Below, piece after piece: positions 1-43,763 of a DNA stretch of 43,763 bases. This stretch comes from a virus, in IMG/VR virus record IMGVR_UViG_3300032265_001799, positions 1 to 43,763 of that record. The stretch is one strand, 5' to 3'. A model generated the notes under the pieces. The model was given only the letters and a program-made list of their open reading frames with translations. It did no database searches and was not told where the DNA came from. How positions within the stretch are numbered: the first letter of the stretch is position 1; every line of letters starts with the position of its first letter. The position numbers were made by a program, and so were the translations under genes.

Positions 1-279
1 AATGTAGTCACTAGCATAGATCTAGATGTCTTTGATGCTATGCTAGGAACTACTGTAACCGTAAAACACATAGATGGAACAGATGTCGATCTAGCTGTTC
101 CTGCAGGATCTCTACATGGCCAGAGATTAAGCTGCAAGGGCCTAGGATTTAAACATATGAAGTTCACTAACGTGCGAGGAGATCTACACGTGATACTGAA
201 CATAAAAACTCCTAGAGTTACAGATCCTAAACTAATCGAAGAAATTAAATCTCTAGCTGCTAAACTCAAAAGAAAATAA
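1..279 (+). CDS. dnaJ: DnaJ-like co-chaperone, C-terminal part only
   Basis: The reading frame is open from the first base, so the gene starts upstream of the window and only the last 92 codons are visible. They match the second C-terminal substrate-binding beta domain of DnaJ/Hsp40: a D-x-F-D-A-x-L-G-T segment, then a V-P-A-G-S-x-x-G-Q-R-L-x-x-K-G-L-G stretch, then a G-D-L-H-V strand. In known family members this domain binds unfolded protein and hands it to DnaK. The J domain and any zinc-finger region are out of view. It lies directly upstream of the ClpA-like gene, so the phage carries neighbouring protein-remodelling genes. Stop TAA at 277-279. Family call is fairly sure; the partner Hsp70 may be the host's. 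Confidence 0.8.
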   Translation, partial: NVVTSIDLDVFDAMLGTTVTVKHIDGTDVDLAVPAGSLHGQRLSCKGLGFKHMKFTNVRGDLHVILNIKTPRVTDPKLIEEIKSLAAKLKRK

Positions 280-288
280 ATTATACTC

Positions 289-317
289 TTGATCTTTATC
301 TATTATCATAGTATAGT
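289..317 (+). promoter_or_regulatory. sigma70-like promoter for the clpA-like gene
   Basis: TTGATC at 289-294 and TATAGT at 312-317 are separated by 17 nt. The pair ends 24 nt before the chosen ATG at 342, in the gap between the DnaJ-like and ClpA-like genes. Confidence 0.6.
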
Positions 318-341
318 GTTATACTATTGGAGAAAAAAAGT

Positions 342-2549
342 ATGATGTTAGAACCCAGTGAGAGCTTGCAGACTGTATTCGAGCAAGCAATATCTATTGC
401 TGAAGATTTAAACCACGAATACGTAACACTAGAACATATAATTTTAGCGATATTCACTGACGAAAAGTTTTCTAAATTCCTTGAAGAATATGACGGATCT
501 CCGGATCTAGTACGTACTAATGTTGATTTCTATATCAAAAATAATTTAACTGATATAGTATCTGATGAAGAAACAAAACCTCAAAAAACACAAACTGTAG
601 AAAGATGTTTCAACAGAGCATTTACCCAGGCATTATTTAATGGTCGCCAAAAGATAGAGACTACTGATCTATTGCTGAGTATCTTGTCTGAAAAAAAGAC
701 ACACGCAGTTTATATACTAAACAAAGCAGGATTTACCAAGGATAAATTTAGTGAATATATCGATACAGAAACGATAAATGTGGACGAAGAAACATTTAAT
801 AGTAGCCAGTTTGATAAACTGTTATCACAATATACTACCAATCTAAATCATCAAGCACAGAAGAATAAGATCGATCCTGTAATTGGAAGAGATTCTGAGA
901 TCGAAAGCATGGTGCTTGCATTGGGTCGTCGTAATAAAGCAAACATAATCATGGTAGGAGATCCCGGTGTTGGTAAGACTGCTATCGCGGAAGGTCTAGC
1001 TTATAAAATCGTCAATAACGAAGTTCCGGATTTCCTAAAGGATCACACGCTTTATAATCTAGATATAGGTGCTCTATTAGCAGGTTCTAAATATCGCGGC
1101 GAATTTGAAGAGCGTCTAAAGGCTGTGCTAAAGGCTGTAGAAAAGAAGGGCAAAAGCATCGTGTTTATCGACGAAGCCCATATGATGAACGGTGCGGGTG
1201 CAGGGAATAATAGTCCGAACGACATGGCTAATATGCTAAAGCCTGCACTCAGCAAAGGCACTATCAAAGTCATCGCTTCAACTACATGGGAAGAATATCG
1301 CAAGCACTTTGAAAAGGATCGTGCGCTAATGCGTCGATTCCAGCGTGTGACCGTCGACGAACCTACGACAGAAGTCACTATGGATATCTTACGCGGTATC
1401 AAGAAGTATTACGAAGACTTCCATAAAGCCGTGATCAATGACGATGCGATCGATGCTGCTGTTAAGTTAAGTGTGAAATATCAAAGCGATAAGAAACTCC
1501 CGGATAAGGCTATCGATCTAATCGATCTTGCCTGTGCTAGATTTAAGCTCGATACAAATGCTGCACGAGTAGTTGGGAAAAGCAACATAGAATTTGAACT
1601 TGGTAAAATGATCAAGATGCCTGTCGAGAGTATAAGCGAAACTGAAAGCAATGTATTGCATCAATTAGAAGGCAATATGAAATCAAATGTGTTTGGACAA
1701 GATTCTGCTATCGATAATATTCTCGATAAGATCTTTATCGCACACGCAGGATTGAAAAGTCCTAACAAGCCCGTGGGCAGTTTCTTATTTGTTGGTCCTA
1801 CAGGTTGTGGTAAAACTGAAACGGCTAAGCAGCTAGCAGAAAATCTCTCAATCAAGTTGATAAGATTTGATATGAGCGAGTATCAGGAAAAACACAGTGT
1901 TGCTAAGTTCATCGGAGCACCTCCCGGATATGTAGGCTTCGATGATAATGCCGGACAGCTTATCACTAAGATACAGGAAAATCCAAACTGTGTACTATTG
2001 CTCGACGAGATTGAAAAAGCGCATCCAGACGTTAGCAATGTTTTATTGCAGCTCATGGATAACGGGCAGGTTACAGGATCTAATGGTAAGGTAGCCGATT
2101 GTCGCAATATTATCTTGATCCTAACATCTAATCTAGGTGCTAAGGATGCAGAACGCCCAAGTATTGGTTTTGGTCAAGAGGATAGATATAACGACGGCGA
2201 TGATGCAGTTAAGGAGTTCTTTGCTCCGGAATTCCGCAACAGATTAGATGCTGTGGTTAGATTTAATAGACTATCCAAAACTAATATGGAAATGATTGTG
2301 ATTAAGTTTGTCGCAGAGCTACAGGGGTTGATAAAGGATAAAACCGTTAATATAACAGTAAGTCCTTTGGCTATGGATCTATTGATTACACAGGGATTTG
2401 ATCCTAAGATGGGCGCACGTCCTTTGAGCCGCATAATTGATAATAAGATCAAAAAGCCTTTGAGCCGAGAGATGCTGTTTGGTAGACTCAAGAATGGCGG
2501 CAACGTAGTAGTTGACGTGCAAGATAGAGATGTTATACTTACAATATGA
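342..2549 (+). CDS. clpA: ClpA-like AAA+ unfoldase
   Basis: About 735 aa, close to bacterial ClpA (about 760). An N-terminal Clp repeat domain (roughly residues 1-145) is followed by two AAA+ modules. The first has Walker A GDPGVGKT, Walker B VFIDEAH and a pore-loop-like KYRGEFEER segment; the second has Walker A GPTGCGKT and Walker B LLLDEIEKAHPD. ClpA-type proteins unfold substrates and thread them into ClpP. The tripeptide I-G-F at residues 608-610 sits where ClpA and ClpX carry the loop that docks on ClpP, so a partnership with host ClpP is plausible. No ClpP gene is seen here. I chose ATG 342 because GGAG at 329-332 is well spaced before it; an in-frame TTG at 327 would overlap that site. 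It has its own sigma70-like promoter. ClpB is less likely because the long middle coiled coil is missing. Confidence 0.88.
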   Translation: MMLEPSESLQTVFEQAISIAEDLNHEYVTLEHIILAIFTDEKFSKFLEEYDGSPDLVRTNVDFYIKNNLTDIVSDEETKPQKTQTVERCFNRAFTQALFNGRQKIETTDLLLSILSEKKTHAVYILNKAGFTKDKFSEYIDTETINVDEETFNSSQFDKLLSQYTTNLNHQAQKNKIDPVIGRDSEIESMVLALGRRNKANIIMVGDPGVGKTAIAEGLAYKIVNNEVPDFLKDHTLYNLDIGALLAGSKYRGEFEERLKAVLKAVEKKGKSIVFIDEAHMMNGAGAGNNSPNDMANMLKPALSKGTIKVIASTTWEEYRKHFEKDRALMRRFQRVTVDEPTTEVTMDILRGIKKYYEDFHKAVINDDAIDAAVKLSVKYQSDKKLPDKAIDLIDLACARFKLDTNAARVVGKSNIEFELGKMIKMPVESISETESNVLHQLEGNMKSNVFGQDSAIDNILDKIFIAHAGLKSPNKPVGSFLFVGPTGCGKTETAKQLAENLSIKLIRFDMSEYQEKHSVAKFIGAPPGYVGFDDNAGQLITKIQENPNCVLLLDEIEKAHPDVSNVLLQLMDNGQVTGSNGKVADCRNIILILTSNLGAKDAERPSIGFGQEDRYNDGDDAVKEFFAPEFRNRLDAVVRFNRLSKTNMEMIVIKFVAELQGLIKDKTVNITVSPLAMDLLITQGFDPKMGARPLSRIIDNKIKKPLSREMLFGRLKNGGNVVVDVQDRDVILTI

Positions 2550-3223
2550 GATCTATACGTATCATAAACACATCTAAACTTTTTTGGAAAAAGTTTCCAT
2601 ATAAAGCTGTGCTGTATGCAGATTGGACTGTCTGTATACGGCGCTATAGTCTCGATGATTTAATCTCTGAAGCATATCCTAGTGTAAAGAGAGTATTCCA
2701 AAGGAACGAATCCAAGGTCAAAAAACTTTTGGCCTTGATTTCAAGCGTAGATGAAAAAGAAATAAAAATACGTTCTGAGCACTATAGCTTATCAATATAC
2801 TTCAAAGATCGTTCTTTCGTAGATGCACTGCAAAAGGATTTTTTTAAAGAATTCGTAGAGTTACACGAACCCAAAGATCCTGCAACTTTGGACTATCTGT
2901 TGAATAATTTCAAAACAGAAATCAAACCAGAATTACCGCACGGTTGCAGATACAAAGTGATACTGTCATATGATACAAAATCACCGCAGCAACATCGAGA
3001 TAATTTCATAGAAATGTCTAAGAGGAATAGTGATTATTTCTATGTAACACCTATCGTAGCAAGCCTGATAAAAGTAGATAGGCCTTGGTATAGCCAGCGT
3101 TATATTTTCGTAAAGGACGATCATCATCTTTTAATGACACAGATGATGCTACAGCACAACATACGCTCCATAGTGGAGATAAAAACACAAGACGAAATAA
3201 AGGAAAGCGAAATCAATGAGTAA
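2546..3223 (+). CDS. Conserved-looking phage protein of unknown function
   Basis: 225 aa, starting in an ATGA overlap with the stop codon of the ClpA-like gene, so the two are probably translationally coupled. Rich in Lys, Tyr and Phe, no clear membrane segment or signal peptide, and no motif I recognise. Its position suggests a role tied to the chaperone genes, but that is only context. It overlaps the next gene by 8 nt. Confidence 0.7.
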   Translation: MRSIRIINTSKLFWKKFPYKAVLYADWTVCIRRYSLDDLISEAYPSVKRVFQRNESKVKKLLALISSVDEKEIKIRSEHYSLSIYFKDRSFVDALQKDFFKEFVELHEPKDPATLDYLLNNFKTEIKPELPHGCRYKVILSYDTKSPQQHRDNFIEMSKRNSDYFYVTPIVASLIKVDRPWYSQRYIFVKDDHHLLMTQMMLQHNIRSIVEIKTQDEIKESEINE

Positions 3224-3497
3224 TATGTTGGACCTCACAAAGATCTTAGTAGACAAGAAACTTATCACTAGAGGTACAAATATCAGTGCTAGGATCTCTC
3301 TCAGCGGATTTGGTTATGCTCCTATCAACGTAGAAAAAGAAGGTAGGGTAAACTCTATCGATGAAACTGGTTTGAGAGTCATCTTTGATGATAAGCAGAG
3401 GCATACTAAATTTGAAGATATTACCAGCATCGAAGGCATGGATATCTCACGCTTTGCCCAAGCTTATAAAGTCAAAGTTAAAAACAAGAAAAAATAA
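3216..3497 (+). CDS. Small basic protein of unknown function
   Basis: 93 aa with a Lys-rich C-terminus (K-N-K-K-K). The middle (residues about 20-70) alternates short hydrophobic strands and turns and could be a small beta-barrel, but I do not recognise the family. AAGGAAAG about 10 nt before the ATG can serve as ribosome-binding site. The start overlaps the preceding gene, suggesting one operon with it. Confidence 0.65.
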   Translation: MSNMLDLTKILVDKKLITRGTNISARISLSGFGYAPINVEKEGRVNSIDETGLRVIFDDKQRHTKFEDITSIEGMDISRFAQAYKVKVKNKKK

Positions 3498-3532
3498 ACA
3501 CTATTTGTGGTAAATATTATAAGGAAAAAAAA

Positions 3533-3889
3533 ATGCCAGCAAGCAGCCAAATAATATTACCTAGCACAACACACGATCCTTTAAATCTACTTCCAGTAAC
3601 AGTGACCAGCGATCCTTTCAAGGGCGCTGGTTATTACGGATTTGGATATGGATTACATACTGTAAGTTATCAAGGAACTGGGTTCAAAGGTGTTATCAGT
3701 ATGCAGGCAACACTAGCTGCAACTCCTGCCGAAGAAGACTGGTTTACAGTTCCAGAAACTACACAAGATAATACAGACTCTCCTTATACAGGAGTGAGTA
3801 TATATAATTTTACAGGAAATTTTGTTTGGGTTAGAGCTACTGTAACTTATACGATCGGAACTATCAATAATATAACATATAACTATTGA
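3533..3889 (+). CDS. Putative virion structural protein, beta-rich
   Basis: 118 aa, rich in Thr, Gly, Tyr and Val and almost free of Lys and Arg, a composition typical of phage structural or decoration proteins. The C-terminal half alternates polar and hydrophobic residues as in beta strands (for example N-F-T-G-N-F-V-W-V-R-A-T-V-T-Y-T). AAGGAAAA precedes the ATG. No specific family recognised; the structural assignment is inferred from composition and neighbours. Confidence 0.55.
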   Translation: MPASSQIILPSTTHDPLNLLPVTVTSDPFKGAGYYGFGYGLHTVSYQGTGFKGVISMQATLAATPAEEDWFTVPETTQDNTDSPYTGVSIYNFTGNFVWVRATVTYTIGTINNITYNY

Positions 3890-3914
3890 CACATTTAATT
3901 TTCAATGTTATAAT
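3886..3914 (+). promoter_or_regulatory. sigma70-like promoter
   Basis: Perfect TTGACA at 3886-3891 and perfect TATAAT at 3909-3914 with a 17-nt spacer. It overlaps the stop codon of the preceding gene and lies 23 nt before the ATG of the 71-residue gene. Confidence 0.75.
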
Positions 3915-3936
3915 TGCTTTAACATGGAGAAGTTAG

Positions 3937-4152
3937 ATGAAGAATGTCAAGGGCGCAAATAAGACTAAGTGTACGCTGATCCACCCAGAAACTGGACAAA
4001 AAGTTTCAGCTGATATCCTAAGCAAAGATAAAATGCGTATGACTGTACGTCCGCAAGGTACTAGGATCGAAATCAACATGGTACGTGCTGACGAGACTAT
4101 TCCATACCGTGGAGCCTTCAACGGACAATACTTCACTGCTCACATAGATTGA
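3937..4152 (+). CDS. Small basic protein of unknown function
   Basis: 71 aa, Lys and Arg rich, no recognised domain. A consensus sigma70-like promoter ends 23 nt before the start and GGAG at 3926-3929 is the ribosome-binding site; these two signals decide for this frame over the open antisense frame at the same place. A strong early-type promoter for one tiny gene suggests an early product such as a host-takeover factor, but this is inference. Its stop codon overlaps the late box of the next gene. Confidence 0.65.
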   Translation: MKNVKGANKTKCTLIHPETGQKVSADILSKDKMRMTVRPQGTRIEINMVRADETIPYRGAFNGQYFTAHID

Positions 4153-4158
4153 TAAATA
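4151..4158 (+). promoter_or_regulatory. T4-type late promoter box GATAAATA
   Basis: One mismatch from the T4 late box TATAAATA. It overlaps the stop of the preceding gene and lies 19 nt before the ATG at 4178, with AAAGAGGA (4163-4170) between them as ribosome-binding site. Confidence 0.55.
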
Positions 4159-4177
4159 TCCTAAAGAGGATATTTTT

Positions 4178-4780
4178 ATGGCCGAAATACGAGATCTAAT
4201 TAAAAGGCTAGATCATATAGAAAATCTCAAAGAAGATGTTACTGGTGATGCAGCAGAAGTTGGTGCTAAGGCGATCGGCAAACACTTACCAGGTGTAGGT
4301 TTAGTATTTGGCGGAGCTGATGCTGCTTATAGGGTATATAATGGTGATTATCTCGGAGCCGGTATATCTTTACTTTCAGGTATCGTATCATTAGAACCAG
4401 GGCCAGGTACTGCTGCGAGCATAGCATTAGATGCAGCGAACATTGCTAGAGATCATTTAGCAGTCGCAGATAAGACACCAAATATAGTTGCAGATCCGGA
4501 AGCAGCCAAAGAAGTTGCTTCTGCACCAACTCCACCATCGGATAAAGATATAGCTACAATAGTTGGAGATAATTTGTCACCAGAAGCTATTTCAAAATTA
4601 GCTGCGGCTGCAGAACAATACGCTTTACCAGCGGCTGCTATAGTAGCATTATTATATGGGGGTAAGGTACTATATGATTATTTAACGGCAAAAACTAAGG
4701 AAAAAATTTCACCTAAAACTTCTATAAGAGAAATGATGGAGATAGTTAGAGCAGAACAGATAATAAGAGAGATGCTCTAA
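4178..4780 (+). CDS. Ala/Gly-rich hydrophobic late protein
   Basis: 200 aa. Residues about 38-90 are Gly/Ala rich and hydrophobic (L-P-G-V-G-L-V-F-G-G, then S-L-L-S-G-I-V-S-L), and a second apolar stretch lies near residues 149-170 (A-L-P-A-A-A-I-V-A-L-L-Y), so it may insert into or cross a membrane. The ends are charged. The late box upstream and the position among head-type genes suggest a virion or DNA-delivery protein; a holin-like role is an alternative without direct support. The last base of its stop codon is the first base of the next start codon (TAATG). Confidence 0.6.
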   Translation: MAEIRDLIKRLDHIENLKEDVTGDAAEVGAKAIGKHLPGVGLVFGGADAAYRVYNGDYLGAGISLLSGIVSLEPGPGTAASIALDAANIARDHLAVADKTPNIVADPEAAKEVASAPTPPSDKDIATIVGDNLSPEAISKLAAAAEQYALPAAAIVALLYGGKVLYDYLTAKTKEKISPKTSIREMMEIVRAEQIIREML

Positions 4781-5925
4781 TGTTATTAAATGAACTGTTT
4801 AGCAATCTCAAAGAAGCAGCTCCCGCAGTAGGTAGGAAATATCAACATATAGAAGATCTAGTGTTTACAAATGGATCAAATGGCGGATTACACGCTGTCG
4901 AACGTTTAAAACATATGGGAACGAAGGGCGGTAACATAGAACTAAAATGGGATGGAAGTCCTGTCGTCTATTGGGGAAGAGATGAGCAAGGACGCTTTAG
5001 CCTCATACCTAAAAATGCTTGGGAGTATCTAAAGCGTGGTAAGACACAGTTAGATAACGGTGCTCCGACGGTTATGTACAAACCACAAGATATAAGTGAT
5101 TTCATCTTAAATACCGGCAAAGCAGAACCCGATAAAGAAAAGGCTAGAAAAGCCTATGCTCAACAGCTATCTGGACTTTGGAAATATTTTGAAAAAGTTA
5201 GTCCAGAAAGAGGTTACCTAGAAGGAGGATTGCTTTTCTATCCTGGAGCGGAACCTCAATATAACGCAAATACAGGTGAATACGAATTCCAACCAAATCT
5301 AACTACGTTCCACATACCGGGCAATAGCGCTCTTGGAATGCGTATTAAAAATGCTGCTGTAATGGTAGCAGCCACAGGATACTATCCTACATTAGGTAGT
5401 AGCGAAGAAAGCCGTTATCCTGATGCAGAAAAGCTTTCTACACCAGACGTTATAGTACAAGGCACTACTTACGTTGAACAGGCGCCGGGTGCAGACGACG
5501 CAGGACTAAATGCTGCGGCTAAATTTATCTCATCCAATGCACAAGCCATAGATAATTTCTTAGCACCGAAGCCGGGATTAAGTAAACCTGGTGATATATT
5601 ATATAAGTTCTTTAATCAAAATTTACGCATAGCAGGTGTGAAGAAAAAATTCCAAGAATGGGCTATGCAAAATCTATCAGCAGGACAAGCAGGTAAAGTC
5701 GTTAATGATCCAGGTTTAGATGTCGTATTAACTGCCGTAGAAATGCTCACAAAAGAAAAAATGAAACTGATAGATTCATTAAGTAAAGGTACACACGGTG
5801 ATATAAGGCAAACTAAACCCGAAGGATATGTCCAGGCACACCCCGGTGGTAAGTTTGCTAACGATATTCCGGGACAGTTTGTAAAGACCATAGATCAAAA
5901 AAATTGGTCTCCGAGGAAAGATTGA
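4780..5925 (+). CDS. Putative head protein with nucleotidyltransferase-like KWDG motif
   Basis: 381 aa. The N-terminus M-L-L-N-E-L-F then L-K-E|A at residues 10-13 resembles a T4 capsid-targeting leader followed by a prohead-protease site. Downstream is a segment I know from T4-like marine phages as a conserved protein of unknown function (H-I-E-D-L-V-F then N-G-G-L-H-A). Near residue 66 it has E-L-K-W-D-G-S-P-V, matching the K-x-D-G adenylation motif of DNA and RNA ligases, and later an L-E-G-G-L-L-F strand. That is suggestive of a covalent nucleotidyltransferase fold, but I could not place the remaining ligase motifs. It overlaps both neighbours by one base (TAATG and TGATG). Confidence 0.65.
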   Translation: MLLNELFSNLKEAAPAVGRKYQHIEDLVFTNGSNGGLHAVERLKHMGTKGGNIELKWDGSPVVYWGRDEQGRFSLIPKNAWEYLKRGKTQLDNGAPTVMYKPQDISDFILNTGKAEPDKEKARKAYAQQLSGLWKYFEKVSPERGYLEGGLLFYPGAEPQYNANTGEYEFQPNLTTFHIPGNSALGMRIKNAAVMVAATGYYPTLGSSEESRYPDAEKLSTPDVIVQGTTYVEQAPGADDAGLNAAAKFISSNAQAIDNFLAPKPGLSKPGDILYKFFNQNLRIAGVKKKFQEWAMQNLSAGQAGKVVNDPGLDVVLTAVEMLTKEKMKLIDSLSKGTHGDIRQTKPEGYVQAHPGGKFANDIPGQFVKTIDQKNWSPRKD

Positions 5926-8900
5926 TGTTTTTACGTGAGCTATTAAACGAAACCCTAACTAGGACAGGACACGGAAGCACTGCCGTCGTTGGTTGGGGGC
6001 GCGGTATGGGACATAAAGGTCATATGTATCTAGCTAGCGCAGTCATACACAAGGCACAGGAAGTAGGCGGAGATCCCTACTTCGTGGTGAGCAGGACTGT
6101 AGGAAAAGATGATCCTATCAATCCAGAAGAGAAGATGGCTATCTATAAGAAGGTATTTCCAGACAGCAGCCATATATTCCAAACTGCTACAGATGAGATG
6201 CCTGATCTAACTCGTGTATTATCAAATCTAAATCAACAGGGCTATACTAACGCTATAGTAGTAGTCGGAGCTGATCAAGTCAAGGCCCTCGCATATGTTA
6301 AGAACTATAACAATACTCCAGATAAGACAGGTAAAGTACATTATAAGTTTGATAACCTAGAAGTCATCAGCAGACAAGAAACTAGCGCACCGGATGCACA
6401 GGAAGAAGGTCCGCGTGCTACACCTATGCGCCAGGTGTTGATGGATCCAGCTGCTACAGAAGAACAGAAGTTTGCTGTATGGCGTGATGCTATGAATCCT
6501 GAGATAGACGATACCCAAGTTATGGATCTAATGCATAAAGCAGAACAGCGTATGAAGGCTATACCTGCTAAGAAAGTTAAAGAAGGCGTCTTTATGCAAA
6601 AGATGAAGAATAACTTCGGTATGGATCAATCTGCTTATGATACTAAGAATCCAGGTACCAGTCCTGATTACGTAGATAGCAACATCACAGTACAGCTTCT
6701 CAAGAATATCGATCGACATGGTGGATATCCAATACAGTTTAAAGACGGAACAGAACTACACGTTAGTAGCTCATTATCACAAAAAATATTATTTAAGATA
6801 CAGGACCTATTACCTAAAGAACGCCACGCTGTTATAAATCATATAATACAGTCTAGTACTAACTTTAAAAGTTTTGCACAAGGTCTATCAGAATCCATGA
6901 TGCCAAAAAAAAACTTCGCAGGCGCTGATAAGAACAAACTAGGTCCAGCTGCACACCTAAAAGGCAAAATGAAACGAGCTGCTAAAGCAGGCGATCTTGT
7001 TGGTGCGATGGAAGCATTTGATAGTGGTAGTCCGGTAGGTGGCAAACGTGGTAGTGGAGAACCACACGCAGGATATGATATGGACGCTATGCGTAAAGCT
7101 ACTGGCACGATGGAAGATACCGACGATTTTGAAGTACACGGTTATCATCATCTAGACGAGCTGTTAGCAGAACTCTGCAGGATGGTAGTAGAAGGTCATA
7201 AGCAGGATCCCGAACGCAATGGATTAGTGGCCGCGGGAATCAAGACCAAACTGTATCCATTCATGGCTAGGGTAGGTTATATGGGCAAGCACGGCCACGT
7301 ACACGCAGAACGTGCTGTATTAGAAGCGTTTACTAGCAAACACGGCGAAGTTCCTGAAGGCAGCATAATGTTAGTCACACTAAGCCCTTGCAACAGACAT
7401 GATGATAAAACTGCTAGTGAGCGTGTTGGTGAACCCTGTAGCGAATTAGTAGCGGCACACGGTATAGAAAAAGTCTATTGCGGGTTAATCGATCCAAGCC
7501 AAGCACACGGCGGACACGACCACAGGCACTACACACTGATCGAAACAGAAAATTCTAAGATAAGAGATCTCTGCGAACAGTTTGCAAATACTTTTTTGCA
7601 CGGAAAAGAAAGGCTATATGAATCAACTAGTTTCACAGGAGCATTAAGGAACCAACTAAACAGATGGATGGACAAGGACCAAAAATTTAAAGATCCTTCC
7701 CAAAGGATACAGTTCCAAGAAGAGATTTGGCCACAGATAGAAAAATATCTAGTTTACATCCTAGAAGATAGAGGCCCAAAGGGCGACGGCGATTATCCTA
7801 GCTCTGCATTTGCTGCCTGGTTACTTGTACAGCATATGGATGCTTTCCCTAATAGGCAGCGTGAGTTTTTAAATGCCTTAGAACAGTACATACCCAATCA
7901 TCCCAAGATACAGTTTTTGAGAGATAGATTAGCGGTGAATGAATGGGTTCTAGAACATTATAGAGAAAAAAAATACTACTATAAGGGCGAACCTCTGCCC
8001 GATCCCACGGTTAATATACGCAACCCCGCATACTTTAAAGATGCGTCTATTAAATCTGAAACCAGATCAGAAGCATTATCTAACGCAGAAAAATATGACA
8101 ATGTGCTGTTGGTCGCCGCGGTCAATGCCACGGGCGCAGAAACACAGCCTTCATATACACAGCAAAGTGAAAGCATAAGTGAAGTCGCGAAAGTTCGTTT
8201 GAGCAAGGATCCCAATGACACTGGAGCTTATGTCAGAGACATTGGTCAGGCGGAAAAAACAGTTGATGTACCTATTAGCAAAATAACTGTTTTTGAACCC
8301 GATGAAAAGTTCGATGATCCACGCTATGCTAAAAAACTTAAAAACATAATAGATGCTATAAGATCAGGTAAAACCCTGCCACCTATACTGTTGCGTAGAT
8401 ATGGTGTAGACAGATATCAGGTTTTAGATGGACATCATCGTTTCAAGGCCTATAGGAAACTGGGCAAAAAAACTATTCCTGCTCGCATAGTTGATGCTAA
8501 AAATATCTCAGGCGACATAGATGAGTCGTTGGATTCTTCATATAGATTCAAATATGAAGGTATGGATGGTGAAGATACTTATATCTATAGTTTTATGCCT
8601 GAAAATGGTAGTATGATAAATGTTTCAATATATAATGAAGAAAAAACTGGAATGGCGCACGTGGTATTTTATCGGGCCAACGATGACTCAGAAGAAATGA
8701 CAGGTGAGCATCCTACGACCGCTGCTAAGGTTCTAGGCACCGTCAAAGCTATCATACGCCAGCATCTCCAAAAATTTAAAAATATTAAGACCGTTAAATT
8801 TGAAGCGAGTAAAAAAGACCTAGGACGTGTTAGAGCCTACAACGCGATAGTTAAACGCTTAGGAGGCAAAGCTGATCTCGATTATCACAAAAAATATGCT

Positions 8901-9218
8901 GCGTATGAAATTCCTACTAAAGTCGCCGCGGTCGCCGAAGGTATTCAAATTCCTACACATAGAACAAAAGCAAACCTAAGTACCGAAAATGGTAAACTAT
9001 TACCTAAGGGATCTGAAATGCGGAGAGCGGGAAGCAAACTTTACGTTCATATAGTAAAAGGAAAACCAAAAGATCTTTATAACATAGAAAAACATCTAGT
9101 TGATCCTATCGAAACTTCCGAAGACGCAGCAGGCGTAGGGATAGTGACAAAGCAAAACAGCACAGCAGATGTAGGTCCGGGTACTATCAGGAAAAACCTA
9201 AAGGCATTTAAACTATGA
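5925..9218 (+). CDS. Giant fusion: nucleotidyltransferase, deaminase and ParB-like domains
   Basis: 1097 aa. Start ATG 5925 is in a TGATG overlap with the previous stop and has GAGG nearby; earlier in-frame codons lie inside the previous gene. The leader M-F-L-R-E-L-L-N-E|T fits the capsid-targeting pattern. Domains: residues about 20-215, a class I nucleotidyltransferase with H-K-G-H at 30-33 (cytidylyltransferase/NadM-like); about 425-570, a zinc deaminase-like domain with H460-A-E462 and Cys489 and Cys505; about 750-870, a ParB/Srx-like domain with G-H-H-R at 836-839; then a mixed domain near 890-1000 and a basic tail. [IVL]-x-E sites lie between domains: VKE220|G, LAE416|L, VVE423|G, ISE753|V, VAE1005|G. 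I infer an internal head protein possibly cut into separate enzymes. Cleavage is unproven. Confidence 0.78.
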   Translation: MFLRELLNETLTRTGHGSTAVVGWGRGMGHKGHMYLASAVIHKAQEVGGDPYFVVSRTVGKDDPINPEEKMAIYKKVFPDSSHIFQTATDEMPDLTRVLSNLNQQGYTNAIVVVGADQVKALAYVKNYNNTPDKTGKVHYKFDNLEVISRQETSAPDAQEEGPRATPMRQVLMDPAATEEQKFAVWRDAMNPEIDDTQVMDLMHKAEQRMKAIPAKKVKEGVFMQKMKNNFGMDQSAYDTKNPGTSPDYVDSNITVQLLKNIDRHGGYPIQFKDGTELHVSSSLSQKILFKIQDLLPKERHAVINHIIQSSTNFKSFAQGLSESMMPKKNFAGADKNKLGPAAHLKGKMKRAAKAGDLVGAMEAFDSGSPVGGKRGSGEPHAGYDMDAMRKATGTMEDTDDFEVHGYHHLDELLAELCRMVVEGHKQDPERNGLVAAGIKTKLYPFMARVGYMGKHGHVHAERAVLEAFTSKHGEVPEGSIMLVTLSPCNRHDDKTASERVGEPCSELVAAHGIEKVYCGLIDPSQAHGGHDHRHYTLIETENSKIRDLCEQFANTFLHGKERLYESTSFTGALRNQLNRWMDKDQKFKDPSQRIQFQEEIWPQIEKYLVYILEDRGPKGDGDYPSSAFAAWLLVQHMDAFPNRQREFLNALEQYIPNHPKIQFLRDRLAVNEWVLEHYREKKYYYKGEPLPDPTVNIRNPAYFKDASIKSETRSEALSNAEKYDNVLLVAAVNATGAETQPSYTQQSESISEVAKVRLSKDPNDTGAYVRDIGQAEKTVDVPISKITVFEPDEKFDDPRYAKKLKNIIDAIRSGKTLPPILLRRYGVDRYQVLDGHHRFKAYRKLGKKTIPARIVDAKNISGDIDESLDSSYRFKYEGMDGEDTYIYSFMPENGSMINVSIYNEEKTGMAHVVFYRANDDSEEMTGEHPTTAAKVLGTVKAIIRQHLQKFKNIKTVKFEASKKDLGRVRAYNAIVKRLGGKADLDYHKKYAAYEIPTKVAAVAEGIQIPTHRTKANLSTENGKLLPKGSEMRRAGSKLYVHIVKGKPKDLYNIEKHLVDPIETSEDAAGVGIVTKQNSTADVGPGTIRKNLKAFKL

Positions 9219-9526
9219 AACAGTACAGGATAACTTCAGCAGATCTAAATCAAGATAGCACAGACGATTGTGCATTGCCTCCCGACGATCCTATACACGA
9301 GCTCAAAGCATTAGCTGGCTTAGGTGGGCTAGGCGGGCAAGCTAGGTTAGCGGAATATCGCGCATCTAAGATGCAGGAAAATATTAGCGACACTGGTATG
9401 GAAAAAGTTAACCTAATGAAAGCCAATAACATACAGCCCGGCACCCCAGAATGGTTCCAGTTATGGTTTTCAAGACCTTACCTAACCGGAGAACCGCCTG
9501 TAGGTGTGCGTGGACGTAAGAAATAA
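9215..9526 (+). CDS. Small late protein of unknown function
   Basis: 103 aa, starting in an ATGA overlap with the giant fusion gene, so translationally coupled. The middle holds a Gly/Leu/Ala stretch (L-A-G-L-G-G-L-G-G-Q-A) and the C-terminus is basic. No family recognised. Its partner position suggests a virion component. Confidence 0.6.
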   Translation: MKQYRITSADLNQDSTDDCALPPDDPIHELKALAGLGGLGGQARLAEYRASKMQENISDTGMEKVNLMKANNIQPGTPEWFQLWFSRPYLTGEPPVGVRGRKK

Positions 9527-9883
9527 TTAGCAGGATGCTAACATACTCATACGTAATGAACAGACTTTTTCAACGATGTCATCTTTGATTTCATATACAA
9601 CTACCTGGGGACGATTAGTACCGCGATGCAGTTCAATTTGAATATCCAAACTTTTAGGAAGGATCATTCCCTGTTGTAACAGGCAATAATGCGGATCGCT
9701 GCGTAGCTCTGCCATTAGTGTTTTATCTAACCAGCAGCGAGCAAGTATAGCGCCGAGACAATCAACTATATTAGCTTTGATCGTTTCAACATCTAATACT
9801 TTAAACTCGGCATATTCATGGTTGTTATTTTGTTTGCTACGGAAATAGGTTATACGCGGATCACTGTATACTGTAGGCAACAT
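9527..9883 (-). CDS. NHLP/nitrile-hydratase-leader-like protein
   Basis: 118 aa and the only minus-strand gene in the first 38 kb. Residues about 40-85 follow the pattern of NHLP-type RiPP leaders and the nitrile hydratase alpha N-terminal domain: a helix with I-L-A-R-x-W-x-D, then L-x-x-D-P-x-x-x-L-x-x-x-G, then L-P with an alternating I-Q-I-E strand. After a short acidic linker the last 13 residues include two Cys and three Ser (V-C-S-L-R-M-S-M-L-A-S-C), as a modified core peptide might. CGGAG just before the ATG is the ribosome-binding site. Family likeness is moderate. A peptide-product role is speculative; it could equally be an unrelated regulatory protein with the same fold. No maturation enzyme lies next to it, though a radical SAM gene sits about 31 kb away. 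Confidence 0.6.
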   Translation of the reverse strand: MLPTVYSDPRITYFRSKQNNNHEYAEFKVLDVETIKANIVDCLGAILARCWLDKTLMAELRSDPHYCLLQQGMILPKSLDIQIELHRGTNRPQVVVYEIKDDIVEKVCSLRMSMLASC

Positions 9884-9963
9884 GATACTCTCCGTACTTG
9901 TTAGCTTAAACAGTATACAATCTAGATGCTAATAAAAAGTTAATAGACATAATTTAAAATGGA

Positions 9964-9971
9964 AATAAATA
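9964..9971 (+). promoter_or_regulatory. T4-type late promoter box AATAAATA, 5 nt before ATG
   Basis: One mismatch from TATAAATA. Exactly 5 nt (9972-9976) separate it from ATG 9977, the same geometry as the late boxes at 14210, 15857 and 32635. This spacing is the reason for preferring ATG 9977 over ATG 9959. Confidence 0.5.
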
Positions 9972-9976
9972 GCTAT

Positions 9977-12900
9977 ATGAGAATAGATGAAGTAACTTCC
10001 ACCGATGTGGATAAATTAGTATCCCTTTTTGGTGATCTTTTGATGATCTGTAAAAAAGAGCTACAGCTAGATAGCCTGCCCAAACTTAAATGGGTAACCG
10101 ATGGTAGCTTTAGCAAGCAGTATCACAGCTTTGGTAGCTTCCAGCCAGGTGAGAATATAGTTACTGTTAGTTTAACAAATCGACATGTCATAGATATGAT
10201 GAGAACCTTAGCACACGAATTAGTGCATTATAAGCAGATGTTAGATGGAAGGCTTGGTCCTAAAAGTGGCGAGACTGGAAGTCCTATTGAAAATGAAGCT
10301 AATGCTATGGCAGGTGTCATAATGCGCAAGTTTGATCATATGCATCCTGAAGCATTTAGTATTAAGCCTATAATGATTGAAAATGTTAAACACAATCTTA
10401 ATAAGATGTTAGTAGAAGGCCAATCTGAACCTAGAAAGCCTTTTAAGCCATATGATCCGTATGCTCCGCAACCTGTTATCAATATGCAGCCACCAGATGG
10501 TAGTATAGCAAGAGTTGGGCAGCGATTGGCTGGTAAAGCAGGGCCTGCTCAAAATTCAGACCCTAGTCATTGGCCAAGCAACACGAACGGGATTATTACT
10601 CCTGGTGGGCAGATAGGAACTGCTTGGAAGCCAGATCCAAAAGCTGATAATACTCCGTACACTCCATATAAGCCTGATTGGGCAACTAACAAACCTGATC
10701 CAGCATGGAGCCCTGAAAAATTAAGAGCAAACCAGAGTTACCAAGATGGCCAAGTTCCGGTTGATAAATGGAAGGACAACGAATGGGGTGGGAAAACATC
10801 TCCCTCAGGTGTTCATGCTAATCCCGCAACATTAGATACTTCAAAATGGGTCAATAATCAACCACCCGATGCAACTAAGGGCGCTGGGCAAGATTGGCCA
10901 ACAGGAACAACACAGCAAGACAAGCCATCATTTCTCAAGAAGGAAATAGATCCACAGGCTGTTGCAAATTCTGCGCCACAACCAGAAGCGCCCAAGCCAG
11001 CAGCACCAGCAGCACCAGCAGCACCCGAAGCTGCTTCTGATGTAGAAAAACTAAACGAACTATTAGCAGAATTTAAAATGCCTCCTAATCAAAGACTTTC
11101 TAATAACGTAATTGATCAAAGAATACCCGGAGAATGGTATCATCCCTCAAATATTGTAAAAAGCATCGATAATGATAAAAGTATTGTGCCAATGGCTGAC
11201 AGACCTACATTAGCACCAAGCAAAAAACCTCCAGAAGCTAGTGATGTTACATCAATGGATTTAATAAGTCATAGTTTTCAAAATCCTTCAAAAGCAGCAG
11301 TCACTCCAAACAGTTTTGCAAGGGCAATAAAGCCAAATGCTATCGATAAGGAGCAACCACCACAACCAACAGCACCCGCAGCACCGAAGCCAGCAGCACC
11401 AGCAGCACCAGCAGCACCAGCAGCACCCGAAGCTGCTTCTGATGTAGAAAAATTAAACGAACTATTAGCAGAAGGGCCTCCTACACCTCCAAAGCGTCCG
11501 GCAGCTACATCTCCAGCAGCACCGGCTCCCCCGGAGGATAATTTCATTTCAGGAATTGGTAAGGGAATCGTATCTGCCGTAAATCCATCAAACTGGTTAG
11601 GCAGTGGTCCAGATAAACAACTACAACAAAATGTAAAAAATGTAGTACAGAATCCAAATCAGGGAAATGTTGGAAATGTTGTAGGGCAAGCAATAGTAAA
11701 TAATGCACCAGGCACAGGTAATATTAAGAATGCAGCTTCGGCGGCAAGTAATACTGTAGATGCTGTAAGAAACGTAGCCAAAGGCGATATTAAAGGTGCT
11801 GCAAATAGTGCTATAGATGCAGGAACTAATGCACTAGGTGCAGTACTTCCGCTAGCTGGAACAGCTGCTAGTGCAGCAACTAGTTTATTCAGAAATAGCA
11901 CCCCAGCAGAACCTGGAAATTATCCAAGTGATCAAAACAACGAAGATCAAGCTATAAGCGAACTAAATGAGCTTTTAGGTGAAGTTAATGACGATTCTTC
12001 CTTAGCGGCACAATCGAGTCCAAAAAATTGGAACTTACCTAACAATCTTCAAGGGTCATTAAGTACACAGACGGCGCCTGTAATACCATCAAGCACATCA
12101 TTAAAACAAATACCAACATCGAAAACTACACAATCAGACGAGCCATCCCCTTCACCACTAAGCGTTGGTCAAGTTCAAACCCCTTCAGGACCTGTGAGAA
12201 CTGGGTCTGCACAGGTGGGAGCAGGACCAATAGTCGGACAATTTTCTACTAGCAATGTTGGAGGCAATGGAGATACAGGAATAGGTTCCCAAAGATCAAA
12301 TACAACAAATTTAAGTACAGCTCTCCCACTTGGACTTAGAGCTGGTGTTACTTCTAATCAATCTAACGGGCAAAGAAATAATACTGTTGATGTATCAAAA
12401 AATTTGTCACTAGGTGATAAAGGTAATCTAAATGTTGGATCTAATATTCCAACAAATGGAGGGAAACCTTCTTTTTCAGGCAGTGTAAATTACGGTGGGC
12501 TAAATGCTAATGCAAATGTTTCACCAGGTGGACAAAAACAATTTACAGTTGGATATAACAAGAGCTTTGAAAGTATAAAAAGATTAAATGATCTCTTAGC
12601 TGAACATTCTGTTGAGATTGGTCATATATATGGTAATAAAAACTTACCTAAAATTAAAGAAAAGATAAATCCAAAAGATAAAGGTAAAGTACACAAAGGA
12701 CTTAGGATAAGTGAAGTAGTAGGAAAAGGCACTCCAGAAGTATATGTAGACATGGATGGCGTCCTAGCTGACTTTTTCAAAGACTGGAACAAAATGGTAG
12801 GTGTAGGGCATTGGAAAGAAATCCAAGATCCGGAAAAAGCATTGGATCTAATACGAGAGCATCCTACCTTTTGGATCGATCTAAAGCCATTACCAAATGC

Positions 12901-13288
12901 TCCTAAATTATTAGGCGCTGTTAAAAAGTTCGCTGGCAAATATGATATCTGCACTAGTCCACTAGGTAAAGATCCTAATTGTGAACCGCAGAAGAGAGCT
13001 TGGGTACAAAAGTATCTATCTGGATTTAGTCCAGATGAAGTACACGTCACGCATAATAAACCACAGTTTGCTAAACAAGCTGACGGTACTCCTAACATAT
13101 TAATAGATGATTTCGGTAAGAACATACGTGCTTGGGAAGCTGCTGGAGGAATAGGTATACACTACGAAGACAAGAACGCAGGCCGGGCAATACAAGAACT
13201 AAAATCTGCTATGACTGCTCGTCCTCGAACCAGCGGCGATCAATCCAAACCGGCCAGTTTACCCCAGGAAAAATCCAAAGATCTGTAA
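9977..13288 (+). CDS. Giant fusion: zinc metallopeptidase, Pro/Ala linkers, HAD nucleotidase
   Basis: 1103 aa from ATG 9977 (an ATG at 9959 would add 6 residues but then lies upstream of the late box). Residues 1-147 are a metallopeptidase-like domain with H-E-L-V-H at 80-84 and a downstream E-N-E-A-N-A segment. Long low-complexity parts follow: Pro/Ala repeats, an Ala/Gly-rich hydrophobic stretch, then Ser/Thr/Asn/Gly-rich sequence. Residues about 918-1085 form a 5'(3')-deoxyribonucleotidase-like HAD domain with D-M-D-G-V-L-A-D-F (catalytic Asp 925 and 927) and a later L-I-D-D-F. Five [L]-x-E sites punctuate the chain: LVE147|G, LAE365|F, LAE499|G, LGE669|V, LAE876|H, four of them ending an L-N-[ED]-L-L-x-E motif. 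I infer a head-packaged protein cut by the prohead protease, delivering a peptidase and a nucleotidase. No SD is seen. Confidence 0.75.
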   Translation: MRIDEVTSTDVDKLVSLFGDLLMICKKELQLDSLPKLKWVTDGSFSKQYHSFGSFQPGENIVTVSLTNRHVIDMMRTLAHELVHYKQMLDGRLGPKSGETGSPIENEANAMAGVIMRKFDHMHPEAFSIKPIMIENVKHNLNKMLVEGQSEPRKPFKPYDPYAPQPVINMQPPDGSIARVGQRLAGKAGPAQNSDPSHWPSNTNGIITPGGQIGTAWKPDPKADNTPYTPYKPDWATNKPDPAWSPEKLRANQSYQDGQVPVDKWKDNEWGGKTSPSGVHANPATLDTSKWVNNQPPDATKGAGQDWPTGTTQQDKPSFLKKEIDPQAVANSAPQPEAPKPAAPAAPAAPEAASDVEKLNELLAEFKMPPNQRLSNNVIDQRIPGEWYHPSNIVKSIDNDKSIVPMADRPTLAPSKKPPEASDVTSMDLISHSFQNPSKAAVTPNSFARAIKPNAIDKEQPPQPTAPAAPKPAAPAAPAAPAAPEAASDVEKLNELLAEGPPTPPKRPAATSPAAPAPPEDNFISGIGKGIVSAVNPSNWLGSGPDKQLQQNVKNVVQNPNQGNVGNVVGQAIVNNAPGTGNIKNAASAASNTVDAVRNVAKGDIKGAANSAIDAGTNALGAVLPLAGTAASAATSLFRNSTPAEPGNYPSDQNNEDQAISELNELLGEVNDDSSLAAQSSPKNWNLPNNLQGSLSTQTAPVIPSSTSLKQIPTSKTTQSDEPSPSPLSVGQVQTPSGPVRTGSAQVGAGPIVGQFSTSNVGGNGDTGIGSQRSNTTNLSTALPLGLRAGVTSNQSNGQRNNTVDVSKNLSLGDKGNLNVGSNIPTNGGKPSFSGSVNYGGLNANANVSPGGQKQFTVGYNKSFESIKRLNDLLAEHSVEIGHIYGNKNLPKIKEKINPKDKGKVHKGLRISEVVGKGTPEVYVDMDGVLADFFKDWNKMVGVGHWKEIQDPEKALDLIREHPTFWIDLKPLPNAPKLLGAVKKFAGKYDICTSPLGKDPNCEPQKRAWVQKYLSGFSPDEVHVTHNKPQFAKQADGTPNILIDDFGKNIRAWEAAGGIGIHYEDKNAGRAIQELKSAMTARPRTSGDQSKPASLPQEKSKDL
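10994..11473 (+). repeat. Two direct repeats within the metallopeptidase fusion gene
   Basis: Copy 1 spans 10994-11071 (78 nt) and copy 2 spans 11387-11473 (87 nt). They are the same except for one extra 9-nt Pro-Ala-Ala unit in copy 2 and one base change. Each encodes a Pro/Ala tract followed by E-A-A-S-D-V-E-K-L-N-E-L-L-A-E. This looks like recent internal duplication of a linker plus protease-site module. Confidence 0.9.
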
Positions 13289-13346
13289 GATCAACATTTT
13301 CAAATGTTTCCTTAATCCTAATCTGGATATCTGCTAGTATTTTAAC

Positions 13347-13354
13347 CATAAATA
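13347..13354 (+). promoter_or_regulatory. Late promoter-like box CATAAATA
   Basis: One mismatch from TATAAATA, 23 nt before the ATG of the secreted nuclease gene at 13378. A strong ribosome-binding site (AAAAGGAG, 13365-13372) lies between. Confidence 0.45.
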
Positions 13355-13377
13355 TACTTATCAGAAAAGGAGTTCTT

Positions 13378-14211
13378 ATGAAAAAGCTAATTTTATCAAC
13401 AGCAGTCTTTTTGGGCGTAATCGGTTCAGCATATGCTTGGGATCAAAAGCCTAATCAGCCAATCACAGCCTGCGCAGCACAGGTTCCATACGGTGCGCCA
13501 GTATTAAATAAAGCAAACACAGTTGTAAAGTGCAATACTGCATACGCACTACAACACGACAATGCCGCCAAGATTCCAGCTTGGGTAGCATATACACTAA
13601 CACCTGCACACGCTATTGGATGCGTTGCTCGTACCAATGCGTTCGTTGCTGACGCTGCATTAGGTGCAAGCAGTGCTAAGCCAAGCGACTATGCAGGCTC
13701 AGGATACGATCAGGGACACCTGGCTCCGGATGGTGATATGAGCTGGGATACCCAGGTTGAGTTTGAATCATTCTTGATGTCAAACATGAGTCCGCAGCTA
13801 CCAAATCTAAATCGCGGTATTTGGAAGGCTCTAGAGAGCGATGTCCGTGCTTGGGCATACGGTAACAATCAGGCGTACACGGTCTATGCAGGCAACATCT
13901 ATACTGTAGGTAAGAGCAAGACGATCGGCGGTGGGGTGGTTGTTCCGGACTATCTCTACAAGATCGTGATTAACAATGCTACTAAGCAGGTGTTAGCTTT
14001 TACTTTCCCACAAGTAGCTTCGCAGCCTATCGATCTACCAGCACATTTGGTTAGCATCGCTAGCATCGAAACAGCAACAGGTATCAGCTTCCCAGTACCA
14101 GCTGGTGTTGATAAGACCAAGCCTGCCGCAGCAGTTTGGCCAGTTGACCTAAAGAAGACTGCAGATGCTAAGAAGGCACAGTGCAAAGGTGCGCCGGGAA
14201 CTGAAGACTGA
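13378..14211 (+). CDS. Secreted DNA/RNA non-specific endonuclease (NUC1 type)
   Basis: 277 aa. Start ATG 13378 has AAAAGGAG 6 nt upstream and begins a classic Sec signal peptide: M-K-K, a hydrophobic core, and a likely A-Y-A|W-D cut after residue 20. The mature part carries the beta-beta-alpha-metal nuclease motif as Y-D-Q-G-H-L-A-P (His114 the general base; the family usually has D-R-G-H) followed by S-N-M-S-P-Q and an N-R-G-I-W helix with the metal-binding Asn. Such enzymes cut DNA and RNA without sequence preference. Secretion suggests action in the periplasm or outside the cell, for example against competing phage DNA or nucleic acids released at lysis, which is inference. The preceding gene ends 89 nt upstream. 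Confidence 0.85.
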   Translation: MKKLILSTAVFLGVIGSAYAWDQKPNQPITACAAQVPYGAPVLNKANTVVKCNTAYALQHDNAAKIPAWVAYTLTPAHAIGCVARTNAFVADAALGASSAKPSDYAGSGYDQGHLAPDGDMSWDTQVEFESFLMSNMSPQLPNLNRGIWKALESDVRAWAYGNNQAYTVYAGNIYTVGKSKTIGGGVVVPDYLYKIVINNATKQVLAFTFPQVASQPIDLPAHLVSIASIETATGISFPVPAGVDKTKPAAAVWPVDLKKTADAKKAQCKGAPGTED

Positions 14212-14217
14212 TAAATA
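14210..14217 (+). promoter_or_regulatory. T4-type late promoter box GATAAATA, 5 nt before ATG
   Basis: The box overlaps the stop codon of the nuclease gene and ends exactly 5 nt before ATG 14223. With T4 late geometry (box at -13 to -6) transcription would start at the A of the ATG. No Shine-Dalgarno sequence fits. Confidence 0.6.
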
Positions 14218-14222
14218 CTCGT

Positions 14223-14480
14223 ATGAAAATACGTGAACTATTAGAAACAGCAACAGCGGGGGCTACTTCAAGTGCTAGTGTAGGCACTGTAGTTAGCCCC
14301 CATCTTGCTATAGGCAAAAAGCGCGGTCATACTAGCTATACTGGTAGTCCAGGTAAGAGTGGAACTAAAGCGCCTAAGCCACCTAAAGTAAGCCAACCAA
14401 AAACCAAATCCGGAACCGCCGTAAATGCGCTCGATATGAAGGGTACTAGTATTTTCGGTGGACCCACTATCAAGCGATAA
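14223..14480 (+). CDS. Small basic head-type protein with capsid-targeting-like leader
   Basis: 85 aa. It begins M-K-I-R-E-L-L-E|T, very close to the start of the gene at 15870 (M-K-I-S-E-L-L) and of the T4 capsid-targeting type. The rest is a Gly/Ser/Thr region followed by a Lys/Pro-rich stretch (K-A-P-K-P-P-K-V), likely unstructured and DNA-binding. It is read from a late box placed 5 nt before the ATG with no ribosome-binding site, so I infer a leaderless late mRNA. An internal head protein is the best guess. Confidence 0.65.
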   Translation: MKIRELLETATAGATSSASVGTVVSPHLAIGKKRGHTSYTGSPGKSGTKAPKPPKVSQPKTKSGTAVNALDMKGTSIFGGPTIKR

Positions 14481-14492
14481 CAGGAGCAAAAC

Positions 14493-14954
14493 ATGGATAA
14501 TCCTCAATCAATGCCACAAACCGAACACGACGACGAAGGCAGCATGGCCCGCGGTGAACTTTATAATGCTATAAAGAACGGTATGGAATTATTCAAAATG
14601 ATACAACCAGGACAACCACTAGAAGGTTGGGTGCAGTCTAAGATCACCAAAGCTGCTGATTATCTAAACACAGTACACGATTATATGGCTTATGAAAACA
14701 AAGCAAACGAACAGGTCGGTGAAGAATATATGGAATCACTGGACTATAAGCTACAGCTTATGATAAGCGAAGCTAAGAAACCATCTGCGGGTCTCAGCAC
14801 AGCAAAGAAGAGTTCTATAGCTAAGAAAGTCCACGCCGGTAAGGATATCGGTAAAAAAGGAAAAAGTTTCGACAAAGTAGCTAAAGCAGCGGGCGGTGGT
14901 GAAAAAGGTAAACGTATAGCAGCAGCAGCTATGTGGAAGAACGCAGCGAGATAA
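14493..14954 (+). CDS. Putative internal head protein with cleavable basic tail
   Basis: 153 aa. The N-terminal two thirds are acidic and helical, including a conserved-looking G-E-L-Y-N-A-I-K-N-G-M-E-L-F segment. I91-S-E93|A94 exactly fits the T4 prohead-protease consensus, and everything after it is a 60-residue Lys/Ala/Gly-rich basic tail with K-G-K-S-F-D-K-V-A and a final A-A-M-W-K, histone-like in composition. AGGAG lies 9 nt before the ATG. The pattern of an acidic helical part plus a basic released tail fits a core or internal protein that binds packaged DNA. Function inferred. Confidence 0.65.
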   Translation: MDNPQSMPQTEHDDEGSMARGELYNAIKNGMELFKMIQPGQPLEGWVQSKITKAADYLNTVHDYMAYENKANEQVGEEYMESLDYKLQLMISEAKKPSAGLSTAKKSSIAKKVHAGKDIGKKGKSFDKVAKAAGGGEKGKRIAAAAMWKNAAR

Positions 14955-14957
14955 TTG

Positions 14958-15662
14958 ATGCGTTTAAACGAGGTGCTTTCTATAAACGCATTTGAATGTA
15001 GTGGTAATGACAACTGTAGTTGCGGCTGTCAACACAAAACCACTTTTGAAACAGCAGATTTTGATTGGGAGTCAGCCGACGAACCCATGCCAGTACGCAC
15101 GATCAAGGACATAGCACGCAGAATATTTGCAAAGAAATATCCAGATGCTAAGATAACCCTATCAGGCAGCGACAATGAAGACGGTAGTGTATGGATACGA
15201 ACCGTTCCTGAGAATTATTCACTGCTGATGAGTTGCGGTGCGCAGATGAATGAGATAGTCATCTTCATACAAGAAGCCTATGCCGGTGATTATAGAGGCG
15301 TCACCGGTCCTATCGTAGCAGCAGTCATGACTGCTGCTCTGCGCCGTTGGGGACAACCCCCAGATGGCATACATTTGGTTCCACACGAAGATACCAGTTC
15401 TGGCTGGAGAGGAGACACAGGTAGCTATTGGCAAAAACTAGCCAATCAGTTAGGTATCAAATACAGTCCAAACAGCGTTAAAGAGAACTTCGCAGACGGG
15501 CGACATCCCGAAGATAAAGGAGACAGTCGTAGACACGGTATTCCTAAAAAAGCATCTCTATCTAAACTAGATAAAATCACTCATAGCAAGTCTGCTAGTC
15601 CCCGCAAAAAACAATTAGCGCATTGGCAGGCAAATATGCGTCGAGGACGCGAAAAACACTAA
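14958..15662 (+). CDS. Cys-rich N-terminal, basic C-terminal phage protein
   Basis: 234 aa from ATG 14958; a TTG directly before it would add one residue. It begins M-R-L-N-E-V-L, again like the capsid-targeting leaders nearby. Residues 13-26 contain C-S-G-N-D-N-C-S-C-G-C, a likely metal site with five Cys counting the earlier one. The middle (about 60-165) looks globular. The C-terminus from about residue 175 is very basic (D-G-R-H-P-E-D-K-G-D, then S-R-R-H-G-I-P-K-K) and starts after V-K-E|N, a possible protease site. It is likely a DNA-contacting virion protein. No enzyme family recognised. Confidence 0.65.
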   Translation: MRLNEVLSINAFECSGNDNCSCGCQHKTTFETADFDWESADEPMPVRTIKDIARRIFAKKYPDAKITLSGSDNEDGSVWIRTVPENYSLLMSCGAQMNEIVIFIQEAYAGDYRGVTGPIVAAVMTAALRRWGQPPDGIHLVPHEDTSSGWRGDTGSYWQKLANQLGIKYSPNSVKENFADGRHPEDKGDSRRHGIPKKASLSKLDKITHSKSASPRKKQLAHWQANMRRGREKH

Positions 15663-15679
15663 CACAAGGAGTGGCGTCA

Positions 15680-15883
15680 ATGCTCCTATCCAAACCACTA
15701 AGCGCAACAGAGTCAAAAAGACTCGCAATACATTATATTGGTGAAGAAAAATTCAAAAACGGGCTAACAAAGAGCTTATTTAAAAAAGTGTTAGCTAAAT
15801 CCAAAAAAATAAGAAAACATATCAAGAAGGAAGAAAGAGCAAAGTCTCGCTGCTCTGATAAATATCTTTATGAAAATATCTGA
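15680..15883 (+). CDS. Small very basic protein
   Basis: 67 aa from ATG 15680, chosen because AAGGAG (15666-15671) lies 8 nt upstream; a longer in-frame ATG at 15623 falls inside the previous gene. About a quarter of the residues are Lys or Arg (K-K-I-R-K-H-I-K-K-E-E). It may bind DNA. The last codons overlap the start of the next gene and contain its late promoter box. Function unknown. Confidence 0.6.
   Translation: MLLSKPLSATESKRLAIHYIGEEKFKNGLTKSLFKKVLAKSKKIRKHIKKEERAKSRCSDKYLYENI
15857..15864 (+). promoter_or_regulatory. T4-type late promoter box GATAAATA, 5 nt before ATG
   Basis: The box lies inside the end of the preceding gene, exactly 5 nt before ATG 15870. Predicted +1 is the A of the ATG. 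No Shine-Dalgarno sequence fits that start. Confidence 0.6.
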
Positions 15884-16361
15884 GCTCCTCATAGAAACAG
15901 CCGCTTGGCAAAAAAAGTCTGGTAAAAATCCTTCTGGTGGGTTAAACAAGAAGGGTGTAAACAGCTATCGTAAAGAACATCCCGGAAGCCATCTACAGAC
16001 AGCAGTTACTACTAAGCCCAGCAAACTAAAGAAGGGTTCCAAGGCTTCTAAACGTCGAAAGAGCTTCTGTGCCCGAATGAAAGGTATGAAGAAACATCGT
16101 ACCGGTGCTAAAACAAAGCATGATCCAAATAGCAGGATAAACAAGAGCCTACGCAAATGGCATTGTGAGAGCATTGAGGAAATGAGGGATCTAATCATTT
16201 TTGCTGAACAGTATATTAATGATGTGCGATTCTTACAAGAAGCCGTAACTCGAGAAGATGATAACGGAAATACGCACTGTTGGACTGGCTATCGCAAAGT
16301 TGGCCTTAAGAAAAAAGGCGGCAAAATGGTCAATGATTGTCGTCCTATAAAGGGTAAGTGA
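15870..16361 (+). CDS. Basic head-type protein, DUF6321-like
   Basis: 163 aa beginning M-K-I-S-E-L-L-I-E|T, a capsid-targeting-like leader with an L-I-E site. Residues about 12-95 are strongly basic with S-G-K-N-P-S-G-G-L-N, T-T-K-P-S-K-L-K, R-R-K-S-F-C-A-R-M and D-P-N-S-R-I-N-K-S-L-R-K-W, which I recognise as the conserved DUF6321 segment of T4-like marine phages. A later L-Q-E124|A125 fits the prohead-protease consensus and would release a basic tail with two Cys. Late box 5 nt before ATG and no ribosome-binding site. Likely a DNA-binding internal head protein; biochemical role unknown. Confidence 0.7.
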   Translation: MKISELLIETAAWQKKSGKNPSGGLNKKGVNSYRKEHPGSHLQTAVTTKPSKLKKGSKASKRRKSFCARMKGMKKHRTGAKTKHDPNSRINKSLRKWHCESIEEMRDLIIFAEQYINDVRFLQEAVTREDDNGNTHCWTGYRKVGLKKKGGKMVNDCRPIKGK

Positions 16362-16627
16362 TGTCAAAAAATGGTATAGCAGAACTTTCTACTAAGCAGG
16401 CTAGACAGGTTGCTAAACTTAATATAGCACAAGCCAAACGTCAAGGGAAAACTGTAGCAGCAGACGGAACTATTAGCGGATCTTTGGACATTACTAAAAA
16501 CTATTATCGTGCTAATAATACCTATGATATTACAGAGTTACCAACTCAATATAGCGACAACAATGTAATCGATAATCCAAATGTAGATGGTTTGCAATCA
16601 GCAAGACCTTGGAAACCTTCAGTATGA
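16361..16627 (+). CDS. Small late phage protein of unknown function
   Basis: 88 aa from ATG 16361, whose first base is the last base of the previous stop codon. A GTG directly before it would add one residue. It has a basic helical first half (K-Q-A-R-Q-V-A-K-L-N-I-A-Q-A-K-R) and a Tyr/Asn/Asp-rich second half ending A-R-P-W-K-P-S-V. Probably cotranscribed with the basic head-type gene before it. Confidence 0.6.
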   Translation: MSKNGIAELSTKQARQVAKLNIAQAKRQGKTVAADGTISGSLDITKNYYRANNTYDITELPTQYSDNNVIDNPNVDGLQSARPWKPSV

Positions 16628-17034
16628 AAGCTACAGATATCATACGCACTATATTGGACACTATCGATGGTATCGAAGCCGAGAGGATGCCTATCGAAGC
16701 TGAAGTAGTGGAAGTAGAACCAGTAGCTACCGCTGAGATAACAACAGTCGCGCCTGCAGATGACATGAATCATTTTAAACAGATCGTGGATGTAGTTTCA
16801 AAGGGCATCGGCGGCACATATGGCAATAGCCCAAATGAACACTACTCCGATGTAGATAGCGTAACTGTAGATGCAGGCGGTGGCGTTAACGGACCAAAAC
16901 ATCCACACGATATACGTGTAAAAGATCCCAGCGCCTATCCAGAATATAAAGGACAAGATTTCCAAAACACTGTCAATGACAAAAAGACAGAGCACAAGAG
17001 CTTTATGGAATATCTAAAAGAACGAGGTATCTGA
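16624..17034 (+). CDS. Conserved-looking virion-associated protein
   Basis: 136 aa from ATG 16624 in an ATGA overlap with the preceding gene. It begins [11 protein letters not shown], an amphipathic start like its neighbours, then an acidic Val/Glu/Ala stretch. The C-terminal half carries a segment I recall from T4-like marine phages ([13 protein letters not shown], then [11 protein letters not shown]). Function unknown; virion association inferred from position. Its stop overlaps the next start as TGATG. Confidence 0.6.
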
Positions 17035-17939
17035 TGACTTATCAAAGAGATACCTTTGATCCCAATCTAAATAATATACACTCGGCGATGACGTATAATA
17101 ATGCTGGCGAACCTGTTCTGAGGGTGTTATCATATAATAGTGGAAATGCTAATATCACCGTTTCTGATGCCAGACCTACAACGACCACTGAAGGAGCGCT
17201 ATGGTGGGATACAGTAAGCGGTAATCTCTTTATTCTATTCCAATCACAGTGGGTTTCTGCTGTAGCTTCTATCGTGGGGCCAAAGGGCGACACTGGCCCA
17301 ACTGGTACTGGTAGCACAGGGCCAACTGGGTTTACTGGATCAACTGGTCCGCAAAGCACAGTGACTGGGCCTATTGGTTATACTGGTCCGACTGGTGAAA
17401 CTGGACCACAGGGTATTGTTACTGGGCCCACAGGCTATACAGGTTTTACAGGACCTGTTTATAATCCAGATCTCAGTATGTTTGCTCGCAAGGATCGTGA
17501 TAATGTGTTTGCAAACACCAACACATTCAACGGCACATTGTATTTCAATGCTAGTATACAAGAACCTGCTAGTGCTGTAACTACTACAACTGGTGTAATT
17601 AATTATCTGGCAGACAAGAGCAGCATCTATTGGGTTAGTAGCAATAATATTAATTTGACTATTAACTTTACCATAAGTGCCCCCACAGCAACATACACAA
17701 ACTTTACCCAGTGGATGACCACAGGTAACGTGGTTACATTGGCAGTGATAAACTTTACCAGCGGCACAAATAGTTTTGTTAAAACTGTACAGATTGATGG
17801 TGTTGCTGTTTCAGTATTGTGGCAACAGGGTGCAGCACCTACTGCTGGTAATACCACCAGCGATGCTTACACATTTACCATATACAAAGATACAGTTAGC
17901 ACATTCAAAGTGTTGGCCAGCCAAACCAAGTTTGCCTAG
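17034..17939 (+). CDS. Collagen-like phage structural protein
   Basis: 301 aa. The N-terminal 80 residues include G-A-L-W-W-D-T then L-F-I-L-F, a short motif often found before collagen-like stretches in phage appendage proteins. Residues about 81-142 are an interrupted collagen-like G-x-y region dominated by G-P-T-G and G-x-T-G triplets. The C-terminal 150 residues are Thr/Asn-rich beta sequence. Phage collagen-like proteins form trimeric fibres or tail appendages. The repetitive part is a likely site of length variation. It sits at the end of the overlapping virion gene run. Confidence 0.75.
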
Positions 17940-17948
17940 GAGATATAA

Positions 17949-18254
17949 GTGCCAGTAATTAATAGTATAGGTGCTATATCTGCCAGGGCAATGGGTGACT
18001 TTGCCAACAATTTAACTGGTGTAATTGCACAACCACCAACTATTGAAAATAATACTGAAATATATCAGTGGCAATGTCCAGCAGGTGTTACCAGCGTCAG
18101 TGTATTGGTCATAGGTGGTGGTGGTGCTGGTGGTGCAAATAACGGAGGCGGTGGTATGGACAAATATAACGAGATCGTCAGATACATGACCAAACAAGGT
18201 AATGATACTGAACTCGCAAAGATAAGAAAACTAAGTGGATTAGGCAATGACTGA
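17949..18254 (+). CDS. Glycine-rich structural fragment joined to a small C-terminal segment
   Basis: 101 aa from GTG 17949, with AGGAG just upstream. Residues about 35-70 have the C-P-A-G-V-T-S-V-S-V-L-V-I-G-G-G-G motif of glycine-rich phage tail-fibre tips, but the glycine run stops after only about 15 residues. The remaining 32 residues (M-D-K-Y-N-E-I-V-R-Y-M) look like a separate small helical protein. An ATG at 18156 starts this second part and the glycine codons just before it give GGAGG at a good distance. It may be a deletion-derived fusion, or a remnant followed by an independent 32-residue gene. Confidence 0.5.
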   Translation: MPVINSIGAISARAMGDFANNLTGVIAQPPTIENNTEIYQWQCPAGVTSVSVLVIGGGGAGGANNGGGGMDKYNEIVRYMTKQGNDTELAKIRKLSGLGND

Positions 18255-18450
18255 ACATCTAGATCCCAGCAAATCACCATCTGACTATCCAATAACGCCA
18301 AATAATTCCACCATGGATGTGCGTAAACAGCTACAAGATCCCCAAAGCGCAGGATCTAGAGGACTAGCTAATCTAGCAATGCATAAGCTAAGTCCAAACA
18401 ATCCAATACGCCAGTATATCAAAACAGAAAATCCTTGGAATAAGAAATAA
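18247..18450 (+). CDS. Small phage protein of unknown function
   Basis: 67 aa overlapping the end of the preceding gene by 8 nt. Pro, Asn and Ser rich, with N-P-I-R-Q-Y-I and a final P-W-N-K-K. Probably the last gene of the virion-type operon, since a sigma70-like promoter follows at once. Confidence 0.55.
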   Translation: MTEHLDPSKSPSDYPITPNNSTMDVRKQLQDPQSAGSRGLANLAMHKLSPNNPIRQYIKTENPWNKK

Positions 18451-18455
18451 AAAGC

Positions 18456-18484
18456 TTGAACTAAACAGACTTTCTCTATATAAT
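18456..18484 (+). promoter_or_regulatory. sigma70-like promoter for the dsbA-like gene
   Basis: TTGAAC at 18456-18461 and perfect TATAAT at 18479-18484, spacer 17 nt. It lies 20 nt before the ATG at 18505, with AAGGAGA between. Confidence 0.7.
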
Positions 18485-18504
18485 AACAACATAAGGAGAA
18501 ATAC

Positions 18505-18762
18505 ATGAGCCGAGTTTATGGATCTGAAGAAAAAGCCAAGCTTATCAGCGTTATCGATCAAGGATCGCAGGTATTGCAAGAAGTAGACGACCTCAAGGGC
18601 GGGCTACGTGACACCATCAAAGCTGTCGCAGAAGAACTAGATATCAAGCCAAGCCTGCTTACTAAAGCAGTCAATATCGCACACAAGCGCAATTGGTCCA
18701 AGGCTAGCGAAGAGTACGATGAACTTGAGACTATCTTAGTCACTACAGGTAGAGACGTTTGA
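18505..18762 (+). CDS. dsbA: DsbA-like double-stranded DNA-binding protein
   Basis: 85 aa, helical and charged. The core E-V-D-D-L-K-G-G-L-R-D-T-I-K-A-V-A-E-E-L followed by I-K-P-S-L-L-T-K-A matches what I recall of T4 DsbA homologues, which bind double-stranded DNA and assist late transcription. The late boxes TATAAATA and GATAAATA elsewhere in the window agree with such a system. It has its own consensus sigma70-like promoter and AAGGAGA ribosome-binding site, so it is expressed before the late genes it would help. The name rests on recalled similarity over a short protein. Confidence 0.6.
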   Translation: MSRVYGSEEKAKLISVIDQGSQVLQEVDDLKGGLRDTIKAVAEELDIKPSLLTKAVNIAHKRNWSKASEEYDELETILVTTGRDV

Positions 18763-19043
18763 TAACAAAGATAAAAAACTTTTGGATCAATAGCTATAAG
18801 TCAGATAAAATAGCATTTTACATAGAAATGTTTAGTGCTATTTTTACTATAGCAGGATCGTTAACATTGGCACTGCACGCTAGGCATCCAGATATGACCA
18901 TAGTTTACCCTATGTTTTTCTTGGGTAGCATTAGCCAAGTAATGGCAGCGTACCGACGAGGAGCAGCTTGGGTAATGGTATTAACCATGTATTTCAGCTG
19001 CTCTAATATATTTGGATTTTGTATCGCTAACGGCTGGATCTAA
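18759..19043 (+). CDS. Small membrane protein
   Basis: 94 aa with three likely membrane segments (about residues 18-40, 48-66 and 68-92) and a basic N-terminal end. The most upstream start is TTG 18759, overlapping the stop of the DsbA-like gene (TTGA); no ATG lies near it, and the next in-frame Met is at residue 24, inside the first membrane segment. Function unknown. It separates the DsbA-like gene from the polymerase operator region. Confidence 0.6.
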   Translation: MITKIKNFWINSYKSDKIAFYIEMFSAIFTIAGSLTLALHARHPDMTIVYPMFFLGSISQVMAAYRRGAAWVMVLTMYFSCSNIFGFCIANGWI

Positions 19044-19065
19044 AATAAGTAAGTGTGTAGGGCAG

Positions 19066-19119
19066 GCGAGGCCACAATCCGCATTAGGGTATTTTGCGAG
19101 CCACAAGTCGCAATAGGAG
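19066..19119 (+). promoter_or_regulatory. Two tandem hairpin-like repeats before the DNA polymerase start, possible autogenous operator
   Basis: Positions 19094-19113 form a clean hairpin: stem TTGCGA/TCGCAA (6 bp) and 8-nt loop GCCACAAG. It abuts the ribosome-binding site AGGAG (19115-19119). An imperfect copy lies 30 nt upstream at 19066-19082 with the same GCCACAA loop and a weaker GCG/CGC stem, also followed by TTAGG. In T4 and RB69 the polymerase represses its own translation by binding a hairpin with an 8-nt loop at this place. The geometry matches; the sequence does not, so the role is inferred. Confidence 0.55.
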
Positions 19120-19126
19120 AAAATAA

Positions 19127-21796
19127 ATGAGTTATGTAGATGCATTGTACGATCGCGACAACGATCTAGTCAAAGTAGTTGAGCGTATTAACGGTAAACG
19201 TCAATTTAGAGAATATCCTGCAAAGTATGTTATCTATTATCCAGATCCAAGAGGCAAGCACGATAGCGTCTATGGAGAAAAACTCAGTAAGATCGTTGCC
19301 AAGAACCAAAAAGATTTCCATAAAGAACTTAAGATACATAGTGGAAAAAGGCTGTATGAAAGCGATATCAATCCGGCATTCCGCTGTTTAGAAGAAAACT
19401 ATCTCAATCTAGATGCACCAAAGCTAAACATTGCTTTCTTCGATATTGAGACTGACTTTGATCCAGAACGGGGATTTGCTGATCCCAGCGATCCATTTAT
19501 GGGCATTACTGCTATCAGTATACATCTCAAATGGCTGAATAGGCTAGTAACACTTGCTGTACCTCCAAAGAAACTCAAACTCGAAGATGCTAAGAAGCAA
19601 TGCGAGGAGTTTACTGACTGTTTCCTCTTTGAAGACGAAGCAGATATGCTAGAAACTTTCCTAGATCTAATCGAAGATGCTGATATATTAACAGGCTGGA
19701 ACAGTGAAGGTTACGATATTCCATATACGGTTAATCGTGTAGCGAGAGTATTAAGCAAAGATGATACAAGACGCTTCTGTCTTTGGAATCAATTCCCCAA
19801 GAAACGCGAGTTTGAGAAGTATGGGCGCCAATTGATCACTTATGATCTAGTTGGTAGAGTACATCTTGATAGTTTGGAGCTCTATCGCAAGTATACCTAC
19901 GAAGAGCGACACACTTATCGACTCGATGCTATCGGTGAAATGGAGATCGGTGAGAAGAAAACAGTCTATGAAGGTACTCTTGACAGTTTGTATAATAATG
20001 ATTTCCGTAAGTTTATCGAATATAACAGGCAAGATACCGCACTTCTAAACAAGCTAGACGACAAGTTAAAGTTTATCGATCTAAGTAATGAACTTGCTCA
20101 CGCAAATACAGTTCTATTACAGACTACTATGGGTGCTGTTGCTGTTACCGAACAGGCAATCATCAATGAAGCACATCGTAGGGGACTAGTTGTCCCAAAT
20201 CGACCCAAGCGAAACGAAGATGAAAGCACACAAGCAGCAGGCGCATATGTAGCTTATCCAAAAAAAGGGCTACATGACTGGATCGGATCAATGGATTTGA
20301 ACAGTCTATATCCAAGTGCTATTAGAGCACTGAATATGGCACCAGAAACTATCGTTGGTCAGTTGCGACAGACAATCACAGATGACTTTATCGAACGACA
20401 GATGACTACACAAAAGAAGAGTTTTGCAGCATCTTGGGAAGGTATGTTTGGCAGCTTAGAATATGAAGCTGTAATAAACCGAGACAAGGCTGTAGATCTA
20501 ACAGTTGATTGGGAAAACGGTGAGAATGTAGTTATGAGTGCCGCTGAAATCTATAAAATGGTCTATGATAGCAATCAACCTTGGATGCTAAGTGCTAATG
20601 GTACTATCTTTACTTATGAATTTGAAGGTGTTATCCCCGGATTGCTTAAAAGATGGTACGCAGAGCGCAAAGAACTACAGGCCAAACTAAAGGTTGCTAA
20701 GGATGCAGGCAATCATATAGAAGAGGAGTTCTGGGATAAGCGCCAGTTAGTCAAGAAGATTAACCTAAATAGCTTGTACGGAGCTATCCTAAACCCAGGT
20801 TGCCGTTTCTTTGATAAGCGTATCGGACAGAGTACTACACTAACTGGTCGTGCTATCGCTCGACATATGGCTGGTAAGACGAACGAGATCATAACAGGTG
20901 ACTTCGACCACATTGGTAAGAGCATTATCTACGGTGATACTGACTCAGTTTACTTCAGTGCTTACAATGTTTTGAAGAAAGACATCGAAAAAGGACTTAT
21001 ACCCTGGAACAAAGACAGTGTGATCCAGCTCTATGATCAGATAGCTGACGAAGTCAACGGAACTTTTCCTAAGTTTATGCTAGATGCGTTCCATTGTCCC
21101 AAGAGCAGAGGTGATGTTATCAAGGCTGGACGCGAAATCGTGGCTATCAAAGGATTGTTTATCACTAAGAAGCGATATGCGGTGCTTTATTATGATAAAG
21201 ACTCCAAAAGGTATGACACAGAAGACAAACCGGGTAAGATCAAGGCTATGGGGTTGGACCTAAAACGATCAGATACTCCGGAATTCATCCAAAACTTCCT
21301 CAGCACTATCCTAGAAAAGGTGCTCACCGGCCACGGAGAAGAAGAAGTGCTAGAAATGATCACCGACTTCCGTACTGATTTCAAGAATAGACCAGGATGG
21401 GAGAAAGGTTCTCCCAAGAGAGCCAATAATATCACCGAATATATGCGCAAAGAAGACAAAGCAGGTAAGGCTAATATGCCCGGTCACGTAAGAGCAGCCA
21501 TTAACTGGAACACACTCAAGCGTATGTATGGTGATAACTATGCTATTAACATAAGCGATGGTGCTAAAGTTATCGTATGTAAACTAAAAAACAATCCTAT
21601 GAGCTTTACTAGTGTAGCGTATCCAGTCGATGAGCTGAGATTGCCGCAATGGTTCAAAGATCTACCATTTGACGATGCAGAAATGGAATCTACCATTATC
21701 GATGCCAAGCTAGATAACCTGATAGGTGTTCTAGAATGGGATATCATTAGCACAGAACAGACAAACACATTTAACAAACTATTCAGTTTTGAATGA
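19127..21796 (+). CDS. 43: T4-family DNA polymerase (family B, gp43)
   Basis: 889 aa, against about 900 for T4 gp43. It replicates the phage genome and proofreads. Exonuclease motifs are present: Exo I F-D-I-E-T-D-F, Exo II G-W-N-S-E-G-Y-D, Exo III Y-N-R-Q-D-T. Polymerase motifs are present: A as M-D-L-N-S-L-Y-P-S-A, B as K-I-N-L-N-S-L-Y-G-A, C as Y-G-D-T-D-S-V. The C-terminal end I-S-T-E-Q-T-N-T-F-N-K-L-F resembles a clamp-binding tail. AGGAG lies 7 nt before the ATG, directly after a hairpin that may control translation. The stop overlaps the next gene's start (ATGA). No intein or split is seen. Confidence 0.97.
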   Translation: MSYVDALYDRDNDLVKVVERINGKRQFREYPAKYVIYYPDPRGKHDSVYGEKLSKIVAKNQKDFHKELKIHSGKRLYESDINPAFRCLEENYLNLDAPKLNIAFFDIETDFDPERGFADPSDPFMGITAISIHLKWLNRLVTLAVPPKKLKLEDAKKQCEEFTDCFLFEDEADMLETFLDLIEDADILTGWNSEGYDIPYTVNRVARVLSKDDTRRFCLWNQFPKKREFEKYGRQLITYDLVGRVHLDSLELYRKYTYEERHTYRLDAIGEMEIGEKKTVYEGTLDSLYNNDFRKFIEYNRQDTALLNKLDDKLKFIDLSNELAHANTVLLQTTMGAVAVTEQAIINEAHRRGLVVPNRPKRNEDESTQAAGAYVAYPKKGLHDWIGSMDLNSLYPSAIRALNMAPETIVGQLRQTITDDFIERQMTTQKKSFAASWEGMFGSLEYEAVINRDKAVDLTVDWENGENVVMSAAEIYKMVYDSNQPWMLSANGTIFTYEFEGVIPGLLKRWYAERKELQAKLKVAKDAGNHIEEEFWDKRQLVKKINLNSLYGAILNPGCRFFDKRIGQSTTLTGRAIARHMAGKTNEIITGDFDHIGKSIIYGDTDSVYFSAYNVLKKDIEKGLIPWNKDSVIQLYDQIADEVNGTFPKFMLDAFHCPKSRGDVIKAGREIVAIKGLFITKKRYAVLYYDKDSKRYDTEDKPGKIKAMGLDLKRSDTPEFIQNFLSTILEKVLTGHGEEEVLEMITDFRTDFKNRPGWEKGSPKRANNITEYMRKEDKAGKANMPGHVRAAINWNTLKRMYGDNYAINISDGAKVIVCKLKNNPMSFTSVAYPVDELRLPQWFKDLPFDDAEMESTIIDAKLDNLIGVLEWDIISTEQTNTFNKLFSFE

Positions 21797-22551
21797 AAAT
21801 ACTATTAACAGGACACAAAGGGTTCATAGGATCGCGTCTGATCGAACGATTGGACAGCCTTGGACATAGTATTATAGGTATCGATATAGCTGATGGTAAT
21901 GATATGTTAACTTGTCAGCTAGAGTTTGATGTAGATATAGTAATACATCTAGCAGGCAAGAGTGGAGTTAGAGATAGTTTCAATAATCCAAGTGAATATT
22001 GGGTTAATAACGTAGAAGCTACCCGACGATTGTTTGGTTTATATCCTAATACCAGGATATTATATGCTAGCAGTAGTACTGTATATGAACCTAATCTAAA
22101 TCCCTATGCTAATTCTAAAAGAGTGATAGAAGAAATAGCACCAAAGAAAAGTCTAGGGCTTAGATTCCATACTGTTTATAGTGATATTCCAAGACAAGGA
22201 ATGTTTATGGACAAACTATTAAATGGTACATTAGAATATGTAACCGATCATACTAGAGATTTTATACACTTAGAAGATGTATGTGATGCTATCATTAAAT
22301 TGTTAGATTACAATATTAGTGGCGTAGTAGATATAGGTACAGGTGAAAATATACTCATAAAAGATCTAGCTCCGGAAGGATTGCCTGTAAAATACGATAC
22401 TCCCGGAGAAAGAAAAGATACAAAAGCCTATACAAAAGTTTTAGAGAGCATAGGCTTCAAACCTAAATATTCGATAAGAAAATTCTTGTATAACAAACAA
22501 ATATCAAGTATAATAAAAACACATGGAGAAAATTATGAAAGACATTCTTAA
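21793..22551 (+). CDS. NAD-dependent epimerase/dehydratase (short, extended-SDR type)
   Basis: 252 aa. Rossmann motif G-H-K-G-F-I-G at residues 7-13, catalytic-type S-S-S near 93-95 and Y105-x-x-x-K109, and an H-L-A-G motif near 52-55. This is the nucleotide-sugar epimerase/dehydratase family, but shorter than the usual 310-350 aa, so the sugar-binding domain is reduced. It overlaps the polymerase stop by 4 nt and its end contains the promoter of the clamp gene, so it is inserted in the replication core. With the glycosyltransferases in this window it may prepare a sugar for DNA or surface modification; the substrate is unknown. Confidence 0.8.
   Translation: MKILLTGHKGFIGSRLIERLDSLGHSIIGIDIADGNDMLTCQLEFDVDIVIHLAGKSGVRDSFNNPSEYWVNNVEATRRLFGLYPNTRILYASSSTVYEPNLNPYANSKRVIEEIAPKKSLGLRFHTVYSDIPRQGMFMDKLLNGTLEYVTDHTRDFIHLEDVCDAIIKLLDYNISGVVDIGTGENILIKDLAPEGLPVKYDTPGERKDTKAYTKVLESIGFKPKYSIRKFLYNKQISSIIKTHGENYERHS
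22486..22514 (+). promoter_or_regulatory. sigma70-like promoter for the sliding clamp
   Basis: TTGTAT at 22486-22491 and perfect TATAAT at 22509-22514, spacer 17 nt, inside the end of the epimerase gene. The clamp ATG follows at 22535. Confidence 0.55.
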
Positions 22552-23266
22552 AGACTTAGTTGCACATACACATTCATTAGGCTTTATTGACTTAATCCGC
22601 GTTACAGGTGACGATACTGAGACAGCGATCGATGCTATGGAAGATAACAGGATCGTTATCCTCAAGGCAAAAACTAAAAATCCCTATCCGGAGTTCAAAG
22701 GCACATTTGGTATGCCTAATCTAAACAAACTCGATCTGCATCTCAAGAATCCAGAATATAAAGAGGGCGAAGAGATCAAGGTCGTGTGGGAAATGCGCAA
22801 CGGTGAGAATCGTCCAGTGGCTATCCATTTTGAAAATGCCGCCGGTGACTTCAAGAACGATTATCGTCTAATGGGTCAAGAATTAGTTAACGAAAAGCTA
22901 AAGAAGTCCACATTTAACGGATCAAATTGGCAAGTAGTAGTTGACCCTACTGTTGCTAGCATCAGTCGTCTCAAGTTGCAGGCAGCAGCACATAGCGAAG
23001 AAACCACTTTTGTTGTTAGCACAGATGGTGATCAGTTGAAGATTTCGTTTGGTGATGCTAGCACACATGAAGGCAGCTTTGTGTTCCAGTCAGGTATTAC
23101 AGGTAAGTTAAAGCAGTCTTGGAGCTTTCCGGTCACACACTTTATCAGCATCTTGAATCTAAGTGGCGATAAGATGGTCAAGTTTGGTGATAACGGTATA
23201 GCATTGATCACAGTCGATAGTGGTTTAACCGAATATGATTACTTTATTCCAGCAATGACAAAGTAA
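22535..23266 (+). CDS. 45: DNA polymerase sliding clamp (T4 gp45-like)
   Basis: 243 aa, slightly longer than T4 gp45 (228). Start ATG 22535 is preferred over 22523 because the GGAG at 22525-22528 then serves as ribosome-binding site. The sequence fits the gp45 pattern: an N-terminal helix, a long central stretch with F-G-M-P-N-L-N-K-L-D, then F-V-V-S-T-D-G-D and a C-terminal S-F-P-V-T-H-F strand with I-A-L-I-T-V-D-S-G. In T4 the trimeric clamp tethers the polymerase and also activates late transcription, which would agree with the late boxes here. In T4 the genes between 43 and 45 include regA, 62 and 44; here only the epimerase lies between. Confidence 0.85.
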   Translation: MKDILKDLVAHTHSLGFIDLIRVTGDDTETAIDAMEDNRIVILKAKTKNPYPEFKGTFGMPNLNKLDLHLKNPEYKEGEEIKVVWEMRNGENRPVAIHFENAAGDFKNDYRLMGQELVNEKLKKSTFNGSNWQVVVDPTVASISRLKLQAAAHSEETTFVVSTDGDQLKISFGDASTHEGSFVFQSGITGKLKQSWSFPVTHFISILNLSGDKMVKFGDNGIALITVDSGLTEYDYFIPAMTK

Positions 23267-23273
23267 AATCAAA

Positions 23274-24809
23274 ATGAACAAAAATCTCACTGCAACACAG
23301 AACGATTATGCCGTATTCCTTCCCGCGGTGAGCAGTTTCTATAGCACCTTTATAGGCAAGCAGCGATACGGCAATTATGTTGATCCTGCTCGCTTACCTG
23401 CTCAGTTTACGCAAGGTGTAGAAGGATTAAACTTTTTCGATCCAGAAAAAGGCTACTTCTACTACAAATGGGGATTGTATTCCGCAGGGCATGCCGAGAT
23501 AGACATCACTAAGCAATCTGAAAAAGAAGATATGTTTCGCAAGCGTCCACGGAACGGTGATAGCATCGTTGTCGGCGATAGCGGCGGCTTCCAGATCGGT
23601 AAAGGCGTATGGGAGGGCGATTGGAAAGATCCTAACTGTCCAAAAGCACAAAAAAAGCGTAGCCAAGTACTGTCTTGGATGGATGACATGATGGATTACG
23701 GAATGATCTTAGATATTCCAGCATGGGTTGCTCGTAGTCCTGCAGGTATGAAGGCGACGGGGATATCAAGTTATCAAGAAGCGGTCAATGCTACATATAT
23801 CAATAACGATTATTTCATCAATAATCGCAACGGCAACTGTAAATTCCTAAACGTGCTACAGGGCGAGAATCATACAGAAGCCGAAGATTGGTATCAGCGT
23901 ATGAAGAAATACTGCGATCCAACCCAATACTCTAATCACTTTAATGGGTGGTCGATGGGTGGTCAGAATATGTGTGATGTGCATCTCACGTTGAAAATGT
24001 TAGTTAATATGCGATTTGACGGATTACTAGAAAGCGGTAAACAGGATTGGATGCACTTTCTAGGAACTAGCAAACTAGAATGGGCGTGTTTGTTAACAGA
24101 TATACAACGTGCTGTACGCAAACATCACAATCCTACATTCACTATCAGCTTTGATTGTGCGAGTCCGTTCCTAGCAACGGCTAACGGACAGTTGTATATC
24201 ACGAACGAGATAGAACACTTTAAGAAATGGACCTATCGCATGGTTCCTAGTGTCGACGATAGGAAATATGCACTAGACACACGAAAGTTTAGTGACGTAG
24301 TCATAAACGACGCTGTCTTTAAAACATTTACAGAATCGCCTATAAGCGATAAGTGTCTAATCAAAGATGTCTGCATCTATAAGCCCGGAGATACAAACAA
24401 GAACGGAAAAATCGGCAAGACCAGCTGGGATAGTTTTAGCTATGCTATCCAGATGGGCCATAATGTTTGGATGCACATTAATGCTGTGCAAGAAGCCAAT
24501 CGCCAGTATGATCAAAAGATAATTCCAAATATGTTGCACTTCGAATCTTATGATAGAGAATATTTCCGAGATGTTGTAGATCGTATATTTGCTACGGATG
24601 ATCGAGATAAGGCAATCGCATTAGTAGAAAACCTTAATAGGTTTTGGTTAAAGATTATTGGTACACGCGGAGCTACTGGTAAGAAGACTATCAATAGTTC
24701 AACATATGCAAACAAGAATTTTACCTATGAAGATGTAGCAGAATATGCGAGAGACGATAGCGGACTGGATAACAAGAAGCTAGAAAAACTAGAGGAGTCA
24801 GTTGAATGA
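23274..24809 (+). CDS. dpdA: DpdA-like DNA 7-deazaguanine transglycosylase
   Basis: 511 aa. The TGT-superfamily signature D-S-G-G-F-Q at residues 102-107 and a further Asp in M-I-L-D-I-P near 147 mark a guanine transglycosylase-type barrel. In phages this family (DpdA) exchanges guanine in DNA for a 7-deazaguanine base, protecting the genome from restriction. FolE, QueE and a QueD-like protein in the next 7 kb supply such a base, which favours DNA rather than tRNA as the target. It begins 7 nt after the clamp stop, without a clear ribosome-binding site, and overlaps the next gene by 4 nt. The catalytic assignment is from motif and context only. Confidence 0.8.
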   Translation: MNKNLTATQNDYAVFLPAVSSFYSTFIGKQRYGNYVDPARLPAQFTQGVEGLNFFDPEKGYFYYKWGLYSAGHAEIDITKQSEKEDMFRKRPRNGDSIVVGDSGGFQIGKGVWEGDWKDPNCPKAQKKRSQVLSWMDDMMDYGMILDIPAWVARSPAGMKATGISSYQEAVNATYINNDYFINNRNGNCKFLNVLQGENHTEAEDWYQRMKKYCDPTQYSNHFNGWSMGGQNMCDVHLTLKMLVNMRFDGLLESGKQDWMHFLGTSKLEWACLLTDIQRAVRKHHNPTFTISFDCASPFLATANGQLYITNEIEHFKKWTYRMVPSVDDRKYALDTRKFSDVVINDAVFKTFTESPISDKCLIKDVCIYKPGDTNKNGKIGKTSWDSFSYAIQMGHNVWMHINAVQEANRQYDQKIIPNMLHFESYDREYFRDVVDRIFATDDRDKAIALVENLNRFWLKIIGTRGATGKKTINSSTYANKNFTYEDVAEYARDDSGLDNKKLEKLEESVE

Positions 24810-25027
24810 GTACACCTGAAAAAATTATCGGGCACTATGAAAGTTTGAAATCCAAGCACGATCTGCTTGACAAACAAATAGAAGAAGCATATAATCATCA
24901 TGAAGACGATTTAAAAATACAACAGATGAAAAACAAAAAGCTTCATCTTAAAGAGCAAATGTTTGAGTTTGAAAAAAAGATAGGATCAAAAAATGGAAAG
25001 ACCATACTCCACGGGAACGAAAAATGA
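24806..25027 (+). CDS. Small coiled-coil protein, DUF465/YdcH-like
   Basis: 73 aa in an ATGA overlap with dpdA. It is a single charged helical hairpin with K-H-D-L-L-D-K-Q-I-E-E and K-N-K-K-L-H-L-K-E-Q-M, which fits the small DUF465 (YdcH) family, whose function is not established. It overlaps the next gene by 35 nt. Confidence 0.6.
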   Translation: MSTPEKIIGHYESLKSKHDLLDKQIEEAYNHHEDDLKIQQMKNKKLHLKEQMFEFEKKIGSKNGKTILHGNEK

Positions 25028-25511
25028 TGTAGTTTTCTTTGTCGGTGACGAGATAGAGAAAACTCCAGCGTTTGGTAAAAAGACTCTTTTTGTAGTTGGA
25101 TTGCAGCCTGTAGAAGAAATAGTTGCTATGGCTACACGCAAGCGGTGTGACCACATTTATTTCGGTGCTAATCAAAGTTTCTCGTTTAGTTTAGAAACTA
25201 TCGAATCTTGGGAAACAATGATTTGCGAATTATTAAAATTAGATTTCTGGGTTACTTGGGATTTTGATATCTGTGATTATCAAAGCATTACCGATTCAAT
25301 GGTCTTTACTTGTGCATATGACAGATTCATTCCGCAGATATCGATTAAACTTCCATATATATCAAATCTAAATTATAATGCAACTATCAAGATCGACGAT
25401 CAAGATTTCCGTTCTACTAACCCCGGTGTATGGGTACACACATTACACAACCTAATGGATCGAGAAGTATTCACTGATTGGTCTAAATATACAAACGACA
25501 GCATCATCTAA
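24993..25511 (+). CDS. Conserved-looking phage protein of unknown function
   Basis: 172 aa. Its N-terminal part reads like a family I recall from T4-like marine phages (M-E-R-P-Y, then F-F-V-G-D-E-I-E-K-T-P-A, G-K-K-T-L-F-V-V-G). Several aromatic-rich strands follow (W-V-T-W-D-F-D-I). No catalytic motif recognised. AGGA lies about 9 nt before the start, inside the preceding gene. Its place between dpdA and queD-like suggests a link with base modification, but only by position. Confidence 0.65.
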   Translation: MERPYSTGTKNDVVFFVGDEIEKTPAFGKKTLFVVGLQPVEEIVAMATRKRCDHIYFGANQSFSFSLETIESWETMICELLKLDFWVTWDFDICDYQSITDSMVFTCAYDRFIPQISIKLPYISNLNYNATIKIDDQDFRSTNPGVWVHTLHNLMDREVFTDWSKYTNDSII

Positions 25512-25523
25512 GGAGAAGATTAA

Positions 25524-25853
25524 ATGTCAGAAGATACAAGCGAAACTATCTACATCGGATGTCAGTGCCACTCACCATATCATATTGTACGTGTGTCTTT
25601 TTATGATTGGATGGCAGATGATGTTCCGGAGTTATACTTTGAACTACAAGCAGATAGAGATAAAGGTCTATGGGGCAGGCTAAAAGAAGCTGTTCGTTAT
25701 GTATTTGGCAGCGAAAATCTAGGATGGCACGATGTTATCCCCAATCACGACGACGTTGTTAATCTCAAAAGAGTGATTGACAACTATATGGAGGCTCATG
25801 TATTATATAATAAGAAAGAGGATGAGATAAATGGCCAAACGACCAGCAACTAA
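25524..25853 (+). CDS. Small conserved-looking phage protein
   Basis: 109 aa. I-G-C-Q-C-H-S-P-Y-H near residues 11-20 has two Cys and two His and could bind a metal; the rest is acidic and helical, with G-R-L-K-E-A-V-R-Y-V. AAGGAGAAG lies a few nt before the ATG. The end overlaps the following gene by 23 nt. Function unknown. Confidence 0.6.
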   Translation: MSEDTSETIYIGCQCHSPYHIVRVSFYDWMADDVPELYFELQADRDKGLWGRLKEAVRYVFGSENLGWHDVIPNHDDVVNLKRVIDNYMEAHVLYNKKEDEINGQTTSN

Positions 25854-26034
25854 TAATATCATCGACGGATTGGATCTAGTTATAACTAATCCCAAAGAGA
25901 AGAAATCAACAGTTAAAGAAGAAACAACTACAAACACAATGACAGATTCTGAACGTATGATTGAATTACTAGAAGCTATCGATTGGAAGCTATGGGTAAT
26001 GTATAAGAAATTCAATGGCGAGGAAGCAGAATGA
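25831..26034 (+). CDS. Small phage protein of unknown function
   Basis: 67 aa with a disordered Lys/Thr-rich first half and a helical end (M-I-E-L-L-E-A-I-D-W-K-L-W-V-M-Y-K-K). Starts inside the preceding gene and overlaps the QueD-like gene by 4 nt, so it is part of the same operon. Confidence 0.55.
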   Translation: MAKRPATNNIIDGLDLVITNPKEKKSTVKEETTTNTMTDSERMIELLEAIDWKLWVMYKKFNGEEAE

Positions 26035-26423
26035 TAATCAGAGAAGATATTCGTCCTAAAAAGATGATCTGGGTTACATTTATACAAGAAGGCGTGCATC
26101 GCTATCCAGCAGCAGCAACAGATCCTAAACTAGCAACAGGCGATTGGGATGATGTTAGTTTCTTAGCTAGTCCGCATCGCCATATCTTCCACTTTAAGGT
26201 TTACCTCGAAGTGTTCCATGATGATCGTGATGTTGAGTTCATCCAGTTCAAGCGTTGGATGCAACGTCTATATAGCGTAGAACAAGTCCTCAATTTAGAT
26301 TACAAGAGCTGCGAGATGATTGCAGAAGAACTACAAGATGTAATCATCGGAAAATATCCAAATAGAGAAGTTTGGATTGAAGTCAGCGAAGATGGCGAAA
26401 ACGGTACCTTTATTAAATTTTAA
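26031..26423 (+). CDS. queD: QueD-like T-fold protein lacking the usual catalytic Cys
   Basis: 130 aa, the length of QueD (6-carboxytetrahydropterin synthase). The pattern follows QueD in order: T-F-x-x-x-x-H-R-x-P with His23, then H-R-H (His49, His51) in place of H-G-H, then K-V-Y-L-E-V, then S-C-E-M-I-A-E-E-L for the T-x-E-x-L-A helix, then V-S-E-D-G-E-N-G near the end. The three zinc His are kept. The Cys that normally precedes H-G-H is absent, and L-D-H is replaced by N-L-D-Y, so the catalytic Cys-His-Asp set looks lost or moved. It lies between dpdA and folE/queE, as expected for CDG synthesis. It may be a divergent active enzyme or a non-catalytic relative. Confidence 0.6.
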   Translation: MIIREDIRPKKMIWVTFIQEGVHRYPAAATDPKLATGDWDDVSFLASPHRHIFHFKVYLEVFHDDRDVEFIQFKRWMQRLYSVEQVLNLDYKSCEMIAEELQDVIIGKYPNREVWIEVSEDGENGTFIKF

Positions 26424-26438
26424 CAGGGAAAAATAAAA

Positions 26439-26651
26439 ATGGCATATAAGTATCCAGATATCAATAAGATTTTCGACGACCTAGATATTTACAGAGATTT
26501 CTGTAGAGATTTTGGTCATGTGTTTAATGAAGCTCATCTTTATGACGCACGTACCCCCTGGGGTCAGTATAATCGTTATAAGCAAGGTCAGCGTGTAGTT
26601 AATAACTGGAAGGAAGACCGTCGTGCCTTCAACACCGCAAAGCGACATTAA
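26439..26651 (+). CDS. Small conserved-looking phage protein
   Basis: 70 aa, rich in Tyr, Arg and Asp: K-Y-P-D-I-N-K-I-F-D-D-L at the start and W-K-E-D-R-R-A-F-N near the end. A family I recall in T4-like marine phages without known function. CAGGGAAAA precedes the ATG. The end is overlapped by the next gene. Confidence 0.6.
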   Translation: MAYKYPDINKIFDDLDIYRDFCRDFGHVFNEAHLYDARTPWGQYNRYKQGQRVVNNWKEDRRAFNTAKRH

Positions 26652-26865
26652 GAGCTGGGCTGTTACTTTAGAACAGGATCCAGAGACGGGAGAATTAATT
26701 CTTCCGTTTCCGGCTGATCTCCTTAGCCAGATGGGCTGGAGCGAAGGTACAGATATTTTTTGGGATGTACAAGATAATGGCTCAGTCATCATTAGAGAAA
26801 AGAAAGACGACGATGCAGAACAATCTGCGTCGGAGGAGTCTAGCAGAATTGGACGAAGTGCTTGA
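26623..26865 (+). CDS. AbrB/MazE-like small DNA-binding domain protein
   Basis: 80 aa from GTG 26623, with AAGGAAG upstream, starting 29 nt inside the preceding gene. Residues about 24-57 read like a SpoVT/AbrB swapped-hairpin domain: I-L-P-F-P-A-D-L-L then M-G-W-S-E-G-T-D-I-F-W and S-V-I-I-R-E. Such domains occur in antitoxins and transition regulators. No toxin gene is evident beside it, so a phage regulator is more likely. It overlaps the following small gene. Confidence 0.55.
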   Translation: MPSTPQSDIKSWAVTLEQDPETGELILPFPADLLSQMGWSEGTDIFWDVQDNGSVIIREKKDDDAEQSASEESSRIGRSA

Positions 26866-26968
26866 CGAGATCGCAGCTCGGAATCCAGTAGAAATAAAAC
26901 AATTAGAAGATTATATTGAAGAGCAGATTAGGAAAGCTAACGATGACCGTATATCTAGTAGATCTTGA
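26813..26968 (+). CDS. Small helical protein of unknown function
   Basis: 51 aa from ATG 26813; a longer in-frame start at 26765 would overlap the previous gene more deeply. Entirely helical and charged (L-A-E-L-D-E-V-L-D-E-I-A). It overlaps genes on both sides, which is common in this operon. Weakly supported as a real gene. Confidence 0.4.
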   Translation: MQNNLRRRSLAELDEVLDEIAARNPVEIKQLEDYIEEQIRKANDDRISSRS

Positions 26969-28040
26969 AGCAGTTGATACACGTTACACAGCACAGTGGA
27001 AAGAATACTTACCATCACAAATGCAATCAGCAGGCATGGAGGTAGTTGTTATAAGCGGCGGTGATGTGCCGCAAGCTACAACGCCCGGTGCTTTCTTAAA
27101 TTTTGCTGGAACTAATTCATATAAAAGCCAGCAGATGTTAAAGATAGCAGACCTATTTGCCGGTGGAACTGTTAAGGATGGTGACTATTTCCTCTATACT
27201 GATGCTTGGAATCCAACTGTCATACAGTTAAAATATATGGCAGAACTATTAGGTATTAGGATTGGTATCGGTGGTATGTGGCATGCTGGTAGCTACGATC
27301 CACAGGATTTCTTAGGTCGATTGATCGGAGACACTCCGTGGGTACGCAATGCCGAATCGAGTATGTTCTACTGCTACAATGATAACTTCTTTGCTACACG
27401 ATTCCACGCTAATATGTTCCTAAAAGAACTATTCGATGTAGAAGTACTATTCGGTGACGACGAATTAGATGAATGGAATACTTCAACATATCCCGGTAAT
27501 CCCGATATACACATCGTAGGTTGGCCTATGGAATATCTTCCAAATATATTGAAGCCGTTTAACGATGTAGAGAAGAAAGAAAAAATCATCTTTCCACATC
27601 GCTTGGCTCCAGAGAAACAATTGGATATATTCAAAGATCTCGCAGAAGCCATGCCTGAATATGAATGGTTTGTAGCACAAGAGCACAAACTTAGTAAAGA
27701 TGAATATCATCATCATTTGGCAGAAAGTCGTATTGTTTTCAGTGCCAATCTACAAGAAACACTGGGTATCAGTATGTACGAAGCAGCATTAGTTGGAACA
27801 TTTCCGTTAGTTCCAGATCGACTAAGCTACAGCGAGATGTGGTCGATGAATTATCCGAGCAAATGGACTGAATCATTTGAGAGCTATCTGAAACACAAGG
27901 ACGAGATGATCGCAAGGATACGCGAACTGATGACTACCAACAAAAGGTTGGATCTACACTCTAAAGATATGGCTGAAGAGACAGGTGCGTTCTTCAACGG
28001 AAGTGCTTTATATAAAGTAATTCTTGACTCTACGACCTAA
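26943..28040 (+). CDS. GT-B type glycosyltransferase
   Basis: 365 aa from ATG 26943, with AGGAAA upstream; an in-frame ATG at 26916 lies inside the preceding gene without a good site. The C-terminal half has F-P-H-R-L-A-P-E-K-Q-L near residue 220 and L-G-I-S-M-Y-E-A-A-L-V-G-T-F-P, the E-x-x-G / E-A-x-x-x-G-x-x-P pattern of GT4-like enzymes that bind nucleotide sugars. The N-terminal half is a Rossmann-like domain. It sits between the base-modification genes, so glycosylation of DNA or a modified base is possible; surface or receptor glycan change is the alternative. The end carries the promoter of folE. Confidence 0.75.
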   Translation: MTVYLVDLEAVDTRYTAQWKEYLPSQMQSAGMEVVVISGGDVPQATTPGAFLNFAGTNSYKSQQMLKIADLFAGGTVKDGDYFLYTDAWNPTVIQLKYMAELLGIRIGIGGMWHAGSYDPQDFLGRLIGDTPWVRNAESSMFYCYNDNFFATRFHANMFLKELFDVEVLFGDDELDEWNTSTYPGNPDIHIVGWPMEYLPNILKPFNDVEKKEKIIFPHRLAPEKQLDIFKDLAEAMPEYEWFVAQEHKLSKDEYHHHLAESRIVFSANLQETLGISMYEAALVGTFPLVPDRLSYSEMWSMNYPSKWTESFESYLKHKDEMIARIRELMTTNKRLDLHSKDMAEETGAFFNGSALYKVILDSTT

Positions 28041-28052
28041 ATAATCTATAAT
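28024..28052 (+). promoter_or_regulatory. sigma70-like promoter for folE
   Basis: TTGACT at 28024-28029 and perfect TATAAT at 28047-28052, spacer 17 nt, straddling the end of the glycosyltransferase gene. The folE start is 41 nt downstream. Confidence 0.7.
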
Positions 28053-28093
28053 AAAACTTTAGCAATCCACTGCTTTAACATCGGAGATTAAAA

Positions 28094-28780
28094 TTGAGTA
28101 TTTCAGAAACTATTCGTAATCGTATTAAGGCCGACGGCGGTCGTTATTGGGCTGGCGACAATATCAATCAATATATCTATTTTGATGAATTTGATCAGCT
28201 GGTTGATGAAGCAACGGGTGCATTTGAACAGGTATTAGATTCACTAGTGATCGATCGAGAAAACGATCCAAATAGCAAAGGTACTGCTAGGCGTCTTGCT
28301 AAAATGTACTTTAACGAGATAATGAGTGGTAGATATGCTCCAGCACCAGATGCAACAGCTTTTCCAAATGATAGCGCAGATCGGTACGAAGGTATGCTTG
28401 TGGTTCGTAGCGAGTTGCATAGTGTTTGTAGCCATCATCACCAACCCGTTAACGGTGTTGCTTATATTGGTATTATCGCCGCTAATAAGCTTATCGGCTT
28501 GTCTAAGTATACTCGCATTGCTCAGTGGTGCAGTCGGCGTGGGACTCTGCAGGAAGAACTCTGCAACGATATCGCGAGAGAAATCCAAAAAGCAACAGAC
28601 AGCGAAAATGTAGCAGTCTATATCCAAGCTACGCATGGTTGCTGCGAAAATCGAGGCATCATGGCAAAGAGCAGTCTCACACAGACTACAGTACTCCATG
28701 GTGCGTTTTATAACGATCCTGCTACTAAGAATGAATTTTTTGAGAACGTCAAACTACAGCAAGGATTTGCCTGCAGATGA
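28094..28780 (+). CDS. folE: GTP cyclohydrolase I
   Basis: 228 aa from TTG 28094, supported by CGGAG 7 nt upstream; no ATG fits. FolE converts GTP to dihydroneopterin triphosphate, the first step of folate and 7-deazaguanine synthesis. The family core is complete: T-A-R-R-L-A-K-M-Y near 64-72, S-V-C-S-H-H-H-Q-P with Cys112 and His115, G-L-S-K-Y-T-R near 135-141, and Cys183 in H-G-C-C-E-N-R-G as third zinc ligand. Own sigma70-like promoter. The presence of QueE, QueD-like and DpdA-like genes points to deazaguanine rather than folate. The last 4 nt overlap the next start. Confidence 0.93.
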   Translation: MSISETIRNRIKADGGRYWAGDNINQYIYFDEFDQLVDEATGAFEQVLDSLVIDRENDPNSKGTARRLAKMYFNEIMSGRYAPAPDATAFPNDSADRYEGMLVVRSELHSVCSHHHQPVNGVAYIGIIAANKLIGLSKYTRIAQWCSRRGTLQEELCNDIAREIQKATDSENVAVYIQATHGCCENRGIMAKSSLTQTTVLHGAFYNDPATKNEFFENVKLQQGFACR

Positions 28781-29241
28781 GTACAACGACGACAACTACA
28801 TTAACTAGTCCAATAGGCGCTGTTGGTAGCAGCGGTAGCTATCTCGTAACAGGTGGAGGCGGTGGCGGAAGCAATATGGGTTCGCCTGGATATCTTGCAG
28901 GATACGGACCAACACCTTCGCCTGTAACTATCACTACAGGTGGAACTGGATATTATTCTACTCCAATAACAACCACTAACACTGCTGGTTGGACAACAAT
29001 GGCAACGGCTCCAAATACTGCTAACATCAAGATCACTGGTAATAATCCAAAACTATCAACAGATAAAAATGATATAGATCTAGACGAATTAGCAGACACT
29101 ATGCGCATCTTGCGTGATCGTTTCTTAATCCTAATTCCAGATTTTGAAAAGCACGAGAAATATGCTGCTCTTAAAAAGGCATATGATCATTACAAACTCA
29201 TAGAGGCAATGTTACAAGAGGAGAAGAAGGATGACAAATAA
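28777..29241 (+). CDS. Gly/Thr-rich protein with conserved helical C-terminus
   Basis: 154 aa. The first 90 residues are low-complexity Thr/Gly/Ser sequence with a G-G-G-G-G-S run, as in linkers or adhesive fibres. The C-terminal 60 residues are helical (M-R-I-L-R-D-R-F-L-I-L-I-P-D-F, then A-L-K-K-A-Y-D-H-Y-K) and look like a phage domain of unknown role. It overlaps folE by 4 nt and the phosphoribosyltransferase by 11 nt. Confidence 0.6.
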   Translation: MSTTTTTTLTSPIGAVGSSGSYLVTGGGGGGSNMGSPGYLAGYGPTPSPVTITTGGTGYYSTPITTTNTAGWTTMATAPNTANIKITGNNPKLSTDKNDIDLDELADTMRILRDRFLILIPDFEKHEKYAALKKAYDHYKLIEAMLQEEKKDDK

Positions 29242-29770
29242 ACTAAATCTAGACTGGAATCAAATAGAAAAGCACTGTTATTCTCTTTCAATCGATATCT
29301 TAAAGAGTGGATTCATGCCTGACTATATCGTTGGTATCACACGCGGTGGTCTTACTCCCGCAGTGATGCTGAGCCATATGCTAAATGTTCCAATGCACGC
29401 CTTGCACGTTTCTCTCAGAGATGGCGGTGATAGTGAAAGTAATTGTTGGATGAGCGAAGATGCTTTTGGGTATGTTCCAGATGAAAAACGTGGACTAATC
29501 AAAAGCAGATGGGATTCACAGTTCCAAAAGAAAATTCTTGTGGTAGATGATATTAACGATAGCGGTGATACTATTGCCTGGATTAAAAACGACTGGCAGA
29601 GTACTTGTTTGCCAAATGAAGATAGTTGGCAGAAAGTATGGGGTAACAATGTTAGATTTGCTACTCTAGTAAACAATCTAGCTAGCAACGAATCAGTAGA
29701 TTATACTTCTTTCGAAATTAATAAAACAGAAGATGATGTTTGGATCGTTTTTCCTTGGGAACGCAGTTGA
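29231..29770 (+). CDS. Phosphoribosyltransferase-like protein
   Basis: 179 aa. The PRPP-binding signature of type I phosphoribosyltransferases is clear: I-L-V-V-D-D-I-N-D-S-G-D-T at residues 102-114. An earlier I-V-G-I-T-R-G-G-L at 33-41 supplies the PPi loop. The family joins purine or pyrimidine bases to PRPP; xanthine/hypoxanthine-type members are nearest in look. Lying between folE and queE it may salvage a purine or deazapurine base, but the substrate is unknown. GAGGAGAAGG precedes the ATG. Its stop overlaps the queE promoter. Confidence 0.8.
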   Translation: MTNKLNLDWNQIEKHCYSLSIDILKSGFMPDYIVGITRGGLTPAVMLSHMLNVPMHALHVSLRDGGDSESNCWMSEDAFGYVPDEKRGLIKSRWDSQFQKKILVVDDINDSGDTIAWIKNDWQSTCLPNEDSWQKVWGNNVRFATLVNNLASNESVDYTSFEINKTEDDVWIVFPWERS

Positions 29771-29795
29771 CAAGTCTTGTAAAACGTAGTATTAT
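29767..29795 (+). promoter_or_regulatory. sigma70-like promoter for queE
   Basis: Perfect TTGACA at 29767-29772 and TATTAT at 29790-29795, spacer 17 nt. The queE ATG follows at 29814 with AAGGA between. Confidence 0.75.
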
Positions 29796-29813
29796 TAATA
29801 ATAAGGAAATTAA

Positions 29814-30653
29814 ATGTTTGGAAAAAATGAGATCGTCGGACAGAAATACTTCAACGATGCTGGTGATAAGCTCTTTATCACCAGTATTTTTTATACACTC
29901 CAAGGAGAAGGACCATATCGTGGAGAGCCCGCAGTATTTGTGCGTCTTGCTAAGTGCAATCTGGCTTGTAGCTTTTGTGATACTTATTTCGATGGCGGAG
30001 ACTGGTTAACATTTGGCGAGATCGATCGCCGTATCTTTAATGTCGTTTCAGATTACTTTGGCGGTGTACATCCCGACTGGATCGAAAAGAAAGTAGGATT
30101 GGTCATTACAGGCGGTGAACCTATGCTACAGAAGAATCTAGGACCATTCCTCGATATGATGCAAGATCATTTTGCTTGGACGCAGATCGAAAGCAACGGC
30201 ACTGTTTGGCAAGACTTGCCAGAAACAACCACTTTAGTGTGTAGTCCAAAGTGTTTAGAGAAAGACGGCAAGCCCATTAAGTATCTCAAGCCTAATACTG
30301 ATGTTATGGATCGTGCAAACTGTTTGAAATTTGTTATGAACGCAGATCAGGATAGCCCATATAGCAGCATTCCAGACTGGGCACACGAATATGCTGCACA
30401 AGGTAAGCAGGTTTTCATTAGTCCAATGAACATTTATAATCGCGAACCGCAAAAGAGCAAGCAGTTGCGTAGTGAAAAAAATGATATTGGTATTGAAGAG
30501 CGTAGTGCTGTTGATGAGGTGATTAGTTTTTGGGAAGAAGGCTTGCTAGATATGCGAGAGAATCAAAAGAATCACGAATACGCAGCACAGTATTGTGCTA
30601 AGAATGGATTCACACTGAATCTACAGATACATTTATATGCTAGTTTGGCATAA
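29814..30653 (+). CDS. queE: 7-carboxy-7-deazaguanine synthase (radical SAM)
   Basis: 279 aa. QueE turns 6-carboxytetrahydropterin into 7-carboxy-7-deazaguanine (CDG). It has Q-G-E-G-P-Y-R-G near residue 30, the radical SAM cluster motif Cys48-x3-Cys52-x2-Cys55 followed by D-T, and I-T-G-G-E-P-M at 98-104. Length is somewhat above the usual 210-240 aa, with an extended C-terminal part. It has its own near-consensus promoter and AAGGA site. Together with FolE, QueD-like and DpdA-like it forms a nearly complete route to a deazaguanine-modified genome; no QueC is visible in the window. Confidence 0.93.
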   Translation: MFGKNEIVGQKYFNDAGDKLFITSIFYTLQGEGPYRGEPAVFVRLAKCNLACSFCDTYFDGGDWLTFGEIDRRIFNVVSDYFGGVHPDWIEKKVGLVITGGEPMLQKNLGPFLDMMQDHFAWTQIESNGTVWQDLPETTTLVCSPKCLEKDGKPIKYLKPNTDVMDRANCLKFVMNADQDSPYSSIPDWAHEYAAQGKQVFISPMNIYNREPQKSKQLRSEKNDIGIEERSAVDEVISFWEEGLLDMRENQKNHEYAAQYCAKNGFTLNLQIHLYASLA

Positions 30654-30664
30654 GGAGATATACA

Positions 30665-30973
30665 ATGGCATGGAATTTTTTTCCTTTTAAGAAAACTTTT
30701 AGTCCTAAAGAAGATAAAAAAGAACTAACAGAAAAAGAAATAGCAACAATGAAAAAGTTGCCTTATATCAAAGTGTTAGACACACAGGTAGATAGAAGAA
30801 ATCCCAGTAATGGGTTCTTTGAATTAGATTGGAACGAGTTTTTCGTTGACGATTTAAAGAAAGCAGGTTATACTGGGGTTACAGATGAAGAGATAGTTGA
30901 CAAGTGGTTTAAGGCTCTTTGCCAATCTATCGCGAATGATTCGCAACTCGAACAAGAAATCAGGATCGTATGA
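30665..30973 (+). CDS. Small conserved-looking phage protein
   Basis: 102 aa with a basic first third and an acidic rest containing F-E-L-D-W-N-E-F-F-V and A-G-Y-T-G-V-T-D-E-E-I-V-D-K-W-F, a pattern I recall in T4-like marine phages beside the exonuclease gene. AAGGAG precedes the ATG. It overlaps the exonuclease start by 4 nt. Function unknown. Confidence 0.65.
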   Translation: MAWNFFPFKKTFSPKEDKKELTEKEIATMKKLPYIKVLDTQVDRRNPSNGFFELDWNEFFVDDLKKAGYTGVTDEEIVDKWFKALCQSIANDSQLEQEIRIV

Positions 30974-31935
30974 ACTATATCATCGTAGACACAGCTAATT
31001 GTTTTTTCCGTGCCCGCCATGTTGTACGCGGTAATGCAGATGAAAAGATCGGTATGGCTCTACACGTAACCCTTGCTAGCATTAAGAAGGCTTGGCAAGA
31101 CTTTAAAGGCAACCACGTCGTGTTCTGTTTAGAAGGACGCAGCTGGCGCAAAGATTACTACGCACCATATAAGCGTAACCGAACAGAGGCCCGAGCAGCT
31201 CTTACTGAGAAAGAAGCTGAGGAAGATAAGATGTTTTGGGAAACCTTTGACAAGCTCAAGGAGTTTATTAATGAAAAGACTAACTGTACCGTCTTACAGA
31301 ACCCAAGACTCGAAGCAGATGATCTCATCGCGGGTTGGATTGAAAACCATCCCAATGATCAGCACATCATTATTTCTACAGACAGTGATTTTGTGCAGCT
31401 TATTGCGCCAAACGTTAAACAATACAATGGTGTTATGGAAACAACAACTACACACGAAGGCATTTTTGACAAAAAGGGCAAACGTGTCATTGACAACAAG
31501 ACGAAGGAACCGAAAGTTGTTCCTAACCCTGATTGGTTGTTATTTGAGAAGTGTATGCGCGGGGATCCTACTGATAATGTGTTTAGTGCATTTCCTAAAG
31601 TAAGAAAGAATAAACTCGAAGAAGCATACGAGGATCGTAAAAACAAAGGGTTTGCTTGGAACAATATGATGCTACAGCGTTGGGTAGATCATAACGGTGA
31701 AGAGCATCGTGTGCTCGACGATTATGAACGTAATCGACAGCTAATCGATCTCAAGGCACAGCCCGACGATATCAAGGCTATCATTGTAGAGACTATCAAG
31801 ACAAATAGCATACCAAAGTCTGTAGATCAAGTAGGAATGCGATTCCTAAAGTTTTGTGGGCTATTTGATCTAGTTAAGATGGCTGAGCAGGCACAATCAT
31901 ATGCTGAACCATTAAATGCAAAATACCCGGAGTAA
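30970..31935 (+). CDS. rnh: T4 RNase H-like 5'-3' exonuclease (FEN family)
   Basis: 321 aa, near T4 RNase H (305). It removes RNA primers and 5' flaps on the lagging strand. The acidic metal-site residues are in place: I-I-V-D-T-A-N at the start, L-E-A-D-D-L-I-A-G near 115-123, S-T-D-S-D-F-V-Q near 137-144, and R-G-D-P-T-D-N near 198-204. The helical arch region is basic (K-R-N-R-T-E-A-R). Translationally coupled to the gene before. Phage replication function fairly sure. Confidence 0.88.
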   Translation: MNYIIVDTANCFFRARHVVRGNADEKIGMALHVTLASIKKAWQDFKGNHVVFCLEGRSWRKDYYAPYKRNRTEARAALTEKEAEEDKMFWETFDKLKEFINEKTNCTVLQNPRLEADDLIAGWIENHPNDQHIIISTDSDFVQLIAPNVKQYNGVMETTTTHEGIFDKKGKRVIDNKTKEPKVVPNPDWLLFEKCMRGDPTDNVFSAFPKVRKNKLEEAYEDRKNKGFAWNNMMLQRWVDHNGEEHRVLDDYERNRQLIDLKAQPDDIKAIIVETIKTNSIPKSVDQVGMRFLKFCGLFDLVKMAEQAQSYAEPLNAKYPE

Positions 31936-31939
31936 CGAA

Positions 31940-32407
31940 ATGGAAATGAAAGCAAAACCAGTCATAGATGGAAAATTCTGGATACTAGAAAATAACGGAA
32001 TCAAAGTCGGAATCTTACAAAAGGACGAAACTGATAAGTTTGTCCTATCATCTAAAGAAAACAAGAGTGTTTTTAAGGATATTAGGAGCATTGAAAAACA
32101 GTTTGGAAAAAGTTTCTTTATTAGTTCCAAGCAGGAAACCAAAGAAACTGTAAACGAGATCTATGGTTTCAAGACAAACTGCGAACCGCACAATCCAATG
32201 TATGATGTAAAGAAGAAACTACCATTGTTTACTAAGAGCGATGCTAGCAAGAGCGTTTATTGTGCAGGCTATTATGCTATCAAGTTTGATAAGGGCTGGG
32301 TCAAGAGTTTCTGTCCCAAGCTGATTACTATACAGAGATATGAAAACCGTGGTCCTTTCCGCACAGAATTAGAACTTAAACAGGAACTAGTCAATGTTAA
32401 CCGATAG
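31940..32407 (+). CDS. Conserved-looking phage protein of unknown function
   Basis: 155 aa from ATG 31940, which has GGAG 7 nt upstream; an in-frame ATG at 31916 lies inside the exonuclease gene. Mixed alpha/beta sequence with N-C-E-P-H-N-P-M-Y-D-V and G-Y-Y-A-I-K-F near the C-terminus. I recall similar proteins next to the exonuclease in T4-like marine phages. No enzymatic motif seen. Confidence 0.65.
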   Translation: MEMKAKPVIDGKFWILENNGIKVGILQKDETDKFVLSSKENKSVFKDIRSIEKQFGKSFFISSKQETKETVNEIYGFKTNCEPHNPMYDVKKKLPLFTKSDASKSVYCAGYYAIKFDKGWVKSFCPKLITIQRYENRGPFRTELELKQELVNVNR

Positions 32408-32639
32408 GATTTCCATAGCTATACTAGAAGATTTCGTAAAGAAAGTTAGGACTGCTGCTAGATCCAATCAAAAGGTCATACAGATACCTATACACGAAGC
32501 AGAGACCCTAGTTTACAATCTAAATCTAGTAACTCTACAGCTTTTAGACAAGTTCCAAACAGCAGAAGTTAAAAAATCAGCACAAGAAGATGTCCTAGTA
32601 GTAGCGATGGACGGTGGCGGATTCGATGAAAAGCGATAA
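32394..32639 (+). CDS. Small helical phage protein
   Basis: 81 aa, starting 14 nt inside the previous gene. Helical, with F-V-K-K-V-R-T-A-A-R-S and V-Y-N-L-N-L-V-T-L-Q-L-L, ending in G-G-G-F-D-E-K-R. Function unknown. Its stop codon is part of the following late box. Confidence 0.6.
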   Translation: MLTDRISIAILEDFVKKVRTAARSNQKVIQIPIHEAETLVYNLNLVTLQLLDKFQTAEVKKSAQEDVLVVAMDGGGFDEKR

Positions 32640-32642
32640 ATA
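32635..32642 (+). promoter_or_regulatory. T4-type late promoter box GATAAATA, 5 nt before ATG
   Basis: Overlaps the stop of the preceding gene and ends exactly 5 nt before ATG 32648. There is no Shine-Dalgarno sequence. Confidence 0.55.
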
Positions 32643-32647
32643 TATGT

Positions 32648-32953
32648 ATGAGTCGACCAAAACCAACTGTGATATTGGAATTTGCCAATAAGAAAACCTA
32701 CAAGGTTGATCAGATCTTAGAGGCAGACGCCATATGGGCTGTGTTTTATCAAAACAGACCATTTAATCTAAAGAGCAGCAGTTTGGTTAGTAATTACCCA
32801 GGTCCTAAATATAAAAAGACCAGCTTTAGTAATCCAGGACACGCTATCAACTTAACAAAGAAATTAAATCATCTATTTAAAACAGAAGATTTCCAAGTGG
32901 TTAAATTAACTAGCGGAGAGATTATGGAATGGCAGACCTTAAAAGATCACTAA
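32648..32953 (+). CDS. Small basic phage protein, possibly leaderless late gene
   Basis: 101 aa, Lys/Asn/Ser rich, with a central S-N-Y-P-G-P-K-Y-K-K-T-S-F. No family recognised. Expressed from a late box placed 5 nt before the ATG, like the head-type genes at 9977, 14223 and 15870, but its N-terminus lacks their leader motif. It overlaps the following gene by 25 nt. Confidence 0.6.
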   Translation: MSRPKPTVILEFANKKTYKVDQILEADAIWAVFYQNRPFNLKSSSLVSNYPGPKYKKTSFSNPGHAINLTKKLNHLFKTEDFQVVKLTSGEIMEWQTLKDH

Positions 32954-33327
32954 CTAACATCTTCCTCAATCAGGCCGGACTGAATACGGACGAAGAGACT
33001 CTAAAGAAAGCCTTGATAGGTTGGTGGAAAAATCCTCGACAGAAGACAGAAGGTGGTCTCGCTCTTACAGAAGAAGGATTTAATTTCCTATCTGGTGTTT
33101 TAGGATTGAAGAGTTACAAGATCCCTTTCCCAAAAGATTTCCAACTGACTACACAGATACTATTGTTTATGGATCGGCACATAGACTGTCCGCATTATTA
33201 TAACAAGAAAAATATCGTCGTCTTTAATGAGAGAGTGGCCTGCGAATTATTGCTATTCTCAGGCGATGTCAGGAAATACGGTGTTGCTAAAGCAATGGCT
33301 AGGCAGAGGGAAATAAATCCTTTATAA
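32929..33327 (+). CDS. Conserved-looking phage protein of unknown function
   Basis: 132 aa. Features G-W-W-K-N-P-R-Q-K-T-E-G-G-L-A-L-T-E-E-G, a segment that could be a small winged-helix-like element, and a basic C-terminal helix. AGCGGAGAG precedes the ATG. No function known to me. The next promoter follows directly. Confidence 0.6.
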   Translation: MADLKRSLTNIFLNQAGLNTDEETLKKALIGWWKNPRQKTEGGLALTEEGFNFLSGVLGLKSYKIPFPKDFQLTTQILLFMDRHIDCPHYYNKKNIVVFNERVACELLLFSGDVRKYGVAKAMARQREINPL

Positions 33328-33330
33328 TCG

Positions 33331-33358
33331 TTGACGTATTCTCGCAAGATGCTATTAT
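33331..33358 (+). promoter_or_regulatory. sigma70-like promoter for the MoxR-type gene
   Basis: TTGACG at 33331-33336 and TATTAT at 33353-33358, spacer 16 nt. The ATG is 36 nt downstream with AGAGGAG between. Confidence 0.65.
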
Positions 33359-33393
33359 AACAGTATAGACATTAACGCAGAGGAGCAAACACA

Positions 33394-34479
33394 ATGTCAG
33401 ATTTTAGTACACGTACCGTTAGCATCAATGGCGCCAAAGCTGCTTTGCGTCACGCTTTTAAGAAACAGCGCCCTGTGTTTATTTGGGGACCCCCAGGCAT
33501 CGGCAAGTCCGATACTGTACATCAGCTCGGTGACGAGATGGACAATGCCTATGTAATCGACGTGCGTTTGAGCTTGTGGGAACCTACAGACATCAAGGGC
33601 ATTCCTTATTTTAATGCCAATGACAATACAATGAGCTGGGCACCTCCAGTTGAGCTTCCTACCCAGGAATTTGCTAGCAAGTATAATCATATCATCTTGT
33701 TCCTAGATGAGATGAACTCAGCACCGCCCAGCGTACAAGCTGCTGCTTATCAGCTGATCCTCAACCGTCGAGTTGGTACGTATCATTTGCCAGACAATGT
33801 TATCGTTGTTGCTGCTGGTAACCGAGAAGCTGACAAGGGCGTTACTTACCGTATGCCTGCTCCGCTTGCTAATCGCTTCGTACATCTTGAACTGCGTGTT
33901 GACTTTGATGACTGGTTCCAGTGGGCTGTTGCTAACAAGATCCACAAGGATGTCGTTGGTTACATCAGCTTTGCCAAACAGGACTTGTACGATTTCGATC
34001 CTAAGACTGCTAGCCGCTCGTTTGCTACTCCTCGTTCTTGGAGTTTTGTTAGCGAACTACTCGAAGACGATATCGGCGAGAACACACTCTCAGATCTCGT
34101 AAGCGGTGCTGTAGGCGAAGGTACTGGTGTTAAGTTTATGGCACATCGCAAGGTTGCCGGACGTATGCCTAATCCAACTGACATCCTTGCGGGCAAGGTT
34201 AAGGAGCTCAAGGTTAAAGAGATCTCCGCTATGTATTCTCTCACTGTTAGCTTGTGCTATGAGCTCAAGGACGGTGCTGAGAAGAAAATCAAGGGCTGGG
34301 ATGAACAGGCTGATAATTTCTTCCGCTTTATGATGGATAACTTTGAGACTGAGCTCACTGTTATGGGTGCTAAGATCGCGCTTACTAACTATGACTTGCC
34401 TCTAGATCCTAGCAAGATGAAGAACTTCGATGAATTCCACGATCGTTTCGGCAAATACGTTATCGCTGCTAATCAGTAA
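33394..34479 (+). CDS. MoxR-type AAA+ ATPase
   Basis: 361 aa. Walker A G-P-P-G-I-G-K-S at residues 32-39, Walker B I-L-F-L-D-E-M-N-S, sensor 1 V-V-A-A-G-N-R, and an arginine-finger region L-A-N-R-F. The layout and the P-P-S-V-Q-A-A-A-Y-Q-L-I-L-N-R-R insert are typical of MoxR ATPases, which act as chaperones that load or activate partner VWA proteins. A VWA/metallopeptidase gene lies 1.1 kb downstream, with an SPFH gene between. Own promoter upstream and an intrinsic terminator directly after the stop, so it can be transcribed alone and in high amounts. Confidence 0.88.
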   Translation: MSDFSTRTVSINGAKAALRHAFKKQRPVFIWGPPGIGKSDTVHQLGDEMDNAYVIDVRLSLWEPTDIKGIPYFNANDNTMSWAPPVELPTQEFASKYNHIILFLDEMNSAPPSVQAAAYQLILNRRVGTYHLPDNVIVVAAGNREADKGVTYRMPAPLANRFVHLELRVDFDDWFQWAVANKIHKDVVGYISFAKQDLYDFDPKTASRSFATPRSWSFVSELLEDDIGENTLSDLVSGAVGEGTGVKFMAHRKVAGRMPNPTDILAGKVKELKVKEISAMYSLTVSLCYELKDGAEKKIKGWDEQADNFFRFMMDNFETELTVMGAKIALTNYDLPLDPSKMKNFDEFHDRFGKYVIAANQ

Positions 34480-34485
34480 CACTAA

Positions 34486-34518
34486 GGCTGCTAGATAATG
34501 TTGTCTAGCAGCCATTTT
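34486..34518 (+). terminator. Intrinsic terminator after the MoxR-type gene
   Basis: Perfect 10-bp stem GGCTGCTAGA (34486-34495) and TCTAGCAGCC (34504-34513) with an 8-nt loop, followed by ATTTTC. It lies between the MoxR-type stop and the SPFH start, so it may reduce rather than abolish read-through. Confidence 0.85.
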
Positions 34519-34535
34519 CACATATGGAGAGAACT

Positions 34536-35534
34536 GTGAACTATCAAGAAGAACGAATCTATGATCTAGAACAAAAGGTAAATGTTATCAAAAAGGTAGT
34601 TATTACATCTGCTATCGGACTAGCACTTATCTCTACTGCACTTAGTAGCTTTTATATCGTTGATCCTAGCGATCGTGCAGGTGTGCGTAGCTTTGGACAG
34701 CTGACTACGACTACACCTATTGGTCCTGGATTACACTTTAAGGTCCCTTTCTTTAGCACTGTTGATAAGCTACAGGTTAGTCTTACTACATTGCATATGG
34801 AACCTTTTAGCACAAACACAGTCGATAACCAGCGTGTACAGTTGGAAATCAATATGACCTATCGCATCCCCGAAGACGGAGTGTTCCGTTTGATGTACGA
34901 CACGGGAGGTACTGGTCCTGGCGATATCACAAACCAGATCAAGAGCGTAGTGCGTGATCGAGTTAGCCGTGTTGTTGCTAGCAAGAATACCAACAGCATC
35001 AGCGGTGACCGAGAGAAGATCCAGAACGAGATCTTTGGCGAAGTCGAAAAGTCCGTGTATGATCTGTTCCGTATCAAGGTCGAAAGCCTGCAGATCCCCG
35101 GCATCGTATATAGCGAGACATTTAACAGCAGTGTAGAAGCCGCGGTCCGTGCTAAGAACGAAGCTATCGCAGAAGAGAATCGCAAGAAGGTGTTTGAATA
35201 TCAGGCACAGCAGAAGGTTATCACTGCTGAAGGTGAAGCAAAGCAAGCTACTGTACGTGCAGAAGGCGAAGCTAAGTCAGCTGCTATCGCTGCACAAGGT
35301 GCTGCCAATGCTCTACTAATCCGTGCGCAGGCAGAAGAGAAGGCTGCTGAACTCGCAGGTCAAGGTAATGCTGCCCGGCTCAGTGCAGAGATTGTAGCAC
35401 TAGGTGGTCCAGACAAGTATCTCGAACTACAGCGTACTATCGCTACACAGAAGTGGAATGGACAAGGTCCTGCAACTGTGATGAGCACAAATGGGCAGAT
35501 GCCTATGCTGCTTAATATGCCGGGAAGCAAGTAA
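34536..35534 (+). CDS. SPFH/Band 7 (prohibitin-like) membrane protein
   Basis: 332 aa from GTG 34536, chosen because GGAG at 34526-34529 is then well spaced; ATG 34524 would include that site. One membrane segment near residues 20-42 is followed by an SPFH domain (V-D-P-S-D-R-A-G-V-R-S-F-G, then G-P-G-L-H-F-K-V-P-F-F) and a long Ala/Glu/Gln coiled coil near 205-285 with A-E-G-E-A-K repeats. Host proteins of this kind form large rings on the inner membrane and regulate proteases. Between MoxR and VWA genes, it suggests a membrane-anchored assembly altering host protein turnover, which is inference. Confidence 0.87.
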   Translation: MNYQEERIYDLEQKVNVIKKVVITSAIGLALISTALSSFYIVDPSDRAGVRSFGQLTTTTPIGPGLHFKVPFFSTVDKLQVSLTTLHMEPFSTNTVDNQRVQLEINMTYRIPEDGVFRLMYDTGGTGPGDITNQIKSVVRDRVSRVVASKNTNSISGDREKIQNEIFGEVEKSVYDLFRIKVESLQIPGIVYSETFNSSVEAAVRAKNEAIAEENRKKVFEYQAQQKVITAEGEAKQATVRAEGEAKSAAIAAQGAANALLIRAQAEEKAAELAGQGNAARLSAEIVALGGPDKYLELQRTIATQKWNGQGPATVMSTNGQMPMLLNMPGSK

Positions 35535-35539
35535 CCCGC

Positions 35540-35567
35540 TTGACTAATCTATTAGATGTGTTATTAT
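35540..35567 (+). promoter_or_regulatory. sigma70-like promoter for the VWA gene
   Basis: TTGACT at 35540-35545 and TATTAT at 35562-35567, spacer 16 nt, ending 24 nt before ATG 35592; AAAGGAG lies between. Confidence 0.65.
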
Positions 35568-35591
35568 ATAAACATAACAAAGGAGTAACAA

Positions 35592-36812
35592 ATGGCGACC
35601 GCAGTAGCAGAACGTAGAGATATCCGCAAATACGAAGAGAAACTTATCACAGCCCGTGTTGGACTGCTGCTTCGGCATAGTTTCTTTGGCAACCTCGCAA
35701 CACGTTTGCGCATGGTAGACTGCACAGATGATCCGCACATTAATACTGCTGCAACTGACGGTCGCTATTTCTATTATGACACAAAATTTATCGACAAACT
35801 GAGTCCTAAGCAAACAGAATTCCTGTTCTGCCACGAGGTACTGCATAACGTGTTCGATCATATGGGGCGTCGAGGGTCACGTGATCCTGATATCTGGAAT
35901 ATCGCAGCCGACTATGCTATCAACCAGATCCTTGTAGATGATAAAATCGGCGACAAGATTACACAGGTCAAGATCTTCCAAGACAACAAATACCGCGGCA
36001 AGAGTGCAGAAGAGATCTACGACATTATTTTTGAGAAATATGATCTCCAGCAGCTTCAGCAGCTTGGTGAACTGCTAGATCAGCATCTCGATCCTGAGAA
36101 GGACGGTGACGGTGACGGTAAAGAAGGCAAGGGCAAACGCCAAAAATATACCAAAGACGAACTGCGCAAGATCCGCGATGAAATGAAAGAAGCTATGATC
36201 AGTGCTGCACAATCTGCTGGTGCTGGCAACATCCCGGCAGGTGTACGCCGTATGATCCAAGAGCTTACTGAGCCTAAGATCAACTGGCGCGAACTACTGC
36301 GTCAACAGATCCAAAGCACTATCCGCAACGACTATACCTGGATGCGTCCGTCACGCAAAGGGTGGCATACTGGTGCGGTATTGCCCGGCATGAATTACGA
36401 TATGACTATCGATGTAGCTATCGCTATCGATATGAGTGGTTCTATCAGCAACAAACAAGGTAAAGATTTCTTGAGCGAGATCAAGGGCATCATGGATCAG
36501 TTTAAAGATTTCCATATTAAACTGTGGTGCTTTGATACTGAAATCTATAATCCAGTCGACATCACTGCCGACACTATTAGTGAATTTGAAACGTATGAAC
36601 TCAAAGGCGGTGGTGGTACAGATTTTGATGCTAACTGGAAATTTATGAAAGATGAAAACTTTGTTCCTAAAAAGTTTATCATGTTTACTGACGGTATGCC
36701 CTGGGGTAGCTGGGGTGATGAAGACTATTGTGATACCGTGTTTATCATCCACGGTCCTGAAAATATCATCCCGCCATTTGGTGCACATAGCCACTACGAG
36801 TTTAAAGAGTAA
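35592..36812 (+). CDS. VWA-domain protein with HExxH metallopeptidase-like N-terminus
   Basis: 406 aa. The N-terminal half has C-H-E-V-L-H at 80-85 (H-E-x-x-H) and a D-P-D-I-W-N-I-A-A-D-Y-A-I-N helix, the layout of DUF2201-type putative metallopeptidases. An acidic D-G-D-G-D-G-K-E-G-K linker near 171 follows. The C-terminal half is a von Willebrand A-like domain with the MIDAS motif D280-M-S-G-S284 and a conserved F-T-D-G later. In bacteria such proteins pair with MoxR ATPases. Here the pair is phage-encoded with an SPFH protein. AAAGGAG ribosome-binding site. The molecular target is unknown. Confidence 0.85.
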   Translation: MATAVAERRDIRKYEEKLITARVGLLLRHSFFGNLATRLRMVDCTDDPHINTAATDGRYFYYDTKFIDKLSPKQTEFLFCHEVLHNVFDHMGRRGSRDPDIWNIAADYAINQILVDDKIGDKITQVKIFQDNKYRGKSAEEIYDIIFEKYDLQQLQQLGELLDQHLDPEKDGDGDGKEGKGKRQKYTKDELRKIRDEMKEAMISAAQSAGAGNIPAGVRRMIQELTEPKINWRELLRQQIQSTIRNDYTWMRPSRKGWHTGAVLPGMNYDMTIDVAIAIDMSGSISNKQGKDFLSEIKGIMDQFKDFHIKLWCFDTEIYNPVDITADTISEFETYELKGGGGTDFDANWKFMKDENFVPKKFIMFTDGMPWGSWGDEDYCDTVFIIHGPENIIPPFGAHSHYEFKE

Positions 36813-37084
36813 TGAAAGAATTTACTATTAACCCACTAGATGTGCTAGAGAAGAGGAAATTAAATTTCCTCCCTCCCCATCTTAATGCTATCAACGTAAA
36901 CCATTCTCGTATAATCGACGAATGGATTAGAGGACATCTAAAGGGCAGATATTATCTAGGTCAAGAATTAAAACTAGACGATAGCAGTCGTCTAGTTCCC
37001 CGAGAAGTAGTAGCTTTTGAAGATCCCAAAGAAGCCACTATTTTTTTGTTATCCTGCCCATACTTGGCCAAAATCAAAGGCTGA
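36812..37084 (+). CDS. Small conserved-looking phage protein
   Basis: 90 aa, its start overlapping the last base of the VWA stop (TAATG). Contains F-L-P-P-H-L, then I-I-D-E-W-I-R-G-H-L-K-G-R-Y-Y-L-G and F-E-D-P-K-E-A-T-I-F. No function recognised. Probably cotranscribed with the VWA gene. Confidence 0.6.
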   Translation: MKEFTINPLDVLEKRKLNFLPPHLNAINVNHSRIIDEWIRGHLKGRYYLGQELKLDDSSRLVPREVVAFEDPKEATIFLLSCPYLAKIKG

Positions 37085-37132
37085 TATTTCCTTTTTTGAT
37101 TAATTAATTATACAGTCTAAAAGGAGATTATT

Positions 37133-37357
37133 ATGGACGATGTAAACACCACTACGCCAGACACTGCCCCCGACGCAGGAAGCAGTGAGCTAACAATTAA
37201 CGATCTAGCTGCCGTTAAGTCAATCATCGATGTGGCTAGCACACGCGGTGCATTCAAGCCAAACGAAATGGTAGCTGTAGGAACCGTGTATAGCAAGATC
37301 GATGCGTTCCTAACTGCTGCACAGGCTGCGCAGAAAGCATCAGCAGCTAATGCTTAA
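37133..37357 (+). CDS. Small conserved phage protein
   Basis: 74 aa with an acidic disordered start and a helical core L-T-I-N-D-L-A-A-V-K-S-I-I-D-V-A-S-T-R-G-A-F, a segment I recall from many T4-like marine phages. Function unknown. AAAAGGAG precedes the ATG and the stop overlaps the next gene. Confidence 0.65.
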   Translation: MDDVNTTTPDTAPDAGSSELTINDLAAVKSIIDVASTRGAFKPNEMVAVGTVYSKIDAFLTAAQAAQKASAANA

Positions 37358-38024
37358 ACACGTTGGAAAGATGAAGCATAATGGAGCAAAGGTTGCGGTG
37401 ATATATCGCACCCTTCCCGGAGATGCTTTCGGTGCTCTTGTTGTGGGCACTGCTAGTCTAAGCGAGACACAGCACAATGCCCTAATGAATGAATTAGAGT
37501 CAGCACTAGGCCAGCAGGCAAACGAATTCGGTGATCATATCAGCAATCGCTATTTCCAAGATGGCGCTAATATTTTAGAATCGCTACACTTGCAGGGCAA
37601 GCTCCGCAGGGTTGAAACTACTGAAGTAGTCATGATGCCTACTAGCACAGACGAAGTTATGCTTTCGGAATTAAATGAGATCATAGCTGAACAGAAGGGT
37701 GTTACACTCGACGATTTATCGATCAAGAGTGATATGCCACATTTACAGAGAAAGACTAACGTACAAGAAATCCCTGTAAAAGACCACACTGGTAACCATC
37801 CGCGTGTTACGGAAAAGCAAAAAGAATATCCACCTATCTTGAGCGAATCACCATCCGGTACTAAGGAACCCGAAGTAGTGTCAGTTGGAGACCTCAAGAA
37901 CGAGATAAGCAAGCTTCTCTTGGAAGCACAGAGACTACAGAAGTTGGCCGACTCGATGGAGCCAGCGAAGAAGAAAACCAGTGCCAAAGCAAAACAAAAG
38001 AATACTGAATCAGAACATAATTGA
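37350..38024 (+). CDS. Conserved phage protein of unknown function
   Basis: 224 aa. The N-terminal domain (M-L-K-H-V-G-K-M, then V-A-V-I-Y-R-T-L-P-G-D, A-L-V-V-G-T-A-S-L) is conserved in T4-like marine phages as far as I recall. Near residue 104-113 it carries L-S-E-L-N-E-I-I-A-E|Q, the same L-N-E-L-L-x-E type motif as the late fusion proteins, followed by a disordered Lys/Pro-rich tail with a coiled coil. Whether that motif is a protease site here is open. Overlaps genes on both sides. Confidence 0.65.
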   Translation: MLKHVGKMKHNGAKVAVIYRTLPGDAFGALVVGTASLSETQHNALMNELESALGQQANEFGDHISNRYFQDGANILESLHLQGKLRRVETTEVVMMPTSTDEVMLSELNEIIAEQKGVTLDDLSIKSDMPHLQRKTNVQEIPVKDHTGNHPRVTEKQKEYPPILSESPSGTKEPEVVSVGDLKNEISKLLLEAQRLQKLADSMEPAKKKTSAKAKQKNTESEHN

Positions 38025-38301
38025 GCAATGGCCTGAAATATTCTCCGACATAGACCTGTCCGCCGTTCCTTTAGATTATTTACATAACGTAGTGATAACC
38101 TTTAGGGACGGCAACCAGTGGAATGTTGTTATTAAAAAACAGGACAGAGATATTATGAAGGGCGATTTACCAAAAGAGCTAACAGAGCTTTTCAATAATT
38201 ATGAAAAGCAGATAGTTAATGTTGACTTCCAATTGGATGTTCCTCAGATAAAGAAAGATGTGATGAAATCCACTAAACGTTTCTTAAGAGGCAAGAAATA
38301 A
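37981..38301 (+). CDS. Conserved basic phage protein
   Basis: 106 aa, overlapping the previous gene by 44 nt. The order E-Q-W-P-E-I-F, then V-P-L-D-Y-L, then V-D-F-Q-L-D-V and a basic K-R-F-L-R-G-K-K end is one I recall from T4-like marine phages. It is the last gene of the + strand block before the accessory island. Function unknown. Confidence 0.65.
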   Translation: MPKQNKRILNQNIIEQWPEIFSDIDLSAVPLDYLHNVVITFRDGNQWNVVIKKQDRDIMKGDLPKELTELFNNYEKQIVNVDFQLDVPQIKKDVMKSTKRFLRGKK

Positions 38302-39087
38302 TTAAAATCTTCCGTTGAAATGAGTCGTTAATATATTGTATAAATTATCTGCGATTATCTTGTATCCTAATTCGTTTGGATGTTTACAAAATGCCCACAC
38401 ATCTTGTGGTGCCTCAAAAAATTTAGTTTCCCGTAACATATCCGAATATTGTGTATATTCGGTATAATTGTGTATATTATTTTCAGTATTGTAATATTTC
38501 ATTATATTTTTTATATTTGAAAATCCACTACAGTAAAAAAAATTAAATCCTTGACTAATACAATAATGCCTCACTGCTTCTAGATAGAAAATAGTTTCAA
38601 AATATCCGTCTTCGTCACAGACATTTACTTTCTCTATATAGAGATTATATATTGGATTATCTCCCCAAGATTGATAATCTGTTACATTTTTATCCGAATA
38701 AAAACTGAATCTCATATCTTCTGTTAACATCCATATTATTGTTATCTTTTTGTATGCTAATTTAAATTCTTCTATGCGATTGATAGAATAGAGAGTATTT
38801 TGTGGAGACTGTGTATATATTAATCTCTTAGCTGCTCCAGAATTACTAGATCCACCTAAACCCATATTCAATAGATCATAATCTAATTTTTGAGATAAAA
38901 TCATTGGCCAGCTATTTTTAAAAAAAGATTTTCTTTTGCGACTTTCTTTATATAGTTCTTCTGCTGTTACTTGACCACTAGTGTGTTTCAATAGATATTC
39001 AGTATCATAGCAGCCTACACCTTCGGTCCAACTGTCCCCTATTGTTATTAATAGATTTTCTTTTCCCGAACGGTTTTCGTTCCACAC
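38302..39087 (-). CDS. SGNH/GDSL-type hydrolase-like protein
   Basis: 261 aa from GTG 39087 on the minus strand, chosen because GGAGG (39094-39098) and a late box (39120-39127) precede it; an upstream in-frame ATG at 39219 lies inside the divergent gene. It begins with I-T-I-G-D-S-W-T-E-G (block I with the nucleophile Ser19), then N-M-G-L-G-G-S-S-N (block II), and near the end H-P-N-E-L-G-Y-K-I-I (block V with the catalytic His and Asn in place of Asp). SGNH enzymes act on acyl esters, often on glycans. With the putative glycosyltransferases beside it, a role in trimming or modifying surface glycans is likely but unproven. The sequence is AT-rich compared with the main block. Confidence 0.7.
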   Translation of the reverse strand: MWNENRSGKENLLITIGDSWTEGVGCYDTEYLLKHTSGQVTAEELYKESRKRKSFFKNSWPMILSQKLDYDLLNMGLGGSSNSGAAKRLIYTQSPQNTLYSINRIEEFKLAYKKITIIWMLTEDMRFSFYSDKNVTDYQSWGDNPIYNLYIEKVNVCDEDGYFETIFYLEAVRHYCISQGFNFFYCSGFSNIKNIMKYYNTENNIHNYTEYTQYSDMLRETKFFEAPQDVWAFCKHPNELGYKIIADNLYNILTTHFNGRF

Positions 39088-39099
39088 ATTAAACCTCCA

Positions 39100-39107
39100 T
39101 ATAAATA
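39100..39107 (+). promoter_or_regulatory. T4-type late promoter box TATAAATA (+ strand)
   Basis: Perfect T4 late box, 31 nt before ATG 39139 of the putative glycosyltransferase gene. Confidence 0.7.
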
Positions 39108-39119
39108 ATATGATATTTT

Positions 39120-39127
39120 TATTTATA
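39120..39127 (-). promoter_or_regulatory. T4-type late promoter box TATAAATA (minus strand)
   Basis: Perfect T4 late box on the minus strand, 32 nt before the GTG at 39087. It faces the + strand box at 39100-39107 so that the two predicted start sites nearly coincide at about 39113-39114. Confidence 0.7.
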
Positions 39128-39138
39128 GAAAGAAAATT

Positions 39139-40371
39139 ATGACCGAATATTATATTAGAACTAAAGAAACTGCTGACGATTTCTTTTTTAGAGATAGCAT
39201 ACAGAATGTTTTTACGCATAATGGTAGTGCTAGACCATATGGAATTTCAATATACTCTGATTTAATGTGCAAGATAGAATGGTTAATTCTAAAGTTAAAA
39301 ATTCCATATTATAGTAGCCAAGACCCTAAAAATTCTCCAGAAAATATAGATATATTATCAAACTTTACCTACGACGAGATCGCAAGATTGCGCAAATCTA
39401 CAAATACTTTATTTGCATTTAACTATTTGATGGAAGGCAATAGTTATAAATGGTATAATTTTTATCAGATGTTAACATTATCAGGAATTAAACATCAAAT
39501 TCCTCCAGAAAAAATATTCTTTTTAAGCAGTAACATATTAGAAGAACAAGCATATGCAAATTGGCAAAAAATAAATTATCCAAATTATAAAATTAACGTA
39601 GTTTCTTTTAATTATTTTGCTAACATTGTTCAAAATTTTTCAGATACTCCTGTCACAATAGATCAAACCGTATCTAAAATTAAAGAGAATACTAAACATT
39701 TTTTATCTTTGAATCGCAGAAAACACCCTATGAGAGTATATACTTGCTACAAAATATGGAAATCTAGCATCTATTATGATACTCTCATAAGTTATGACAA
39801 GATATTGCCAACAGATATAAGATATGGATACGATCACGAACTTAAATTTTTGTTAGAAAAATTTATGGATTCTAGTCCTTCAGTTTTAGATTTTAGTGAT
39901 TTTGATAAAAATTGGGCTTTTGAGCCAGCAGGAGCAAGTAACCCTATAGGTTTATTTGAGAGATCATTAATAAGCTTAGTGAGCGAAACACTTACAGATT
40001 CTGAGGACGGTACTAGTCTATTTTATAGTGAAAAAACATTCAAAGCAATGTTAAATAATCATCCTATCATGATATTCGGACAAACGGGTATTAATTTAAC
40101 TTTGGAAAAAATAGGTTTTAAAAATTACAAAAATTATTTTGACTTAGAATTTGATAAAATAAACAATACATATTCTAGGATCGATATGCAAATAAATCAA
40201 TTAGAACAGATTAATGATCAATTGTGTTCTATGAGTGTGTCACAAAAGATAGATTGGTTTTTGCAAGATAGAGAAACATTAGAATACAACAAGAACGCAT
40301 TAAAATCTCAAGATTATAGTAGAAAAAAACTAGAAATTTTTATTGATATAGTTAAATCAATTATTGAATAA
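39139..40371 (+). CDS. Putative glycosyltransferase-like phage protein, copy 1
   Basis: 410 aa, a clear paralogue of the protein at 42255-43466. Shared segments include S-G-I-K-x-Q-I-P-P-E-K-I-F-F, Y-P-N-Y-K-I-N-V, F-L-S-L-N-R-R-K and near the end F-Y-S-E-K-T-F-K with F-G-Q. The S-E-K-T-F-K region followed by a hydrophobic strand and G-F-K-x-Y-K-N-Y resembles the donor-binding part of GT10-like glycosyltransferases and uncharacterised phage proteins, but I cannot name the family. It is driven by a perfect late box and its end overlaps the radical SAM gene tail-to-tail by 15 nt. AT-rich. Confidence 0.65.
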   Translation: MTEYYIRTKETADDFFFRDSIQNVFTHNGSARPYGISIYSDLMCKIEWLILKLKIPYYSSQDPKNSPENIDILSNFTYDEIARLRKSTNTLFAFNYLMEGNSYKWYNFYQMLTLSGIKHQIPPEKIFFLSSNILEEQAYANWQKINYPNYKINVVSFNYFANIVQNFSDTPVTIDQTVSKIKENTKHFLSLNRRKHPMRVYTCYKIWKSSIYYDTLISYDKILPTDIRYGYDHELKFLLEKFMDSSPSVLDFSDFDKNWAFEPAGASNPIGLFERSLISLVSETLTDSEDGTSLFYSEKTFKAMLNNHPIMIFGQTGINLTLEKIGFKNYKNYFDLEFDKINNTYSRIDMQINQLEQINDQLCSMSVSQKIDWFLQDRETLEYNKNALKSQDYSRKKLEIFIDIVKSIIE

Positions 40372-41718
40372 TTCTTTACAGTAGTTTTTAAAATTAACTA
40401 ATTCCGGAAATATTTTATCAAATTCTGTGTTACGACGACGGTCGTATTCTTGCACAAATAGATAAAAATCTTTTTGATCCGTATTTAATTTTTCATCTGA
40501 AATACTATGTGTCCTCAATAAATTACATATCATCCTTATTTTTTCTTGATCAGATTCGTAAAGCAATGCGTAATGTCCTTCTGAGGGATAAACTGCTTCC
40601 TTCCATCTATCTATAAGTTTTTCTAAACGCTCAATAGTTTGTTCTTTAACGTCAACTGGAGCTAAACAAGGATGTAAAAATGGAGGATATCTCAAATAAT
40701 TAGTGCTGATTATCAACTTGTTATGTTCATAACTTGTATGGTGCTTTATCCGAAGCTTCATTATATCTTCATAAAATTTATCAATCGTGCCTAATGATAG
40801 TATATTAATAGTTGTCATTATACCTACCCACGAATTCGATGGGACATTTGTTAAGAGATTATCTAGATTTTCGTACCATTCTTTATAATTTAATCCATAT
40901 CTAATATATTCAGCTTGTTCATTTACTGCTTCTCCGCTCGTAAATATATTAACTTCTTTAATCCTGGGTGCTATACGATTAATATATGCTATTAATTTAT
41001 CTATAAGATTTTTTGGCACATTGAGATTTGTATTAATCCCTAATATTAGTTTAGGATTGAGGTCGGGATCTTTTTCTAATTTGTCTAGAAGATCCCAAAC
41101 GTCTTTACTTAAAAGTGGTTCGCCACCAGTCAATCTCAAATTAGTTAAATTCTTAGATAACTCTGGCCACCATTCCCAAAAAGCTTCAACATACGGATTG
41201 TATTCGTTGTGGTTATAAGTTGGTTTTAATTTTCCTGTAGCGTGTGATGTAGGATAAGGTCCAAATTGCTTTGTTTCTTCTGCCCATTTACTACTTACAT
41301 CGGGTGAGCAGTATGCGCATTTAAAATTACAAACATTAGAAAAACTGATTTCTAGATATGTAGGATTAATATCTTGTGTTTTTGTTGCTAAGATTTTAGG
41401 AATAAATGGCCAGGCCCAGGGTTCTATACTTTTGTAAAATCTGTCACTTATATTGCCCATATCTTCCACTTTCCAGCAATATTCACATTCGCTAGGTCGA
41501 ATACCGTCGAGCATTTTTTGCATCTGTTCTTTTTTAAACTTGGTATTATGTAGTGCTTTATAATTCTCTTTTAATTCTTCTAATGGAATCTTATGTGGAT
41601 TTGGATGGTGACAGCTGTGATTAAATCCGTTTTGGAGATATAACGTAGTCTGTATCCATTTTGCTGCACAAAACGAAGGACTTATATTGTTCAATACATC
41701 TATTTTTTCTTTTTCCAT
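40357..41718 (-). CDS. Radical SAM enzyme with extra N-terminal cysteines
   Basis: 453 aa from ATG 41718 on the minus strand; upstream in-frame codons reach back into a promoter region and are unlikely to be translated. The cluster motif Cys130-x3-Cys134-x2-Cys137 and a later L-T-G-G-E-P-L-L make it a radical SAM enzyme. Cys17, Cys36 and the pair Cys78/Cys81 in C-E-Y-C-W could bind an auxiliary iron-sulfur cluster, as in the twitch/SPASM-type family I recall from marine phages. Such enzymes modify peptides or sugars; substrate unknown. It sits between two hydrolase/glycosyltransferase pairs. A GATAATTA box lies 5 nt before the ATG. Confidence 0.85.
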   Translation of the reverse strand: MEKEKIDVLNNISPSFCAAKWIQTTLYLQNGFNHSCHHPNPHKIPLEELKENYKALHNTKFKKEQMQKMLDGIRPSECEYCWKVEDMGNISDRFYKSIEPWAWPFIPKILATKTQDINPTYLEISFSNVCNFKCAYCSPDVSSKWAEETKQFGPYPTSHATGKLKPTYNHNEYNPYVEAFWEWWPELSKNLTNLRLTGGEPLLSKDVWDLLDKLEKDPDLNPKLILGINTNLNVPKNLIDKLIAYINRIAPRIKEVNIFTSGEAVNEQAEYIRYGLNYKEWYENLDNLLTNVPSNSWVGIMTTINILSLGTIDKFYEDIMKLRIKHHTSYEHNKLIISTNYLRYPPFLHPCLAPVDVKEQTIERLEKLIDRWKEAVYPSEGHYALLYESDQEKIRMICNLLRTHSISDEKLNTDQKDFYLFVQEYDRRRNTEFDKIFPELVNFKNYCKELFNN

Positions 41719-41723
41719 AAAAA

Positions 41724-41731
41724 TAATTATC
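41724..41731 (-). promoter_or_regulatory. Late promoter-like box GATAATTA, 5 nt before the radical SAM ATG
   Basis: On the minus strand, one mismatch from GATAAATA and two from TATAAATA, ending exactly 5 nt before ATG 41718. It repeats the box-to-ATG spacing seen at four + strand genes. Weak on sequence alone. Confidence 0.35.
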
Positions 41732-41759
41732 GATAAAACGACTATAGGAATATTTTTTC

Positions 41760-41788
41760 TTGACAAGCCAACACACATATCATATTAT
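41760..41788 (+). promoter_or_regulatory. Copy of the thyX promoter
   Basis: Perfect TTGACA at 41760-41765 and TATTAT at 41783-41788, spacer 17 nt, ahead of a broken copy of the thyX start. It matches the thyX promoter at 43475-43503 at the -35, the following AGC and the -10 region, while the spacer differs. Confidence 0.65.
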
Positions 41789-41793
41789 AAACT

Positions 41794-41838
41794 ATGACAT
41801 TAAAAACAGACATTAACTTTGAAAAAGATAAATCATAT
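41794..41838 (+). pseudogene. thyX: thyX 5' fragment (15 codons)
   Basis: The first 45 nt match the start of thyX at 43509-43553 except for two bases, giving [15 protein letters not shown]. After that the similarity stops abruptly and the sequence continues into the end of the minus-strand SGNH-like gene. This is a truncated duplicate, not a functional gene. Confidence 0.85.
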
Positions 41839-42204
41839 GAGATATCCGTCATCTTTATTAGATTCTGTACATTTATTATGTTGGCTATCTATGAAATTAA
41901 TTGGATTTGAAGAATATGTATCAGAATTTATTAAATTATCATAATTATCAGTTTCTTTTGAAGAAATGAATAACCCTTTCCTGTCGATTCCAGACCACAT
42001 GACTGCTACAAGTATATCTTTTGGATTAACACCATCATTTAATAATAATTGTGTTTGGTATATAGCTGTTTTAGCTATCCAATCATTACCGCAACTACCT
42101 TGTCCTCTATTGAACAATTTTAACGATAACGCATCGGCGAGATAATGGGGCCATCTTTTTCCAATGTTGTCAGAAAAACTACAGCCAGAAGTGACCAAAA
42201 ACAT
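41833..42204 (-). CDS. Truncated SGNH-hydrolase-like protein
   Basis: 123 aa. It starts with V-T-S-G-C-S-F-S-D-N (block I with a nucleophile-like Ser) and has N-R-G-Q-G-S-C-G-N-D (block II/III-like), but the C-terminal part with the catalytic Asp/His is missing. The reading frame ends at a stop codon that belongs to the thyX fragment, so the gene was cut when the two sequences were joined. AAAGGA precedes the ATG. Intact relatives are about twice as long. Probably inactive, though the gene could still be expressed. Confidence 0.65.
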   Translation of the reverse strand: MFLVTSGCSFSDNIGKRWPHYLADALSLKLFNRGQGSCGNDWIAKTAIYQTQLLLNDGVNPKDILVAVMWSGIDRKGLFISSKETDNYDNLINSDTYSSNPINFIDSQHNKCTESNKDDGYLI

Positions 42205-42216
42205 TAGTATATCCTT

Positions 42217-42224
42217 TATAAATA
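42217..42224 (+). promoter_or_regulatory. T4-type late promoter box TATAAATA
   Basis: Perfect late box, 30 nt before ATG 42255 of the second putative glycosyltransferase gene. This is nearly the same spacing as the copy at 39100-39107. Confidence 0.7.
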
Positions 42225-42254
42225 AGCTAATATATTTAATAGGAATAGAAGTTT

Positions 42255-43466
42255 ATGTCGCAATTTATCAAAAGTTGTTTTAAAAGATCAGGTATAACAG
42301 ATTTATTTTATTCTCATACCCCGTTTAATGTACCAATATATAAAGAAGTGATGCTCGGAAAAAATTGGCTAGTAAACATACTAGAGCAACCTTATTTTCA
42401 AATCGGAGATTGGTACAATGCTTCTGAAACCGATAGAGATATATTTTTAGGGTTTGATCAAAGTGAGATTGAACGATTGAGAAAATATCCAAATACCCTT
42501 TATCTATTCAATTATATAACCGAAGGCGGTGTTTTTGGAAATAAGTATTTTTTCTATGAAATGTTAACTATATCGGGTATTAAAAATCAAATCCCGCCTG
42601 AAAAAATATTTTTTGTATCAAGTAATATATTAGAGGAAGAAAAATATAACAAATGGCAAAAAGATAATTTTCCAAATTATAAGATTAATGTGATTTCTTT
42701 TAATTGGTTTTCAGAACAACAGAGAATTTATCTAGATAAAGAATTCAATATAGACGAAACTGTATCAAACATTAAAGAAGATACTAGGCATTTTTTATCA
42801 TTAAACAGAAGGAAAAAAATTTTTAGAAATTATACTTGTTATAAAATTTGGAAATCAACGATCTATAAAAATACTCTAGTAAGTTATGACAAATTTTTAT
42901 TAGAAGAATTAAATGGGAATCAATATAGTAATGAATCAATTGGATTAAAAGAAAGATTTATCAATTCTAGCCCATCAATATTAGATTATAATGATTTTGA
43001 AACAAACTGGGCATATTATCCATCAGAAGCAGCAGCGCCTGTAGATTTATTTAAAAAATCATTAATAAGTACTGTAAGCGAATCGATCTTTGATAATAAA
43101 GATGAAGTTTCTTTATTTTACAGTGAAAAAACATTTAAACCAATGATATACAATCAACCATTAATAATTTTTGGACAACAAAACTTAAACACGTCTTTAG
43201 AAAAAGTAGGATTTAAAACTTATAAAAATTATTTTAATTTTGATTTTGAAAATATAGAGGATCATTATGAAAGGATAGATGCAATTATATCACAATTGGA
43301 AACAATTAATGATCAACTTTCGTCATATACTGTCTCCCAAAAGATTGATTGGATTTTGCAAGATCGAGAAACTCTAGAATACAATAAAGAAGCGATTAAA
43401 TCCCAAGATTATAATAAAATGAAATTAAGGGTATTCATAGATATAGTTAATTCAGTAGTTGGATAA
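42255..43466 (+). CDS. Putative glycosyltransferase-like phage protein, copy 2
   Basis: 403 aa, paralogue of 39139-40371; similarity is strong from about residue 70 to the end, while the first 70 residues differ. Shared parts include Q-I-P-P-E-K-I-F-F, F-L-S-L-N-R-R-K, S-E-K-T-F-K and the C-terminal S-Q-K-I-D-W-x-L-Q-D-R-E-T-L-E-Y-N-K. The variable N-terminus with a constant remainder suggests different acceptors with the same chemistry. A late box and AGGAA site precede it. Function inferred only from loose glycosyltransferase resemblance. Confidence 0.65.
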   Translation: MSQFIKSCFKRSGITDLFYSHTPFNVPIYKEVMLGKNWLVNILEQPYFQIGDWYNASETDRDIFLGFDQSEIERLRKYPNTLYLFNYITEGGVFGNKYFFYEMLTISGIKNQIPPEKIFFVSSNILEEEKYNKWQKDNFPNYKINVISFNWFSEQQRIYLDKEFNIDETVSNIKEDTRHFLSLNRRKKIFRNYTCYKIWKSTIYKNTLVSYDKFLLEELNGNQYSNESIGLKERFINSSPSILDYNDFETNWAYYPSEAAAPVDLFKKSLISTVSESIFDNKDEVSLFYSEKTFKPMIYNQPLIIFGQQNLNTSLEKVGFKTYKNYFNFDFENIEDHYERIDAIISQLETINDQLSSYTVSQKIDWILQDRETLEYNKEAIKSQDYNKMKLRVFIDIVNSVVG

Positions 43467-43474
43467 CTTTTTTC

Positions 43475-43503
43475 TTGACAAGCTATTAGTTCTATATTAT
43501 TAT
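43475..43503 (+). promoter_or_regulatory. sigma70-like promoter for thyX
   Basis: Perfect TTGACA at 43475-43480 and TATTAT at 43498-43503, spacer 17 nt. The -10 ends only 5 nt before the ATG at 43509, so the transcript would begin at or within about 2 nt of the start codon. Confidence 0.65.
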
Positions 43504-43508
43504 AAGTT

Positions 43509-43763
43509 ATGACATTAAAAAAAGATATTAACTTTGAAAAAGATAAATCATATGTACCCGTTTTAGATCATGGGTTTGTAGGACTAGTGGATCATATGGG
43601 CAGTGATGATGCTATCGTCCGAGCAGCCCGAGTTAGCTACGGAGAAGGAACTAAGAAAGTACAAGGCGATCGCGGATTGATACGCTATCTCATGCGACAC
43701 GAGCATACTACTCCTTTTGAAATGTGTGAAGTTAAATTCCATATCAAGCTCCCTATCTTCGTG
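43509..43763 (+). CDS. thyX: Flavin-dependent thymidylate synthase, N-terminal part
   Basis: The first 85 codons are visible; the gene runs off the window. [18 protein letters not shown] and [13 protein letters not shown] fit the start of ThyX, which makes dTMP from dUMP using FAD and methylenetetrahydrofolate. The R-H-R-x-x-S signature is expected beyond the edge. No ribosome-binding site is seen and the promoter is very close, so the mRNA may be leaderless. A broken copy of the promoter and start lies at 41760-41838. Confidence 0.85.

Follow-up and report, generated by a model that had tools for sequence, protein, structure and literature searches.

The window, the whole stretch of viral DNA analyzed here (43,763 nucleotides), is a complete IMG/VR record and represents a 43.8-kb linear fragment. 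On its plus strand, positions 9977-13288 hold an open reading frame (ORF) whose stop-free translation comprises 1103 residues. An alternative, longer start was present at 9959, and the start at 9977 was favored because a shorter relative of the ORF in IMG/VR (locus L008) can only begin at the position equivalent to 9977. The features of this ORF and of its surroundings are as follows, with a slash marking the putative cleavage point.

4780-5925, plus strand: DUF6267 protein with the leader-like start MLLNELF
5925-9218, plus strand: second polyvalent ORF (cytidylyltransferase, CMP/dCMP deaminase, and ParB-like), leader MFLRELLNE/T
9977-13288, plus strand: putative cargo polyprotein ORF, 1103 aa, start backed by L008
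9977-10396, plus strand: unit 1, zincin-type metallopeptidase-like domain (HELVH at residues 80-84; AlphaFold2 pLDDT 88)
10397-10417, plus strand: site 1, LNKMLVE/G, after residue 147; conserved in L008 (LNRLLAE/G) and L009 (LNKKLFE/V)
10418-11050, plus strand: unit 2, Pro/Ala-rich low-complexity block, missing from L008
10997-11071, plus strand: 75-nt duplicated segment, copy 1, containing site 2
11051-11071, plus strand: site 2, LNELLAE/F, after residue 365; based on motif and duplication
11072-11452, plus strand: unit 3, Pro/Ala-rich block, missing from L008
11399-11473, plus strand: 75-nt duplicated segment, copy 2, containing site 3
11453-11473, plus strand: site 3, LNELLAE/G, after residue 499; based on motif, L008 alignment, and duplication
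11474-11962, plus strand: unit 4, Gly/Ala/Asn-rich block, the sole block retained in L008
11963-11983, plus strand: site 4, LNELLGE/V, after residue 669; based on motif
11984-12583, plus strand: unit 5, Ser/Gly/Asn-rich block, missing from L008
12584-12604, plus strand: site 5, LNDLLAE/H, after residue 876; conserved in L005 (LNELLAE/H) and L008 (LNDLLAE/G)
12605-13285, plus strand: unit 6, HAD 5'(3')-deoxyribonucleotidase with DMDGV motif (PF06941; phrog_2643)
14223-14480, plus strand: small protein, leader MKIRELLE/ followed by TATAGATSS, as after the capsid-protein cleavage junction
14958-15662, plus strand: neighbor with the leader-like start MRLNEVLS
15870-16361, plus strand: DUF6321 protein, leader MKISELLIE/T

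The initial annotation had reported five L-x-E sites that divide the chain between its domains, two of them in duplicated DNA, and these observations held in full. The heptad L-N-x-[LM]-L-x-E occurs five times in the translated ORF, each time with Leu at P3 and Glu at P1, and its copies end at residues 147, 365, 499, 669, and 876; the peptidase domain ends before residue 147, and the nucleotidase match starts after residue 876. Shuffling the residues of the ORF yielded a mean of 0.0018 heptads against the five real ones, with a maximum of one in 20,000 shuffles. The sites at residues 365 and 499 are not independent, because both fall within the 75-nt duplication, a recent one whose copies (10997-11071 and 11399-11473) are 99% identical. 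The generic pattern [LI]-x-E occurred 14 times in the ORF (5.3 expected), and some of these occurrences fall within the nucleotidase fold, so an L-x-E by itself does not identify a site. The string EKLNELLAE was likewise dropped as a diagnostic mark per se, as it is also found as ordinary sequence in unrelated phage proteins. The case for the heptads as putative sites, made here from sequence comparison, is one of position and context and not of the string.

The chain combines unrelated activities, a zincin-model domain and an NT5C nucleotidase, in one polypeptide. The HELVH motif of the peptidase domain (residues 80-84) was intact, and zincin folds (Wss1, IrrE, and minigluzincins) were among the best matches of its AlphaFold2 model (pLDDT 88), with modest scores. 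No Pfam peptidase model (SprT, IrrE/ImmA, and other zincin families) matched the ORF over the cut-off, and a sequence comparison of the peptidase with solved structures gave no match. In the same model, the site 1 region formed a short helix. The nucleotidase was identified by an NT5C (PF06941) match at residues 922-1059 (34.6 bits vs. a cut-off of 24.8), with its DxDG motif present as DMDGV at residues 925-929, and unit 6 also matched phrog_2643. A full-length AlphaFold model built from two sequences was poor throughout (pLDDT 33) and provides no basis for a claim of disorder. By eye, residues 670-876 (11984-12583) showed alternating strand-like stretches resembling outer-membrane beta-hairpins.

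IMG/VR gave no match when the entire chain was used as a single query sequence; shorter and aligned queries gave matches. The 542-aa protein of L008 consists of the peptidase, LNRLLAE/G, one block, LNDLLAE/G, and the nucleotidase, and its alignment with the window ORF differs by whole units of block plus site, with breakpoints at the heptads. L005 retains LNELLAE/H before the nucleotidase behind a different linker. In G003 (L009), the peptidase and the nucleotidase are encoded by separate adjacent genes starting with MKINEV and MKIFEVDSE/G, respectively; the peptidase carries the site-like LNKKLFE at the same position, followed by a different Cys-rich extension, and the starts of both genes are leader-like. 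Thus, in the alignment of related proteins that had been proposed as a check, the two enzyme boundaries retained their sites despite variation in linkers and blocks, and homologues with the domains but without the sites, which would have refuted the processing hypothesis, were not encountered in L008, L005, or G003. The full LNxLLxE form was seen only in a small clade, and most other junctions retain phi-x-E only. The related sequences are not independent, and all evidence for cleavage is comparative.

At least 583 phage relatives were found in a search with the peptidase, of which 80 were kept. The standalone peptidases mostly begin with leaders (e.g., MKIQELLIE/S, MKVRELLTE/G, MRASQFIVE/G, and MKFKELLAE/Q), and a longer fused relative opens with MRINELLEE/K. 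The leader pattern phi-phi-x-E was present in 20 of 26 standalone peptidases against 1.9 expected from shuffled N-termini, a comparison that does not amount to a probability because the sequences are related. Cyanophage relatives of the same enzyme kinds open with MNYKQFLRE/S, MKNFHQFITE/A, and MKSFFQFLSE/A. The cyanophage S-SM2 protein SSM2_108 combines an N-terminal MKTLKQFLKE/T with an internal RKTFEEFRE/S, and its module is shared by Bellamy and P-TIM68. The strict leader pattern was not enriched genome-wide in Sinorhizobium phage Phosso or in whole contigs, indicating that leaders mark only a subset of genes. In the T4 capsid-targeting sequence (CTS), residues 4 and 7 serve targeting, residues 8 and 10 serve processing, and gp21 cleaves after [LI]-x-E (PMC9026906). 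The hydrophobic residues and the Glu of LNELLAE appear to match these CTS positions, as inferred by comparison with T4, and the motif agrees with the CTS pattern phi-x-E-phi-phi-x-E/. The N-terminus of the ORF itself, MRIDEVTST, lacks the phi-phi-x-E part of a T4-type leader and does not meet the CTS criterion (an N-terminal leader of approximately 10 residues with hydrophobic residues at 4, 7, and 8 and Glu at 10), whereas the internal heptads fit the capsid-targeting pattern, though they are not N-terminal.

The same rule was recognized at the borders of unrelated modules. IMG/VR yielded 66 distinct contexts for the W-x-x-KYK module, a Cys/His sequence of 28 residues (W[ST]xKYKxSI[ND]CxxPKGFSQ). 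In these, the module follows either an N-terminal leader (e.g., MKTFKQFQE/, MRAREFITE/, and MLIREITE/) or a junction located as far in as residue 1001 of a long ORF. Of all contexts for which sufficient upstream sequence was available, 60 of 64 had Glu at P1, and the exceptions were mostly modules beginning at or near Met, without a leader. In the internal contexts, P1 was Glu and P3 was Ile, Leu, Val, or Phe in 32 of 32 (25 of 25 for both positions after removal of redundancy), and other upstream positions were near background. The TATAGATSAG module, which the window protein at 14223 has as its body, was preceded by phi-x-E in 53 of 58 cases, either at the N-terminus or internally as far as residue 680. 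In the capsid protein gp23, a sequence of the TATAGATSAG type likewise comes after the propeptide; large contigs show YLAE/AATAGATSSGNV, and Phosso shows PLME/TATAGATSAGNV. This gp23 junction was placed via comparison with T4, in which cleavage of gp23 by gp21 is established, and not by experiment. The shared phi-x-E and the partly shared flank indicate that leader, polyprotein joint, and capsid junction obey one rule. At the level of sequence, the sites, their conservation at the enzyme boundaries, the exchange of blocks, the likeness to leaders, and phi-x-E at module and capsid junctions are thereby documented.

These junctions bear on three other explanations. The repeats might be mere traces of recombination and low-complexity expansion without a role in processing, as two sites lie within the 75-nt duplication, block exchange has its breakpoints at the repeats, and EKLNELLAE occurs in unrelated proteins. 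However, conservation of phi-x-E at module junctions in 25 dissimilar upstream contexts, together with its loss where a module begins at Met without a leader, makes this explanation barely credible. We also consider it very improbable that the heptads are uncut helices that dock to the scaffold core for targeting only. Targeting and processing by the T4 CTS are separable, in that Asp at position 10 stops cutting but not targeting (PMC9026906), and the helical site 1 region would suit docking; yet the P1 Glu is the most constant position, P3 is hydrophobic, and P2 is free, which is a signature of cleavage and not of the targeting residues, and other polyprotein junctions keep phi-x-E with no remaining leader. 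Alternatively, the N-terminal zincin peptidase could cut its own polyvalent chain at the repeated sites, given its intact HELVH and the zincin autoprocessing proposed for polyvalent proteins (Iyer et al., PMC5512222). Self-processing appears improbable, because the same phi-x-E joints are present in the capsid protein and in ORFs without an adjacent peptidase, some of which encode very short proteins made of a leader and a module. This distribution points to the prohead protease and not to the zincin. Moreover, many peptidase relatives are standalone proteins with leaders of their own. The peptidase may be an effector rather than a processing enzyme.

The family-B DNA polymerase of the window was closest to those of Phosso and Agrobacterium phage Atu_ph07, both of which are jumbo phages encoding the S77 T4-type prohead protease and the capsid protein gp23. 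The S77 protease was also found in HTVC008M and Melnitz. Of the 11 module-carrying contigs with a length of 170 kb or more, 10 encode it (7 of 8 and 3 of 3). Genes for S77 and gp23 were not detected in the window or in its closest contigs, but these are all fragments, in which absence settles nothing, and absence of S77 from short contigs is uninformative. The phage is best read as T4-type and probably as jumbo. In addition, a probable QueE-like radical-SAM enzyme of the 7-deazaguanine pathway (29814-30653) and the start of a ThyX-like thymidylate synthase (43509-43763) were recognized by eye in the window.

The ORF at 5925-9218 differs from its counterparts in L008 and L009 by whole-module insertions. 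Its ParB module is flanked by SESISE and DIDESLDSSY, and L008 has nothing but SESIDESLDASY at this point. An L-D-E-L-L-A-E within the same ORF was not accepted as a site, because it falls where the deaminase region starts and because Gly replaces Glu in L008. A domain related to the cytidylyltransferase T4-GC190 heads this ORF behind MFLRELLNE/T. T4-GC190 has been detected by mass spectrometry in purified virions of cyanophage S-SM1 (Sullivan et al., PMC3037559); the S-SM1 gene opens with MKKFSAFLNE/A and its S-SM2 orthologue with MKSFFQFLSE/A. This detection lends indirect support to the packaging of leader-bearing enzymes of this set. Between the 1103-residue ORF and the small leader protein, positions 13378-14208 encode a non-specific DNA/RNA endonuclease (PF01223), which L005, L008, and L009 have at the same place. 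Its apparent signal peptide would make it a secreted or periplasmic nuclease within a phage cargo cluster.

Taken together, the ORF at 9977-13288 likely encodes a head-cargo 'polyvalent' polyprotein with internal targeting and cleavage sites that is split by the S77 prohead protease, although there are no cleavage data. Each LNxLLxE heptad would be an internal copy of the N-terminal capsid-targeting leader of T4-type head-packed proteins. The chain would be drawn into the prohead core during assembly, where the S77 (gp21-type) protease would cut after the Glu of phi-x-E and set free the peptidase, the nucleotidase, and the blocks between them. These separate proteins would then enter the next host along with the DNA. 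That this protein is packaged, cut, and co-injected is an inference, as is the probable outcome that one gene delivers several enzymes into the next host cell. The comparison of sites and blocks and the T4-type junctions support the initial annotation in its reading of a protease-processed polyprotein, for which experimental proof of cleavage is lacking. Two refinements are suggested: the joined units look like packaged cargo and not like shell components, and the heptad, judged from its residues, is predicted to be a copy of the targeting leader beyond a mere cut site.

Polyvalent proteins of phages and conjugative elements also join unrelated enzymatic domains, including zincin-type peptidases, in one chain (Iyer et al. 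2017, PMC5512222), and they are predicted to enter the host with the DNA (PMC5512222). The present ORF differs in that its domains are punctuated by repeated capsid-targeting/phi-x-E sites pointing to S77; no punctuation of this sort turned up when the text of PMC5512222 was searched for wording on cleavage sites, the prohead, and linkers. The internal proteins of T4 (IPI-III and Alt) share the leader pattern and the [LI]-x-E rule and are packaged and injected, but each has one N-terminal leader, whereas the ORF has five internal copies between six units. Alt is also cut near its C-terminus. The T4 scaffold and core proteins gp22, gp67, and gp68 undergo multiple [LI]-x-E cuts per protein, as proposed for the ORF, but their products are core fragments that are mostly discarded, not enzymes. 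Head proteins of phiKZ and SPN3US have several Glu sites each for a gp21-related prohead protease; according to the portions of the sources consulted, these cuts follow the rule S/A-x-E or A-x-E, remove propeptides, and, unlike those proposed here, are not reported to split enzyme domains (PMC5694885, PMC10052503). A search of the literature on phage polyproteins and proteases, with subscription papers and preprints outside its scope, found no papers.

Head-packaged effector polyproteins of this kind, consisting of unrelated modules in varying order with phi-x-E joints, freed by S77 in the prohead and with targeting leaders reused as joints, are likely to be widespread in T4-type and jumbo phages. 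If so, they would be a phage counterpart of the polyproteins of eukaryotic viruses and would account for the processing of polyvalent proteins in T4-type and jumbo phages. Such processing had been predicted earlier with the mechanism left open and zincin autoprocessing suggested, whereas the junction rule names a different protease and exact cut positions. A leader or a phi-x-E joint would also serve as a sequence-only mark for head-packaged cargo and could place many 'hypothetical proteins' from jumbo phages and cyanophages inside the virion.

Other arrangements were observed among the relatives. In L087, L120, L129, and L146, the peptidase is fused to regions that appear by eye to be lysozyme-like or chitinase-like, with joints such as LEE/G and MTE/G, and these fusions may represent lysins in the same kind of polyprotein. 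Long polyproteins are also encoded by L076 (1016-aa ORF) and L180 (1242-aa ORF), the latter with GNAT acetyltransferases, a deaminase, and the W-x-x-KYK module. Additionally, a contig from a jumbo-phage relative (G002) contained Hsp70-, Hsp20-, and ClpS-like genes, recognized by eye, at approximately 16.3-19.7 kb.
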